Below, piece by piece: positions 1 to 43,803 of a stretch of DNA of 43,803 bases. The stretch comes from a virus: positions 1-43,803 of the IMG/VR virus record IMGVR_UViG_3300027903_000009. The stretch is one strand, 5' to 3'. Within the stretch, counting starts at the first letter, position 1. Each line of letters opens with the position of its first letter. The position numbers were made by a program, and so were the translations under genes. A model generated the notes under the pieces. It ran no database searches, was not told where the DNA came from, and worked only from the letters and a program-made list of their open reading frames with translations.

Positions 1-10
1 GTCGGCGTTG
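1..10. repeat. 10-base direct repeat shared by both window ends
   Basis: GTCGGCGTTG occurs at 1-10 and again at 43794-43803. Merging one copy restores an uninterrupted minus-strand gene with a good start site, so this is most simply the overlap of a circular contig and not a biological terminal repeat. Confidence 0.8.
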
Positions 11-60
11 CCCGCGGCGATGTTCATGTGGATCGTTGCGCCCACGACTGGTCGGCTCAC
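1..60 (-). CDS. Structural-like protein, N-terminal part (gene continues at 43803)
   Basis: This is the beginning of the gene whose remainder lies at 43050-43803 on the same strand. The start is GTG at 60-58, preceded by GGAGGT at about 72-67, a good ribosome binding site. The first residues read MSRPVVGATIHMNIAAGNAD. When the 10-base identity between the two window ends is merged, the frame continues directly into CLATDQSNAEYTS at the other end without a stop. The function is described under the larger fragment. Confidence 0.85.
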   Translation of the reverse strand, partial: MSRPVVGATIHMNIAAGNAD

Positions 61-109
61 TTCGGCACCTCCGTGTGCTCGAGACGCTGCGCGCGGCGAA
101 GGGTAGAGC

Positions 110-691
110 CTACGCGCTCGCGATGTCCACGATGTTCGTGCGCACCTGCCCCGCGAGCCCGCGCACGATCGCGAGGAAGATCGCGTCCTTGGTCTTCTGC
201 GAGGCCCCGAGCTGTTCGTAGGGCACTAGGTCGGGGTGGAACTTGTTCACGGCGTCCTTGGCCGCCCCGTAGCACCAGCCGGCCTCGATCTTCGCCGCGC
301 ACCAGTTTCGGTGCGAGTCGCCCTCGTTCCATTCGGGGTGCGCGATCAGCAGCGCGACGCCCGAGGTGACGATGGCGCGCTCCTGCTCCGGCATCCGGTC
401 CCACATCTGCGGGACCGGATCGCCGATCCCGAGGCAGTAACCGGCGCTCGCGGCGTGCGCGGCGAACGCGATCTGCTCGACCGTGTAGTGCTCCTGCGGA
501 ATCGTCATGTACAGCCTCCCGTGCTCGTCGTAGTAGCGCTGCCGGGTGTTGCCGACGTTGCTGGTGATCTTGTCGTAAAGGCAGCGCAGCGAACTCGCCG
601 CCACGATGCCTTCGGGGCGCGTCCCCGCGGGCAGGCTCCGCCACCAAGAGTGATCCGGCAGCGGAACCTCGACCGCGCGCGGGACGTTCAC
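110..691 (-). CDS. RyR-domain protein
   Basis: A 193-residue soluble protein. Residues 118-178 match the RyR (ryanodine receptor) repeat family: H118-P-E-W, the NWCAAKIEAGWCYG stretch at 129-142, then HPDLVPYEQL at 152-161 and a following charged helix. The N-terminal 115 residues are not recognised. RyR domains occur in bacteria and phages and have been proposed to bind nucleotide-derived ligands; that role is not shown here. The GTG start at 691-689 follows the upstream stop at 694 by two bases, which suggests coupled translation although the ribosome binding site is weak. It shares an operon with an Acb2-like cyclic-nucleotide sponge, which makes a ligand-binding counter-defence role worth considering. 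Confidence 0.75.
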   Translation of the reverse strand: MNVPRAVEVPLPDHSWWRSLPAGTRPEGIVAASSLRCLYDKITSNVGNTRQRYYDEHGRLYMTIPQEHYTVEQIAFAAHAASAGYCLGIGDPVPQMWDRMPEQERAIVTSGVALLIAHPEWNEGDSHRNWCAAKIEAGWCYGAAKDAVNKFHPDLVPYEQLGASQKTKDAIFLAIVRGLAGQVRTNIVDIASA

Positions 692-693
692 GG

Positions 694-1029
694 CTACCCG
701 GTCGCCTGGTCCGGCTCGATCAGCGCCGGCTCGCGCAGCGGGGTCACGGGGTCGGTGCCGGGATCGCCGGGCGCCGCGGGCGGCTTCGACTCGGTCGCAG
801 CAGCCACGCCCGCCTCGAGGTTCCCGATCGCAGTCATCAGCGGTGCGCCGCCCAGCGTCTCGAGCGCAGGGGCTCCGGCTCCCACCACCGCCACCGCCTC
901 CACGTCCCCGGCCGAAACCCCCACGATCGCCTTGCCGTCCGCCCGCATCAGCGTCAGGAAGTCGCCCAGGTACGTCCCCGCGTTGATCGTGCCGCTTTTC
1001 ACCATTACGCGCAGCTGGAGTGCAGCCAT
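694..1029 (-). CDS. Hypothetical protein (111 aa)
   Basis: Not recognised. The start ATG at 1029-1027 has CGGAGGTG about seven bases upstream, a strong site. The N-terminal half (MAALQLRVMVKSGTINAG, then short beta-prone segments rich in G, A and V) looks folded; the last 35 residues are rich in Pro, Gly and acidic residues and probably disordered. No membrane segment and no cysteine is seen. It lies between the RyR gene and a helical hypothetical in the same operon. Confidence 0.7.
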   Translation of the reverse strand: MAALQLRVMVKSGTINAGTYLGDFLTLMRADGKAIVGVSAGDVEAVAVVGAGAPALETLGGAPLMTAIGNLEAGVAAATESKPPAAPGDPGTDPVTPLREPALIEPDQATG

Positions 1030-1032
1030 CGT

Positions 1033-1401
1033 TCACACCTCCGTGTCGGGTTTCCTCAGTTTTTCGATCCGAGCGAGCAGGTCGCTTGCGCTCTCGTTCA
1101 CGATCCTCTGGAAATCGGCGCCGGCGATCTTCTCGTTGGCGTCCGCGAGCCGCATCATCCGCGCGCGGCCGTCGTGCACGCCGAGCATGTGACCCTTGTC
1201 GTACGCCTCGCCGATCTGCTCGTCGACGAAGCCGGGGTTCGAGAAGTTTCGCATGCGCCACCACGCCTCGCGAGCCCACGCGACGAGATGGTTGAGCGGA
1301 AACGGGTAGCAGACCACGAGGTCCGAGTACGACTTGCGGTAGGACAGGCCGTAGCCGCGCGGGAGGAGGTCGCACGGGCCGATTTCGCGTCGCAGGCTCA
1401 C
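1033..1401 (-). CDS. Hypothetical helical protein (122 aa)
   Basis: Not recognised. GTG at 1401-1399 overlaps the stop of the upstream gene (GTGA), with GAGGTG just upstream. It contains an aromatic segment (NHLVAWAREAWWRMRNFS at about residues 37-54), then polar helices with HDGRARMMRLADANEKI, and ends with a charged helix. The overall look is of a small soluble helical protein. The longer frame upstream of the GTG is open only because of high GC and shows no start signal. Confidence 0.65.
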   Translation of the reverse strand: MSLRREIGPCDLLPRGYGLSYRKSYSDLVVCYPFPLNHLVAWAREAWWRMRNFSNPGFVDEQIGEAYDKGHMLGVHDGRARMMRLADANEKIAGADFQRIVNESASDLLARIEKLRKPDTEV

Positions 1402-1634
1402 CCCGTCACCTCGCCGCCACGTAGCGGTGCCCCGGGCGTCACCAGGAAGCGGCCGTGGTTCACGTTCTGTGCGTCCGGGTCGGCGAGCAGCCCCATCCGA
1501 CCGCACCGGCAGCACTGGCGCTCGACCTCGAACGTCGTGCGCCCGCCGTGACCGGTGAGGCCCCCGCGCCCGGTGGCGTGCCAGCAGTGCGCGCCGTCGG
1601 GGCGCTCGGGACAGGGCGGAACCTCGACGCTCAT
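1398..1634 (-). CDS. Small cysteine-rich, probably zinc-binding protein
   Basis: A 78-residue protein with C8, H16, C17, H19 and a CCRCG cluster at 41-45, a pattern compatible with a small zinc-binding fold. The start ATG at 1634-1632 overlaps the stop of the Acb2-like gene (TGATG). No specific family is recognised. Small zinc proteins of this type are common in phage accessory operons and often of unknown function. Confidence 0.65.
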   Translation of the reverse strand: MSVEVPPCPERPDGAHCWHATGRGGLTGHGGRTTFEVERQCCRCGRMGLLADPDAQNVNHGRFLVTPGAPLRGGEVTG

Positions 1635-1876
1635 CACGGCGCGAACTGCCCTTCCGTGCCCTCGAGCGCGATCGACGCGTTCGCCGTCATCACCGCCTCG
1701 CGCACCTTGCGCAGCGCCGCGCTCCGATCCGCCGAGCCCGGGCAGTTATCCAGGATCACGCTCGCCAGCGCCTTGGCCGCCACCCGCACGCGGTCGTAGC
1801 GCACCGGCTGGTCGTGGTCGGGAACATGGTAGCGGAACGTCTCGTCCAGCCACTCGGACTGCTGCTGCGTCAGCAT
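1634..1876 (-). CDS. acb2: Acb2/Tad1-type hairpin-domain protein (anti-CBASS cyclic-nucleotide sponge)
   Basis: An 80-residue protein that follows the Acb2/Tad1 hairpin family almost end to end: a first helix (LTQQQSEWLDETF), the YHVPDHDQPVRYDRVR turn at 16-31, the AAKALASVILDNCP helix at 33-46, and the closing SADRSAALRKVREAVMTANASI stretch at 48-69, whose R-E-A-V-M-x-A-N-A-S-I core is the family signature. Acb2 proteins form hexamers of two-helix hairpins that sequester the cyclic di- and trinucleotide messengers of CBASS, and some relatives act against other cyclic-nucleotide systems. The ATG at 1876 is chosen because GGAGG precedes it by seven bases; a start nine codons upstream has no site. 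Family length is usually 60-100 residues. Confidence 0.85.
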   Translation of the reverse strand: MLTQQQSEWLDETFRYHVPDHDQPVRYDRVRVAAKALASVILDNCPGSADRSAALRKVREAVMTANASIALEGTEGQFAP

Positions 1877-1913
1877 CGCGTGCCTCCGTGAGAAGTGCGC
1901 CAACCGCCCGAGG

Positions 1914-2228
1914 TCACGGGACCGGCCGCGCCCCGGGCCGGCGTCGGCGTGCTACGCCGCGCACCCTACGGCCCCCCGTTCGCGCGCGCAAGCCTATTCC
2001 GCTCGTTCCGCCGCCCCGCCTTCGCCGCCTGCTCGCGCGAATCCTTCCCCGACTGCTTCGAGCTCGACCCCCGCAGCTCGTCAGGTGCCACTGCGCACAC
2101 CACGGACAGCGGTAGGGCGTCATCAACCCCTGCTTCCCGCGCCGCCGCAGGTGCGACTTCGCCTCTCCCCGCGAGACGAACAGCGCCTTGCCCGCGCATC
2201 CTCGCCGCCACGCCGCATGCACGCTCAC
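1914..2228 (-). CDS. Small zinc-finger-like protein with WHLTS motif; likely frame change near 2070
   Basis: GTG at 2228-2226 overlaps the upstream stop (GTGA). Residues 36-51 read MTPYRCPWCAQWHLTS, a pattern common to short phage and plasmid proteins (Y-x-C-P-x-C-x-x-W-H-L-T-S) of unknown function, preceded by a basic helix. After this motif the annotated frame becomes extremely Arg-rich with poor third-position GC, while the minus-one frame becomes a normal-looking tail (SSSKQSGKDSREQAAKAG and on) with high third-position GC that stops at 1966. A slip at the run of five C (2068-2072) would join the two, giving an 87-residue product. The 3' limit is therefore either 1914 or 1966. Confidence 0.6.
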   Translation of the reverse strand: MSVHAAWRRGCAGKALFVSRGEAKSHLRRRGKQGLMTPYRCPWCAQWHLTSCGGRARSSRGRIRASRRRRRGGGTSGIGLRARTGGRRVRGVARRRRPGARPVP

Positions 2229-2518
2229 CGACCGGGCTCGAGCGCCGCCTTCGAGTCAGCCGCGTCCAACTGTCGGGTGATGCACGCGAGCAGTGACGAG
2301 ATTCGCGACCAGCCGCAGGCGCGCACGCAGTCCGGGCACCAGGTCACGACGACGCCGCGCCGGTAGAGCTTCGCTTCGATCTGCGGGCGTCGGTACGGCG
2401 GGTCGCCGTAGAGCTCCGCGACGAAGTCCTTTCCGCACAGCGAGCAGACCGGCGCCTGTGCGCGCTCCCGCAGGTCCGCGTCCGGCCACCGGCGCGTTCC
2501 ACCATCCCCCGTCAGCAC
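2225..2518 (-). CDS. Small zinc-ribbon protein
   Basis: A 97-residue protein with two CxxC pairs, C25-S-L-C28 and C61-P-D-C64, typical of a zinc ribbon or treble-clef knuckle pair. GTG at 2518-2516 overlaps the preceding stop, as is usual in this phage. The C-terminal helix (SSLLACITRQLDAADSKAAL) is amphipathic. No family name can be given. Confidence 0.65.
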   Translation of the reverse strand: MLTGDGGTRRWPDADLRERAQAPVCSLCGKDFVAELYGDPPYRRPQIEAKLYRRGVVVTWCPDCVRACGWSRISSLLACITRQLDAADSKAALEPGR

Positions 2519-2754
2519 GGCTTGCCCGCGTCGATCGGCGCCCACGCCAGCGGCACCGTCACCGGTGTCCCGCCCAGCGCCGCCTTCCGCGGGTACGGTC
2601 GCCCCCACCGATCCAGCACCCGCGAGCCGCAGAACGTCCGCTGCACCTCGTCCAGCCGCCCCAAGCTCGCCACCATCTCCTCGCCCAGCGCCCGCGCGCG
2701 CCCCTGCTCCGCCTCCGACAGCCGATTCCACGGCGAGCACACCCCCGTCAGCAT
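2512..2754 (-). CDS. Hypothetical protein, first gene of the left accessory operon
   Basis: An 80-residue protein that is not recognised. It has a helical N-terminal half (LSEAEQGRARALGEEMVAS) and a Pro-rich C-terminus. ATG 2754-2752 has GGGGAGG six bases upstream, and no convincing coding sequence lies further upstream, so this gene probably opens the leftward operon. The parS-like site at 2770-2785 lies immediately upstream of its ribosome binding site. Confidence 0.7.
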   Translation of the reverse strand: MLTGVCSPWNRLSEAEQGRARALGEEMVASLGRLDEVQRTFCGSRVLDRWGRPYPRKAALGGTPVTVPLAWAPIDAGKPC

Positions 2755-2769
2755 CCCCCACCTCCCCTT

Positions 2770-2785
2770 CGTTCCACGTGAAACG
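2770..2785. promoter_or_regulatory. parS-like ParB-binding site
   Basis: CGTTCCACGTGAAACG contains the 14-base core GTTCCACGTGAAAC, identical to the core of chromosomal parS (TGTTCCACGTGAAACA in Bacillus subtilis, near-universal in bacteria); only the outermost base on each side differs. It sits at the edge of the large non-coding region, four bases from the ribosome binding site of the leftward operon. No ParB gene is seen in the window, so host ParB would be the candidate ligand. Confidence 0.6.
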
Positions 2786-3019
2786 TCTCGGCGGGGCGCC
2801 CTCGGATGCCCTCCGCCACGTCGAATGCCCGCACCGGCGCTTGGCCGAGCGGAACACCCCGCCGCGGGCACTCTACCCGCCCCGCCCCCCCTGCTCCTAC
2901 CTCCCTCTACTCCCCAGCCCGGAGTCCCACGGGCCCCGAAGTTATCAGTAGCCATGCTCGAGGTAGCGTGCCCCAGGAGTCCCGCCGGGCCCCGCCGGAG
3001 TCCCCCAGCGCCGTCCCGA

Positions 3020-3041
3020 GGGACCCGCCGGGGACCCGCCG
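3020..3041. repeat. Tandem 11-base repeat
   Basis: GGGACCCGCCG occurs twice head to tail, within a longer stretch (about 2980-3060) built from variants of CCCGCCGG. Low-complexity spacer or binding-site array; no function assigned. Confidence 0.6.
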
Positions 3042-3737
3042 CCGCTCCCGGAGGACCCGCGCGCCGTCTCGCCGCCCCCGCTCGGTCCGCACAGGCGCCC
3101 GCTTTCCGCTCGCCCGCGCCGTCCCGATCTCCCCCGGGGAGTCATAGGCGCCCATACCCCCCTCCTGAACCCGGCACGGGGCCCCACGCCCGGGGGCGCC
3201 CGCCCGGGTACACGCTCGCGCCCGCGTCGTCGTCTTGCGCAGGGGCGGCATCGTCACGGGCCCAGCCGCCCGCCGTGTCCTCGGTGCTCGCCCCGGCGAT
3301 CATGCCTCCGCGCGTTCCGCCCGGCGCTCGTCACTCGCGGCCCAGCGTCGGGCCGCTCCCGCCGCCGCTACGCTCCCGGCGCAGGTCGAGCGCAGCGCAG
3401 CGAGCATCGGCGTGCGCGCATCAGCGGTCGCGCTGCCGGGCTCCGGCGCTCATGGGGGCGCATGCGTGCAGGCGACGGCGGGCTGTCTCGCGGGGGTGCT
3501 CGCGGAGTGCGGGAGCGTTACAGGGTCGCTGGGCGCTCGGCGGGGCTGGGTGCGGGTGCTGGCGGGTGCGTCGGCGAGCGGGCGCTGCGGGGTATCGGCG
3601 GGGGCGCTCGGGCTCGCGGTGTGGGTTCGCTGGGGGCGGCTGGCGGGCGATGGGCGGCTGGCCCCGGCGGCATTCTAGCACGGAGGGCGTCAAGTCGGCG
3701 GGGGGGAGTGCCGAAGATGCGGGGGAGCGGAATGGGC

Positions 3738-3767
3738 TTGCGTAGTGAAACGGGCGCATGGTAGGGT
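3738..3767 (+). promoter_or_regulatory. Possible rightward promoter
   Basis: TTGCGT, an 18-base spacer and TAGGGT, about 50 bases before the first small gene of the rightward operon. The match to sigma-70 is moderate (the -10 box has three departures in effect), so this is a suggestion. Confidence 0.3.
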
Positions 3768-3818
3768 TGTGGCGCGGGAGCGGCATGGGGCCGCGACTCG
3801 CTGAGGAAAAGGTGACCG

Positions 3819-3899
3819 ATGACCGAGGAGCGGAAGGGAACGCACGAGCACGAGCGCAACCGTGCGCTATACGGCTGGGTCATGGGAGGTTGCCGATGA
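3819..3899 (+). CDS. Possible 26-residue leader peptide before ardC
   Basis: A short frame MTEERKGTHEHERNRALYGW followed by six residues, whose TGA overlaps the ATG of the ArdC gene (ATGA), the junction style used throughout this genome. AGGAAAAGG lies upstream. It may simply couple translation of the next gene. No database comparison is possible here, and a chance frame cannot be excluded. Confidence 0.4.
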   Translation: MTEERKGTHEHERNRALYGWVMGGCR

Positions 3900-4801
3900 G
3901 CGCGCCCCCGATCGGCAAGGCGTACGAAGTCGTAACGGAACGCGTGCTCGCGCTGCTCGAATCTGGAGTCGCACCGTGGCGCCGTCCCTTTACCGGGACG
4001 GCGGGCGACGCTGCGAACCTGGTGAGCGGGCGGGCCTACCACGGCATCAATGCGCTGCTGTTGCCGGCGCTCGCGCAGGGCTCGCGCTGGTGGCTTACGT
4101 TCAATCAGGCGCGCGAGCTGGGCGGCACCGTGAAGCGCGGCGAGAAGGGGGCGCCCGTGGTGTTCTGGACGTTCCTGCCCTCGCGCAAGCCCGGCGCCGC
4201 GCCCACGGACGTCGTACCGTTCCTGCGCTACTTCACGGTGTTCAATCTCGCGCAGTGTGAGATTGCGGACGATGCGCTGCCGGCACGTGCGCGTGAAGTG
4301 CACGAGCCGCGGCCCGAGCTGGAAGCGATTGCCGCGTGCGAAGCGATGCTCGCGCGTTACTTGCCGCCGCGCGGGCCGGCCATCAGCGCCGGGATGGCAC
4401 CGTGCTACTACCCCGTGCGCGACTCGGTGGAGATGCCGCGCCCTGAGTCGTTCTTGGGCGCTCCTGAGCGGTACGCCGTGCTTTTCCATGAGCTCGCGCA
4501 TTCGACCGGCATCGCGACGCGGCTGGGTCGGCAGGTGGCGAACCGGTTCGGCAGCGAACCGTACGGGCGCGAAGAGCTCGTGGCCGAGATGACCGCGGCA
4601 TTTCTGTGCGACGAGTGCGGCATCGGTCAGGCCGTCGTGCCGAATCAGGCCGCGTACTTGGCGGCATGGATTCGCACAATCAAGACCGACCCGCGGGCGG
4701 TCGTCGTTGCGGCGGGCGCCGCGAGCAAGGCGGCCGATTACATTCGTGGCGGTCACACGTTCCCGCTTCCCGAGGAGACTGACGATGCGCAATCGGCGTA
4801 G
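3896..4801 (+). CDS. ardC: ArdC-family antirestriction protein with zincin-like peptidase domain
   Basis: A 301-residue protein. Residues 8-125 match the ArdC N-terminal ssDNA-binding domain (KAYEVVTERVLALLESG, then PW..P and the G-x-x-YHGINALLL segment, and the GEKG..VVFW strand). The C-terminal half is the zincin-like metallopeptidase domain with HELAH at 198-202 and the downstream EELVAEMTAAFLC helix carrying the expected third zinc ligand, then the W-I-x-x-I-K-x-D segment. Family members protect incoming ssDNA or plasmid DNA against restriction. Start ATG 3896 has GGGAGG seven bases upstream. As one of the first genes of the rightward operon it would be made early, when incoming DNA is vulnerable. 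Confidence 0.9.
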   Translation: MSAPPIGKAYEVVTERVLALLESGVAPWRRPFTGTAGDAANLVSGRAYHGINALLLPALAQGSRWWLTFNQARELGGTVKRGEKGAPVVFWTFLPSRKPGAAPTDVVPFLRYFTVFNLAQCEIADDALPARAREVHEPRPELEAIAACEAMLARYLPPRGPAISAGMAPCYYPVRDSVEMPRPESFLGAPERYAVLFHELAHSTGIATRLGRQVANRFGSEPYGREELVAEMTAAFLCDECGIGQAVVPNQAAYLAAWIRTIKTDPRAVVVAAGAASKAADYIRGGHTFPLPEETDDAQSA

Positions 4802-4985
4802 CAGCGTGCTGGCATGCGTGGCCGTGGGGCTCGTGCTGGCGTGGTGTGCGTGCGCGTTCCTAGGGCTCGCCTTGGGGCGCGCGGGCGGCGCGGGAGTGGC
4901 ACTGAGCTGGGGCGCGGTCGTGCTGGCATCGGCGGCCGCGGGCGCGTTCGGCATGGCAGCGCACGAGCTCGTGGGGGGCCGCTGA
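4785..4985 (+). CDS. Small membrane protein with two predicted helices
   Basis: A 66-residue protein starting inside the end of ardC in another frame (17-base overlap), with GAGGAG eight bases before the ATG. Hydrophobic segments at about 8-30 and 40-58 with a basic N-terminus (MRNRR) suggest an inner-membrane hairpin. Function unknown. Confidence 0.65.
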   Translation: MRNRRSSVLACVAVGLVLAWCACAFLGLALGRAGGAGVALSWGAVVLASAAAGAFGMAAHELVGGR

Positions 4986-4986
4986 C

Positions 4987-5214
4987 ATGGGCCGCCGACG
5001 ATCGTACGGCGCGGGCGAGCGCATCTACCGTTTCAACACTGCGCAGTTGCAGGCGCGTGCCGCACGCGCGGCGGCAATAGAGCGCTACGGCGCGGCGTTG
5101 GGCGAGCTCGTGCGCGAGGCGGCCGCGATGCATGCCCATTTCTATCCCGAGTGCCGCGAGGGATGCCCGACGCTGGCGGCGATCGCGAAAGCTCGCAAGC
5201 TGCTCGAAACGTGA
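4987..5214 (+). CDS. Hypothetical basic protein (75 aa)
   Basis: Begins one base after the preceding stop, with a GGGGGG tract upstream as ribosome binding site. Arg/Ala-rich amphipathic helices (TAQLQARAARAAAIERYG) are followed by HAHFYPECREGC, where His and Cys could hold a metal. Not recognised. The gene is followed by a strong hairpin at 5219-5251. Confidence 0.65.
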   Translation: MGRRRSYGAGERIYRFNTAQLQARAARAAAIERYGAALGELVREAAAMHAHFYPECREGCPTLAAIAKARKLLET

Positions 5215-5218
5215 AGCA

Positions 5219-5251
5219 CGGCGACCGGCGCTGCGCCCGCGCCGGTCGCCG
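5219..5251. other. Perfect 13-bp hairpin between small gene and clamp gene
   Basis: CGGCGACCGGCGC at 5219-5231 pairs exactly with GCGCCGGTCGCCG at 5239-5251 around a 7-base loop. No T-tract follows, so it is not a typical intrinsic terminator; it may be an attenuator, an mRNA processing or stability element, or a protein site controlling the clamp gene 26 bases downstream. Confidence 0.6.
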
Positions 5252-5277
5252 ATAACTTGGGCGCCGTGGGGTCGAGA

Positions 5278-5958
5278 ATGGCAATCCTAGTGCATGCGTC
5301 GGCGTTGGCAGGGGCCGCGGTGATCGCGTCGAGCGAGCCGACGCGCCCGCAGTTGAACGGCGTTCACGTGAACGCGCAAGGCTGGGTGACGGCAACCGAC
5401 GGGCACGCGCTCATCGAAATCGGACCGCCCGCGAGCTCGCAGGCGGCGCTCGTGGCGGACTATCCCTTGCCGGACGGTGGCCACGGCGAGGACATCAATG
5501 GCGCCGGCATCATCGTGCCGTCCGCCGCCGCGGTCGCCGGCGCGAAGAGCGCGCCCAAGGCGAAGGGTGTGCACGACGGGCTCCGTGATCGCGTGCTCGT
5601 GATCGCGCGGGGAGTGCAGGCGGGCGAGCTCTGGAGCACGGACCTTGACGCGCGGCGCAGCGAGCGTTTCCGCGCGATCGACGGGCCGTACCCCGACGTC
5701 GTGCAGGTCCGGCCCAAGGGCAAGCCGGCGCTCGCGATCGGACTTTCGCTTTCGCTCTTGAAGCGAGTCGTCACGGCGCTGGAGCGCTCCGGGGTCACGG
5801 CGAACGGCTGTGGTGACGGTGACGTGGTGCGGTTCGAGTTTCGCGAGCCGCTGGGCGCGGTCGCGTTCTCGGCCACAACGCACGATGAGCGGGCCGTGCG
5901 GGGGCTCATCATGCCGATGCGGCTGCCGGAGTCGGTCGGGCTTTCGGCGGCGCCGTGA
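5278..5958 (+). CDS. Sliding-clamp-like protein (DnaN family, short)
   Basis: A 226-residue protein. RPQLNGVHVNAQGWVTATDGHALIEI at the N-terminal end (first part near residues 24-43) matches the conserved strand-loop of bacterial beta clamp domains (RP.LNGV....LVATDGHRL), and the segment VRGLIMPMRL near 210-219 matches the end of DnaN (VVMPMRL). The length is about 60 percent of a normal three-domain clamp (about 370), so two domains are likely. Clamps tether DNA polymerase and other factors to DNA. No phage polymerase is visible, so this one would serve the host replicase. ATG 5278 is preferred, with only a weak GGGGTCGAG site; a TTG at 5257 is possible. Confidence 0.7.
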   Translation: MAILVHASALAGAAVIASSEPTRPQLNGVHVNAQGWVTATDGHALIEIGPPASSQAALVADYPLPDGGHGEDINGAGIIVPSAAAVAGAKSAPKAKGVHDGLRDRVLVIARGVQAGELWSTDLDARRSERFRAIDGPYPDVVQVRPKGKPALAIGLSLSLLKRVVTALERSGVTANGCGDGDVVRFEFREPLGAVAFSATTHDERAVRGLIMPMRLPESVGLSAAP

Positions 5959-6236
5959 GCGCGATCCTGGTGCTGTTCTTGGTGGGGCCGCCCGACGCCG
6001 ACGGCCGCGAGCGCAAGGCGGCCGCGGCCATCGACTGCGGCACGGGTGAGTTCGTCGCGATCGAGCGTTACCTGACGGGCTCGCCGCAAGAGGCGGTGCG
6101 CATCCTCCAGGATCGCGAGAAATGGGGATGGGGGCGCATCGTCTACGGGCCGGCGATCAAGGTGCCGGCCCGCCAGCTCTATGACCTGACGGACATGATC
6201 CGGGGGCTACCCCCGGGTCGGAAGGGAGTCGCCTGA
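5955..6236 (+). CDS. Hypothetical protein (93 aa)
   Basis: GTG start overlapping the clamp stop (GTGA). An N-terminal hydrophobic strand (AILVLFLVG) is followed by a charged, mixed fold; KWGWGRIVYGPAIKVPARQLY is distinctive but not assignable. Probably translated together with the clamp. Unknown function. Confidence 0.65.
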   Translation: MSAILVLFLVGPPDADGRERKAAAAIDCGTGEFVAIERYLTGSPQEAVRILQDREKWGWGRIVYGPAIKVPARQLYDLTDMIRGLPPGRKGVA

Positions 6237-6556
6237 TGCCAGCGGTTTTCAGAGTCCTCAAGGGCGGCGCGCCGTTGCTGCGCCCGGTGATCGCGGAGAC
6301 GGTGCACGATGCGCGCCGTCGCGTGCTCGCGTCGCTGGGGCTGGAGCTCGAACCGTGCACGCTCGACGAGTTCGAGGCGGCCGAGCAGCGGTGCATGTCG
6401 AGCGGCGGCCTGCCGGCGGTGAGCGAGGCGTGCGAGCCCAACGAGGAGATCACGGCGGGCTCGCCGTGCTTCGGCCTGGTGCCGGGGCAGTGCAGGCTCA
6501 AGGAGAAGTGCGCACGGTGGCTCTACGATGCCCGCGGCATGGAGCCGGAGCGGTGA
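6236..6556 (+). CDS. Hypothetical protein with C-terminal cysteine cluster (106 aa)
   Basis: ATG overlapping the preceding stop (TGATG). It has a basic, hydrophobic N-terminus and a helix with DARRRVLASLGLELEP; towards the C-terminus CFGLVPGQCRLKEKC, with earlier cysteines, could bind zinc. Unknown function. Confidence 0.65.
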   Translation: MPAVFRVLKGGAPLLRPVIAETVHDARRRVLASLGLELEPCTLDEFEAAEQRCMSSGGLPAVSEACEPNEEITAGSPCFGLVPGQCRLKEKCARWLYDARGMEPER

Positions 6557-6750
6557 TCCTGCGCACGTACGTGGGACTCGTTCGACCGGGCGTGTTCCGG
6601 CACCGGGTCGAGGTGTTCGTCGTGGTCGCAACGAGCCGGGACTCGGCGAGGCGGATTCTGAAGACGGTGGCTCAAGGCAGAGAGGTGGTCGCCATGCAAG
6701 AGGTGAATACGCGCGTGCGCGGCTGTCGGCACGTGTGGAGCTTCGAGTGA
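6553..6750 (+). CDS. Hypothetical protein (65 aa)
   Basis: GTG at 6553 overlaps the preceding stop (GTGA). Beta-strand-rich start (ILRTYVGLVRPGVFRHRVEV), a helix with SRDSARRILKTVAQG, and a C-terminal strand. The small alpha/beta look is compatible with a nucleic-acid or protein adaptor, but no family is recognised. Confidence 0.6.
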   Translation: MILRTYVGLVRPGVFRHRVEVFVVVATSRDSARRILKTVAQGREVVAMQEVNTRVRGCRHVWSFE

Positions 6751-7058
6751 TCCCGCTCGACGAAATCGAGCTGTGCCGGCGGCGCTACGGCGCGGGCTTC
6801 TGGCACGCGATCGGCAACGATGGGCAGGTGACCGCGGGCGACGGGCTGGGAGCCGTCGGCCGCGGGCCGGACCTGAATCACGCGATCGCCGCGCTCATCG
6901 TCTCGCGGCGGCTGCTCGCTGCCGAGGCGGCACGGCGCGCGCTGCTCGAGCGGGGCGAGACGTGGGCGCGCTGGTGGGGCGCGGCCATCACGGCGGCGGC
7001 TGCCCTGGTGGTGTGCGCCACCGGAGCGTTCCTGCTCTGGTTGGCGTTCCACCGTTAG
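6747..7058 (+). CDS. Hypothetical tail-anchored membrane protein (103 aa)
   Basis: GTG overlapping the preceding stop. A soluble N-terminal 65 residues are followed by one hydrophobic helix (about residues 78-100, ITAAAALVVCATGAFLLWL) at the very C-terminus, so it would be anchored in the inner membrane by its tail. Last gene of the operon; the terminator follows 14 bases after the stop. Confidence 0.65.
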   Translation: MIPLDEIELCRRRYGAGFWHAIGNDGQVTAGDGLGAVGRGPDLNHAIAALIVSRRLLAAEAARRALLERGETWARWWGAAITAAAALVVCATGAFLLWLAFHR

Positions 7059-7072
7059 TCGGACCGAAAGCG

Positions 7073-7108
7073 GCGCCCCGGGGGATTTCACCCTCCCGGG
7101 GCGCTTTT
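7073..7108. terminator. Strong intrinsic terminator between convergent operons
   Basis: GCGCCCCGGGGG at 7073-7084 and CCCGGGGCGC at 7095-7104 form a GC-rich stem followed by TTTT on the plus strand, ending the rightward operon. On the opposite strand the stem is followed by CGCTTTCGG, so it may also help stop the leftward recombination operon, whose last gene ends at 7160. Confidence 0.9.
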
Positions 7109-7159
7109 CGTGTCGGGCGGCCTCTCAGGATGCCCCAGGATCGTCGATCGTCCGGGGCA

Positions 7160-7642
7160 CTACTCCAGGGAGGGCCGCAGTTCGGGAGCCGGTAGCAGGC
7201 GCACCAGCGTGCCCGGGGCGCCTGATCCCGGAGTGCATCGCAGGGAGAGGAGCGCGATCACCCGCGAGTCGTCGTCGGGCAGCTTGCCGCCGGCCACCAA
7301 AGGGTCGAGCAGGAACTTCGGGGTGTAGTTGTCCGGGTCGTGCCGGCGCCGGTCGGCGAAGCGGATCTCAACCTCGACGGCGCACTGGCGCCCGACCTCG
7401 ACGGGGACGAGCGGCCGGCAGAGCAGCAGCACCGCGTCGGACCAGCGCGCCTTCTCGCGGCTGTACTTGGTCCAGTGCCAACTCTTCCACTCGTTGATCG
7501 CGGGCAGGGTCATGCCGGCCAGGAACAGCACCTCGCCGGTGCAGTACGAGCTGGCCGGCTCGAGCGCGGGCTGGGCGAGGCGCTTCCTCGAGCGCCGCAC
7601 CTGGCCGGCCAGCAGGTCCTTGATCGTTACGGGGTCGGGCAT
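7160..7642 (-). CDS. rusA: RusA-like Holliday junction resolvase
   Basis: A 160-residue protein with the RusA signature: the N-terminal strand GMTLPAINEWKSWHW, then RRRHDPDNYTPKFLLDPL at 98-115 and LPDDDSRV at 121-128. The acidic residues D102, D104 and D123-125 fit the metal-binding aspartates of RusA, a dimeric endonuclease that cuts four-way junctions and branched DNA before packaging. The family is usually 115-150 residues; the extra 30 at the N-terminus are Arg-rich and may be flexible. The start lies 16 bases inside the end of the preceding gene in another frame. Last gene of the recombination operon. Confidence 0.85.
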   Translation of the reverse strand: MPDPVTIKDLLAGQVRRSRKRLAQPALEPASSYCTGEVLFLAGMTLPAINEWKSWHWTKYSREKARWSDAVLLLCRPLVPVEVGRQCAVEVEIRFADRRRHDPDNYTPKFLLDPLVAGGKLPDDDSRVIALLSLRCTPGSGAPGTLVRLLPAPELRPSLE

Positions 7643-9531
7643 GCGACGAGCGTGGTGCTGCCGGTGGCGGGCGTGGTCTTCACCACCGTGTTCGAGTTGG
7701 CCGAGACGTTGCCAGCGGCATCGGTCGCGCGCAGCACGAAGTAGTACTTGACCCCCGCCGTAAGCCCGGTCACCGCCATGCACTCGGCCGTGCCCGCGGG
7801 GCTGGGGCTGGGCTCGCCCACGATCGTGGTCATGCTGGTGAAGCCGGCCACGTAGCTCGAGTTGGTGGTGAAACGCATGTCGTAGCTCGTGACCGTGCCC
7901 GTGGTGCCGCCGACGTCGTTGGCCGGCGAGATCCAGCTCAGGAGCACTTGGGTCGGCCGAGCCGTGATGACGCCGAGCGTCACGACTGTCTCGGGCTCGA
8001 GCACGTCGCCGGGCGAGAGCCGCCCCGCGTACCCATCGGCAAGCGTGGTCACGACGGGCGGGCGTGCGTAGCTCGTGGCGGTCAGCGAGTCGTTGAAGGT
8101 CGCGAAGCTCGAGTCCTTGAACGCCGGCGTTCCCCACACTGCCTTGCCGCTCAGGCCAGACCACGAGCCGTGCCCGGGTGAGTTTCGCTGACTGACCGAG
8201 CCGTTGTAGATCGCGGACGCCGGGCTCGCGGCCGAGCCGCGCGTGAAGATCACGCCAGCCGAGTCCATGCCGACGCCGGTGGCGATGCGCACCGTCTCGC
8301 TGCCGGGCGCCGCGGGCGCGTCGCCGTAGTACACATTCGAGGCGAGCCGCGGCGAGCTTGAGGGGTGCGCGGCCGAGACGTCGAGCACGGTAGCCCCGCC
8401 CGTGTAGAACGTGTTGTGTCGGATCAGCGTGCCGATGAGGTCTTGCGCGCCCACCACTGCGAGGACGGTGCCGCCCGACGCCGAGATGCGATTGAACTCG
8501 AGCGTGTCCTGGTACGAGCCGTTCTGCCACCAGAACGCCGCGGGCGAAGCCGGCGTGCCGATCTTGATGACGTTGTTGCCCCAATACTGGTGGTTGCAGC
8601 TGGAGCCGAAGCTGCCCGAGTTGGCGTTCGAGATGCTGATGTTGCCCGGGCCCGTCGTCGTGATCGTGTTCCCGACGAAGCGGTTGTACGCGCTCGAGTC
8701 GCGATAGGCGATGACCGCGTGTGTGCCGCCCGGCGTCGCGTTCATGGTCAGCGACCACGTGTTGCCCTGGAACTGGTTATAGGTCGAGCGGTACATCTCG
8801 AGCGCGAAGAAATAGTCGAAGGCGCTCGTGACCGTGATGGTGAAGGTGTTCAAGGCGACCACGTTCGAGTCGGCGCGCGTCATCCAGAGAACTTGGGAAT
8901 CGCCCGTCGGCGCGCAGCAGGTGATATTGACGCCGATCGTGAAGCTCGAGTTGGTGAGCCGGTTGCCGCTGGGGTGGTAGCTGCCGACCGAGCCCATGCC
9001 GAGCCAGTGCCATTGGCCGTCCCAGTTGAGGTCGGGGCCGGTGACGGTGAGGCTGTCGAACACGCTGTACTTCGCCGTGAATCCCACACCGTCGGCCACC
9101 GCGCAGCTGATGTTGACCAGCGAGTCGCCGCTCGGGCCCTGCGACGCGATCTCGTTGCAGCCGTCGAAGCCGGCCGTGCACCGGAACCACTTCGCGGTGC
9201 AGTAGGAGCCCTTCGCAGCCTCGAAGCTGATGTTGGCGACGCGCACCGCGCCCGGGTCCTGCGGGAAGCCGTAGAACCGGATGCGCTTGTTCGAGCGCCC
9301 GTTCTTCAGCGGCTTGATCTCGTCGTTGCCATAGTCGCCGCTGGCGAACCGGATCACGTCACCGGAGTCAGCGTTGGTGTTCACCCAAGCGAGCGATTTC
9401 GCATTCGAGGTGGAGTCGGCGCCGGTGTGGCCCGAGGTTCCGGTGGGCGACACCCAATAGGTCGTCGCGAAGCAGGGAGCAGCGAGCAGCACGGCGAGCA
9501 GCGTCGAGACGGCAAGGGCGCGGCGGGACAC
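7627..9531 (-). CDS. Secreted parallel beta-helix protein with C-terminal FN3 domain
   Basis: A 634-residue protein. GTG 9531-9529 follows AAGGAGG at five bases and gives a clear signal peptide: VSRRALAVST, then LLAVLLAAPC, then FA and a likely cut before TTYWVSP. The central region (about 40-500) has the N-rich, S/T-rich repeats with short strands (SSFTIGVNI, NNVIKIG, YNRFVGNTI) of right-handed parallel beta helices such as pectate-lyase-like proteins. Near 520-625 there is a fibronectin type III domain (SYDMRFTTNS, then MAVTGLTAGVKYYFVLRATDA). A signal peptide is unexpected for a virion protein. It could be a secreted polysaccharide-active or surface protein, or a captured host gene. It overlaps rusA at its end. 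Confidence 0.75.
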   Translation of the reverse strand: MSRRALAVSTLLAVLLAAPCFATTYWVSPTGTSGHTGADSTSNAKSLAWVNTNADSGDVIRFASGDYGNDEIKPLKNGRSNKRIRFYGFPQDPGAVRVANISFEAAKGSYCTAKWFRCTAGFDGCNEIASQGPSGDSLVNISCAVADGVGFTAKYSVFDSLTVTGPDLNWDGQWHWLGMGSVGSYHPSGNRLTNSSFTIGVNITCCAPTGDSQVLWMTRADSNVVALNTFTITVTSAFDYFFALEMYRSTYNQFQGNTWSLTMNATPGGTHAVIAYRDSSAYNRFVGNTITTTGPGNISISNANSGSFGSSCNHQYWGNNVIKIGTPASPAAFWWQNGSYQDTLEFNRISASGGTVLAVVGAQDLIGTLIRHNTFYTGGATVLDVSAAHPSSSPRLASNVYYGDAPAAPGSETVRIATGVGMDSAGVIFTRGSAASPASAIYNGSVSQRNSPGHGSWSGLSGKAVWGTPAFKDSSFATFNDSLTATSYARPPVVTTLADGYAGRLSPGDVLEPETVVTLGVITARPTQVLLSWISPANDVGGTTGTVTSYDMRFTTNSSYVAGFTSMTTIVGEPSPSPAGTAECMAVTGLTAGVKYYFVLRATDAAGNVSANSNTVVKTTPATGSTTLVACPTP

Positions 9532-9553
9532 GGACACCTCCTTGTGATGGGTC

Positions 9554-9585
9554 GACCCCCGCACCGATGGTAGGGCGCGGGGGTC
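9554..9585. other. 9-bp hairpin upstream of the beta-helix gene
   Basis: GACCCCCGC at 9554-9562 pairs with GCGGGGGTC at 9577-9585 around a 14-base loop, about 15 bases before the GGAGG site of the beta-helix gene on the minus strand. The same 9-mer forms stem S1 of the leader structure at 12428-12476. Confidence 0.5.
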
Positions 9586-9605
9586 GGGTCCACAACGGCG
9601 CACCG

Positions 9606-10334
9606 TTAGCGCGAGCGGGTCGAGACGCTCTGCTCGAACCAGAAGCGCACGCCGCGGTAGTCGATCGGGTGCAGCCGGTCGCCCGGCCGCTCCGATTCGC
9701 CACGCTGCATCTCGCCGCGGAACCGCTCCTTCGCCGCGGCCTCATCGAGCCGGAGCCACGAGACGTCGCACGCGAGCGGGTCGATGAGCTCGCACTTGAG
9801 GATCTCGGTGATGACCTGCTGCGTGCTGCCGCCCGCGATCGCCGTCGGGGCTGGCGGCGGGGCCGGCGCCTCGAGCGGTGGCGGCACGTCCTCCTCCGGC
9901 GTGCCCGCCGCGGCCGCCGCCTCGCGCGCGCGCGCCGCCTCGAGGTTGGCGCGCCGCACGTTCTCGCGATGCGCCACGCTGATGCGCTCGTTCTCCTGCC
10001 GCGTCCACGCGATCGTGGCGTCGGCGAGGGATTTCTTGCCCGCCTCGAGCGCGTCGGCTTTCAGCTTGGCGGCCGCGTTGATCGCCGCGACCATCGCGCG
10101 CGGGATCTCGCCGACGTCATCCTTGGCCCGCTTCACGGCCTTGAGCGCGACGGCGATCTTCCCCGCGAGCCCCGCCACGATGGCCGCGTCCTCGGCGCTG
10201 GCGATGATGCGCCCGCGCGCGGCGAGCGCGACCTCGAGCCCGGCAGCGATCGCCGGGTCCTCGAGGCGCTGCGCGAGCAGCCCGCGCGTCGTCGCGACGA
10301 GCGCGTGCTCCTGGTGCTGCAACTGGTCGCTCAC
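9606..10334 (-). CDS. Helical, coiled-coil protein in the recombination operon
   Basis: A 242-residue protein. Long Ala-, Lys- and Glu-rich helices (residues 5-150, for example AVALKAVKRAKDDVGEIP and KLKADALEAGKKSLADATIAW), then a Pro-rich linker (about 160-180), then a short folded end (STQQVITEILKCELIDP and IDYRGVRFWFEQ). This resembles the coiled-coil accessory proteins often next to phage annealing proteins, but I cannot name the family. GTG at 10334 overlaps the upstream stop. Confidence 0.65.
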   Translation of the reverse strand: MSDQLQHQEHALVATTRGLLAQRLEDPAIAAGLEVALAARGRIIASAEDAAIVAGLAGKIAVALKAVKRAKDDVGEIPRAMVAAINAAAKLKADALEAGKKSLADATIAWTRQENERISVAHRENVRRANLEAARAREAAAAAGTPEEDVPPPLEAPAPPPAPTAIAGGSTQQVITEILKCELIDPLACDVSWLRLDEAAAKERFRGEMQRGESERPGDRLHPIDYRGVRFWFEQSVSTRSR

Positions 10335-10585
10335 GATGGCACCGAGTCCTTCGCCGGCACGCGGCTGGCGAGCTCGTCGATCATGGCGCTGAGCACGTCG
10401 TCGGGCCTCCCGCACGATTCGTCGAAGTCCAAGGACGCCTGGCTGGGATCGTCGCTCAAAAAATCGGCCACGATCGGCACGAGCTTCTTCGCCGCGTTCG
10501 AGAGGTGCCGCGTCGGCATGCTGTCGATCTCGATGAACTCGCCGCGCGACTTCGAGAAGTACCGCACCTCTCCGTACTTATTCAT
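10331..10585 (-). CDS. Hypothetical acidic protein (84 aa)
   Basis: ATG at 10585 overlaps the preceding stop (ATGA), with AGGGGGTG upstream. It begins MNKYGEVRYFSKSRGEFIEI and has an acidic C-terminal half (DDPSQASLDFDESCG, then a helix with DDVLSAMIDELASR). The acidic, compact look could suit a DNA mimic or regulatory partner, but there is no direct evidence. Unknown. Confidence 0.6.
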   Translation of the reverse strand: MNKYGEVRYFSKSRGEFIEIDSMPTRHLSNAAKKLVPIVADFLSDDPSQASLDFDESCGRPDDVLSAMIDELASRVPAKDSVPS

Positions 10586-10814
10586 GCCGCACCCCCTGTA
10601 GAAGTTTGTCGACCGCCGCGCTCGCGCTGACGCCGAGCAAGTCCTGCACCGTCCACTTGCCGGGCATCACGGTCACCTGGAAGGCGCCGCAGCCGCACAG
10701 CAGCAGCGCCGCCGTGCCGCGGATCGACGTGTTCGGGTTGAGCGGGTTGGCGATCTCGATCGCCTGCGCCCGCGTCGGGATCATCCGGTGCCGGTGGAAG
10801 AGCGCGCCGATCAC
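10578..10814 (-). CDS. Hypothetical protein (78 aa)
   Basis: GTG at 10814 overlaps the stop of the annealing-protein gene (GTGA). Segments PTRAQAIEIANPLNPNTSIRG and CGCGAFQVTVMPGKWTVQ are characteristic but unrecognised; CGCG could bind metal. Sits directly behind the recombinase gene, so a helper role is possible. Confidence 0.6.
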   Translation of the reverse strand: MIGALFHRHRMIPTRAQAIEIANPLNPNTSIRGTAALLLCGCGAFQVTVMPGKWTVQDLLGVSASAAVDKLLQGVRHE

Positions 10815-12388
10815 TTGATCCCCGCCTCGCGCATCGCCTTGACGATCGCGCGGCACTGGTCGGCGTCGATCGTCTGCGCGCCCGCCTTCTGCAGCTTCAT
10901 GGACGCCTCGCCGCCGAGCGCCTTCACGATCCCGAGGTCCATGAACCAGAACGTGCCCGAGCCCGCCGGCGACTCCTTCACGAACGTGCGGTTCGGCTGC
11001 GACTTCTTCGCCTTGCCGGCGAGGAAGAAGATCGTCGCCACCTGCCCGTCGGCCTCGAACTGTGCCGCCGCCGCCGCGTCCTGCGCGACCGCGGCCGGAT
11101 CCGCCTCGGGCTCCAGCTCGGGCGGCGCCTCTTCGGTCGCGTCGGCGTGCTGCTCGTCGAAGCCACGCGCGGGCGTGTCCGCGACGGCAGGAGCATCCGT
11201 GCCCCCAGGAGCCGGAGCCCCGGTGCCGTCGGGAGTTTTCGATGCGGTGGGCGAAAGCCCCCTCTCGCCAGCGCCCGACCTCGCCCCAGGCGTCGCGACG
11301 CTGCTCTCCACCGCACCATCGGGGTATTTCTCGTTCAGGTAGGTCAGCACGCGCCGCATGTCGCTCGTGGTGTACTGCCGCGCATCGACTGTGTTCGTGG
11401 TCGTGCTGACGACACCCAACTGCACGAGCACGAGCTCAACCTTTGAGCACGCCGCGGCCTCGGACATCGGCTTGCCGCCATTCCAGACCTTGGCGATCTT
11501 CTCGGAGAGCATCGCCCACCAAGTCTTCGGCTGGTTGATCGCCGCCGAAAGCGCGTTCTCGACGCCCCGCTTCTCGCGCGCCTTCACGGCCTCCCACTCG
11601 GCCACGAATGCGACGTCGATCGAGATGCCGCCCTCGCGCACGCCTTGGATGATCCCCTTGAGCCGCACGAGATGGTCGCCAGTCATGTCCTCGATCCGGT
11701 CGACGCCGAGCGTTTCGAGCACCTGCACCTCGCTCGCGCCGAACTTCTGGCAGAACGCCACGGCCTCGATGCGCCGGCTCCCGATGTCCTTCGCGGTGCC
11801 GCGCACCGTCGCGACCGCCGCCTCGTATGCCTTCCGCCAGAACGGCTTCGGGATCACGGTGAAGACGGCCTCGCGGTACGCGATCGCCGCGCACGCGTTG
11901 CCGGTGACGACGATCATGTCGGCGTTGAGCCGCTTGTCGTTCCTGTCCGTGATCCGGCGCTTGACCTCGACGGTGACCGCGTTGTTGCGCTCGAGGTCGA
12001 AGCAGAAGCCCTGCGCGACGACATGGTCGCGCTCGACGCTGACCACGCGCGAGCCCGCGCGCACGTTGCCCCACGCGTAGGTCAGGATCTCGGCGAAGCG
12101 GACGCTCGCGCCCTCGATGTTCTTCCCGGCACGCGGCAGCGCGTACATGCACGAGTCCGCCGTTTCCTTGTCCATCGTGGCGATCTCGGTGCACGCCTTG
12201 AGCACGAGCTTGAGGTCGCCGCGCGGATACGTCTTGGCGGTGGCGACTTGGCGGTCGATCTCGGCGCGCGTGAGCGCCTCGACGACTGGCGTGGAGACGA
12301 CTTCAACGACGTCGCCGGCTGCGGGCACCAGCGCGGTTGCTCCAGTGGACTCCTCGGGCGGCGCCTCATAATCCTGATCCAAACTCAC
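10811..12388 (-). CDS. Putative phage single-strand annealing or recombination protein
   Basis: A 525-residue protein. Residues 75-280 carry a pattern I know from a broad phage family found beside recombination genes: CMYALPRAGKNIEGASVRFA, then AWGNVRAGSRVV, VVAQGFCFDLERN, a RRITDRNDKRLNADMI segment, NACAAIAYREAVFTVIPK and a C-terminal TGDHLVRLKGI. I read it as a RecT/Erf/Rad52-type annealing protein, but the family assignment is from memory. Residues 360-435 are a disordered Pro/Gly/Glu linker, and a small C-terminal domain follows (TFWFMDLGIVKALGGEAS). GTG 12388 has AGGGGG upstream. The gene has its own promoter and a structured leader (12410-12511). Confidence 0.6.
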   Translation of the reverse strand: MSLDQDYEAPPEESTGATALVPAAGDVVEVVSTPVVEALTRAEIDRQVATAKTYPRGDLKLVLKACTEIATMDKETADSCMYALPRAGKNIEGASVRFAEILTYAWGNVRAGSRVVSVERDHVVAQGFCFDLERNNAVTVEVKRRITDRNDKRLNADMIVVTGNACAAIAYREAVFTVIPKPFWRKAYEAAVATVRGTAKDIGSRRIEAVAFCQKFGASEVQVLETLGVDRIEDMTGDHLVRLKGIIQGVREGGISIDVAFVAEWEAVKAREKRGVENALSAAINQPKTWWAMLSEKIAKVWNGGKPMSEAAACSKVELVLVQLGVVSTTTNTVDARQYTTSDMRRVLTYLNEKYPDGAVESSVATPGARSGAGERGLSPTASKTPDGTGAPAPGGTDAPAVADTPARGFDEQHADATEEAPPELEPEADPAAVAQDAAAAAQFEADGQVATIFFLAGKAKKSQPNRTFVKESPAGSGTFWFMDLGIVKALGGEASMKLQKAGAQTIDADQCRAIVKAMREAGIK

Positions 12389-12409
12389 CTCGACCCCCTG
12401 CGAAAAGGA

Positions 12410-12476
12410 ACGGGCTCATCGGCCGCCGCGGGGGTCGAGGACCGCATTGGCCTTTGAGCCCGTCACTGACCCCCGC
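12410..12476 (-). promoter_or_regulatory. Structured 5' leader with pseudoknot topology
   Basis: Read on the minus strand: S1 GCGGGGGTC (12476-12468), 4 bases, S2 ACGGGCTCA (12463-12455), 18 bases, S1' GACCCCCGC (12436-12428), 9 bases, S2' TGAGCCCGT (12418-12410). Both pairs are perfect 9-mers and interleave, so both helices can form together as an H-type pseudoknot. The element begins at the expected transcription start and ends ten bases before the AGGGGG ribosome binding site of the recombination gene. T4 gene 32 offers a precedent for a leader pseudoknot that lets an ssDNA-binding protein repress its own translation. Confidence 0.65.
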
Positions 12477-12482
12477 AACGGC

Positions 12483-12511
12483 ACCGTACCGGCCGGCGTT
12501 TCGGAAGTCAA
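12483..12511 (-). promoter_or_regulatory. Sigma-70-like promoter of the recombination operon
   Basis: TTGACT (12511-12506), a spacer of exactly 17 bases and TACGGT (12488-12483) on the minus strand, just after the stop of the preceding gene at 12520. The expected start is near 12476, the first base of the leader structure. Confidence 0.7.
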
Positions 12512-12519
12512 GCCTATTC

Positions 12520-12885
12520 CTACGCGGTCGGCGGGTAGCCCTCGGGGTGGAACAGCCTCCAGCCGAACTCGGCCCACTGGCGCGTGTTCTTCGACCAGCT
12601 GTGCAGTCCCACGGCGCACACGGCCGGCAGCACCGTGCCCGCGATGAAGCCCAGGATGTTGAAGCCGTGCACGGGCTCCTGCGATGCCCCGAGCGCCGCG
12701 TGCGCCGCCGGCACCAGCGCCGGCCACGCCTCGTGGATCACCTGCGCGGCGAAGCTCAGGAATCCCAGCGTCACCGGGATCGCCTTGTTCACGAACACCG
12801 GCCACTTCTTCAGCAGCAGGCCGCCCAGCGCGAGCAGTCCGCCCTTCAGCACCATGCCGACGATCGGGTCGTTGAAGAGGTCCAT
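12520..12885 (-). CDS. Holin-like membrane protein
   Basis: A 121-residue protein with three hydrophobic segments (about 8-25, 36-50 and 77-94) and a polar tail (HSWSKNTRQWAEFGWRLF). ATG 12885 follows GGAGGG at six bases; the longer open frame upstream lacks a site. Size, topology and position at the end of the lysis cassette, after the endolysin and two tiny membrane proteins, suit a holin, but the sequence itself does not name a holin family. Confidence 0.6.
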   Translation of the reverse strand: MDLFNDPIVGMVLKGGLLALGGLLLKKWPVFVNKAIPVTLGFLSFAAQVIHEAWPALVPAAHAALGASQEPVHGFNILGFIAGTVLPAVCAVGLHSWSKNTRQWAEFGWRLFHPEGYPPTA

Positions 12886-12899
12886 CTCTTCCCTCCTGG

Positions 12900-13013
12900 T
12901 CAGTGGGGTCCGTACTTCGCGCCCAGCAGTAGCCCCGCAGCCACGGCGAGCCACAGCAGGGCGTTCCACAACACCGCGTAGCGCAGCACCGGCCGGGGGG
13001 CGCGGTCCTTCAT
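12900..13013 (-). CDS. Tiny single-pass membrane protein (37 aa)
   Basis: MKDRAPRPVLRYAVLWNALL followed by a hydrophobic stretch to the end; one membrane helix at about 11-31 with a basic N-terminus. The ATG is preceded by GAGGAGG and overlaps the stop of the previous gene (ATGA). Likely part of the lysis cassette, perhaps a spanin or antiholin component, but unproven. Confidence 0.55.
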   Translation of the reverse strand: MKDRAPRPVLRYAVLWNALLWLAVAAGLLLGAKYGPH

Positions 13014-13168
13014 CGGTCCTCCTCGGGGTTGTCGATCTCGAGGTCGTGGATCCTTTCGTCGTGGTCGTCCAGCCGGCGGCTGTGCTCCCGCTGCGTCGCC
13101 CACACGATTCCGGCGTGCGACGCGACTGCCAGCATCGCGGTCAGGGGAAGCGAAAGCTCGATGGTCAT
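13010..13168 (-). CDS. Small membrane-anchored coiled-coil protein (52 aa)
   Basis: An N-terminal hydrophobic helix (about 5-24) is followed by a strongly charged helix (REHSRRLDDHDERIHDLEID). The layout is that of small N-anchored lysis accessory proteins. GAGGTG lies upstream, and the ATG overlaps the endolysin stop (ATGA) while its own stop overlaps the next ATG. Both overlaps and the site support a real gene despite the small size. Confidence 0.6.
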   Translation of the reverse strand: MTIELSLPLTAMLAVASHAGIVWATQREHSRRLDDHDERIHDLEIDNPEEDR

Positions 13169-13701
13169 GCCACACCTCGCATCAGGCCGCCGAGCCGGTT
13201 CATCCAGCCGGAGTCGAACTCGGTGTTGTCGGGGACTCCGTCCTTGTCACGGTCGGTCAGGTCGTGCGAGACGAGCCGGCCGTAGAACTCCGCGCGCTCG
13301 GCGAGCGCGAAGATCGCCACCCTGCGCTGATCCAGATGCGGCAGGGCGGCGAGTGTCACGTCGCCGATCACTCCATCGTCCTTGACGCGCAGCGCCCGCT
13401 GCAGCATTCGGATCGCGGTTCGCGGGCCGTGGTTGACCGCGGCGTCCAGCACCACCATGCGCAGCGCCTCGTTGGTGATGAGGTCGATGCGCGGCCCGTG
13501 CAGGTATTCCTCCCGGTAGATTTGGCGCGCCTCGCCCATCGTGAGCGCGCGCATGTCGTCGGCCGAGACGGGCAGGCCGCGGTAGTGCGCGAGCGTCTCG
13601 AGCGTGACACCGAAGTTGGTCGGGCCGCCGCCGTCGGCGGGGTTGTCAACGTAGCCCTTCTCGCGCTCGAAAATGCTGTCGATGATCTCGTCGTCACTCA
13701 T
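13165..13701 (-). CDS. GH108 endolysin (N-acetylmuramidase) with EF-hand-like calcium loop
   Basis: A 178-residue protein. Residues 11-31 (FEREKGYVDNP, then D-G-G-G-P-T-N-F-G) match the GH108 catalytic motif, with E14 the likely catalytic acid; residues 98-178 match the associated peptidoglycan-binding PG_3 region (DDGVIGDVTLAAL, ERAEFYGRL, GWMNRLGG). Between Y140 and W166 there is an insertion with D150-R-D-K-D-G-V-P-D-N-T-E161, which fits the calcium-ligand spacing of an EF-hand or thrombospondin type 3 loop. The enzyme cleaves peptidoglycan for lysis; without a signal peptide it needs a holin. Its ATG overlaps the stop of the large virion gene. Confidence 0.88.
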   Translation of the reverse strand: MSDDEIIDSIFEREKGYVDNPADGGGPTNFGVTLETLAHYRGLPVSADDMRALTMGEARQIYREEYLHGPRIDLITNEALRMVVLDAAVNHGPRTAIRMLQRALRVKDDGVIGDVTLAALPHLDQRRVAIFALAERAEFYGRLVSHDLTDRDKDGVPDNTEFDSGWMNRLGGLMRGVA

Positions 13702-16700
13702 GGCGCGCGGCCCTCCCTGGCCGGCTGCTCGCTGTCCATGCGCTTCTGACGCGCCAGCTGCAGCAGAATCTCGATCGTCTGTCTCGGGGGAAGGACCGGC
13801 CGGCGCAGATCGCGTGCGTCGACCAGGATAATGCTGGTCGGGGTGAAGTAGCGTAGCACCTCGAGCGCCCGCGTCCGGTTGGCGAACTGCCGGCTGGGGT
13901 CAGTCGAGAGCGGCGAGGCGGTGTAGCCGGCGCGCGGCTCGATCATCCGGCGCGCGAGCTGGACGATCGGCATGTTGCCCGCGTAGTACTCGGCCATGTT
14001 CGGCATCGGCGCCGACACCTCGACCGGGTGGCCGTCCTGGAGCTCGTAGAAGTGCCCGTTCTTCTCGGTGATCCCCTTCTTCGTGAGCGCCCGGCCGCTC
14101 TGTGGGTCGTAGCCGCGGTGCAGCCCCAGCAGCGGGTACTTCACGAGCGGGCTCGACTGCGAGTAGAAGAAGCTCGTCGCGCCCGGCACGTCGCCCCCGA
14201 TCGGCTCGGCGCCGCCGCCGGGGTTGTAGCCGATGACCAGCGGATTCGTGCCGGACGTCGAGACGAACGCGTGCATCGGCCGCGTGGTGCCGTCGGCCTG
14301 CGGCACGTCGACGGTGTAGCCGGTGAACACCAGGCCGCGATCGCGCAGGTAATCGGGCAGGATCGTGTTGTCGTACGCCTGCGCCTCGCGCCCCACTTGG
14401 ACGAGCCCCTGCAGCATCGTCGCGCGCCCGGGGTAGTCCATCGGCAGCCCCGTCAAGAGCCGGAGCTGGTGCTTCAGGAACGACCAGAACGGCACCACGC
14501 GCCGGACGTACGCGCGCTGCATGGGCGAGAGCGCCGAGTAGTCGTTCTGGAACGCGTTCACGCGCGCGACCGCGAGCTTCACGTCCTGCGGCTGCATCGT
14601 GTCGAGCTCGTCCAGCAGCGAGTACGCCTTGAAGAAGCTGTTGCCCGTGCGCAGCAGGTACTTCTTCGAGGTGATCTTCTCGGCCTCTTTCATGAACGCG
14701 GCGCGACGGTAGAAGTCCTCGACGTTGTTGTTGAACGTGCGCATGGCGTCGCCGAAGCGCGAGAGCAGGTTCCCGATCCGGCGCGGGTCGAGCGCCGTGC
14801 CGACGCCGCGCGCCACGTCGCCGGCGGTGTTGAACTCGGCCGGGGCGCTCGAGGGCTTCGAGCCCAGCCAGTCGAAGAACTCGCCCAGCGGCCCGCGCGA
14901 CTCAGCGCCCACCATGCGGAAGGCGTCACTCTCCTGCGCGGTCAGGCCGATGCCGTTGAGCTCGTCGGGCGTCTTCGCCTGGAACTGCTTCGTCAGCGCC
15001 ATCAGGTAGTGCCGCGGCGCCACGCCCTCGAGCGTGCTGAAGACGATGTTGCCCAGGATATTGTTGAACACCCACGCCGGCCGGAGCGCGAGCACGCTGA
15101 AGCGCCACGCACCCGAGAGCGGGTCATACAGGTTGCGCACCCACGCGGGCGCCTCGGTGTAGGCGGCCGCGAGTTTCTTGCCGACGCTCGCCGGGATCGC
15201 GTAGACGCGGCCCTTGCCGAAGCCCGACTCCGACGCGGTCCACGCGCCCTCGCCGATGCCGGCTTTGATCGCCTCGCCGAGCGAGCGCGCGGCGCCGTCC
15301 TCGCTGACGCCGAACCGCTCCATCTCGCCGAGGAACTTCTCGCCGAACTCGATGTTGCGCCGCCACAGCCGCAGCCCGTCGGGGCTCCACGCGATCTCGC
15401 CCGGGAGCGGCTGCTCGCCGGGCTTGAGGATCCGCTTCGGGATCGCGGGGTCCTTCAGCACGCCCTGGATGACCGCTTCGGCCTTCTGGTACTTGCGCAG
15501 ATCGTCGGTGACGCGCGCGGCGAGGATCTTCGGGTCCTTCACGAACTCGCCCTCGGCGTACGTCTGGCCGAAGCTTTGGCGCAGCGAGCGCGGCTTGAAC
15601 CGCTGCCCGCGCATCATGCGCGAGAAGATGTTGCGCCACTGCATCACCACCGGCTCGCGGATGAACGGGAAGTACATCGGTTCGCTCACGCCCCGCGCGG
15701 CCATCGCTGCGGCGACCTCGTCGGTCGTCTGCTTGAGCCGGAGGTTTGCCGGCGTCAGGGCGCGATCGAACCAGTCCTCGTTCTGCTTCAGCACCTCCCG
15801 CGGCACCGCGCGCTTCTTCTCGATCGCGCGCTCGATCATGTGGTCGTACCACTGCTCGGGCGGCAGGTCCTCGGGCAGCCCCCCGGCCTTGCGCTTGCGC
15901 ACGTTCTCGGGCAGCGCGTCCCACTCGTCGCGCGTCATCTGCCAGCCTTTGCGCGCGAGCGGCGGCGCGGGCAGTTGGTCGAGGTTCGGCATCGGCGTCT
16001 GGCGCTGCGCGGCGCGCGCGCGCTGGAGGTTCCGCTCGATCACCCCGCCGATCGCGCGCCGGAACTCGGGGTTCTCGCGCGCGATGTCGCGCAGCCAGTC
16101 CGCGGGGATCTCTTCCTTGCCGGCGAGCATGGCCTCGACGCGCGCGGCGGCGTCCTTGGGGTCGCCGCCGACGCGCTTGAAGAGGTCGCGCTCGGCGTGG
16201 TTGCGCAGCGTCTTGCGGATCAGCAGGCCGCCGCGCTTGGCCTCGAAGAGCCGGCGCACCTCGGCGCCCACGGCGGCACCGGGCTCCTCGGCCGCGGGCA
16301 GCGCGCCGGCGATCGGCGGGACCTCGACGCCCTGCATCGAGCCCTTCACGATCCCCTCGATCTGGTGGAGCAGCGGCGCGGTGGCGTTCTGGTACGTACC
16401 TTTCTTCGCGCGCCGCAGGGTCTTCTCCCAATCGCCCACGTAGCGGCGCGGGAACTTGCCTTGCTCGGCGAGCCGCGGCGCCTCGCGCTCGAAAATCTCC
16501 TTCGCGACCTTCATGGGGTCCATCGAGCGCGGGTCGCCCTTCATGCCCTTCAAGTAGCGCCCGATCGAGCGCAGGCGATCGGGCGCGATCGGGCCCGCGT
16601 CGCCGCCGCTGGCGCCGACCGCCTTGACGAAATCGTCGATTTCGTGGTCCGACACCGCCTTCTCCGCCGCCGCCGCCTCGACGCGCCGCACCGACTCCTC

Positions 16701-17780
16701 GCCGAAGCGCGTGCCGAACTCCTCGATCCGCTGCGGCTGGCGCGCGCGCCACTCACCCGCCTCGGGCGTGAGCTTGCCCATGCGCATCCACTCGTTCTGG
16801 ACCTGCGCGGGGAGCCGGCGCCACGCCTCGACGGCCTTGAACGTCTCGTGGTCGATCGGCTCGGTGGTCGGGTGCAAGCCGCTCATGTACTGGACGAACT
16901 GATCGTGCTGGGCATCCGTCAGCCCGCCGAACTGGTTCCAGAACACCTTGTAGTCGCGGTTGCGCGAGAGCAGCTCGGCCTGGTCCGCCGCGGCGAGCAC
17001 GCGGTCGGTCGCCTGGTTGGCGTCCATCGTGGCCCGCATCTCGCCGTAGGGCGGGACCGCGCGGCGCAGCGCGGCGTCAGCCGCCTGCGCGGCCGGCTTG
17101 GCGGGCCCCGTCTCTGCGGCCGCCTCGAGCGCGGGCTTGAGCTTCGACACCATGCTCGGCAGCGCGGTCGCGCCCGCGGCGCCGGCCGGGGCGGCATCGA
17201 CCGCCGCGAGCGCCGCCTTCGCGGCGACCTTGCCCGCGGCGTTGGCCGCGGTGGCGACCTCGAAGGGATACTCCTGCACCGTGCGCAGCGGGTGCTTCAC
17301 GGATTCGATCGCGTCCTTCGTCAGCTGACGCCCGACGGCCAGCGCCGTGCCACCGAGCTCCTGCTGGGCCTGGAACTGCCCGGCGGCGTCGGTGCCCAGC
17401 CCGGCAGCCTTCGCCAGCGTCGGCACGCCGCGCACCACCGCGCCCACGGCCGAGGAGAGCGCCGGGCCGATCGAGAGCACGCCCTTGGCCGCGTTCGCCG
17501 GCATCTGCGTGAAGCCGGGCTCACGGTGCGCGGTCCACGGCCCGAACTTCTGGAAGACCTGCGCGAGCTTTGCGGCCGCGCCCTCGCGCGCCGTGCTCGC
17601 GAACTCCTTGGCGTTCGGGCCCACGCGCTGGGGGACCGCGGGCGGCGGCGGTGCGGCGGGCGCGGGGGCTGGCGGCGCGGGCGGGGGGGACGCGGAGGTG
17701 TCGGGAACGACACTGGCCCGGCTTGCATCATGCCGGGCCTTGAGCTCCTCCCACGTCGGGATGCCCTGAGCATCCGGCAC
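13698..17780 (-). CDS. Large internal virion (ejection) protein
   Basis: A 1360-residue protein, the largest in the window. The N-terminal 60 residues contain a Pro/Ala run; about 75-230 are Ala-rich amphipathic helices; a long helical, charged middle follows; around 880-935 LSGAWRFSVLALRPAWVFNN and the next residues form a hydrophobic, aromatic segment. This overall design and the place after two smaller helical proteins and before the lysis genes match the largest of the three internal core proteins that podoviruses eject into the periplasm. No transglycosylase motif is obvious. GTG 17780 follows GGAGGCC. Confidence 0.65.
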   Translation of the reverse strand: MPDAQGIPTWEELKARHDASRASVVPDTSASPPPAPPAPAPAAPPPPAVPQRVGPNAKEFASTAREGAAAKLAQVFQKFGPWTAHREPGFTQMPANAAKGVLSIGPALSSAVGAVVRGVPTLAKAAGLGTDAAGQFQAQQELGGTALAVGRQLTKDAIESVKHPLRTVQEYPFEVATAANAAGKVAAKAALAAVDAAPAGAAGATALPSMVSKLKPALEAAAETGPAKPAAQAADAALRRAVPPYGEMRATMDANQATDRVLAAADQAELLSRNRDYKVFWNQFGGLTDAQHDQFVQYMSGLHPTTEPIDHETFKAVEAWRRLPAQVQNEWMRMGKLTPEAGEWRARQPQRIEEFGTRFGEESVRRVEAAAAEKAVSDHEIDDFVKAVGASGGDAGPIAPDRLRSIGRYLKGMKGDPRSMDPMKVAKEIFEREAPRLAEQGKFPRRYVGDWEKTLRRAKKGTYQNATAPLLHQIEGIVKGSMQGVEVPPIAGALPAAEEPGAAVGAEVRRLFEAKRGGLLIRKTLRNHAERDLFKRVGGDPKDAAARVEAMLAGKEEIPADWLRDIARENPEFRRAIGGVIERNLQRARAAQRQTPMPNLDQLPAPPLARKGWQMTRDEWDALPENVRKRKAGGLPEDLPPEQWYDHMIERAIEKKRAVPREVLKQNEDWFDRALTPANLRLKQTTDEVAAAMAARGVSEPMYFPFIREPVVMQWRNIFSRMMRGQRFKPRSLRQSFGQTYAEGEFVKDPKILAARVTDDLRKYQKAEAVIQGVLKDPAIPKRILKPGEQPLPGEIAWSPDGLRLWRRNIEFGEKFLGEMERFGVSEDGAARSLGEAIKAGIGEGAWTASESGFGKGRVYAIPASVGKKLAAAYTEAPAWVRNLYDPLSGAWRFSVLALRPAWVFNNILGNIVFSTLEGVAPRHYLMALTKQFQAKTPDELNGIGLTAQESDAFRMVGAESRGPLGEFFDWLGSKPSSAPAEFNTAGDVARGVGTALDPRRIGNLLSRFGDAMRTFNNNVEDFYRRAAFMKEAEKITSKKYLLRTGNSFFKAYSLLDELDTMQPQDVKLAVARVNAFQNDYSALSPMQRAYVRRVVPFWSFLKHQLRLLTGLPMDYPGRATMLQGLVQVGREAQAYDNTILPDYLRDRGLVFTGYTVDVPQADGTTRPMHAFVSTSGTNPLVIGYNPGGGAEPIGGDVPGATSFFYSQSSPLVKYPLLGLHRGYDPQSGRALTKKGITEKNGHFYELQDGHPVEVSAPMPNMAEYYAGNMPIVQLARRMIEPRAGYTASPLSTDPSRQFANRTRALEVLRYFTPTSIILVDARDLRRPVLPPRQTIEILLQLARQKRMDSEQPAREGRAP

Positions 17781-17789
17781 GGCGGCCTC

Positions 17790-18902
17790 CTACCGGGATT
17801 TGCTGGCGATCGCGAGCCGCACGTCGGGATCGTTGTGCAGCGGGTCGCTCGGATCCTCGGTCGCGGAGTATACGCGGTCCAGTTGGTCGGGCCCCGCCAG
17901 CTGAATCATCTTCAGCACGGCCGCCTTGCGCTGGGCGCCAACCTTGGCGTCCTTGAGCAGCGGATCGCCCACGTAGAAACGAGAGAGCCCCTGGTCGAGC
18001 GCATCGAACGTGCGCGCGCGCGCCAGCGAGCCCACGATGCCGCGCGCGCGCGTCGCCTGGTATCCGCGCTGCGCCGCGACGTAGTCAGGGTGCTTGAGGA
18101 TCTGCTCGGGAAGCGCGCCGCCCATGATGTCGGTCACGTTCGTCGTGATCGGCGTCGTGGCGTACTCGCCCGTCTTGGCGTCCTTCACCGGGTTGCCGGC
18201 GGCGTCCATCGTCACGGCGTTGAACGTGCCGGTGTTCCACTGGCCCTTGAGCCGGTCGACGACGTGGCCCAGCGCATCGTGTGCCTGGCCCTCGGCATCG
18301 CGCTCGGACTCGGTGATCGAATCGAACGCGGGCGCCTTGGGCTCGCCGAGCCCCATCTTCCGCTTCTTCCACTCGGAGTAGACGCCCTCGGGCACGACCT
18401 CGCCGTTCACGCGCCATTCGCGCGGCTGCTTCTTCACGCCGTAGGCGTTGAGCCAGTTGTCGACCTCGTCGAGCGGAACCTGCTCGGGCATGTCGGCCGG
18501 GAGCTCGGGATGCTTCGCGCGCACGTCGGCGCTGCGCACCATCGTCTTGGCCGGCTTGCCGCCGCCCGCGTCGGCGCGCCCGAGCGTGACCGCCTTCTCA
18601 TGGGCCTGGGTCGCCGCGTAGTCCTCGGGCTGCAGGTCCTTCGTGGCCTTCTGGATATGCAGACCGGTCAGCGTGCGCTGGTCCTGCGCGTCCTGCGCGG
18701 CGCGCGCGGCCGCGTCGCGGTTGCGCACGCCCGTGAGCACGGCGTCGGCGAGCTTCGTGACCGCGCTCTCGGGCGTGAGCCCGGCGCCGCTCGAGTGACT
18801 CGGGCCCGTGGTCACGCCGAAGCGGTTGGAACGCGTGCGCACGCTGCCGAGTTTGAACGCCGCCCGCGAGTAGTCGCGGCTGGTCTGGTAGGCCGAGGGC
18901 AT
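17790..18902 (-). CDS. Putative internal virion protein (370 aa)
   Basis: A soluble, charged and largely helical protein, beginning MPSAYQTSRDYSRAAFKLGS, with a middle part rich in K, E and D and a C-terminal helical part (ARARTFDALDQGLSRFY). The ATG lies directly after the stop of the preceding gene. By position it is the second of three consecutive genes (19627, 18902, 17780) that I read as the internal core or ejection proteins of a podovirus. Confidence 0.55.
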   Translation of the reverse strand: MPSAYQTSRDYSRAAFKLGSVRTRSNRFGVTTGPSHSSGAGLTPESAVTKLADAVLTGVRNRDAAARAAQDAQDQRTLTGLHIQKATKDLQPEDYAATQAHEKAVTLGRADAGGGKPAKTMVRSADVRAKHPELPADMPEQVPLDEVDNWLNAYGVKKQPREWRVNGEVVPEGVYSEWKKRKMGLGEPKAPAFDSITESERDAEGQAHDALGHVVDRLKGQWNTGTFNAVTMDAAGNPVKDAKTGEYATTPITTNVTDIMGGALPEQILKHPDYVAAQRGYQATRARGIVGSLARARTFDALDQGLSRFYVGDPLLKDAKVGAQRKAAVLKMIQLAGPDQLDRVYSATEDPSDPLHNDPDVRLAIASKSR

Positions 18903-18904
18903 CG

Positions 18905-19627
18905 CTAGAACACGTACCCGCTGGGGGGCTGCGCGCCCGTGGGGACCATGCTGCGGCCGAGCGTGCCGCGGCCGACGCCACTATCGTAGCGCCGGAAACG
19001 GCCCGTCGCCGGGTCGTAGTACATGCCGGCCCCGGGTCCCGCCCGACGGGGCAGCGTGTCGGTGCCCGCGGTGTCGGTGGCGCCCGCGGCGTCGGCTGTG
19101 GTCCCGCCGGGCAGGATCTTGGGGATGTAGTCGAGCACCGAGTTGAGGTTCTCGGCGCGCTGCGCGTCGTCGCGCTGAGTCTGGTAGCCCGCCGCGCCGA
19201 CGCGCGCGCCGGCCAGCGCCAGCAGCTTCGACTGGTTGAACCGCTTGTTCCCGAGCCAGACGTTGTACTTCTGCTCCTCGGAGACGTCGCCGGCGTGCTG
19301 GCGGCCACGTGCGACCGCCTGGGCGACGCGCATCGTCGCCGTCTCGGCGGCGGGGGCGGAGTCAACGCCCCGCTGGCGCAGTCGCGTCTGCACGCCGGCC
19401 AGCATCTCGCGGCCGCTCGTCTCGGCCTGGTCGGTCAGGCTCGAGCGCGTGGCGTCGGCGGCGGCGAGGTCTTCGGGCGAGAGCGTGCCCTCCGCGTGCA
19501 GTCCCGCGAGCCACCGCTGGAGTTCGCTCCAGTCAATATTGGTGCGGCGCCCGAAGGCCGCGCGGAACGCACCTGCGACGGCCGGGCCGTACTTCGCGAC
19601 TGCAGTGCCAACGGTGACCGGGTCCAT
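18905..19627 (-). CDS. Putative internal virion protein, small (240 aa)
   Basis: ATG 19627 has GGAGG upstream. The N-terminus (PVTVGTAVAKYGPAVAGAFR) is an amphipathic, Gly/Ala-rich helix of the kind found in small ejection proteins; the middle (QAVARGRQHAGDVSEEQKY, KRFNQSKLLALAGARVGAAG) is helical; the C-terminus is Gly/Pro/Arg-rich. First of three likely internal virion genes. Confidence 0.55.
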   Translation of the reverse strand: MDPVTVGTAVAKYGPAVAGAFRAAFGRRTNIDWSELQRWLAGLHAEGTLSPEDLAAADATRSSLTDQAETSGREMLAGVQTRLRQRGVDSAPAAETATMRVAQAVARGRQHAGDVSEEQKYNVWLGNKRFNQSKLLALAGARVGAAGYQTQRDDAQRAENLNSVLDYIPKILPGGTTADAAGATDTAGTDTLPRRAGPGAGMYYDPATGRFRRYDSGVGRGTLGRSMVPTGAQPPSGYVF

Positions 19628-19629
19628 GC

Positions 19630-20025
19630 TCAGGCTCCTCCCACGCGGAACTTTAGGACGGTTCCCGCCTGAGTGCCAGTGAGAGTGATTGCGACGCGGC
19701 AGTTTGTACCCGTCCACAGGTGCTTTGATACGGGGCTCGCCTGCACCACCGGCACCGCGGCCCCGGCGTTGCTGATCTCCACGAGCTCGCACAGCGTCGG
19801 GCGCACGCCCAGCCGGTGCGAGACGTCGACGTTTCCCAGGTCGGGCACGTCAGTGAGATCGACGTCGACGTAGCGCGCGCGCGTCTTGCCTACCGCCGAG
19901 CCGGGCTTGCCGGTGCCGATCCCGAGCGAGTCGAACTGCAGGTTGCGCGAGGTGAGACTCAGAAGGATGCGGTCCTCGACCCCGTCGAACTGCGAGAGCC
20001 CGTTGCCCTTGATCGGCTTCGCCAT
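19630..20025 (-). CDS. Virion-associated beta protein (131 aa)
   Basis: ATG 20025-20023 shares its first base with the stop of the preceding gene. Sequence such as MAKPIKGNGLSQFDGVEDRI, then many short beta strands (YVDVDLTDVPDL, NCRVAITLTGTQAGTVLKFR) suggests a small beta-sandwich. It lies between the tail nozzle and the internal virion genes, so a minor structural part is likely. No family recognised. Confidence 0.5.
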   Translation of the reverse strand: MAKPIKGNGLSQFDGVEDRILLSLTSRNLQFDSLGIGTGKPGSAVGKTRARYVDVDLTDVPDLGNVDVSHRLGVRPTLCELVEISNAGAAVPVVQASPVSKHLWTGTNCRVAITLTGTQAGTVLKFRVGGA

Positions 20026-20636
20026 TACGAGTTCTCGAGGTAGTGGAAGTCGACGTCGATCGTCACGATGCCCGTGACGCCCGACTGGTTCTTCAGGACC
20101 GGCTCGAACGGCGTCGTGCTGATGACGGGGATGGCGGTGACGGGGGTGAGCACGTAGTACGCGCTGCCGGCGACGCTGGTGCCGAGGAAGCTCGTCACGT
20201 GCAGGCGCGGCACCCACGAGTTCACGCCCGCAACGACGGCTTGGATCATGTCGCAGGTGATCGAGAGCAGCGTTGCGCTGCCGAGCACGATGCTCATGCC
20301 CACGGTCGCGAACGTCTTGAGCTCCATCTGCGCCTTCGTGATCTTCTGGCCGACGGTGACGGTCAGCTTGTCCTTCGTCACCCCGAGCGCCTCCAGTTGC
20401 GGCGTGCCGACGGAGGCGGCGCCCATCTGCAGCTTCGCGATCGTGCCGGTGGCGATGCGATCGCCGGGCATGGTGTTCACGGCGACCTTGGCGCCATTGA
20501 GCCCCATCAGGACCGAGCAGTCAGCGTCGACCAGGCCGCCGGAGAAGTGGTCGACGAGCGCCTGGAAGTTGCTCTGCAGGATCTCGGCGAGAATGTCATC
20601 GCCCGGGTGCAGGGTGTACGGCAGGTCGACAGGCAT
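20025..20636 (-). CDS. Virion-associated protein (203 aa)
   Basis: ATG 20636 has GGAGAAG six bases upstream. An N-terminal helical lead (HPGDDILAEILQSNFQALVDHF) is followed by a beta-rich body (LTVTVGQKITKAQMELKTFA; TGIVTIDVDFHYLE). Position directly after the nozzle gene suggests a tail or head-tail accessory part, perhaps a fibre or plug. Not recognised. Confidence 0.5.
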   Translation of the reverse strand: MPVDLPYTLHPGDDILAEILQSNFQALVDHFSGGLVDADCSVLMGLNGAKVAVNTMPGDRIATGTIAKLQMGAASVGTPQLEALGVTKDKLTVTVGQKITKAQMELKTFATVGMSIVLGSATLLSITCDMIQAVVAGVNSWVPRLHVTSFLGTSVAGSAYYVLTPVTAIPVISTTPFEPVLKNQSGVTGIVTIDVDFHYLENS

Positions 20637-20638
20637 CG

Positions 20639-23600
20639 CTACTTCTCCTTCTTCGGCAGCGCGTAGCTGTCGAGGATGAAGCCACCGATCTCCATGTCCT
20701 CAAGGTTGCCGGAGATCGTGACCGCCGCGGCGTTGCCGGAGACGCCGCGCTCGATGCCGCTGAAAGCGTGGGAGGCGCCGGACTTCCCGTACTTCTCGCC
20801 CGAGTTGTACTTGACGCCCGAGTTGTACTTGGGCGCGCCCGAGGTCGCCGTGAGCGTCAGCGTGGCGATCTCGCCGGTGTCCGTCTCGATCGTGACGACG
20901 ATCGTGCCCTTGCCGCGGTTGACGATCACCTCGATCCGTTCGTACGTCTTCTCGTACTCGGGCAGCCCGTCGTCGTAGAAGTGGCTCTTGAGCCGGATCG
21001 GGACCTTGATGCCGTTGTCGCCGTTGAAGTCGGCGAAGTCGGTCGTGCCGCGCATCGCCGACCACACGTGAAAGCCCGCGAGCGCCGCGGCAGGGTACTC
21101 GGAGTCCGGCGTGTTCGTGAAGACGACGTGGGCCCAGCCGAGTGTCAGCCCGACCGTGCCCTGGGTCGCGGTGAGCCAGCGCACCGAGCCGTCCGTGTTC
21201 ACGCGCGCGACGCTCAGCCCCTTGGTCGGCACCACGATCGAGACGAGCGCGCCGCCCGAACCGTCGGTGCACGCGCCGATGAAGAAGTCATCATCGGCCG
21301 TGTTCGCGACCAGCGCGTAGGGCGACGTCCACTCGAGCGAGCCGGCGGCCGAGACGTGGCGCGCGCAGACCAGCGCGTTGTTCGTGATCCCGGCCGAGAT
21401 GTGCCGCTGCAGCGACCAGAGGATCGTCACACCGCCCGAGCCGTCGGGCACCAGCGCGCAGTTGATCGGGATGCCGCGGCTCAGCGACGGCTGCCCGACG
21501 TTCGCGTCGGTGTCCGAGAAGATCGTCATCGGGCTTGCGAACTTCGCGAGTCCGCTCGAGAGCACGCGCTGCAGGTAGAGCGTGTGGTTGCTGCCCGAGT
21601 CGACACGCCAGAGCGCGTACATGCCGCCGTAGCCGTCGGGGCAGAACGCGGAATCGGCCGCGCCCGAGGCGATGAGCGTCGACGTGCCGCCGTTCCACTG
21701 CTTCGCGCCACCGGAGGAGATCGACTGCGCGCGCAGCGTGCCGCCCTGATCGCCCGCGACCAGCATCGAGCCCAGCCCGTCGGCCATCACGCGGTTGCCG
21801 CGGTTGGGGGCGTAACTGGTGACGGCCGGCAGCGCGTCGACCGGGAAGCCGGCGACCACCGCGCCGAGCGAGTCGATCCGGATGACCCGGCGCGAGGTCA
21901 GCCCGACGATCGTGACGTCGGCGCTCACGTAGCAGCCGCCCGCGCCGTCGGCGACGATCGAAGGCGTCGCCTCCGAGCTGGTGGCCGAGAACGCCCGGAT
22001 GCCGTTGGCCGTCCACACCGCGGCGCCGAACTTGTTGATCCGCTGGATGTAGATTTGCGTCGTGCCCGCGCGCAGGTCGGTCCAGCAGGCGATGATCCCC
22101 CCGTCGCCGTCGCTCACCGCCTGGTGGTCCGCCTTCGCGGTCGTGAGCGCGTTGAGCACGGTGCCGAAGCCGTTGAGCCCCAGCGCGCCGGCATTCCACT
22201 GGCGCACCCCGTTCGCGTCGAGCCGGTTCGCGATCAGCGTCGAGGGGCTGGTGCCGGATCCCTGGTAGTCGAGCACCACGACGAAGCAGCCGCCATCGTC
22301 ATCGGTCGAGAGCACGAAGGGCGAGGGCTGGAAGCTGTTGGTCGCCGTCTGCGACACCTGCACGCCGCCGCCCCACAGCAGCGCACCCGCGGCCGAGAGT
22401 TTCTGTACGAACGCCTGGTAGAACGTGCCGGCGTGGAAATCGGTGAACGCGGTGAAGGATGGGTTGAGCGCCACCGCGCCGCTGTTGGCCGCCGGGAACT
22501 GGCGAGGGTCGGCGAGCAGCAGCGTGGCACCGTTGAAGTCCACGCGATCCTTCTGCACGAGCGCATCGACCGCGCACCATTCCGTGTGGTGGGACCAGTT
22601 GCCGTGCCGGAGGTCGTAGGCGAGGAACTCGTCGGGGACGCTGTGGCCCTGCGGCACGTACCAGAACAGGATGAAGTCGCCCAGGTAGTTCACCGCCACG
22701 ATCTCGGCGTCGCGCCCGGTGTCCATCTTGAGCAGGTAGTCGCCCACCTCGTCCGCGCCGATCGGGTCGACCGAGACGCCGCGCATCACGAAGAGCCGCC
22801 CGTCGCCAGCGGCGAAGAAGATCGTGCCCCCCAGGCTCACCGCCGCGCGCGGGCCAGCGAAGCCGGCGCCCTCGTAGCGGACCAGCAGCCGGAAGCTGTC
22901 GACGTCGTCGCCGTCGAACGTCCACACGCTCGTGCGCTTGCCGATCACCAGGCGCTCGCCCTGCCGCACGACGTCCTGGATCTCGTCGCCGTCGTCCTTG
23001 CCGACGGGGTAGATCAGGTCGCCGATCCAGTTGCAGATGCCCGTCGACTCATCGCCCACGACCGGCTGCGAGAGGTACAGGTTCGAGCCGCGCCAGCCGA
23101 CTAAGCGACCGCGGTGGAAGATCGTGCCGTCCATCACCACGGGCTCGCCGTGGATCGTCTCGTCGGCCTCGCCGAACAGGCTCGCGTCCGAAGCGCCGTC
23201 GGTGTACGTCGACGCGGTGCCGTCGGGCTTGACGATGTACCACGGGCCCGCGGCGCTGCCGTTGGCCTTGGTGCGCTCGAGGATCCAGCCGACGTAGTCG
23301 GTGCGCGCGCCCGCGTAGACCGGGATCACCAGGTTGATCGTGTAGTTCCCGGACGCGGCAACGACCTGCCGCGCGGCGCTCACGGGGCCCGAGAGCGTCG
23401 AGCCATTCCCGAAGCGGTAGCGGTGGCGGTAGAAGTAATCCTTGGTGACGGTCAGCGCGCCGCCGGCCGAGTTGGCGTTGAAGGTCGGCGCGACCGTGGG
23501 CTTGGGGATCACCAGCGAGAGCCACGTGTCGGCGGTGTTCGTGGGCCCGTAGAAGATCGGCGGCTGCAGTCCGCCGAGCTGGCAGCCGACGATCAGCCCG

Positions 23601-23974
23601 TTCGCCATCGCGAAGTCCATCCAGCGCGACGTCGGCGTGTACGGGAGGACCTGCAGCGTGCGCGTCGTCTGGCTCATCCGGTACAGGTGGCCGTTGCCAC
23701 CGCCGCTGTCCACCGCCGCGTAGAGCTTGTTGCCACTCGCGTGGTAGTGCTTCCCGAGCGAGTGCGGCGGCTCGAGCAGCTGCGCCTGCGAGGCGTCGCG
23801 CGAGCCGGGGCGAACGCTGCCCGCGCGCGAGGGACGCCAGAGTTCGTTGTCGGCGGACTTGAGGAAGTTGGGCGGCACGCCCTTCTTCAGCCCCACGGGC
23901 GAAATGCGACCGACGACTCCCCGGGAGAAGTCGTCGTGCAGGGTGCGGACCTCGATCGCGTCGTAGCGCGGCAT
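20639..23974 (-). CDS. Tail nozzle (tail tubular B / gp10-like) with inserted seven-repeat propeller
   Basis: A 1111-residue protein. Residues 1-505 resemble the nozzle or stabilisation proteins of T7- and P22-like phages: RTLHDDFSRGVVGRISP start, PSRAGSVRPGS, MDFAMANGLIVGCQ, FHRGRLVGWRGSNLYLSQP, VRQGERLVIGKRTSVW, LAYDLRHGNWSHHTEW. The usual nozzle C-terminus is found at 975-1111 (KSHFYDDGLPEYEKTYERIE and on). Between them, about 510-970, seven DGxGG-type repeats occur near 559, 622, 675, 733, 780, 844 and 904, each followed by a strand and several by QR-x-x-x-x-G-x-x-W; this is the pattern of a seven-bladed beta-propeller. It probably projects from the tail and may contact the host surface. 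Confidence 0.75.
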   Translation of the reverse strand: MPRYDAIEVRTLHDDFSRGVVGRISPVGLKKGVPPNFLKSADNELWRPSRAGSVRPGSRDASQAQLLEPPHSLGKHYHASGNKLYAAVDSGGGNGHLYRMSQTTRTLQVLPYTPTSRWMDFAMANGLIVGCQLGGLQPPIFYGPTNTADTWLSLVIPKPTVAPTFNANSAGGALTVTKDYFYRHRYRFGNGSTLSGPVSAARQVVAASGNYTINLVIPVYAGARTDYVGWILERTKANGSAAGPWYIVKPDGTASTYTDGASDASLFGEADETIHGEPVVMDGTIFHRGRLVGWRGSNLYLSQPVVGDESTGICNWIGDLIYPVGKDDGDEIQDVVRQGERLVIGKRTSVWTFDGDDVDSFRLLVRYEGAGFAGPRAAVSLGGTIFFAAGDGRLFVMRGVSVDPIGADEVGDYLLKMDTGRDAEIVAVNYLGDFILFWYVPQGHSVPDEFLAYDLRHGNWSHHTEWCAVDALVQKDRVDFNGATLLLADPRQFPAANSGAVALNPSFTAFTDFHAGTFYQAFVQKLSAAGALLWGGGVQVSQTATNSFQPSPFVLSTDDDGGCFVVVLDYQGSGTSPSTLIANRLDANGVRQWNAGALGLNGFGTVLNALTTAKADHQAVSDGDGGIIACWTDLRAGTTQIYIQRINKFGAAVWTANGIRAFSATSSEATPSIVADGAGGCYVSADVTIVGLTSRRVIRIDSLGAVVAGFPVDALPAVTSYAPNRGNRVMADGLGSMLVAGDQGGTLRAQSISSGGAKQWNGGTSTLIASGAADSAFCPDGYGGMYALWRVDSGSNHTLYLQRVLSSGLAKFASPMTIFSDTDANVGQPSLSRGIPINCALVPDGSGGVTILWSLQRHISAGITNNALVCARHVSAAGSLEWTSPYALVANTADDDFFIGACTDGSGGALVSIVVPTKGLSVARVNTDGSVRWLTATQGTVGLTLGWAHVVFTNTPDSEYPAAALAGFHVWSAMRGTTDFADFNGDNGIKVPIRLKSHFYDDGLPEYEKTYERIEVIVNRGKGTIVVTIETDTGEIATLTLTATSGAPKYNSGVKYNSGEKYGKSGASHAFSGIERGVSGNAAAVTISGNLEDMEIGGFILDSYALPKKEK

Positions 23975-24654
23975 CAGCGCATCCCCACGGTCCAGTCCTC
24001 ACCGCCCGGCGGGCGGATCGAGGAGCGGCGGTCGTCGCTGCGGTCCTCGAACTTCTCGCGCTCGGCTTCGATTTCATCGACCCATCGCTTCCAGTCGTCC
24101 ATCGCGGCCGCGCGCTCGCGCCCGGTGAGCCGCGCGAGGATCTGCATGCCTTCCTGCACCGCGTCGCGCATGCTGTCGGGCAGTTCCATGAGCGTCGCGC
24201 TCGTCTCGGTCACGACTTCCTGGGGCAAGTGCCAAGTGGTGACGATGCCGCCGTCGTCGACGTCAGCGACCGGAGCGTCCAAGAGCTCGAACCAGTTCGC
24301 GCGCGCGTGGTAGCCCCATACCTGCGAGGAGGGCCGGTAGCCGTCGGTCGCGTTGCGCCACTCGTCGCGGAACCGTTCGCGGAGCCAGTAGTAATCGCCG
24401 AGCGAGGAGGGCTGCGCGACCTGCGAGATCCGGATGCCGCTGATCTGGATGTTGTCATCGGGGTAGTAGTAGCGCGGCTCGTTCGCCTGCAGGTTGAAGT
24501 AGTAATCCGTCTCGAGGCAGCGCAGCCCGCGCGCGAGCTTGCGCTGGGCGCGGTTGTAGAATCCGAGCATGGCGGGGCGCTTCGTGCTCTTGCCGTTGGG
24601 GTCCCCGATTTCGTACAGGGCCGCGCTGATGATGTCGCCGACGGGCGTGCTCAT
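23974..24654 (-). CDS. Tail adaptor / head-to-tail connector (gp11-like)
   Basis: A 226-residue protein: VGDIISAALYEIGDPNGKST at the start, a helix with FYNRAQRKLARGL, DYYFNLQANEPRYYYP, and a C-terminal helix (DDWKRWVDEIEAEREKFEDR). This is the layout of the adaptor proteins of podoviruses (T7 gp11 class), which link the portal to the nozzle. It precedes the nozzle gene with a TGATG overlap. ATG 24654 follows GGAGG. Confidence 0.65.
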   Translation of the reverse strand: MSTPVGDIISAALYEIGDPNGKSTKRPAMLGFYNRAQRKLARGLRCLETDYYFNLQANEPRYYYPDDNIQISGIRISQVAQPSSLGDYYWLRERFRDEWRNATDGYRPSSQVWGYHARANWFELLDAPVADVDDGGIVTTWHLPQEVVTETSATLMELPDSMRDAVQEGMQILARLTGRERAAAMDDWKRWVDEIEAEREKFEDRSDDRRSSIRPPGGEDWTVGMR

Positions 24655-26504
24655 GTCGATCCGGCTCCTCCGCCCTGGTGGAATCCGCCCCCGGCCCCGC
24701 TGCCCGGGTGGTAACCGCTGCCGGCGCCCTCGCCGGAGTGAAAGCCACCGCTGGCCTGATCGCCCGGCCGGAAACCGCCGCCGGTGCCGGCGCCGAGCCG
24801 GTAGACGGGCGAGCCGACCCCCGCCCTACGGTACAGGGTTTGCAGGAGCCACCGGAAGGAACGCTGGACCGATCCGTGCGGCGGCGCTCCGTAGAGCAGC
24901 GGCGCCGCCGGCTGTGGATTGAACCAGTCGGCCGTGAGCGTCCAGTCCTGGTCGGGGAAGTCGAGGTCGGTCGGCACCTCGAGCGGATCGCCCAGCACCC
25001 CGAGCACCTCGGAGCCAGCGACGCGCGTGCCGGCGCCCTCGTTGAACGGCCAGACGATGTTGTGGTTCTCGGTCGTGATGCACAGCCCCAGGATCGCGCA
25101 CGCGCAGTGTGTCCGCGCCTCTGGCCCGTTGAACGCCATCACGCGGCACACCTTGTCGGCCTCCGAGAACATGCCGTCGGCCCCGGAGGTGTTCACGACG
25201 TCGTCGGCCGCGACCACGGCGCCATCGACCGAGAGCGCGCGCGACTCGCCGAAGAAGGCCATCTGGTACTGGCGGAACTGCCCGTCGGCCACCGCCACGC
25301 CGGGCGCCGAGAAGATGAGCCCGCGGTGGCGCGTCAGGCCGCACACGCGCAAGTCGGGCGTCACGCCGATCGCGAAGAGCTCGGCGCCGTCGACCTCGTG
25401 GAAGTTGGCGAGCCAGTGTGTCTCGGTGTCGGAGTCGAGCCGGTGCGGTGCCTCATAGAGCGCCGCGAGCACGGTCATCGACTGCTCGCCGCCGCCGGCC
25501 AGGTTGGTCAACGTACCGGGGTTCTGCATCCACAGCGCGAAGTAGGGATCGCCGTAACTGCGGATGCCGATGCTCGCGGCACGCGTGACCTGCGCCGGGG
25601 TGAGCGGCGTCGCGGCGACCGTCTCGGTGCCCGCCGCGGGGAAGCCGATGCGGTTGGCGACCGCGGGCTCGAGCAGCGTGAGGGCGATCGCCGCGAGCGA
25701 GGCGGCGGCGCTGCTCGCCGGCACGGAGATCGTCGGGTCAATCGCCGTGATCGTGATCGCCTCCAGCGGCGCGGCGACCGAGACGGCGCCCGGCGTCACC
25801 GTGGGGGTGAGCAGCGAGATCGTCGCCGTGAGCGGAGCGGGCTGCGCGGGCAGCGCGGCCTTGAACGTGACGATCGCGGCTGTCCATGCCCGCGAAGTGA
25901 TCCCGGTCGCGGCCGCGGCGTAGGCGCCGGTCGCCGAGACGACGCGATACCCTTCCGCCAGCGTGCCGTTCGTGGTCGCGGGCCCGCCCGTGGTGCCGTC
26001 GCGCTGCCCCGTAGTGAAGCTGCCGGCCCACGTCGGGCCGGTGTCCCCGGAAGGGCCCTCGGTGGCGATGAAGCCGAGCAGCAGTTCGTCGGCCTGCGAG
26101 GTCGTCGCCGTATTACCGGAGGACGGCGTCGTGCCGGTGCCCGAAGCGTTGGCGGTCTGATCCTGCGGAGCGACGGCGCAGCCGACGACCTCGACCGCGA
26201 TCATGCTCACGTAGGTCGCGACACCCGAGAGCGTCCAGTCCTCGGTGACGACGTCGTGGGTTCCGGCCGAGACGTTGTCGAGCCGGTAGACCTCGAGCTC
26301 TCCGCCAGAGCCGACGGTGCCGCTGAAGACGAGCACCATCGGCACGCCGCCCCACGTGGGATTGGCCGCGTCGCCGGCGAACTGATCGAACTCGATGCCG
26401 ACCACGAGGCACGAGCCGGCGGCGCACGTGACGCCGGGAAGGGTAGCCTGGGTGATGGCCCCCTTCTGGTGCATCGTGCCGCGCGCCGTCCGGGTGATCG
26501 ACAC
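24651..26504 (-). CDS. Tail fibre or receptor-binding-type structural protein
   Basis: A 617-residue protein. About 10-215 is a beta-rich domain (PGVTCAAGSCLVVGIEFDQF, TWGGVPMVLVFS) of a type seen in phage surface proteins; 215-280 is a Ser/Ala/Thr/Pro-rich spacer with repeated strands; 300-500 resembles a concanavalin-like lectin domain (MTVLAALYEAPHRLDSDTE, RQYQMAFFGESRALSVDGAV, WPFNEGAGTRV). The last 43 residues are four ten-residue Gly/His repeats. GTG 26504 has GAGGTAG upstream. Location between capsid-side genes and the adaptor is unusual for a fibre but consistent with a head or neck decoration. Confidence 0.55.
   Translation of the reverse strand: MSITRTARGTMHQKGAITQATLPGVTCAAGSCLVVGIEFDQFAGDAANPTWGGVPMVLVFSGTVGSGGELEVYRLDNVSAGTHDVVTEDWTLSGVATYVSMIAVEVVGCAVAPQDQTANASGTGTTPSSGNTATTSQADELLLGFIATEGPSGDTGPTWAGSFTTGQRDGTTGGPATTNGTLAEGYRVVSATGAYAAAATGITSRAWTAAIVTFKAALPAQPAPLTATISLLTPTVTPGAVSVAAPLEAITITAIDPTISVPASSAAASLAAIALTLLEPAVANRIGFPAAGTETVAATPLTPAQVTRAASIGIRSYGDPYFALWMQNPGTLTNLAGGGEQSMTVLAALYEAPHRLDSDTETHWLANFHEVDGAELFAIGVTPDLRVCGLTRHRGLIFSAPGVAVADGQFRQYQMAFFGESRALSVDGAVVAADDVVNTSGADGMFSEADKVCRVMAFNGPEARTHCACAILGLCITTENHNIVWPFNEGAGTRVAGSEVLGVLGDPLEVPTDLDFPDQDWTLTADWFNPQPAAPLLYGAPPHGSVQRSFRWLLQTLYRRAGVGSPVYRLGAGTGGGFRPGDQASGGFHSGEGAGSGYHPGSGAGGGFHQGGGAGST
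24654..24782 (-). repeat. Four 10-residue repeats at the fibre protein C-terminus
   Basis: GGGFRPGDQA, SGGFHSGEGA, GSGYHPGSGA and GGGFHQGGGA follow one another (about 30 bases each), then GST. Consensus x-G-G-F/Y-H/R-x-G-x-x-A. Confidence 0.75.
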
Positions 26505-26512
26505 GAGCTACC

Positions 26513-26953
26513 TCACGCGGCCTTGAGGATCCCCGCGACGTTCCACGACACCGTCAGGTCGCCGCCGTTCGTCGTGATCGCCACCGAGAACTGGAAGACC
26601 GCGATGATCGGCGAGTCGGTGTCGTCGTTCACGGGCTTGTACAGCACGAGCGCCGCGGCCGTGCCGGCGCTGATGCCCGTCCACACCAGGTCGTCGGCGT
26701 CGAGGTAGGCCAGGTCGTTCACGTTGTCCTGCGTCACCGTCTTGCTCGCGAGCGCCTTGCGGCCCGAGCCGGCGAAGCCGCCGGCGTATCCGGTGCCCGA
26801 GAGCTCGCTCGCCGTGTACGTGCTGACGAAGTTGTCGTCGGCGTTCGGCGTGTGCGCGCTCGTGACCAGCATGGCCTTGATGCCGTCGGTGTCGAGGTCG
26901 ACGCCGCCCGAGAGCAGCAGCGCCTTGATCTTGTTCGAGACGACTGAGGACAC
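26513..26953 (-). CDS. Phage structural protein (146 aa)
   Basis: GTG 26953 follows AGGAGG. VDLDTDGIKAMLVTSAHTPN, then FVSTYTASELSGTGYAGG and a beta-rich end (GGDLTVSWN) match a small structural family I have seen in many tailed phages (a protein with K-x-M-L-x-T-x-x-x-T-P-x-x-D near the N-terminus), role unknown, often near head-completion or fibre genes. Confidence 0.6.
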   Translation of the reverse strand: MSSVVSNKIKALLLSGGVDLDTDGIKAMLVTSAHTPNADDNFVSTYTASELSGTGYAGGFAGSGRKALASKTVTQDNVNDLAYLDADDLVWTGISAGTAAALVLYKPVNDDTDSPIIAVFQFSVAITTNGGDLTVSWNVAGILKAA

Positions 26954-26962
26954 AGCGGCCTC

Positions 26963-27430
26963 CTAGAGCGGATCGGTGCGCTTGCCCGTGGCGTCTTCGT
27001 CGGGCCCGGGGAACGAGAAGACCGTGATGAGCCGCATGAACAAGCCCTGCATGGAGGCGACCGCGATCACGTAGCGGAATCGGATGTACTCCGAGGCGAT
27101 CCCCGCCGCCGCGCCGTTGCTGTAGACGGTGACGTACTGCCACGCGCCCGCGTTGTTCGGCACGACCGCGCTGGAGAAAGCGTTCGAGATCCCGAACGCG
27201 CCCTGCGTCGTATCCTCGTTCGCCGTGTCGCCGCCCGCGCCGTCGAGCCGTTGCTCCTCGGTGGCGCCGGCGAAGACCTGGAGCGTGCTGCCGCCCCCCG
27301 TGTTGCCCGGCGCGAGCACCGCCAGGACCACGCGCTCGGCTCCGCGTGCCGGCGTCGTGCGCGTCCAGTACGTGCCGACCGGGACGGGCGCTTCGCCCTG
27401 CCGGAGCCACTGCGTCAGCCTCCGCTTCAT
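26963..27430 (-). CDS. Hypothetical structural protein (155 aa)
   Basis: ATG 27430 starts a basic segment (MKRRLTQWLRQG) followed by a beta-rich body (ERVVLAVLAPGNTGGGSTLQ, FRYVIAVASMQGLFMRLITV). Lies between the capsid gene group and the fibre gene. Not recognised; a minor head or neck protein is plausible. Confidence 0.55.
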   Translation of the reverse strand: MKRRLTQWLRQGEAPVPVGTYWTRTTPARGAERVVLAVLAPGNTGGGSTLQVFAGATEEQRLDGAGGDTANEDTTQGAFGISNAFSSAVVPNNAGAWQYVTVYSNGAAAGIASEYIRFRYVIAVASMQGLFMRLITVFSFPGPDEDATGKRTDPL

Positions 27431-27449
27431 GTCGACCTCGTGACGAGCG

Positions 27450-27471
27450 GGCGGGGGCCGGAGCCCCCGCC
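27450..27471. other. GC-rich hairpin between capsid and tail genes
   Basis: GGCGGGGGC (27450-27458) and GCCCCCGCC (27463-27471) with a CGGA loop, 18 bases after the stop of the capsid-side gene. No T-tract on either strand. May act as a partial terminator or mRNA 3' stabiliser that keeps capsid mRNA more abundant than tail mRNA. Confidence 0.6.
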
Positions 27472-27488
27472 GCGCGCGCGGTTTCGGG

Positions 27489-28022
27489 TTACGTGCTCGA
27501 GCAGTGGACGAGCGTGCCGACCGTGTAGAAGCCGGTCGATCCGATCTGCGCCGCCGCCTTGATGCAGTTGCCGACGACGAGGCCCCATGCGGGAGCCGTG
27601 GCCGCCTTGGTGGTTGCGACCGCGAGTTGGCCGGCCGTGGCCGAAGCCATGACCGCGTCGCCCACGGCGATCGCGGCGCTCGTGCAGCGCGCCGCGACGA
27701 GCGAGCCGGGACCAGCGACGAGCCCGCGCCCGCCCGCCTTGATGGTCTGGACCGCGATGCCGGCCCAGCCCTTCGCGCCGGAGGTGCACTGCTTGCCGGT
27801 GATGACGTTGACGTCCGGATCCGACGTGCCCGGGTTCTGGTCGCGGCCGATCACCACCGTCGTATCGAAGACCACGCCCTCGCCCGAGTTGATGGTCGTC
27901 GATGCCTCGGCGCTCGTCACCAGGTAGGGGATGCCGATGATGGCGGTTCCCGACCAGAAGATCGTGCCGTCGGCGCCGCGGATCTGATACTGCTGCTCGT
28001 AGTTCGTGTAGTTGACGTGCAC
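27489..28022 (-). CDS. Putative capsid decoration or head protein
   Basis: A 177-residue protein directly downstream of the major capsid gene, with a GAGGAGGTG site before GTG 28022. Beta-rich with many Gly/Ala/Thr (DTTVVIGRDQNPGTSDPDV; VAARCTSAAIAVGDAVMASA; PAWGLVVGNCIKAA). The last half resembles decoration proteins that present a small beta-barrel (AIAVGDAV...). Position and composition suggest a decoration or stabilising protein; not proven. Confidence 0.55.
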   Translation of the reverse strand: MHVNYTNYEQQYQIRGADGTIFWSGTAIIGIPYLVTSAEASTTINSGEGVVFDTTVVIGRDQNPGTSDPDVNVITGKQCTSGAKGWAGIAVQTIKAGGRGLVAGPGSLVAARCTSAAIAVGDAVMASATAGQLAVATTKAATAPAWGLVVGNCIKAAAQIGSTGFYTVGTLVHCSST

Positions 28023-28050
28023 TGCGAATCACCTCCTCGAAGGGGCTGGT

Positions 28051-29121
28051 CTAGCTGCTGACCGCCGTGGAAACGCTGGAGATCACGCCGTTCGCCCGCG
28101 GCTCGATGACGATCATCTCGCCACGCCACAGGATGTACGCGGTGCGCGCGAGCTGGTTGTACGCCTTGCGGAAGTCCTCGAAGGCGAAGTTCGCGTCTTC
28201 GTGGACGTACAGGCGGACGGCGTCCTCGTTGATGAAGTAAATCTTCTCCACCTTCGCGGACGAGCGCGGCGCGCGTTCGTCGATGACCCACACGGCGGTC
28301 TTGTACTTCAGGTTGTCGTAGCCCGCCTCGGCCATCTTCGTGTCCTGCTGCGGGCGCATGTAGCGATCGTTGAGCGAGAGCGCGTTGTGGTAGCAGGTGA
28401 ACGAGCCCACGTTCGAGAGGATCAGCGTCGGCGACTTGCCCGACGCGAAGCGGATCCCCGCCCACATCTTGCCCAGCACGCGCATGACCTGGCCCGCGGT
28501 GAGCGGATCGAAGCCACCGCCGCCGCCAGCCGCGTCGGTGTACGCGGTCGCGTCACCGTTGTGCAGCCACCAGCCGTTGGTCGCCGTCGAGAGCCCCGGC
28601 GTGCCGGCGCGCGTGATGCCGCCGTACGACTGCGAGGTCAGCGAGTCGGGCGAACCCGCGGTGAAGTCCTTCATCGAGTACTGCAGGCCCGTCATGCGGC
28701 GCGGGTCGGAACCGTCATTGAAAAGATCGGTGCCGATCAGGTCGATCGAGGTCGTCTTGGCGATCTCGGCGAGCGTGTCGACGAGGCCCTTGACCATGTT
28801 CGGGCCCTGGACGGTCTTCTCGTCTTCCCACGTGACGGTGATGGGCACGACGGCGGTCTTCGGCGTGAAGACGGCCATCTGCAGCACTTCGCGCACGGTC
28901 GTGTCGATCAGTTCGGCGCCCGAGATCCACTGGCCGCCACCGCCAGCCGGCTTCCACGCCAGCGGCACCTGAATCGACCGGCCGCCGGCGAAGGACTTCT
29001 GACGCTCCTTCGCGCGGTAGAGGAACGCGTTGCTCTTGCTCCACTGGTCCTGGATGTTCTTGACGACGTAGTCGCCGACCAGCGTGTTGACGGTGTTCCA
29101 GGGGAACGAATAGGAACCCAC
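28051..29121 (-). CDS. Major capsid protein (HK97-type)
   Basis: A 356-residue protein following the scaffold gene. N-arm (VNTLVGDYVVKNIQDQWSKS), E-loop-like stretch (KSFAGGRSIQVPLAWK), then P-domain and A-domain features (TVTWEDEKTVQGPNMVKGL; IRFASGKSPTLILSNVGSFT; IYFINEDAVRLYVHEDANFA) and a late YILWRGEMIVIEPRANGVI. The order scaffold, capsid and the length (300-400) are standard. GGGAGGTG stands before GTG 29121. It assembles the procapsid shell with the portal and scaffold. Confidence 0.85.
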   Translation of the reverse strand: MGSYSFPWNTVNTLVGDYVVKNIQDQWSKSNAFLYRAKERQKSFAGGRSIQVPLAWKPAGGGGQWISGAELIDTTVREVLQMAVFTPKTAVVPITVTWEDEKTVQGPNMVKGLVDTLAEIAKTTSIDLIGTDLFNDGSDPRRMTGLQYSMKDFTAGSPDSLTSQSYGGITRAGTPGLSTATNGWWLHNGDATAYTDAAGGGGGFDPLTAGQVMRVLGKMWAGIRFASGKSPTLILSNVGSFTCYHNALSLNDRYMRPQQDTKMAEAGYDNLKYKTAVWVIDERAPRSSAKVEKIYFINEDAVRLYVHEDANFAFEDFRKAYNQLARTAYILWRGEMIVIEPRANGVISSVSTAVSS

Positions 29122-29160
29122 GGACGATCACCTCCCTGTGATGGCCGTGCGAGTGCGGGG

Positions 29161-30108
29161 CTATCGCGTGAAGTTCAGTTCGCGCAGTCCCCGGTCGACG
29201 GCCTGCTCCATTGTCTCGTTGGCCGGTACGGGCAGTTTCGTCGAGGGCGTACGGCCCCCAGCACTACCGGCGGGAATGGGCTGCGCTGCGGGCGGCTGGC
29301 CGGGAACGCGGGTCGTCCTGCGGCCGGCCCCGGGGGGCGGGCTCGCAGGCGTTTCGGCGTTCGGCGTAGCGCGCTTCACCATCCGAGGGAAGACCCTCCG
29401 GGTCAGTTCCTCGACGGTCAGTTCTGCCGCAGTGTTCGGGTGCTCTTCGGCGTACTTCGCAACCTCGTCCATCATCTTATCGGTGATCGGCAGTTCGCCG
29501 CGCGCCGTGATGGGCTTCTTCGTCGCGGGGTCGATCAGCTGCTTGCCGTCCTCGCCCAACTTGGGCACGTCGGCCTCGATCGCGAAGGTCTTCTGGACCT
29601 CGATCACGTGCTTCTCGACGGCGGCGATCGTGGCCTGGTCGTCGGCGGCAGCGAGGCGGTTCTCGATCGCGGCAAGCCGGCGCTCCTGCGCCTGGTGGCT
29701 CGCGAGCAGCGCCTTGCCCGACTCCTGCACCGCCGGGTCCTCGTGCTCGAGCAGTGCCTTGATCTCGGGCGGCACCACGGGCTCGGTCGGGACCTCGGGC
29801 GTCTTGGCCTCGGGCACCTTGATCTCGACGCCGGCGGCGCGCAGCGCCTCCACGGCGGCGGCCATCAGTTCGGGCGTGAGCGCGGGCGCGATGGCGGCCG
29901 GCGCGACGACCGGCTCTTCCTCGACGATCGGATCTTCGGCCGGCGGCGTCTCCTCGCCCGCGGGCGTCTCCTCGGCCGGGTCGATCGCCGGGTCAGCGGG
30001 CGTCTCGACGGGCTCGGGGTCCGGGCCCTCGTTCGCGAGTGAGGTCAGCGGTCCCGTGTCGGGCTGCGCGAGCAGCTTGTCGTACACCTCGTCCGGAATC
30101 ATCGACAT
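29161..30108 (-). CDS. Scaffolding protein
   Basis: A 315-residue acidic, low-complexity protein: residues 20-75 are Pro/Glu-rich, 76-190 hold long helices (PELMAAAVEALRAAGVEIK; HQAQERRLAAIENRLAAADD), and the C-terminus is basic with a final amphipathic helix (ETMEQAVDRGLRELNFTR) that could bind the capsid protein, as in P22 and similar scaffolds. Located directly upstream of the capsid gene. Confidence 0.75.
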   Translation of the reverse strand: MSMIPDEVYDKLLAQPDTGPLTSLANEGPDPEPVETPADPAIDPAEETPAGEETPPAEDPIVEEEPVVAPAAIAPALTPELMAAAVEALRAAGVEIKVPEAKTPEVPTEPVVPPEIKALLEHEDPAVQESGKALLASHQAQERRLAAIENRLAAADDQATIAAVEKHVIEVQKTFAIEADVPKLGEDGKQLIDPATKKPITARGELPITDKMMDEVAKYAEEHPNTAAELTVEELTRRVFPRMVKRATPNAETPASPPPGAGRRTTRVPGQPPAAQPIPAGSAGGRTPSTKLPVPANETMEQAVDRGLRELNFTR

Positions 30109-30117
30109 GCTGGCCTC

Positions 30118-30450
30118 CTAGAGCCCCATGTTCGCCGGGCTGGACCCCGGCGAGGTGCCGTAGTCCTGCTCCGGTCCGTTGAGCGAAGACACCGGCGGCG
30201 CCGCGCCCGGCTGGGGCGCCGGGGCGCCGGGCATGCCGGCGACGTCGCCTGTCTCCTGCGCGATCGTCGACTGGATCTCGACGAGCCCGTTCTTCAGGTA
30301 CTCGATCTCGTTGGGCTCGAGCGGGCGCGACTTCATCGTCGCCAGGATCGACTCGAGGCTCTGCTTGATGCTGGTCTGCGCGCGGTTGCCGGGCGCGGGC
30401 GCCATGAACTCCGGCGCGCGCTGCGCGGCGGGTCCCAAGCTCGGGCTCAT
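30118..30450 (-). CDS. Hypothetical protein (110 aa) between portal and scaffold
   Basis: ATG 30450 overlaps the preceding stop. The middle is a helix (TSIKQSLESILATMKSRPLE; EIEYLKNGLVEIQSTIAQET) flanked by Pro/Gly/Ala-rich tails. Probably a small head-assembly helper; not recognised. Confidence 0.6.
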   Translation of the reverse strand: MSPSLGPAAQRAPEFMAPAPGNRAQTSIKQSLESILATMKSRPLEPNEIEYLKNGLVEIQSTIAQETGDVAGMPGAPAPQPGAAPPVSSLNGPEQDYGTSPGSSPANMGL

Positions 30451-30716
30451 CGGCGGACGCCCATCGCGCTCATCTGCGCGGCAACGTGACGCTGCGCGGC
30501 CGGCGCGCTCTTGCGCCGGGACTTGCGCACCGAGGCGATCTTCTCGGCGACGCGGCGTGTGCCCGCGCGCTGCGGAAGGCCGGCCTGCTTGGTCGAAGCG
30601 TATTCGGTCAGTTGCTTCATGGTCATCCCCGGGGCGAAGCTCGCCTTCTGGCCCTGTCGCCGGCGCTCGAGCTCGGCGCCCGCGGCCTGCTGCTGCGCGA
30701 TCGACGTCGCTGGCAT
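30447..30716 (-). CDS. Hypothetical basic protein (89 aa)
   Basis: GAGAGGAGT precedes ATG 30716. Gln/Arg/Lys-rich (QQQAAGAELERRRQGQKA; EKIASVRKSRRKSAPAAQRH) with a central MTMKQLTEYASTKQAGLP. The positive charge suggests contact with DNA or the acidic scaffold. Unknown function. Confidence 0.6.
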   Translation of the reverse strand: MPATSIAQQQAAGAELERRRQGQKASFAPGMTMKQLTEYASTKQAGLPQRAGTRRVAEKIASVRKSRRKSAPAAQRHVAAQMSAMGVRR

Positions 30717-30726
30717 GGTACTCCTC

Positions 30727-32604
30727 TCACGCCGCCACTGGCGAGGCGGTGGCGGGTTTTCCGTTCGGTTTCCCGCCCGCGGCCCCGTTCGGCTGCGGGG
30801 TGTTCATCGCGAGGAGCTCCTGGCGCAGTTGCTCCTGCTGGAGTCGCTCGACGATCTTCGCGCGGCCCGGCCACTGGAACGCCTCGAGCACGCCCTTGGC
30901 GTCCAGGATGCCCTTGTCGAAGAAGAGCAGCGACGTCTCGCGCAGGTCGCGCCGGCCGTCGGGCGTGCCCGTCCCGGGCGTCATGCGCACGGCATAGGGG
31001 CTGCACAGTTCGTCGGGCGTCACCGACACCGGCCGGCCCGCGGCGGTCTGGAAGATCAGCGAGTCGACGTTCTTCATCCCGTAGACGTACATGACCTTGC
31101 GCAGCAGCAGCGAGCGCGCGCGGTGGGCGGGGTTTTCCTTCGCGTTCATCCGGCGTAGCGAGTTGTCGTCGAGCCGGCGGATGGCGCTCGCCGCCTCGAC
31201 GCCCGCGGGCTTGATGCCGCGCTGGACGTCGGGCACGCCGGTGACGCTCTCGGTGTCGCGCTCGTCGGCGGCGTACATCTCGAACTGCTGCGCCGCGGGT
31301 CCGCGGAACTCCAGGTACTTCGCGTCCGAGCCACGGTTGATCGTGAGGAAGTCGCCGCCACTGACCACGCCCTTGTCCAGCTGCATGCCGTGTCCCGAGG
31401 TCGCGATCACCGGCGGATTCGCCGAGAGCTCGAGCGCGCGCATCATCAGCGCCTTGCGCCGGTTCAAGCCCCGCTGGATCGGGATGGCGTGGTCGACCTC
31501 GCTCGTGCTCTCGAAGCGGTCGACGCGCTGCTGGTTGCGGTCGATCACGATGCACGAGCCCATGAAGCACGGGTCGAGCTGGTAGGGCGCGTGCAGGATC
31601 GTGCCGGTGCCGGTGACGGAGGCGACCCACCAGCCGCTCGGGCAGCGCGGCTCGGGCGTCGCGTACTCGCCTTGGACCTGCTCGCCGCTGGGCAGCCACC
31701 ACGTCCCGCCGTACGTCACCGGGACCAGCTCCTCGTCGCGCAGGAGCAGTTGGAAGAGGAACGTCGTGGTGCCGTGCTCGCGGCTCGCGCCGGTGTCGGC
31801 GGTGAACGACTGCCCGACGGTCGGCGTCTCGCCCTCTTTGTGCACGGCGAGCGCCTTGTCGAGCGACGCGGGGGTCCAGCGCGAGGTCTGCTGCTCCAGG
31901 AACTCGCGCCACGGCTTGACCGTGACCTCGTACGAGGGCGAGGCGAAGTGGTCCGAGGTGATGTCGCTCGCCTTGTCCGGGAAGGTCGCGCGCAGCCGGT
32001 GCGTGCCCACGGCGGTGGCGATGAACTGGAAGTGGAGCTCGTCGTCGTTGCGCGCCGCCGGGTCGGGGTAGTAGTCGAACGTCGAGAGGTTCTTCACCAC
32101 CGGTCGGCCGGTCGAGTGGTCGGACGAGATCAACCACGGGTTGTAGCCGAAGATGAACTTGTCGCGGCCGCCCAGGTAGATCGCCTGGTCGAAGTCGGCC
32201 TCGTCCATGATCGCCTCGGCGGCCTGCTGCAACCGCTCGGCGCGATCGGAGTTGTCCCAGCCGTACGGGACGATCTCGGGGCGCGGCGTCCCGGCGATTG
32301 CGAGCGCGACCTGCGCCTCGACGAGCGAGTAGATCCGGTTGGTCACCGCGTTCACGCGGTTCATCCAGCCGTTGACATAGTGGAAGCCGTCGTAGAAGAG
32401 GCTGTTCTGCTTCAGGCGCTCGAGCTCGGCCCGGCGCGCGTTGTACGCGTCCGACCACAGGGCGCTGATGAACGAGAGGAGGGCGTCGTCGTCCATCTCC
32501 TTGCCGTCCTCGTCGGCGAACGGGGTACTGGTCGGCGCCTGCCGCATCGCCGCGATGAATCGGGTCCCGTTGTCCCACTCGAAGATCGGCAGTTCATCTT
32601 CCAT
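30727..32604 (-). CDS. Portal protein
   Basis: A 625-residue protein between the terminase and scaffold genes. Features include LLSFISALWSDAYNARRAEL and RVNAVTNRIYSLVEAQVALA near the N-terminus, a KFIFGYNPWLIS segment, and the later helical wing (ASAIRRLDDNSLRRMNAKEN; HRARSLLLRKVMYVYGMK). Length and layout fit podovirus portals (500-700), the 12-mer ring through which DNA is packaged. The C-terminal 60 residues are Pro/Gln/Gly-rich. Confidence 0.75.
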   Translation of the reverse strand: MEDELPIFEWDNGTRFIAAMRQAPTSTPFADEDGKEMDDDALLSFISALWSDAYNARRAELERLKQNSLFYDGFHYVNGWMNRVNAVTNRIYSLVEAQVALAIAGTPRPEIVPYGWDNSDRAERLQQAAEAIMDEADFDQAIYLGGRDKFIFGYNPWLISSDHSTGRPVVKNLSTFDYYPDPAARNDDELHFQFIATAVGTHRLRATFPDKASDITSDHFASPSYEVTVKPWREFLEQQTSRWTPASLDKALAVHKEGETPTVGQSFTADTGASREHGTTTFLFQLLLRDEELVPVTYGGTWWLPSGEQVQGEYATPEPRCPSGWWVASVTGTGTILHAPYQLDPCFMGSCIVIDRNQQRVDRFESTSEVDHAIPIQRGLNRRKALMMRALELSANPPVIATSGHGMQLDKGVVSGGDFLTINRGSDAKYLEFRGPAAQQFEMYAADERDTESVTGVPDVQRGIKPAGVEAASAIRRLDDNSLRRMNAKENPAHRARSLLLRKVMYVYGMKNVDSLIFQTAAGRPVSVTPDELCSPYAVRMTPGTGTPDGRRDLRETSLLFFDKGILDAKGVLEAFQWPGRAKIVERLQQEQLRQELLAMNTPQPNGAAGGKPNGKPATASPVAA

Positions 32605-32893
32605 GAAGGACTCGCTCCCTGGACTCCGCGAGCCGCTCGCGCGTCTTCGCGCTGGGCTCGAAGTCCGACGTGCCGAACTTCTCCTGCAGCTGCTTCAGCT
32701 GGCGGCGCCCGTGCACGGGCACGGGGAATGCTGGGTTCATGTGCTCGGGGATGTCGTCGATGATCTGGCCGAGCCCGGCGATCGGCGCGGCGGCCGCCTG
32801 CACGCCGCAGCCCCACGGGCACTCCGCCTCGCTGGCGAGCGCGATGCCGGAGCGCTCGGCGTAGTGGCCGCAGGCCAGGAATAGCCGCGCCAT
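32594..32893 (-). CDS. Small zinc-binding protein (99 aa)
   Basis: MARLFLACGHYAERSGIALA with a later CPWGCG gives the Cys pairs of a zinc ribbon; the C-terminal part (RRQLKQLQEKFGTSDFEPS, KTRERLAESRERV) is a charged helix. ATG 32893 overlaps the preceding stop (TGATG) and the end overlaps the portal start by 11 bases. Similar small zinc proteins often stand between terminase and portal; role unknown. Confidence 0.65.
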   Translation of the reverse strand: MARLFLACGHYAERSGIALASEAECPWGCGVQAAAAPIAGLGQIIDDIPEHMNPAFPVPVHGRRQLKQLQEKFGTSDFEPSAKTRERLAESRERVLHGR

Positions 32894-33129
32894 CAGTGCA
32901 TCCTCGCGACGTTCGCCAGGTCGTGGATGCGGCGGTGATACTCGCGCGCGACCTCGGCCATGTCGCGGCCGTCGAAGCACGCGAGATGCGCGGGGAGCTC
33001 CACCGCCATCGGCGTAACGGGCGCATAGAAGACCGGCTCGCGCACGATCGGCTTGGCGCACAGGAAGCATTCGTTCCCGATCCGCCCCGCAATATCGAGG
33101 TCGGGGTTGATACCCAGCGAGCCGCCCAT
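32893..33129 (-). CDS. Small protein with zinc-knuckle pattern (78 aa)
   Basis: GAGGTG before ATG 33129. C21-F-L-C24 and C51 with H48 (PAHLACFDG) form a likely metal site; the remainder is helical (DMAEVAREYHRRIHDLANVA). Directly downstream of the terminase gene; no family named. Confidence 0.65.
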   Translation of the reverse strand: MGGSLGINPDLDIAGRIGNECFLCAKPIVREPVFYAPVTPMAVELPAHLACFDGRDMAEVAREYHRRIHDLANVARMH

Positions 33130-33132
33130 TGG

Positions 33133-35034
33133 TCACCTCTCCCCACCCATCCCCATCGACTCGTTGTGCATCCGGCGCTCCAGCCTCGCCTGCAGCGTCC
33201 GGCTTAACTCTGCTTCGGTCATCCCGGTCAGGTCAAGCGACAGCTTCGTCGCGCCCTCGGGATCGCGTTCGCGCAGCAGCCGCACCTGCTCGTCGATGCG
33301 CGCCATCTCCAGCTCGGGCAGCGGCAGCAGCGGCGCGGTCACGGTGCCGCGGTGCAGGGCGAGCGCCATGCCGGCGGCGATCACGCGGTCGATGAAGTGG
33401 CCGGGCTGCTTCGTGATCTTCGTGACCGTGAAACCTTCCTTGCGCTCGTAGATCGTGGTCGACATCTCGCCCACCAGCCCGGGGCTATAGATGCCGCCGC
33501 GCTTCTCGCGCACGTACTTGCGGAAGGTGTCGATCAGCAGGTGCTTCGCCTTGTTCGTCTCCCACCAGCCGGGCTTATCGGTGACCTGGCCGGCCACCGT
33601 CTCCTCGCTGGCGGTGCGGAAGTACAGGTTCGGGTACTCCAGGTCGAGCAGCCGCCCGTGGAAACTGATGCCGTGGTTGTTCGCCTCGCCGACGATCAGC
33701 GCGTTGCCGTAGTGGTAGCCCAGCCACGCGGAGTATTCGGCGAGCAGGTCGGGCGGCGTCCGCCCCCACCACTCGGCCACGAACTCGAGCGTCATCTGGT
33801 CGAGGACCTGCAGCGGCGAGGGGTCAGACTTCGGATCGCCCTCGGACGGGTCGGCGCCGATGATGTACGTGTGCCGCGGGTGCGGCGCAACGTAGATGCG
33901 CAGCCGGCCGCCCTCGACGTGATCGAGCGCGGGCTTCGACGTGCTCTTGTCGAAGCTGATTTCGCACGGCCGCGCGAGCTCCGCGTGGTAGAGGAACTGC
34001 GGGCCGTCGGCGCGCGGCGAGGCGACATCGCGGCCGGCGATGAGCGGCACGGTAGCGCGGTAGTGCTCGAGCCCCTCGTGGTCGAACACGGGGCGGCCCG
34101 AGAGCGCGAACGCCTCCTGCCACGTGCTCGGGTACTCGACGCGGAAGGCGTCGACGTCGCCGTCCATGTTGAGCCGGATGCACCAGCGCCGCCACGCCAG
34201 CTGCTCGAGCTCGAGCGAGTGCGCCCTGGCGAGCTTGCGCTCCTCGGTGGTGAGCTCGCTCGCGTCGAACCACGGCTTGAGCTTGTACTCCTCGTGCTTG
34301 AACCACGGGATGAACACCGGGGTCCAGCCGCGCTCCCAATCGGCGAGCTCGGTGTTGGCCTCGCCGTTGATCGCGTTCACCCACATCTCGTGAAACTTGT
34401 TGCCGACGCCGTTTGCGGTCGACTCGATGATCGCCAGCGAGTTGGTCGACGCCGGCACGGACTGCATGACCGCGACCAGCACGTCGGTCGCCTTCTCGTA
34501 GAACGCGAGCTCGCTGAAGTGCACGCTCTGCGCGGTGTAGGAGCGGACCTCGCCCACGGCCTCGACCTGCACGCGCGATTCGTTGTCGAGCTCGAGCTCG
34601 TTCACGTTCTCGAGCTTCGCTCCGATCCGCAGCGCCTTGGGCAAGTAGCGATAGAACCGCTTGGTCATGCGCAGCAGGTTCTTCGCCGCCGGCTTGGTGT
34701 GCGCGAGCACGAGCCCGCCGCGGTTGGGATGGAAGAGCGCGTCCGAGAAGAGCAACGCCTCGGAGAGCGTCGAGACGCCGACCTGGCGGGACTTCAGGAC
34801 GATGATCCGGGGCGGGATGCCGCGCGCTCGCGCATCGTCGATCGCGTCCAGGATCCGCTGCTGCGTGTGGTTGATGAAGAGCGGCTGGAGGCCCGTGTTC
34901 TTGGTCGCGATCTTGAGGCAGTTCCGGACGTAGAAGTTCCGGTGGGCGCGGCAGTACTCGACGGTGAGGCGCGGGTCGTCCTCCGCGACGAGCTTCGGCT
35001 TGGCCGGTGCTCGCTTGCCGATCCACGGAGGCAC
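33133..35034 (-). CDS. terL: Terminase large subunit
   Basis: A 633-residue packaging ATPase/nuclease. ATPase: KSRQVGVST at 81-89 is the deviant Walker A, and SVHFSELAFYEKA is the Walker B type segment (hydrophobics then S-E), followed by the coupling motif region (SLAIIESTANGVGNKFHEMW). Nuclease: YIIGADPSEGDPKSDPS near 300-310 of the second half holds the first metal aspartates, and LIVGEANNHGISF the next acidic position. GTG 35034 follows GAGGTAG. It cuts and pumps DNA into the procapsid through the portal. Confidence 0.9.
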   Translation of the reverse strand: MPPWIGKRAPAKPKLVAEDDPRLTVEYCRAHRNFYVRNCLKIATKNTGLQPLFINHTQQRILDAIDDARARGIPPRIIVLKSRQVGVSTLSEALLFSDALFHPNRGGLVLAHTKPAAKNLLRMTKRFYRYLPKALRIGAKLENVNELELDNESRVQVEAVGEVRSYTAQSVHFSELAFYEKATDVLVAVMQSVPASTNSLAIIESTANGVGNKFHEMWVNAINGEANTELADWERGWTPVFIPWFKHEEYKLKPWFDASELTTEERKLARAHSLELEQLAWRRWCIRLNMDGDVDAFRVEYPSTWQEAFALSGRPVFDHEGLEHYRATVPLIAGRDVASPRADGPQFLYHAELARPCEISFDKSTSKPALDHVEGGRLRIYVAPHPRHTYIIGADPSEGDPKSDPSPLQVLDQMTLEFVAEWWGRTPPDLLAEYSAWLGYHYGNALIVGEANNHGISFHGRLLDLEYPNLYFRTASEETVAGQVTDKPGWWETNKAKHLLIDTFRKYVREKRGGIYSPGLVGEMSTTIYERKEGFTVTKITKQPGHFIDRVIAAGMALALHRGTVTAPLLPLPELEMARIDEQVRLLRERDPEGATKLSLDLTGMTEAELSRTLQARLERRMHNESMGMGGER

Positions 35035-35037
35035 GGA

Positions 35038-35535
35038 CTACCTCGAGATGGGGACGTCCCTATCCTGCGGCCGCAGCGACTCGAGCGAGGGCGGCGGGCT
35101 CGTCGGATCCGGCTCACCAACCTGACGGTCGCGGCGGCGCGTGTCCACCTGCGCCATCGCGCCCATCGCGACGAGCGCGGTCAGCACGGCGCCGAGGTTC
35201 TGGTCGAGCGTGTCGAGCCGCTCGCCCTGGCGGTTGAGCGTCGCGGTGTGCGTGGCGAGGCTCTCGGCGGTGGTGAGCAGCGCGTCGGCCGCGGCGCGCT
35301 CGGTGTGCGCGGCCTTGAGCAGCGTGTTCGACGCGACCTCGGCCGTCTTCGCGATGCGCTCAGCGTCGCCGAGGCGGTCGCTCGCGTGCTGCACCATCTC
35401 GGTGTTGAGCTTCTCGAGGTCGATGCGGCGCTCGTCACCCTTCTGGCTCGCCATGCGCCAGCCGATCACGAATGCCCACGCCGAGCAGCCGAACACCAGC
35501 AGCACGAGCAGCAGGACGCCGAAGAGCTCAGTCAC
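35038..35535 (-). CDS. Membrane-anchored coiled-coil protein (165 aa)
   Basis: An N-terminal hydrophobic helix (ELFGVLLLVLLVFGCSAWAF, residues 3-24) is followed by a long coiled coil (about 32-130: KLNTEMVQHASDRLGDAERI and on) and a Pro/Arg-rich end. The architecture resembles i-spanin/Rz-type proteins, but the position beside terminase is unusual for a spanin. GTG 35535 overlaps the preceding frame. Confidence 0.6.
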   Translation of the reverse strand: MTELFGVLLLVLLVFGCSAWAFVIGWRMASQKGDERRIDLEKLNTEMVQHASDRLGDAERIAKTAEVASNTLLKAAHTERAAADALLTTAESLATHTATLNRQGERLDTLDQNLGAVLTALVAMGAMAQVDTRRRDRQVGEPDPTSPPPSLESLRPQDRDVPISR

Positions 35536-35878
35536 GCGAGGTCGATCTCTTGGAAGCCACGCTGGTCGGCAGCGAGCCCGCCAGGCGCACGCGCGTCAGG
35601 ATCGCCGGGCGCGGCCGGCCCAGCGCCAGCGGCTTGCCGTACTTCACCCGCGGCTGCTCCACGTGCTCCGCCACCGTCTTCAGGAACTCGCCCCGCGGCG
35701 CCCCGATCGCGTCCGCCATCTCGATCAGTTCCGAGAGGCGTCGGTCGGGCCGCTGCGTCCAGTACCAGCGGCGCAGGCGCGTCCACGACAGCCGCCGGTA
35801 CACCTCCCTCAACGGGGTCCGTGTTGAAATCCAGCGGAGGAGCGCAATCTGCCACGGGGGGCAGTCCGAGTTGAGCAC
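35528..35878 (-). CDS. HTH-like protein, possible small terminase subunit
   Basis: A frame with very high third-position GC, so real in its second half. It contains TPLREVYRRLSWTRLRRWYW and RLSELIEMADAIGAPRGEFL, a helix-turn-helix-like pattern, then a basic, Pro-rich tail. Lying two genes upstream of terL it could be the DNA-recognising small terminase, but the sequence is not diagnostic. The start is uncertain: GTG 35878 and GTG 35803 are possible, or it may be the continuation of the gene in the neighbouring frame (35532-36125) by a frame change. Confidence 0.45.
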   Translation of the reverse strand: MLNSDCPPWQIALLRWISTRTPLREVYRRLSWTRLRRWYWTQRPDRRLSELIEMADAIGAPRGEFLKTVAEHVEQPRVKYGKPLALGRPRPAILTRVRLAGSLPTSVASKRSTSRD

Positions 35879-36125
35879 AGAGGGTGCACTCTCCGTTCGC
35901 TCCTGCCACGACGATGCCGTGACGCGCACAGGTCATCCCCCTCGGGCTCTTGAGGTCGTGGTAGCACTCCCCGCACGCGCCCAGGTGCGAGGGCTCCCCG
36001 GTCTTCCAGTCGTACAGCCAGACGGTTTTCTGGTGCTTCGCGCACCAGCTCTGGCCGAACTGCGGAACGACCCCGTCGGGGTTGGGCGCCATCACCGCCC
36101 GGCCGAACTGGTCGATCAGTCCCAT
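35532..36125 (-). CDS. Zinc-rich protein whose 3' half overlaps another frame
   Basis: The first ~90 residues are convincing: SWCAKHQKTVWLYDWKTGE, GACGECYHDL, TCARHGIVV, ECTLCAQLG carry many Cys and His for two zinc sites. ATG 36125 has GAGG eight bases upstream; an ATG at 36191 is possible but lies inside the divergent promoter. After about 35830 third-position GC falls and the frame looks like a shadow of the 35528-35878 gene. The true product may end in the other frame. Confidence 0.5.
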   Translation of the reverse strand: MGLIDQFGRAVMAPNPDGVVPQFGQSWCAKHQKTVWLYDWKTGEPSHLGACGECYHDLKSPRGMTCARHGIVVAGANGECTLCAQLGLPPVADCAPPLDFNTDPVEGGVPAAVVDAPAPLVLDAAARPTPLGTDRDGGRDRGAAGRVPEDGGGARGAAAGEVRQAAGAGPAAPGDPDARAPGGLAADQRGFQEIDLA

Positions 36126-36171
36126 GCGCGTAGCCTCGCACAGTTGGCCGCCCTCGCGCAAGGAAATGGGC

Positions 36172-36200
36172 TTGACGCGACGAATGGGCATGATTACAGT
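36172..36200 (+). promoter_or_regulatory. Sigma-70-like promoter of the initiator operon
   Basis: TTGACG (36172-36177), 17 bases, TACAGT (36195-36200), followed by GC. It shares TTGAC-N18-TACnGTGC with the promoter at 12483-12511. The expected start is near 36207, the first base of the leader structure. Confidence 0.7.
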
Positions 36201-36207
36201 GCGCGGC

Positions 36208-36304
36208 AGCGAGGGTGGATGAACGATTTCGGTAGCCGGGGCGTTGCAGCGCAGGCGCTACCCTCGCTAGGAACGCCCACCACCGCGCTCGCGCCCCGCT
36301 ACCG
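36208..36304 (+). promoter_or_regulatory. Second structured 5' leader with pseudoknot topology
   Basis: S1 AGCGAGGGT (36208-36216), S2 CGGTAGCCGGGGCG (36230-36243), S1' ACCCTCGCT (36260-36268), S2' CGCCCCGCTACCG (36292-36304). S1 pairs perfectly over 9 bases; S2 pairs over 13 with one bulged C. The order is interleaved, as in the leader at 12410-12476. The 3' strand of S2 ends 16 bases before the ATG of the initiator gene. An alternative short stem GGTAGC (36231)/GCTACC (36257) competes with both, so a switch between forms is possible. Confidence 0.6.
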
Positions 36305-36320
36305 TTTCCGTCAGGTGAGC

Positions 36321-36713
36321 ATGCCCACGTGCAGAGCTCGGATGCTTTCGCACACGATCAGCACCGACGCTCGCGTCGCGGGGCTTGGATCACCGCTCGC
36401 CCGGCTGCTCTACACGTGGATGATCCCGCACTGCGACAACTTGGGCCGGATGCCCGGCGAGCCGGCTTCGGTGCGCGCCACGGTGATCCCGCGCGAGCAG
36501 GACGTCAGCGACGGCGACGTGCACGAGTGGCTCCAAGACATGGACCGTTTGGGCCTCGTCTGCTGGTACCACTACGACGGCATGCGCTACGTCCAGATGC
36601 TCGGCTGGGAGAAACACCAGAAAATCGTGGGCAACATGGCGCGCACGAGCCATTACCCAGCGCCCCCCAAGGACTTGCACGCGGCGTCTATACGCCGTTC
36701 GTACGGCGTATGA
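36321..36713 (+). CDS. Replication-initiator-like protein, winged-helix domain
   Basis: A 130-residue protein with the pattern of the N-terminal domain of phage O/DnaD-like initiators: RMLSHTISTDARVAGLGSPL, ARLLYTWMIPHCDNLGRMPG, RATVIPREQDVSDGDVHEWL, then LGLVCWYHYDGMRYVQMLGW and EKHQ. This domain recognises the phage origin and recruits helicase or its loader. Usual members carry a second domain; here the gene stops soon after, within a repeat (36690-36726). ATG 36321 has CAGGTGA upstream. Behind a promoter and a structured leader. Confidence 0.65.
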   Translation: MPTCRARMLSHTISTDARVAGLGSPLARLLYTWMIPHCDNLGRMPGEPASVRATVIPREQDVSDGDVHEWLQDMDRLGLVCWYHYDGMRYVQMLGWEKHQKIVGNMARTSHYPAPPKDLHAASIRRSYGV

Positions 36714-36726
36714 ACGGCGTTCGTAC
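36690..36726 (+). repeat. Hairpin and 13-base direct repeat at the initiator stop codon
   Basis: ATACGCCGT (36690-36698) and ACGGCGTAT (36703-36711) form a perfect 9-bp stem with a TCGT loop. ACGCCGTTCGTAC (36692-36704) and ACGGCGTTCGTAC (36714-36726) are direct repeats with one mismatch, 22 bases apart (about two helical turns), as in initiator-binding iterons. Confidence 0.6.
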
Positions 36727-36846
36727 TGAAGTAGAAGTAGAAGTTGAAGGTAGAGAATTCAGAGAGGGGTATCAGCGTATCGCCCGGAGTTATCCACAAA
36801 GATTCCACACCGATCGCACGCGATCTCTCAGAGACGAAGGACCAAG
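36727..36846 (+). other. Candidate replication origin: AT-richer purine tract and perfect DnaA box
   Basis: About 120 bases without a gene after the initiator. 36727-36770 is a purine-rich, AT-rich stretch with repeated GAAGTAGAAGT units, unlike the GC-rich surroundings and suitable as a duplex-unwinding region. TTATCCACA at 36790-36798 is a perfect DnaA box. Together with the adjacent direct repeats and the initiator gene this fits a phage origin. Confidence 0.55.
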
Positions 36847-37086
36847 ATGAACTGCTTCACCCCTGCAGCGCGGATCATGGAGGTCGCCAGCCGTGTCGGC
36901 GACGAGCTCCGCCGCCGCGGCATCGAGCCGACCAGTCCCGAGGGGATGGACGCGTTCCGGCTCGCCGGGATGATCCTGGCGCGCGGGGGAACGATCGAAG
37001 ACGCCCTGCTCACGGTCAGGAATCGCCTGGTCGAGCAGCTGGGCATGTTCGAGGACGACGGCGAGACGCCGCCGCCTCTGGAGTGA
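36847..37086 (+). CDS. Hypothetical protein (79 aa)
   Basis: ATG with GAAGGACCAAG upstream. Helical: RIMEVASRVGDELRRRGIEP, then GMDAFRLAGMILARGGTIED and a C-terminal acidic end. The look is that of a small helical, perhaps DNA-associated regulator, but it is not recognised. First gene of the rightward run behind the origin. Confidence 0.65.
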   Translation: MNCFTPAARIMEVASRVGDELRRRGIEPTSPEGMDAFRLAGMILARGGTIEDALLTVRNRLVEQLGMFEDDGETPPPLE

Positions 37087-37091
37087 CGCCG

Positions 37092-37208
37092 ATGAGCACT
37101 GTGCCGTACGCGAAGGCGCTGGACTTGGTGGATCTCGCCACGAAGAACCTGAAGGCGTCGATGGCGCTGCTCGGCGCGGCGCCGGCGCTCGAGGGAGCAC
37201 CGGCGTGA
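37092..37208 (+). CDS. Very small protein (38 aa)
   Basis: MSTVPYAKALDLVDLATKNL then KASMALLGAAPALEGAPA: one amphipathic helix. GGAG lies eight bases before ATG 37092; a GTG at 37083 overlapping the upstream stop is another start. Its own stop overlaps the next GTG. Real by its junctions, function unknown. Confidence 0.5.
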   Translation: MSTVPYAKALDLVDLATKNLKASMALLGAAPALEGAPA

Positions 37209-37684
37209 GCGGCGGGGCGATCATCCAGCCGCCGACCGGCGGCACGCGGCGCCAGCAGTTCGATGCCGCCAAGGCGATCGGCGAGGCCGAGGAGAAGGCG
37301 GCCCAGCTGAAGCAGCGCGAGGCTTTCTTCGCGCGGATCCCGGGGCCCTTCCGGTTCGGCTACGCCGACCGCGAGTGCCCGCAGTGCGGCTCGAGCAACG
37401 CGAAGCCGAAGCGATTCTGTGAGGGACGGGATCCCTGGCAGGGACCGGAGGCGACCTGCTGGATCGTCGGCGAGCACCTGCACGCCTCGTGCGAGTGCGG
37501 CTTCGGCTGGATCGAGCGCGTGAAGTGCGACGAGCACGAGGCCGCCGGCCGCGGTGCGCCGCGATTCGACGAACGGTACGACGCGGACGAGCGAAAGATC
37601 CGGCTGACGGTCGTGGTGAGCGGGCTCACGCGCTGGGATGTTCCGGTCGAGGTGCCCACCGCGGCGCCGTCGGTCGAGCCATGA
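37205..37684 (+). CDS. Zinc-ribbon protein (159 aa)
   Basis: GTG start overlapping the preceding stop. An N-terminal helix (AKAIGEAEEKAAQLKQREAFF) is followed by CPQCGSSNAKPKRFC and HASCECGFGW, CDEH: two paired Cys sites fitting a zinc-ribbon nucleic-acid or protein-binding domain. C-terminal strand (RKIRLTVVVSGLTRWDVPV). No family named. Confidence 0.6.
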   Translation: MSGGAIIQPPTGGTRRQQFDAAKAIGEAEEKAAQLKQREAFFARIPGPFRFGYADRECPQCGSSNAKPKRFCEGRDPWQGPEATCWIVGEHLHASCECGFGWIERVKCDEHEAAGRGAPRFDERYDADERKIRLTVVVSGLTRWDVPVEVPTAAPSVEP

Positions 37685-38211
37685 GCGATCTCGACTTCCG
37701 CCGCACGGCGGTCGACGGGACTCTCGCGCGTCTCAAGTCCAGCTGCGAGGGCATCGCCGCCACGTCGGAGGCCGCGGTCAAAGGCATCCAGCACTTCCGC
37801 GGCCTGATGTCGCAGCACTCGAAAGAAATGGCCTCGCGCGAAAGCCGGCTCGCGCGCGACCACGGCGTCCTGGTCGGGCTGTGCCGATCGGTGCTGATCG
37901 CCGCGCGCTCCGGCAGCCCGACGAAGCTCGAGAAGTCGTGCGCTCGGCTCGAGTCTGCGATCTCGGTCGAGGGCAAGAAGGTGATGGTCGCGGGCCCGGA
38001 CGAGATCCGGCGCGCGATCGACTTCCTGCGCAAGCTCGCGGCCCAGGGTTCCTATCGCAACATCGAGTTCGTCGAAGGGCAGCGCATGACCACGCGAATC
38101 GTGTGGCAGGGGGGCGACCAGTACCACCCGACGACGCTCGCCGAGTTCGCGCTCAAGTGGCTGCTCGACGAGGGCCCGGCCGACACCTCATCGAGCGAGT
38201 TCGAGGACTGA
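37681..38211 (+). CDS. Hypothetical helical protein (176 aa)
   Basis: ATG overlapping the previous stop (ATGA). Helical N-terminal half (SEAAVKGIQHFRGLMSQHSK; SRLARDHGVLVGLCRSVLIA) and a mixed C-terminus (YRNIEFVEGQRMTTRIVWQG; TTLAEFALKWLLDEG). Charged and soluble. Not recognised. Confidence 0.6.
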   Translation: MSDLDFRRTAVDGTLARLKSSCEGIAATSEAAVKGIQHFRGLMSQHSKEMASRESRLARDHGVLVGLCRSVLIAARSGSPTKLEKSCARLESAISVEGKKVMVAGPDEIRRAIDFLRKLAAQGSYRNIEFVEGQRMTTRIVWQGGDQYHPTTLAEFALKWLLDEGPADTSSSEFED

Positions 38212-38212
38212 C

Positions 38213-38509
38213 ATGGCGGACACGCGAGGGCGGGCGCTCGAGTTCGTGTACGGCCCCTCGGACGGCGACACCGCTGTGCCGCCCGCGGGCGTACGCGAGG
38301 GTGCGCCCGTCTTCGTCGTGTCCGACTTCCTCACCGCGAGCGGCCGGCCCGTGTTCGCGGTCTACCTGGTGGCGACGCACGCGACATGCGACGCGTCGTG
38401 CCCGGGCTTCGTGCGCGGCCAGCCGCACGAGCTCTTGGTGTTCGACGGCTGGTACGAAGACGCCCCGGGCGATCGCCTGGGGAAACGCCTGGGAGGGCTC
38501 TGCCGATGA
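38213..38509 (+). CDS. Hypothetical protein (98 aa)
   Basis: ATG with GAGGACTGAC upstream. Beta-rich (APVFVVSDFLTASGRPVFAV) and later CDASCPGFVRGQPHELLVF with an acidic end. Two Cys could be structural. Not recognised. Confidence 0.6.
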   Translation: MADTRGRALEFVYGPSDGDTAVPPAGVREGAPVFVVSDFLTASGRPVFAVYLVATHATCDASCPGFVRGQPHELLVFDGWYEDAPGDRLGKRLGGLCR

Positions 38510-38522
38510 TGCGGGAGTCGTA

Positions 38523-38780
38523 GTGCCGCGCCACGCGAACGTGCAGTGGAACTTGCCCGAGGCCGATGGCACCGGCCACACGTGGAACTCGATCCACGCT
38601 GCGCTGCTGATGGACATTCGCGACGAGCTACAGAAGCTCAACCGCAAGCTCGACGGCATGCCCTGGTGGCGGATCACGTACGCGGTCTCGCGCATCGAGC
38701 GGAACCAGCGCCGGCCGCGGATCACGAAGCGGATGGCCGCTCGCGTGCTCGCGCGCGGGAAGCGGAGGAAAAAGGTATGA
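38523..38780 (+). CDS. Hypothetical protein with basic tail (85 aa)
   Basis: GTG 38523 has GGGAG five bases upstream. Contains NSIHAALLMDIRDELQKLNR, a helix with KLDGMPWW, and a strongly basic end (RNQRRPRITKRMAARVLARG), which suggests DNA or RNA contact. Unknown. Confidence 0.55.
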   Translation: MPRHANVQWNLPEADGTGHTWNSIHAALLMDIRDELQKLNRKLDGMPWWRITYAVSRIERNQRRPRITKRMAARVLARGKRRKKV

Positions 38781-39052
38781 GCGCCAGCACGTGTGTAAAC
38801 GGAGTGATTCAGACAGGCGTGGCGTTCCTAGAGCCCTGTGTCGTGGTGCACCTCTGGCGCTGGTTCGTGGTGCCGCTAGGCGCGGTCCAGATCACTTATT
38901 GGGGAGCGTTCGGGCTCGGCATTTTGGCGACGGTGTTTGTGCGGCAGAACGGAATCGAACGCGATGAAGACAAGGCTACTGCCGAGTCCGTCGGGGTCGT
39001 CCTCGGCGCGTGGGGCGTGGGCGCGCTGATCCATCTCGGGATGCCGTCGTGA
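38777..39052 (+). CDS. Small membrane protein (91 aa)
   Basis: Three hydrophobic segments (about 11-37, 38-56 and 69-87: VVVHLWRWFVVPLGAVQI; YWGAFGLGILATVFV; SVGVVLGAWGVGALIHLG). GGAGGAAAAAGGT lies just before the ATG, which overlaps the preceding stop. No family named. Confidence 0.6.
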   Translation: MSASTCVNGVIQTGVAFLEPCVVVHLWRWFVVPLGAVQITYWGAFGLGILATVFVRQNGIERDEDKATAESVGVVLGAWGVGALIHLGMPS

Positions 39053-39090
39053 GCGCCCCCGCGCCGGGCGCGCCGCAGGAGAGCGAATGA
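39049..39090 (+). CDS. Possible 13-residue micro-ORF between two membrane genes
   Basis: GTG at 39049 overlaps the upstream stop and its TGA overlaps the next ATG at 39087: VSAPAPGAPQESE. It may keep ribosomes on the message between the two genes and need not yield a functional peptide. Confidence 0.3.
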   Translation: MSAPAPGAPQESE

Positions 39091-39275
39091 GCGCGCGACG
39101 CCCACACCTGTTCTGGACCCGCGTGACTTCCACCGCGCTCTGCGGAGCGATACTGATTCTGGATTGCGTCGCTGGCATCAACCGCTGGTCCATTGCCTTC
39201 CTCGGGCTCGCGGTCGGCGCGGGACTGATGGGCTTCGTTACCGACTGGATCATTGCGCAGCGGGAGGGTCGGTGA
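39087..39275 (+). CDS. Small membrane protein (62 aa)
   Basis: CAGGAG before the ATG. Two hydrophobic segments (about 14-31 and 35-56: TSTALCGAILILDCVAGI; SIAFLGLAVGAGLMGFVTDW). Function unknown. Confidence 0.6.
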   Translation: MSARRPHLFWTRVTSTALCGAILILDCVAGINRWSIAFLGLAVGAGLMGFVTDWIIAQREGR

Positions 39276-39574
39276 CCGCGCCGGTGAGCCAGCGGCACCG
39301 GGAGGCGGCGCACGCGATTCGTGCTGAATGGGTCGCGGATCGCAACTATCCGATGGATCTGGAAGCAGCCATCGCGCAGGCTTTGGCGGACACCGAGGCG
39401 CGCGTGTGGAGCGAGGCGGCGGCGGTCGCTGATAAGTGGGCAGACAGCGCCCGCACCGTCCCGGAAGGATCAAGCGAACGGGTTGAACTCGTGCTCCGCA
39501 ATCAGGCCAGTTCACTTGCGTATCTTGCCGCCGCGCTGCGCGCCCGGGCGGGCGAGAGGGGAGAGGGATCGTGA
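39272..39574 (+). CDS. Hypothetical helical protein (100 aa)
   Basis: GTG overlapping the previous stop. Charged helices (RHREAAHAIRAEWVADRNYP; EAAIAQALADTEARVWSEAA; VELVLRNQASSLAYLAAALR). Not recognised. Confidence 0.6.
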   Translation: MTAPVSQRHREAAHAIRAEWVADRNYPMDLEAAIAQALADTEARVWSEAAAVADKWADSARTVPEGSSERVELVLRNQASSLAYLAAALRARAGERGEGS

Positions 39575-39837
39575 GCGTAGACGTGGATGCGATCTGCCCT
39601 GTGACCGATGGGCTGGCTCGAGTCGCCGAGCACCGGACGCACGACATCCTGAAAGAGTGGGCGCGCCGCCACTCGATCTGGGGAACGACCGTGCTGCACG
39701 GACCGGGGGATGCTATCCAGTCGCCAACGCTGCGTGACCTGGTGATCGCCAGCTACGTGCAGGGCGCGCGCGACACCGCAGCGGTGGCCGCTATCGAACG
39801 CGACAAGGCCGAGGGGGAGCCCCGCGATGGCCGCTGA
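39571..39837 (+). CDS. Hypothetical protein (88 aa)
   Basis: GTG overlapping the preceding stop. TDGLARVAEHRTHDILKEWA, then SIWGTTVLHGPGDAIQSPTL and a helix SYVQGARDTAAVAAIERDKA. Unknown. Confidence 0.55.
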   Translation: MSVDVDAICPVTDGLARVAEHRTHDILKEWARRHSIWGTTVLHGPGDAIQSPTLRDLVIASYVQGARDTAAVAAIERDKAEGEPRDGR

Positions 39838-40216
39838 CCGACTACTGGAGACGCTGCGGGAGATGGATGCCAAGGCTCCGGCGGTGAAGTTCGCGACCGT
39901 CCGGTCCACCCTGACCGACGAAGGGTTGGACGAGAATGACATCGAAGTGCGATTCGCAGACGGCCAGAAATACGCGCCCATCACGGTTGACGCTGACCAC
40001 GACTCGCTCGCGTTCTGGATCGTGGACTCGTTCCGCATCCGAAACGCGCTGCCCGAGGTGATCGCGCTGATCGAGGCGGGCGACGAAATGCGACGGCCCG
40101 ACCTGATAACTGTGAGCCTGCGGGAACACACCGCCCGCGTCGAACGTGCTGCCACTCGCTGGGACGCTGCCCGTGCGCGGCTGGCCGCCACACTGGGAGG
40201 GACGGACAATGGCTGA
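39827..40216 (+). CDS. Hypothetical protein (129 aa)
   Basis: GAGGGGGAG lies before ATG 39827, 11 bases inside the previous gene. Beta strands around DIEVRFADGQKYAPITV and a long C-terminal helix (HTARVERAATRWDAARARLA). Unknown. Confidence 0.6.
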   Translation: MAADRLLETLREMDAKAPAVKFATVRSTLTDEGLDENDIEVRFADGQKYAPITVDADHDSLAFWIVDSFRIRNALPEVIALIEAGDEMRRPDLITVSLREHTARVERAATRWDAARARLAATLGGTDNG

Positions 40217-40919
40217 GCCGCTGAGCAACCAAGTCTTCACGACCAAGACCGCGACGTTCGTGCAAGAGGGTGAGTCGTGGTCCGTGACCGATACGCGGCT
40301 GCCGGGCTGGACGGCGGTGGCCGAGGACCAGCCGGAGTGCGCGGCGCTGTTGCGCGAGGCGCTGGTCGCATTCCCGCTGATGGCTCAGGTGGCCGCGATG
40401 CAGGCCGAGCGCGACGCGGCGCGGGCGGAACGAGATCGGTCGCACGAGAATCGCACCAAGGAATCGCTCAACTACGCGACGCTTTGCGCGGAGATCGTGG
40501 ACGCCTGCGACGTTGATCCTCGGCGCGGATGGACCGCGAGAGATGCGTGCGCCGAGGTCAGAAACAGAGCCGTCGCCGCGCAAGCCGAGAGCGCACGGCT
40601 CCGGGAGGCGTGCACTAGAAGCATGGGTGCCGATGTTTTGAAGTGCGCGCTCTGCGGCCACACAAACATCGCATGGGACGGCGGTGTGCGGCGCCGCGTT
40701 ACGGATATTGCTCACGCTGACGACTGCGCGCTCGCCGCGCCGACGAGCACCGCCGCGCTGCGGGCGTTCGGCGAGGACGTGGCCGCGCTCGCACTCAAGC
40801 GTGCCGTGGATGCGTGGAAGGAAACCGGCCAGCCGATCCAGTTCTACGAGGACTGTGCGTACTTGGTAGTCAATGCGGTGCTCGGTCCGGAGAGCGAGAG
40901 CGGCGAGGGGGCCAGGTGA
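40209..40919 (+). CDS. Hypothetical protein with Cys pair (236 aa)
   Basis: GGGAGGGACGG before ATG 40209. A beta start (FTTKTATFVQEGESWSVTDT), a long helical part (AQVAAMQAERDAARAERDRS), a CALCGHTNIAWDG segment with a later HADDC (likely zinc site), and a C-terminal helical end. Probably a modular regulator; not recognised. Confidence 0.6.
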   Translation: MAEPLSNQVFTTKTATFVQEGESWSVTDTRLPGWTAVAEDQPECAALLREALVAFPLMAQVAAMQAERDAARAERDRSHENRTKESLNYATLCAEIVDACDVDPRRGWTARDACAEVRNRAVAAQAESARLREACTRSMGADVLKCALCGHTNIAWDGGVRRRVTDIAHADDCALAAPTSTAALRAFGEDVAALALKRAVDAWKETGQPIQFYEDCAYLVVNAVLGPESESGEGAR

Positions 40920-41116
40920 CCACCGCCTATCGCCGCGCCTACGACGCCGAGCGCCGCGTCCGGATCCGGGCCGCGGGCACGTGCCTGACCTGCCGCGGGC
41001 CGCGCGGCGAGCGCGGCACGCACGATCGCTGCCGCCCATGCGCCGACGCCCAATCGGCGCAGGCGCTCGCACGCTACTACGCGCGCAAGGCGACGGCGAT
41101 CGAGGCGGCGCGGTGA
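40916..41116 (+). CDS. Small zinc-finger-like basic protein (66 aa)
   Basis: GTG overlapping the preceding stop. Basic (TAYRRAYDAERRVRIRAAG) with CLTCRGPRGERGTHDRCRPC, two CxxC pairs, a compact zinc knuckle as in HNH-like or DNA-binding small proteins; no catalytic HNH motif is visible. Immediately upstream of the methyltransferase. Confidence 0.6.
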   Translation: MTTAYRRAYDAERRVRIRAAGTCLTCRGPRGERGTHDRCRPCADAQSAQALARYYARKATAIEAAR

Positions 41117-41745
41117 AGGTGCTCGTCGCGTGCGAGACGTCGGGCCGCGTGCGCGACGAGTTCATCCGGCTCGGCCACGATGCCGTCTCGTGCGACCTCG
41201 AGCCCACCGAATCGCCGGGGCCGCACCTCCAGGGCGACGTGCTCGCGCACCTGGATCGCGGTTGGGACCTGATGGTCGCGCACCCGCCGTGCACCTACCT
41301 CGCGCTCTCGGGGCTGCACTGGAACTACCGCGTCGAGGGCCGGCGCGCGAAGACCGACGCGGCGATCGAGTTCGTGCGCGCGCTACTCGCGGCGCCGATC
41401 GAGCGCATCGCGATCGAGAATCCCGTCGGCGCGATCAGCGCGAAGCTGCGCCGCGCCGACCAACTCATCCAGCCGTGGCAGTTCGGCGAGCCCGAGAGCA
41501 AGCTGACCGGGCTGTGGCTCGTGAACCTGCCACACCTCGCGCCCACGGACGTGCTCGCACCCGAGGCGTTCCAGGACAACGGCCAGCCGCGCTGGCGCAA
41601 CCAGACGGCATCCGGGCAGAACCGCCTCGCGCCCTCGCCCGATCGCTGGAAGATCCGCTCGCGCACGTACGCGGGAATCGCCCGCGCGATGGCCGAGCAG
41701 TGGGGCTGCGAGCGACTGGCGACCTATGCGCAACGCTTCCTCTGA
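41113..41745 (+). CDS. Small C5-cytosine-type DNA methyltransferase
   Basis: A 210-residue protein. Motif I-like KVLVACETSGRVRDEFIRLG (2-21), motif IV PPC at 58-60 (DLMVAHPPCTYLALSG) with the catalytic Cys, motif VI-like IENP (101-104), and a late RSRTYAGIARAMAEQWG (183-199) near the C-terminus, the motif X-like end. Usual m5C methyltransferases are 300-450 residues; there is no room here for the normal target-recognition domain. It could modify phage DNA to escape restriction, perhaps with low sequence selectivity. GTG overlaps the preceding stop. Confidence 0.75.
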   Translation: MKVLVACETSGRVRDEFIRLGHDAVSCDLEPTESPGPHLQGDVLAHLDRGWDLMVAHPPCTYLALSGLHWNYRVEGRRAKTDAAIEFVRALLAAPIERIAIENPVGAISAKLRRADQLIQPWQFGEPESKLTGLWLVNLPHLAPTDVLAPEAFQDNGQPRWRNQTASGQNRLAPSPDRWKIRSRTYAGIARAMAEQWGCERLATYAQRFL

Positions 41746-42010
41746 CCCGCCCGCGCCACCCGACCGCGACCTCTTCGGTGCGCCCGTACCGCGCGCGCCG
41801 TCGCGCGAGTTGGTGCACGGCTACGCGAGCACGCCGGGGCTCGGACCCCTGGGCGAGACGTGTCGCTCGTGCGCGCATTCGTACGTCGTGCAGTACGCGA
41901 AACGCTACTGGAAGTGCGACCTGGTGAAGCGCACCGCCGGCCCCGGCACCGACATTCGCCTCAAGAGCCCCGCGTGCCGGCGCTGGGAGAAGGACGAGCC
42001 GGGAGCGTGA
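41726..42010 (+). CDS. Small conserved phage zinc protein (94 aa)
   Basis: Starts inside the methyltransferase end in another frame. After a Pro-rich start (PPDRDLFGAPVPRAPSREL), GETCRSCAHSY, then KRYWKCDLV, TAGPGTDIRLKSPACRRWEK. The C-x-x-C ... K-C ... TDIR-x-x-x-PAC pattern is common in small phage proteins of unknown function. Four Cys at the right spacing for one zinc ion. Confidence 0.65.
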   Translation: MRNASSDPPAPPDRDLFGAPVPRAPSRELVHGYASTPGLGPLGETCRSCAHSYVVQYAKRYWKCDLVKRTAGPGTDIRLKSPACRRWEKDEPGA

Positions 42011-42261
42011 AGCTGCGCCCATCGGGCTTCGGCGACCTGCAGGCGCGCGTCGACATGCGCCACCGCGACGTCGAGCGCGCCGAGCGGGCCGTCGCCGCCG
42101 CCGTGCGCCGCTACAAGGCCGCGCCGACGCTGGCGAACTACCGCGACATCGCCGACGCGGTGCGCGCGTTCATCCTCGCCGACGATCCCAACGGCGAGCG
42201 CCACCCCGCGCGCGCGTACGACGACATCTACGGTCGCCACCGCTACCGCCTGAAACGCTGA
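42007..42261 (+). CDS. Hypothetical basic protein (84 aa)
   Basis: GTG overlapping the preceding stop. MRHRDVERAERAVAAAVRRY is a basic helix, followed by DIADAVRAFILADDPNGERH and a basic tail. Last gene of the operon before the terminator. Unknown. Confidence 0.6.
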   Translation: MKLRPSGFGDLQARVDMRHRDVERAERAVAAAVRRYKAAPTLANYRDIADAVRAFILADDPNGERHPARAYDDIYGRHRYRLKR

Positions 42262-42289
42262 CGGCCCCCGGGGAAGACTCCAGGGGCCG
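42262..42289 (+). terminator. Probable terminator of the rightward operon
   Basis: CGGCCCC (42262-42268) pairs with GGGGCCG (42283-42289), followed by CTTCGCGCTTT, a weak T-rich tail. A second small stem (TGACGC/GCGTCA at 42300-42315) follows. The opposing operon ends just to the right, so this lies between convergent transcripts. Confidence 0.55.
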
Positions 42290-42387
42290 CTTCGCGCTTT
42301 GACGCAGGGGCGTCACAGGGGGCTCTCGCGCGGTGCTCGTCGCTGGGCACCGTCCTCTCGCCGCCTACCCGTTCATCGAGGCTCAGT

Positions 42388-42462
42388 TGGTGGCGGGAGC
42401 GGGGGTCGAACCCGCATTTTCCTGGTTATGAGCCAGGCGCTCTGCCGTTGAGCTATCCCGCA
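42388..42462 (-). tRNA. tRNA with CAU anticodon (Met, or Ile2 if modified)
   Basis: On the minus strand: acceptor TGCGGGA paired with TCCCGCC except for U1/C72, D-arm AGCTCAACGGCAGAGC, anticodon arm CCTGG CTCATAA CCAGG, five-base variable loop AAAAT, T-arm GCGGG TTCGACC CCCGC, A73 and encoded CCA. The anticodon is CAU. The unpaired 1-72 position is an initiator-like trait, but the C11-G24 D-stem pair and the T-G-G anticodon stem are elongator-like. It follows the Ig-like gene by 12 bases at the end of the leftward operon. Confidence 0.9.
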
Positions 42463-42474
42463 CCGTTGCGCGTA

Positions 42475-42798
42475 CTACTCGTCGACCGGAGCGCCCGCGC
42501 TGAAGTTGATCGAGCCCGGCGCCGAGTTATCGACCGCGACCGCGATCGTGTCGGACACCAGCGTGCCGTCGGGGAAGGTCACGTTCGCGGTGACCGTCGC
42601 GACGCCCGGGTTGCCGCTCGTGATCTTGACGTTGAGCCCGTCCTCGTTGGGCTCGAGGCCGGCCACGGAGGGGTCGCTCGAGTCGAACGCGATCACGAAG
42701 CCGTCGGGCTTCACCGCGAAGGGCTTGGCGTCCTGGTCGAGAATGGTGACGCCGGCGGGGCAGAACTGCCGATCGGTCATGGTGATCGAAGAAGGCAT
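42475..42798 (-). CDS. Small Ig-like domain protein
   Basis: A 107-residue protein with the bacterial Ig-like (BIG_2) pattern: AFDSSDPSVAGLEPNEDGLN, then ITSGNPGVATVTANVTFPDG and VSDTIAVAVDNSAPG. Such domains decorate virion surfaces and bind carbohydrate weakly. ATG 42798 follows GGAGGAG. It lies in the accessory operon with the gene at 43050-60 that also looks structural. Confidence 0.65.
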   Translation of the reverse strand: MPSSITMTDRQFCPAGVTILDQDAKPFAVKPDGFVIAFDSSDPSVAGLEPNEDGLNVKITSGNPGVATVTANVTFPDGTLVSDTIAVAVDNSAPGSINFSAGAPVDE

Positions 42799-42803
42799 CG
42801 GGG

Positions 42804-43040
42804 TTACTCCTCCTGGGGTTCGCCGTGGTGAAAGACCACGGACGTCGGAATCCGTTCCTGCTGGACCTGCTGCTCCATCACGGTTGCGATTCGCTCGGCG
42901 GCGGCGGCGACGCGCTCCGTCGCTGAGGCGAGGGCGTTCGTTTCCGACGCCGCCAGCCCGAGCTGGAGTTCGATCGCCGCGAGCCGGGTCGGAAGCTGCC
43001 GGATCGCCAGGGCCTCGGCGCTGCTCAGATACAGGATCAT
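42804..43040 (-). CDS. Small coiled-coil protein (78 aa)
   Basis: MILYLSSAEALAIRQLPTRL, then IELQLGLAASETNALASATE and RVAAAAERIATVMEQQVQQE form continuous amphipathic helices, ending in a polar tail. Probably oligomeric. Not recognised. Confidence 0.6.
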   Translation of the reverse strand: MILYLSSAEALAIRQLPTRLAAIELQLGLAASETNALASATERVAAAAERIATVMEQQVQQERIPTSVVFHHGEPQEE

Positions 43041-43049
43041 CGGCCGGCC

Positions 43050-43803
43050 TCAGAGCATGTAGCCGCCGAACACGCCCCACTGGCGGGCGCTCGGCAGAAG
43101 GCCGTCGAAACCGTACTCGTCGGCGTCGGACTGGCGCTTGTAGAACTCGAAGATCGACACGTCGGGCGATGCCCCGCTCGTCGCCGCGTGCTGGCCGAGC
43201 GTGCGATCGGTGGCGCTCGGCAGCGCGCCGGCGGTGAAGGCGCCACCGGTGACGCCGGCGTACTGGATGATGAAGTTGTCCGCCATCGCCGGAACAACCC
43301 ACTCCTCGATCGGCATGGAGAGCCCGGCCGTCGAGCCGATCAGCGTCTTGACGCCAGCCGCCCCACCGTTCGCAACGCTGATGCCGCCGAACCCCGTGGC
43401 GATCGCGGCTGCGCTCACGACAGAGCCGTCGAAGCTCACGACGATATCGTAGGGGCTGGCGCCGGTGTTGAGGGCGTCGCCGGTGTTGATGAGAAACACG
43501 TTCATCTTCGCCCCGCCCGGCAGCGCGAGGTCTGTCCCCAGGGCCGGCAGCGTGATGTCTCCGCCGGCCCACGCAACCGACGAGACTCCGAACGTGGCGT
43601 GCTTCCAGACCACCGCGACCAGCATCAGTTCGACGAACTTGTCCCTGTCGTCATCCAGGTCCAGCGCCACCGCCGGGATCGTGATCGTCGCCGATGCCTT
43701 ACACGTCCCCGTGCCGAGCGGGACGCGCTCAAGGTCGGGCAGGCGCGCCAAGGCCGATGTGTACTCGGCGTTGCTTTGGTCAGTCGCGAGGCAGTCGGCG
43801 TTG
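43050..43803 (-). CDS. Structural-like beta-rich protein (continues at 60-1)
   Basis: The main part of a gene of about 268 residues whose start is at 60-58. Beta-rich: TCKASATITIPAVALDLDD, DKFVELMLVAVVWKHATFGV, MNVFLINTGDALNTGASPYD, DNFIIQYAGVTGGAFTAGAL, and an aromatic end (SARQWGVFGGYML). The pattern suits a virion surface or fibre-tip protein, but it lies outside the main structural block, in the accessory operon. No family named. Confidence 0.7.
   Translation of the reverse strand, partial: NADCLATDQSNAEYTSALARLPDLERVPLGTGTCKASATITIPAVALDLDDDRDKFVELMLVAVVWKHATFGVSSVAWAGGDITLPALGTDLALPGGAKMNVFLINTGDALNTGASPYDIVVSFDGSVVSAAAIATGFGGISVANGGAAGVKTLIGSTAGLSMPIEEWVVPAMADNFIIQYAGVTGGAFTAGALPSATDRTLGQHAATSGASPDVSIFEFYKRQSDADEYGFDGLLPSARQWGVFGGYML

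Follow-up and report, generated by a model that had tools for sequence, protein, structure and literature searches.

The minus-strand leader of a putative recombination gene in this viral genome raises the question of what an RNA with several competing pairings in front of its ribosome binding site (RBS) might do. The window analysed is the whole stretch of 43,803 nucleotides. A preliminary description of the locus noted two perfect 9-base inverted repeats in interleaved order (S1/S1' and S2/S2') and proposed an H-type pseudoknot. The mutually exclusive use of S1', whose partner can be either S1 or the RBS, is a more informative feature of the leader than the pseudoknot. The most likely reading, with about an even chance of being right, is a switch among mutually exclusive folds that occludes the RBS and possibly also acts by attenuation.

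Table 1. Coordinates of the features discussed in the text.
Feature	Position	Strand	Sequence	Remarks
Leader region	12519-12388	-		131-nt intergenic region between holin-like gene (end 12520) and recombination gene (GTG 12388)
Promoter P1 (predicted)	12483..12520	-	GGAATAGGCTTGACT-N17-TACGGT	-35 at 12511-12506, -10 at 12488-12483; predicted +1 about 12476
S1	12468..12476	-	GCGGGGGTC	complementarity reaches 12482 with 2 GU pairs
S2	12455..12463	-	ACGGGCTCA	5' base of rod hairpin 12464-12409
Anti-SD	12430..12440	-	CCTCGACCCCC	5' arm of 11-bp RBS helix, overlaps S1'
S1'	12428..12436	-	GACCCCCGC	pivot strand; partner is S1 or (as 12440-12430) the RBS
S2'	12410..12418	-	TGAGCCCGT
U-rich stretch	12403..12410	-	UUCCUUUU	directly 3' of rod hairpin; terminator-like but imperfect, as read from the sequence
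RBS arm	12388..12398	-	GGGGGTCGAGG	most of SD AGGGGG (12399-12394) and first base of GTG start
Recombination gene	10811..12388	-		525 aa, phrog_3657 family; probable ssDNA-annealing protein
Promoter P2 (predicted)	36163..36200	+	GGAAATGGGCTTGACG-N17-TACAGT	P1 motif; extended motif site at 36169
Second leader	36208..36304	+		S1 36208-36218/36258-36268, 11 pairs; S2 36230-36243/36292-36304, 13 pairs, one bulge
DnaD-like replication initiation protein	36321..36713	+		Paenibacillus phage 'DnaD domain protein' matched by tblastn at 43% over 95 aa
Motif site P3	3735-3767	+		motif at 3735
Motif site P4	1994-1963	-		motif at 1994
S1 9-mer sites	2066, 7750, 9554, 9577, 12428, 12468, 24816, 31868, 42399		GCGGGGGTC

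Stems of the leader

The two interleaved repeats are present as first described and exceed chance, an interleaved pair of stems of at least 9 bp having appeared in 1 of 5000 dinucleotide shuffles of the leader (frequency 0.0002). Exactly three perfect stems of at least 7 bp occur in the leader region, two of 9 bp (S1 and S2) and one of 11 bp over the RBS (12440-12430/12398-12388), the last of which the preliminary description had missed. Three such stems were found in none of the 5000 shuffles, and an 11-bp stem over the RBS had a frequency of 0.0014 (0.14%). S2 is interleaved both with S1 and with the 11-bp stem. S1' overlaps the 5' arm of that stem, so that the C-rich strand 12440-12428 has two mutually exclusive perfect partners, S1 (9 bp) or the arm holding the Shine-Dalgarno (SD) sequence and the start-codon base (11 bp). 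The RBS region (CGCAGGGGGTCGAGGTG) is G-rich and can pair in the 11-bp helix, and the SD lies ten bases past the end of S2', as had been stated. Also overlooked was that S2 continues into a longer, nested rod hairpin, of which it is the base and which has helices of 10, 4 and 5 bp separated by symmetric 2x2 internal loops.

S1 had been described as beginning at the predicted transcription start, and this did not hold in RNA terms. With GU pairs allowed, S1 stays complementary for another 6 nt upstream and forms 15 pairs with 12436-12422; because it passes the predicted start by those 6 nt, the repeat has no natural boundary at the +1.

At 70% GC, the window has a composition in which stems are common. 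When interleaved helix pairs were ranked over the whole window on both strands, with GU pairs plus one bulge or mismatch allowed, the recombination leader came first of 475. Both interleaved pairs with a span of at most 75 fall in this leader, compared with 0.35 +/- 0.70 in shuffled windows (maximum 4 in 60). Interleaving somewhere in the window is thus not rare, and it is the position inside the leader that is notable.

Promoter and downstream gene

The promoter previously proposed for the leader (-35 TTGACT, -10 TACGGT, spacer N17) is present, and P1 is probably real, judging from consensus motifs that recur in the window. There are two matches to the pattern TTGACN-N16-18-TANNNT where 0.17 are expected, one at P1 and the other at 36172 (+), which is P2. 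An extended motif, GGAAWxGGCTTG, recurs four times against 0.04 expected, and the genes behind it, in four early-gene operons, are the recombination gene (P1), a DnaD-like initiator (P2), an ArdC-type antirestriction gene (P3) and an Acb2-type gene (P4). A stricter promoter scan of the window called no promoter. The P3 gene (about 3896-4801, +) matches ArdcN (4.6e-26) and MPTase-PolyVal (1.2e-31). The small P4 gene (1634-1876, -) matches Pfam Acb2_Tad1_hairpin (6.9e-12) and is a candidate anti-CBASS/anti-Thoeris sponge; its leader has weak interleaved stems, the last arm of which overlaps the RBS. Nearby, an open reading frame at 113-1375 (-) has a RyR domain match (2.5e-9) near its C-terminus.

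The recombination gene product matches phrog_3657 (1.2e-42), a family of unknown function. Its AlphaFold model (pLDDT 82.6) was compared by Foldseek, and the best-related folds were lambda Red-beta (prob 0.99) and 80alpha Sak (prob 0.93), with no match reaching E 0.001. Relatives adjoin YqaJ/PD-(D/E)XK-like nucleases. These folds and neighbours indicate that the product is likely an ssDNA-annealing protein, in agreement with the earlier assignment.

Competing folds and a proposed switch

Partition functions were computed for growing transcripts starting at 12476, considering nested folds only. S1 had a probability of 1.00 when the 3' end lay at 12427-12418, the S2 rod rose from 0.67 at 12409 to 0.99 at 12400-12395, and the RBS helix reached 0.87 at 12388. 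The balance is sensitive to the ends chosen: a start at 12480 gave 0.98 for S1 and 0.01 for the RBS helix at 12380, and adding downstream coding sequence changed it again.

The proposed element is a 5' leader that would act in cis on an early phage operon. In the nascent RNA, S1:S1' would form first and S2:S2' would follow as its competitor; once the RBS had been transcribed, the C-rich strand could close over it. The winning fold would then set expression of the ssDNA-annealing protein, S1:S1' leaving the RBS open and the pairing of S1' with the RBS leaving it closed. The S2 rod with its U-rich stretch may in addition terminate part of the transcripts, among them those reading through from the lysis genes. 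The elements are present in the sequence and compete in the predicted folds; the working of such a switch in cells and the nature of its trigger are inferred. If this is right, an RBS-hiding leader on the ssDNA-annealing gene, together with a similar leader at the replication initiator, would offer a compact system in which RNA-timed expression of early genes could be tested.

A second interleaved leader

The leader of the DnaD-like gene also carries interleaved stems, which begin at the predicted +1 of P2. It ranked 8 of the 475 interleaved pairs, and none of 1000 shuffles of this leader gave an equally strong element. No comparable perfect RBS helix was found in it. The first arms of S1 are identical in the two leaders at 7 of 8 positions, and a change from G-C to A-U preserves the pair; chance is about 0.03 for the likeness alone, in a comparison that covers only the two leaders of this genome. 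The two leaders are mostly dissimilar. The probability of randomly placing such strong elements at both sites is about 1e-3 times 1e-4, a figure for a coincidence noticed post hoc and under a null in which non-coding regions may hold more stems than assumed. It is conceivable, and on balance distinctly doubtful, that the recombination and replication operons form an early regulon: both would have one extended promoter, and the transcripts of each would begin with an interleaved RNA switch able to form a pseudoknot, so that folding of the RNA, or a trans factor common to both, would govern recombination and replication proteins together.

Relatives and database searches

Searches by distant blastn in phages, by exact 34-mer in viral contigs and by protein-guided scans with the recombinase, terminase, capsid and initiator found no close relative of the leader or the phage in phages, viral contigs or genome contigs. 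Among 90 distant recombinase homologues (37-49% aa identity), many of whose genes are translationally coupled and lack a leader, interleaved stems of at least 8 bp occurred in none and an RBS stem in one, with an AT-rich leader (36% GC). The conservation check proposed earlier thus lent the pairings no support, in a set whose leaders are not true homologues of this one. In Rfam 15 at the gathering threshold only tRNA matched and no family was found at the leader; matches to the leaders at E <= 10 were at chance level. A match of the second leader to a SAH riboswitch (17 bits, gathering threshold 37) was rejected as chance. A tRNA-Met (CAT) gene lies at 42388-42462 (-).

Alternative explanations

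Other readings partly overlap with the switch and with one another. One, by analogy with T4 gene 32, is that S1:S1' and S2:S2' form an H-type pseudoknot serving as an autoregulatory or ligand-binding element, which we consider unlikely. The interleaved order on which this proposal was based is real and is the strongest in the window, and with 9-bp stems the loops of 4, 18 and 9 nt seem long enough to bridge; when S1 is extended to 15 pairs, however, only 3 nt are left to cross it. A rough estimate for the pseudoknot, from a crude model of stack sums plus 9.6 kcal/mol, was -34.9 kcal/mol; the nested fold (to 12409) came out at -34.3 and the RBS hairpin (to 12388) at -42.6. In the second leader, which has the same order, the estimates were -43.8 for the pseudoknot and -43.1 for the nested fold. 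As nested folds in the recombination leader equal or beat it in stability, the pseudoknot is possible and not preferred, and the earlier proposal is supported for the order of the stems, and for a structured leader between a promoter and a probable ssDNA-annealing gene, but not for the fold. The unstructured A+U-rich RBS region of the gp32 type is also absent.

Equally unlikely in our judgement is that the S2 rod and U-rich stretch are an operon-boundary terminator that ends the packed late and lysis operon, the other pairings being by-products of GC-rich sequence. Minus-strand genes are packed from about 36.2 to 12.5 kb and end at the leader, the rod is strong (z -4.5 to -5.2, rank 7 in a window-wide 60-nt fold scan), and in read-through RNA from 12519 it is the 0.99 fold. 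Further hairpins lie at gene boundaries (7057-7116 and 5219-5251); these are strong, GC-rich and terminator-like, in apparent gene gaps, and have poor U tracts. A terminator would nevertheless sit inside the leader of the next gene, its U tract is imperfect, and it leaves unexplained both S1:S1' and the exact 11-bp RBS helix. The rod with its U-rich stretch was not called by a terminator scan, which admits loops of at most 8 and so leaves this hairpin out.

Chance, or repeats acting at the DNA level as operator sites, would make the S1 9-mer merely a recurrent word of the genome. The word does occur 9 times where 1.6 are expected, a count reached in 0 of 100 shuffles, and it is part of the hairpin at 9541-9600, upstream of the next operon, but this reading predicts neither S2, nor the exact complementarity to the RBS, nor that the other TTGAC promoter should have an interleaved leader as well, and we regard it as improbable. 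Of the 60-nt folds in the window, the most significant (z -5.6) is this hairpin at 9541-9600 (-), CGACCCCCGCGCC/GGTGCGGGGGTCG, which lies immediately before a gene with a fn3-like domain.

A put-like antitermination RNA, by analogy with phage HK022, would suit structured RNA from +1 in two early operons that share a promoter motif, but appears very improbable and was rejected because the ArdC leader has no interleaved stems and those of the Acb2 leader are weak, the two leaders in question also differing in sequence and being interleaved rather than built of successive stem-loops.

Comparison with known systems

The folding switch that we favour resembles RBS-sequestering riboswitches and translational attenuators, which use an anti-SD/anti-anti-SD design. 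Here too one strand alternates between an upstream arm and the Shine-Dalgarno sequence, although the leader matches no Rfam aptamer family. Transcription attenuators work through antiterminator/terminator pairs, and in this leader the 5' arm of the terminator-like S2 hairpin lies inside S1:S1', with the result that the first fold blocks the second; it differs from them in its imperfect U tract and its extra RBS helix, and no leader peptide was identified.

In HK022, putL and putR are sequence-similar and each consists of two successive stem-loops (PMC9378689). The present leaders share with them structured RNA near the +1 of two early transcripts, but are interleaved and mostly dissimilar. The gp32 operator of T4, T2 and RB69 gene 32 is a pseudoknot of about 28 nt, and the RBS region after it is A+U-rich and unstructured (PMC535899, PMC3014915). 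As in T4, the leader described here precedes the gene of a phage recombination protein likely to act on ssDNA and has a possible pseudoknot upstream of the RBS; unlike T4, it has no unstructured A+U-rich repeats, its G-rich RBS can be sequestered by the 11-bp helix, and the predicted product is of the Red-beta/Sak type (phrog_3657) rather than a gp32-like SSB.
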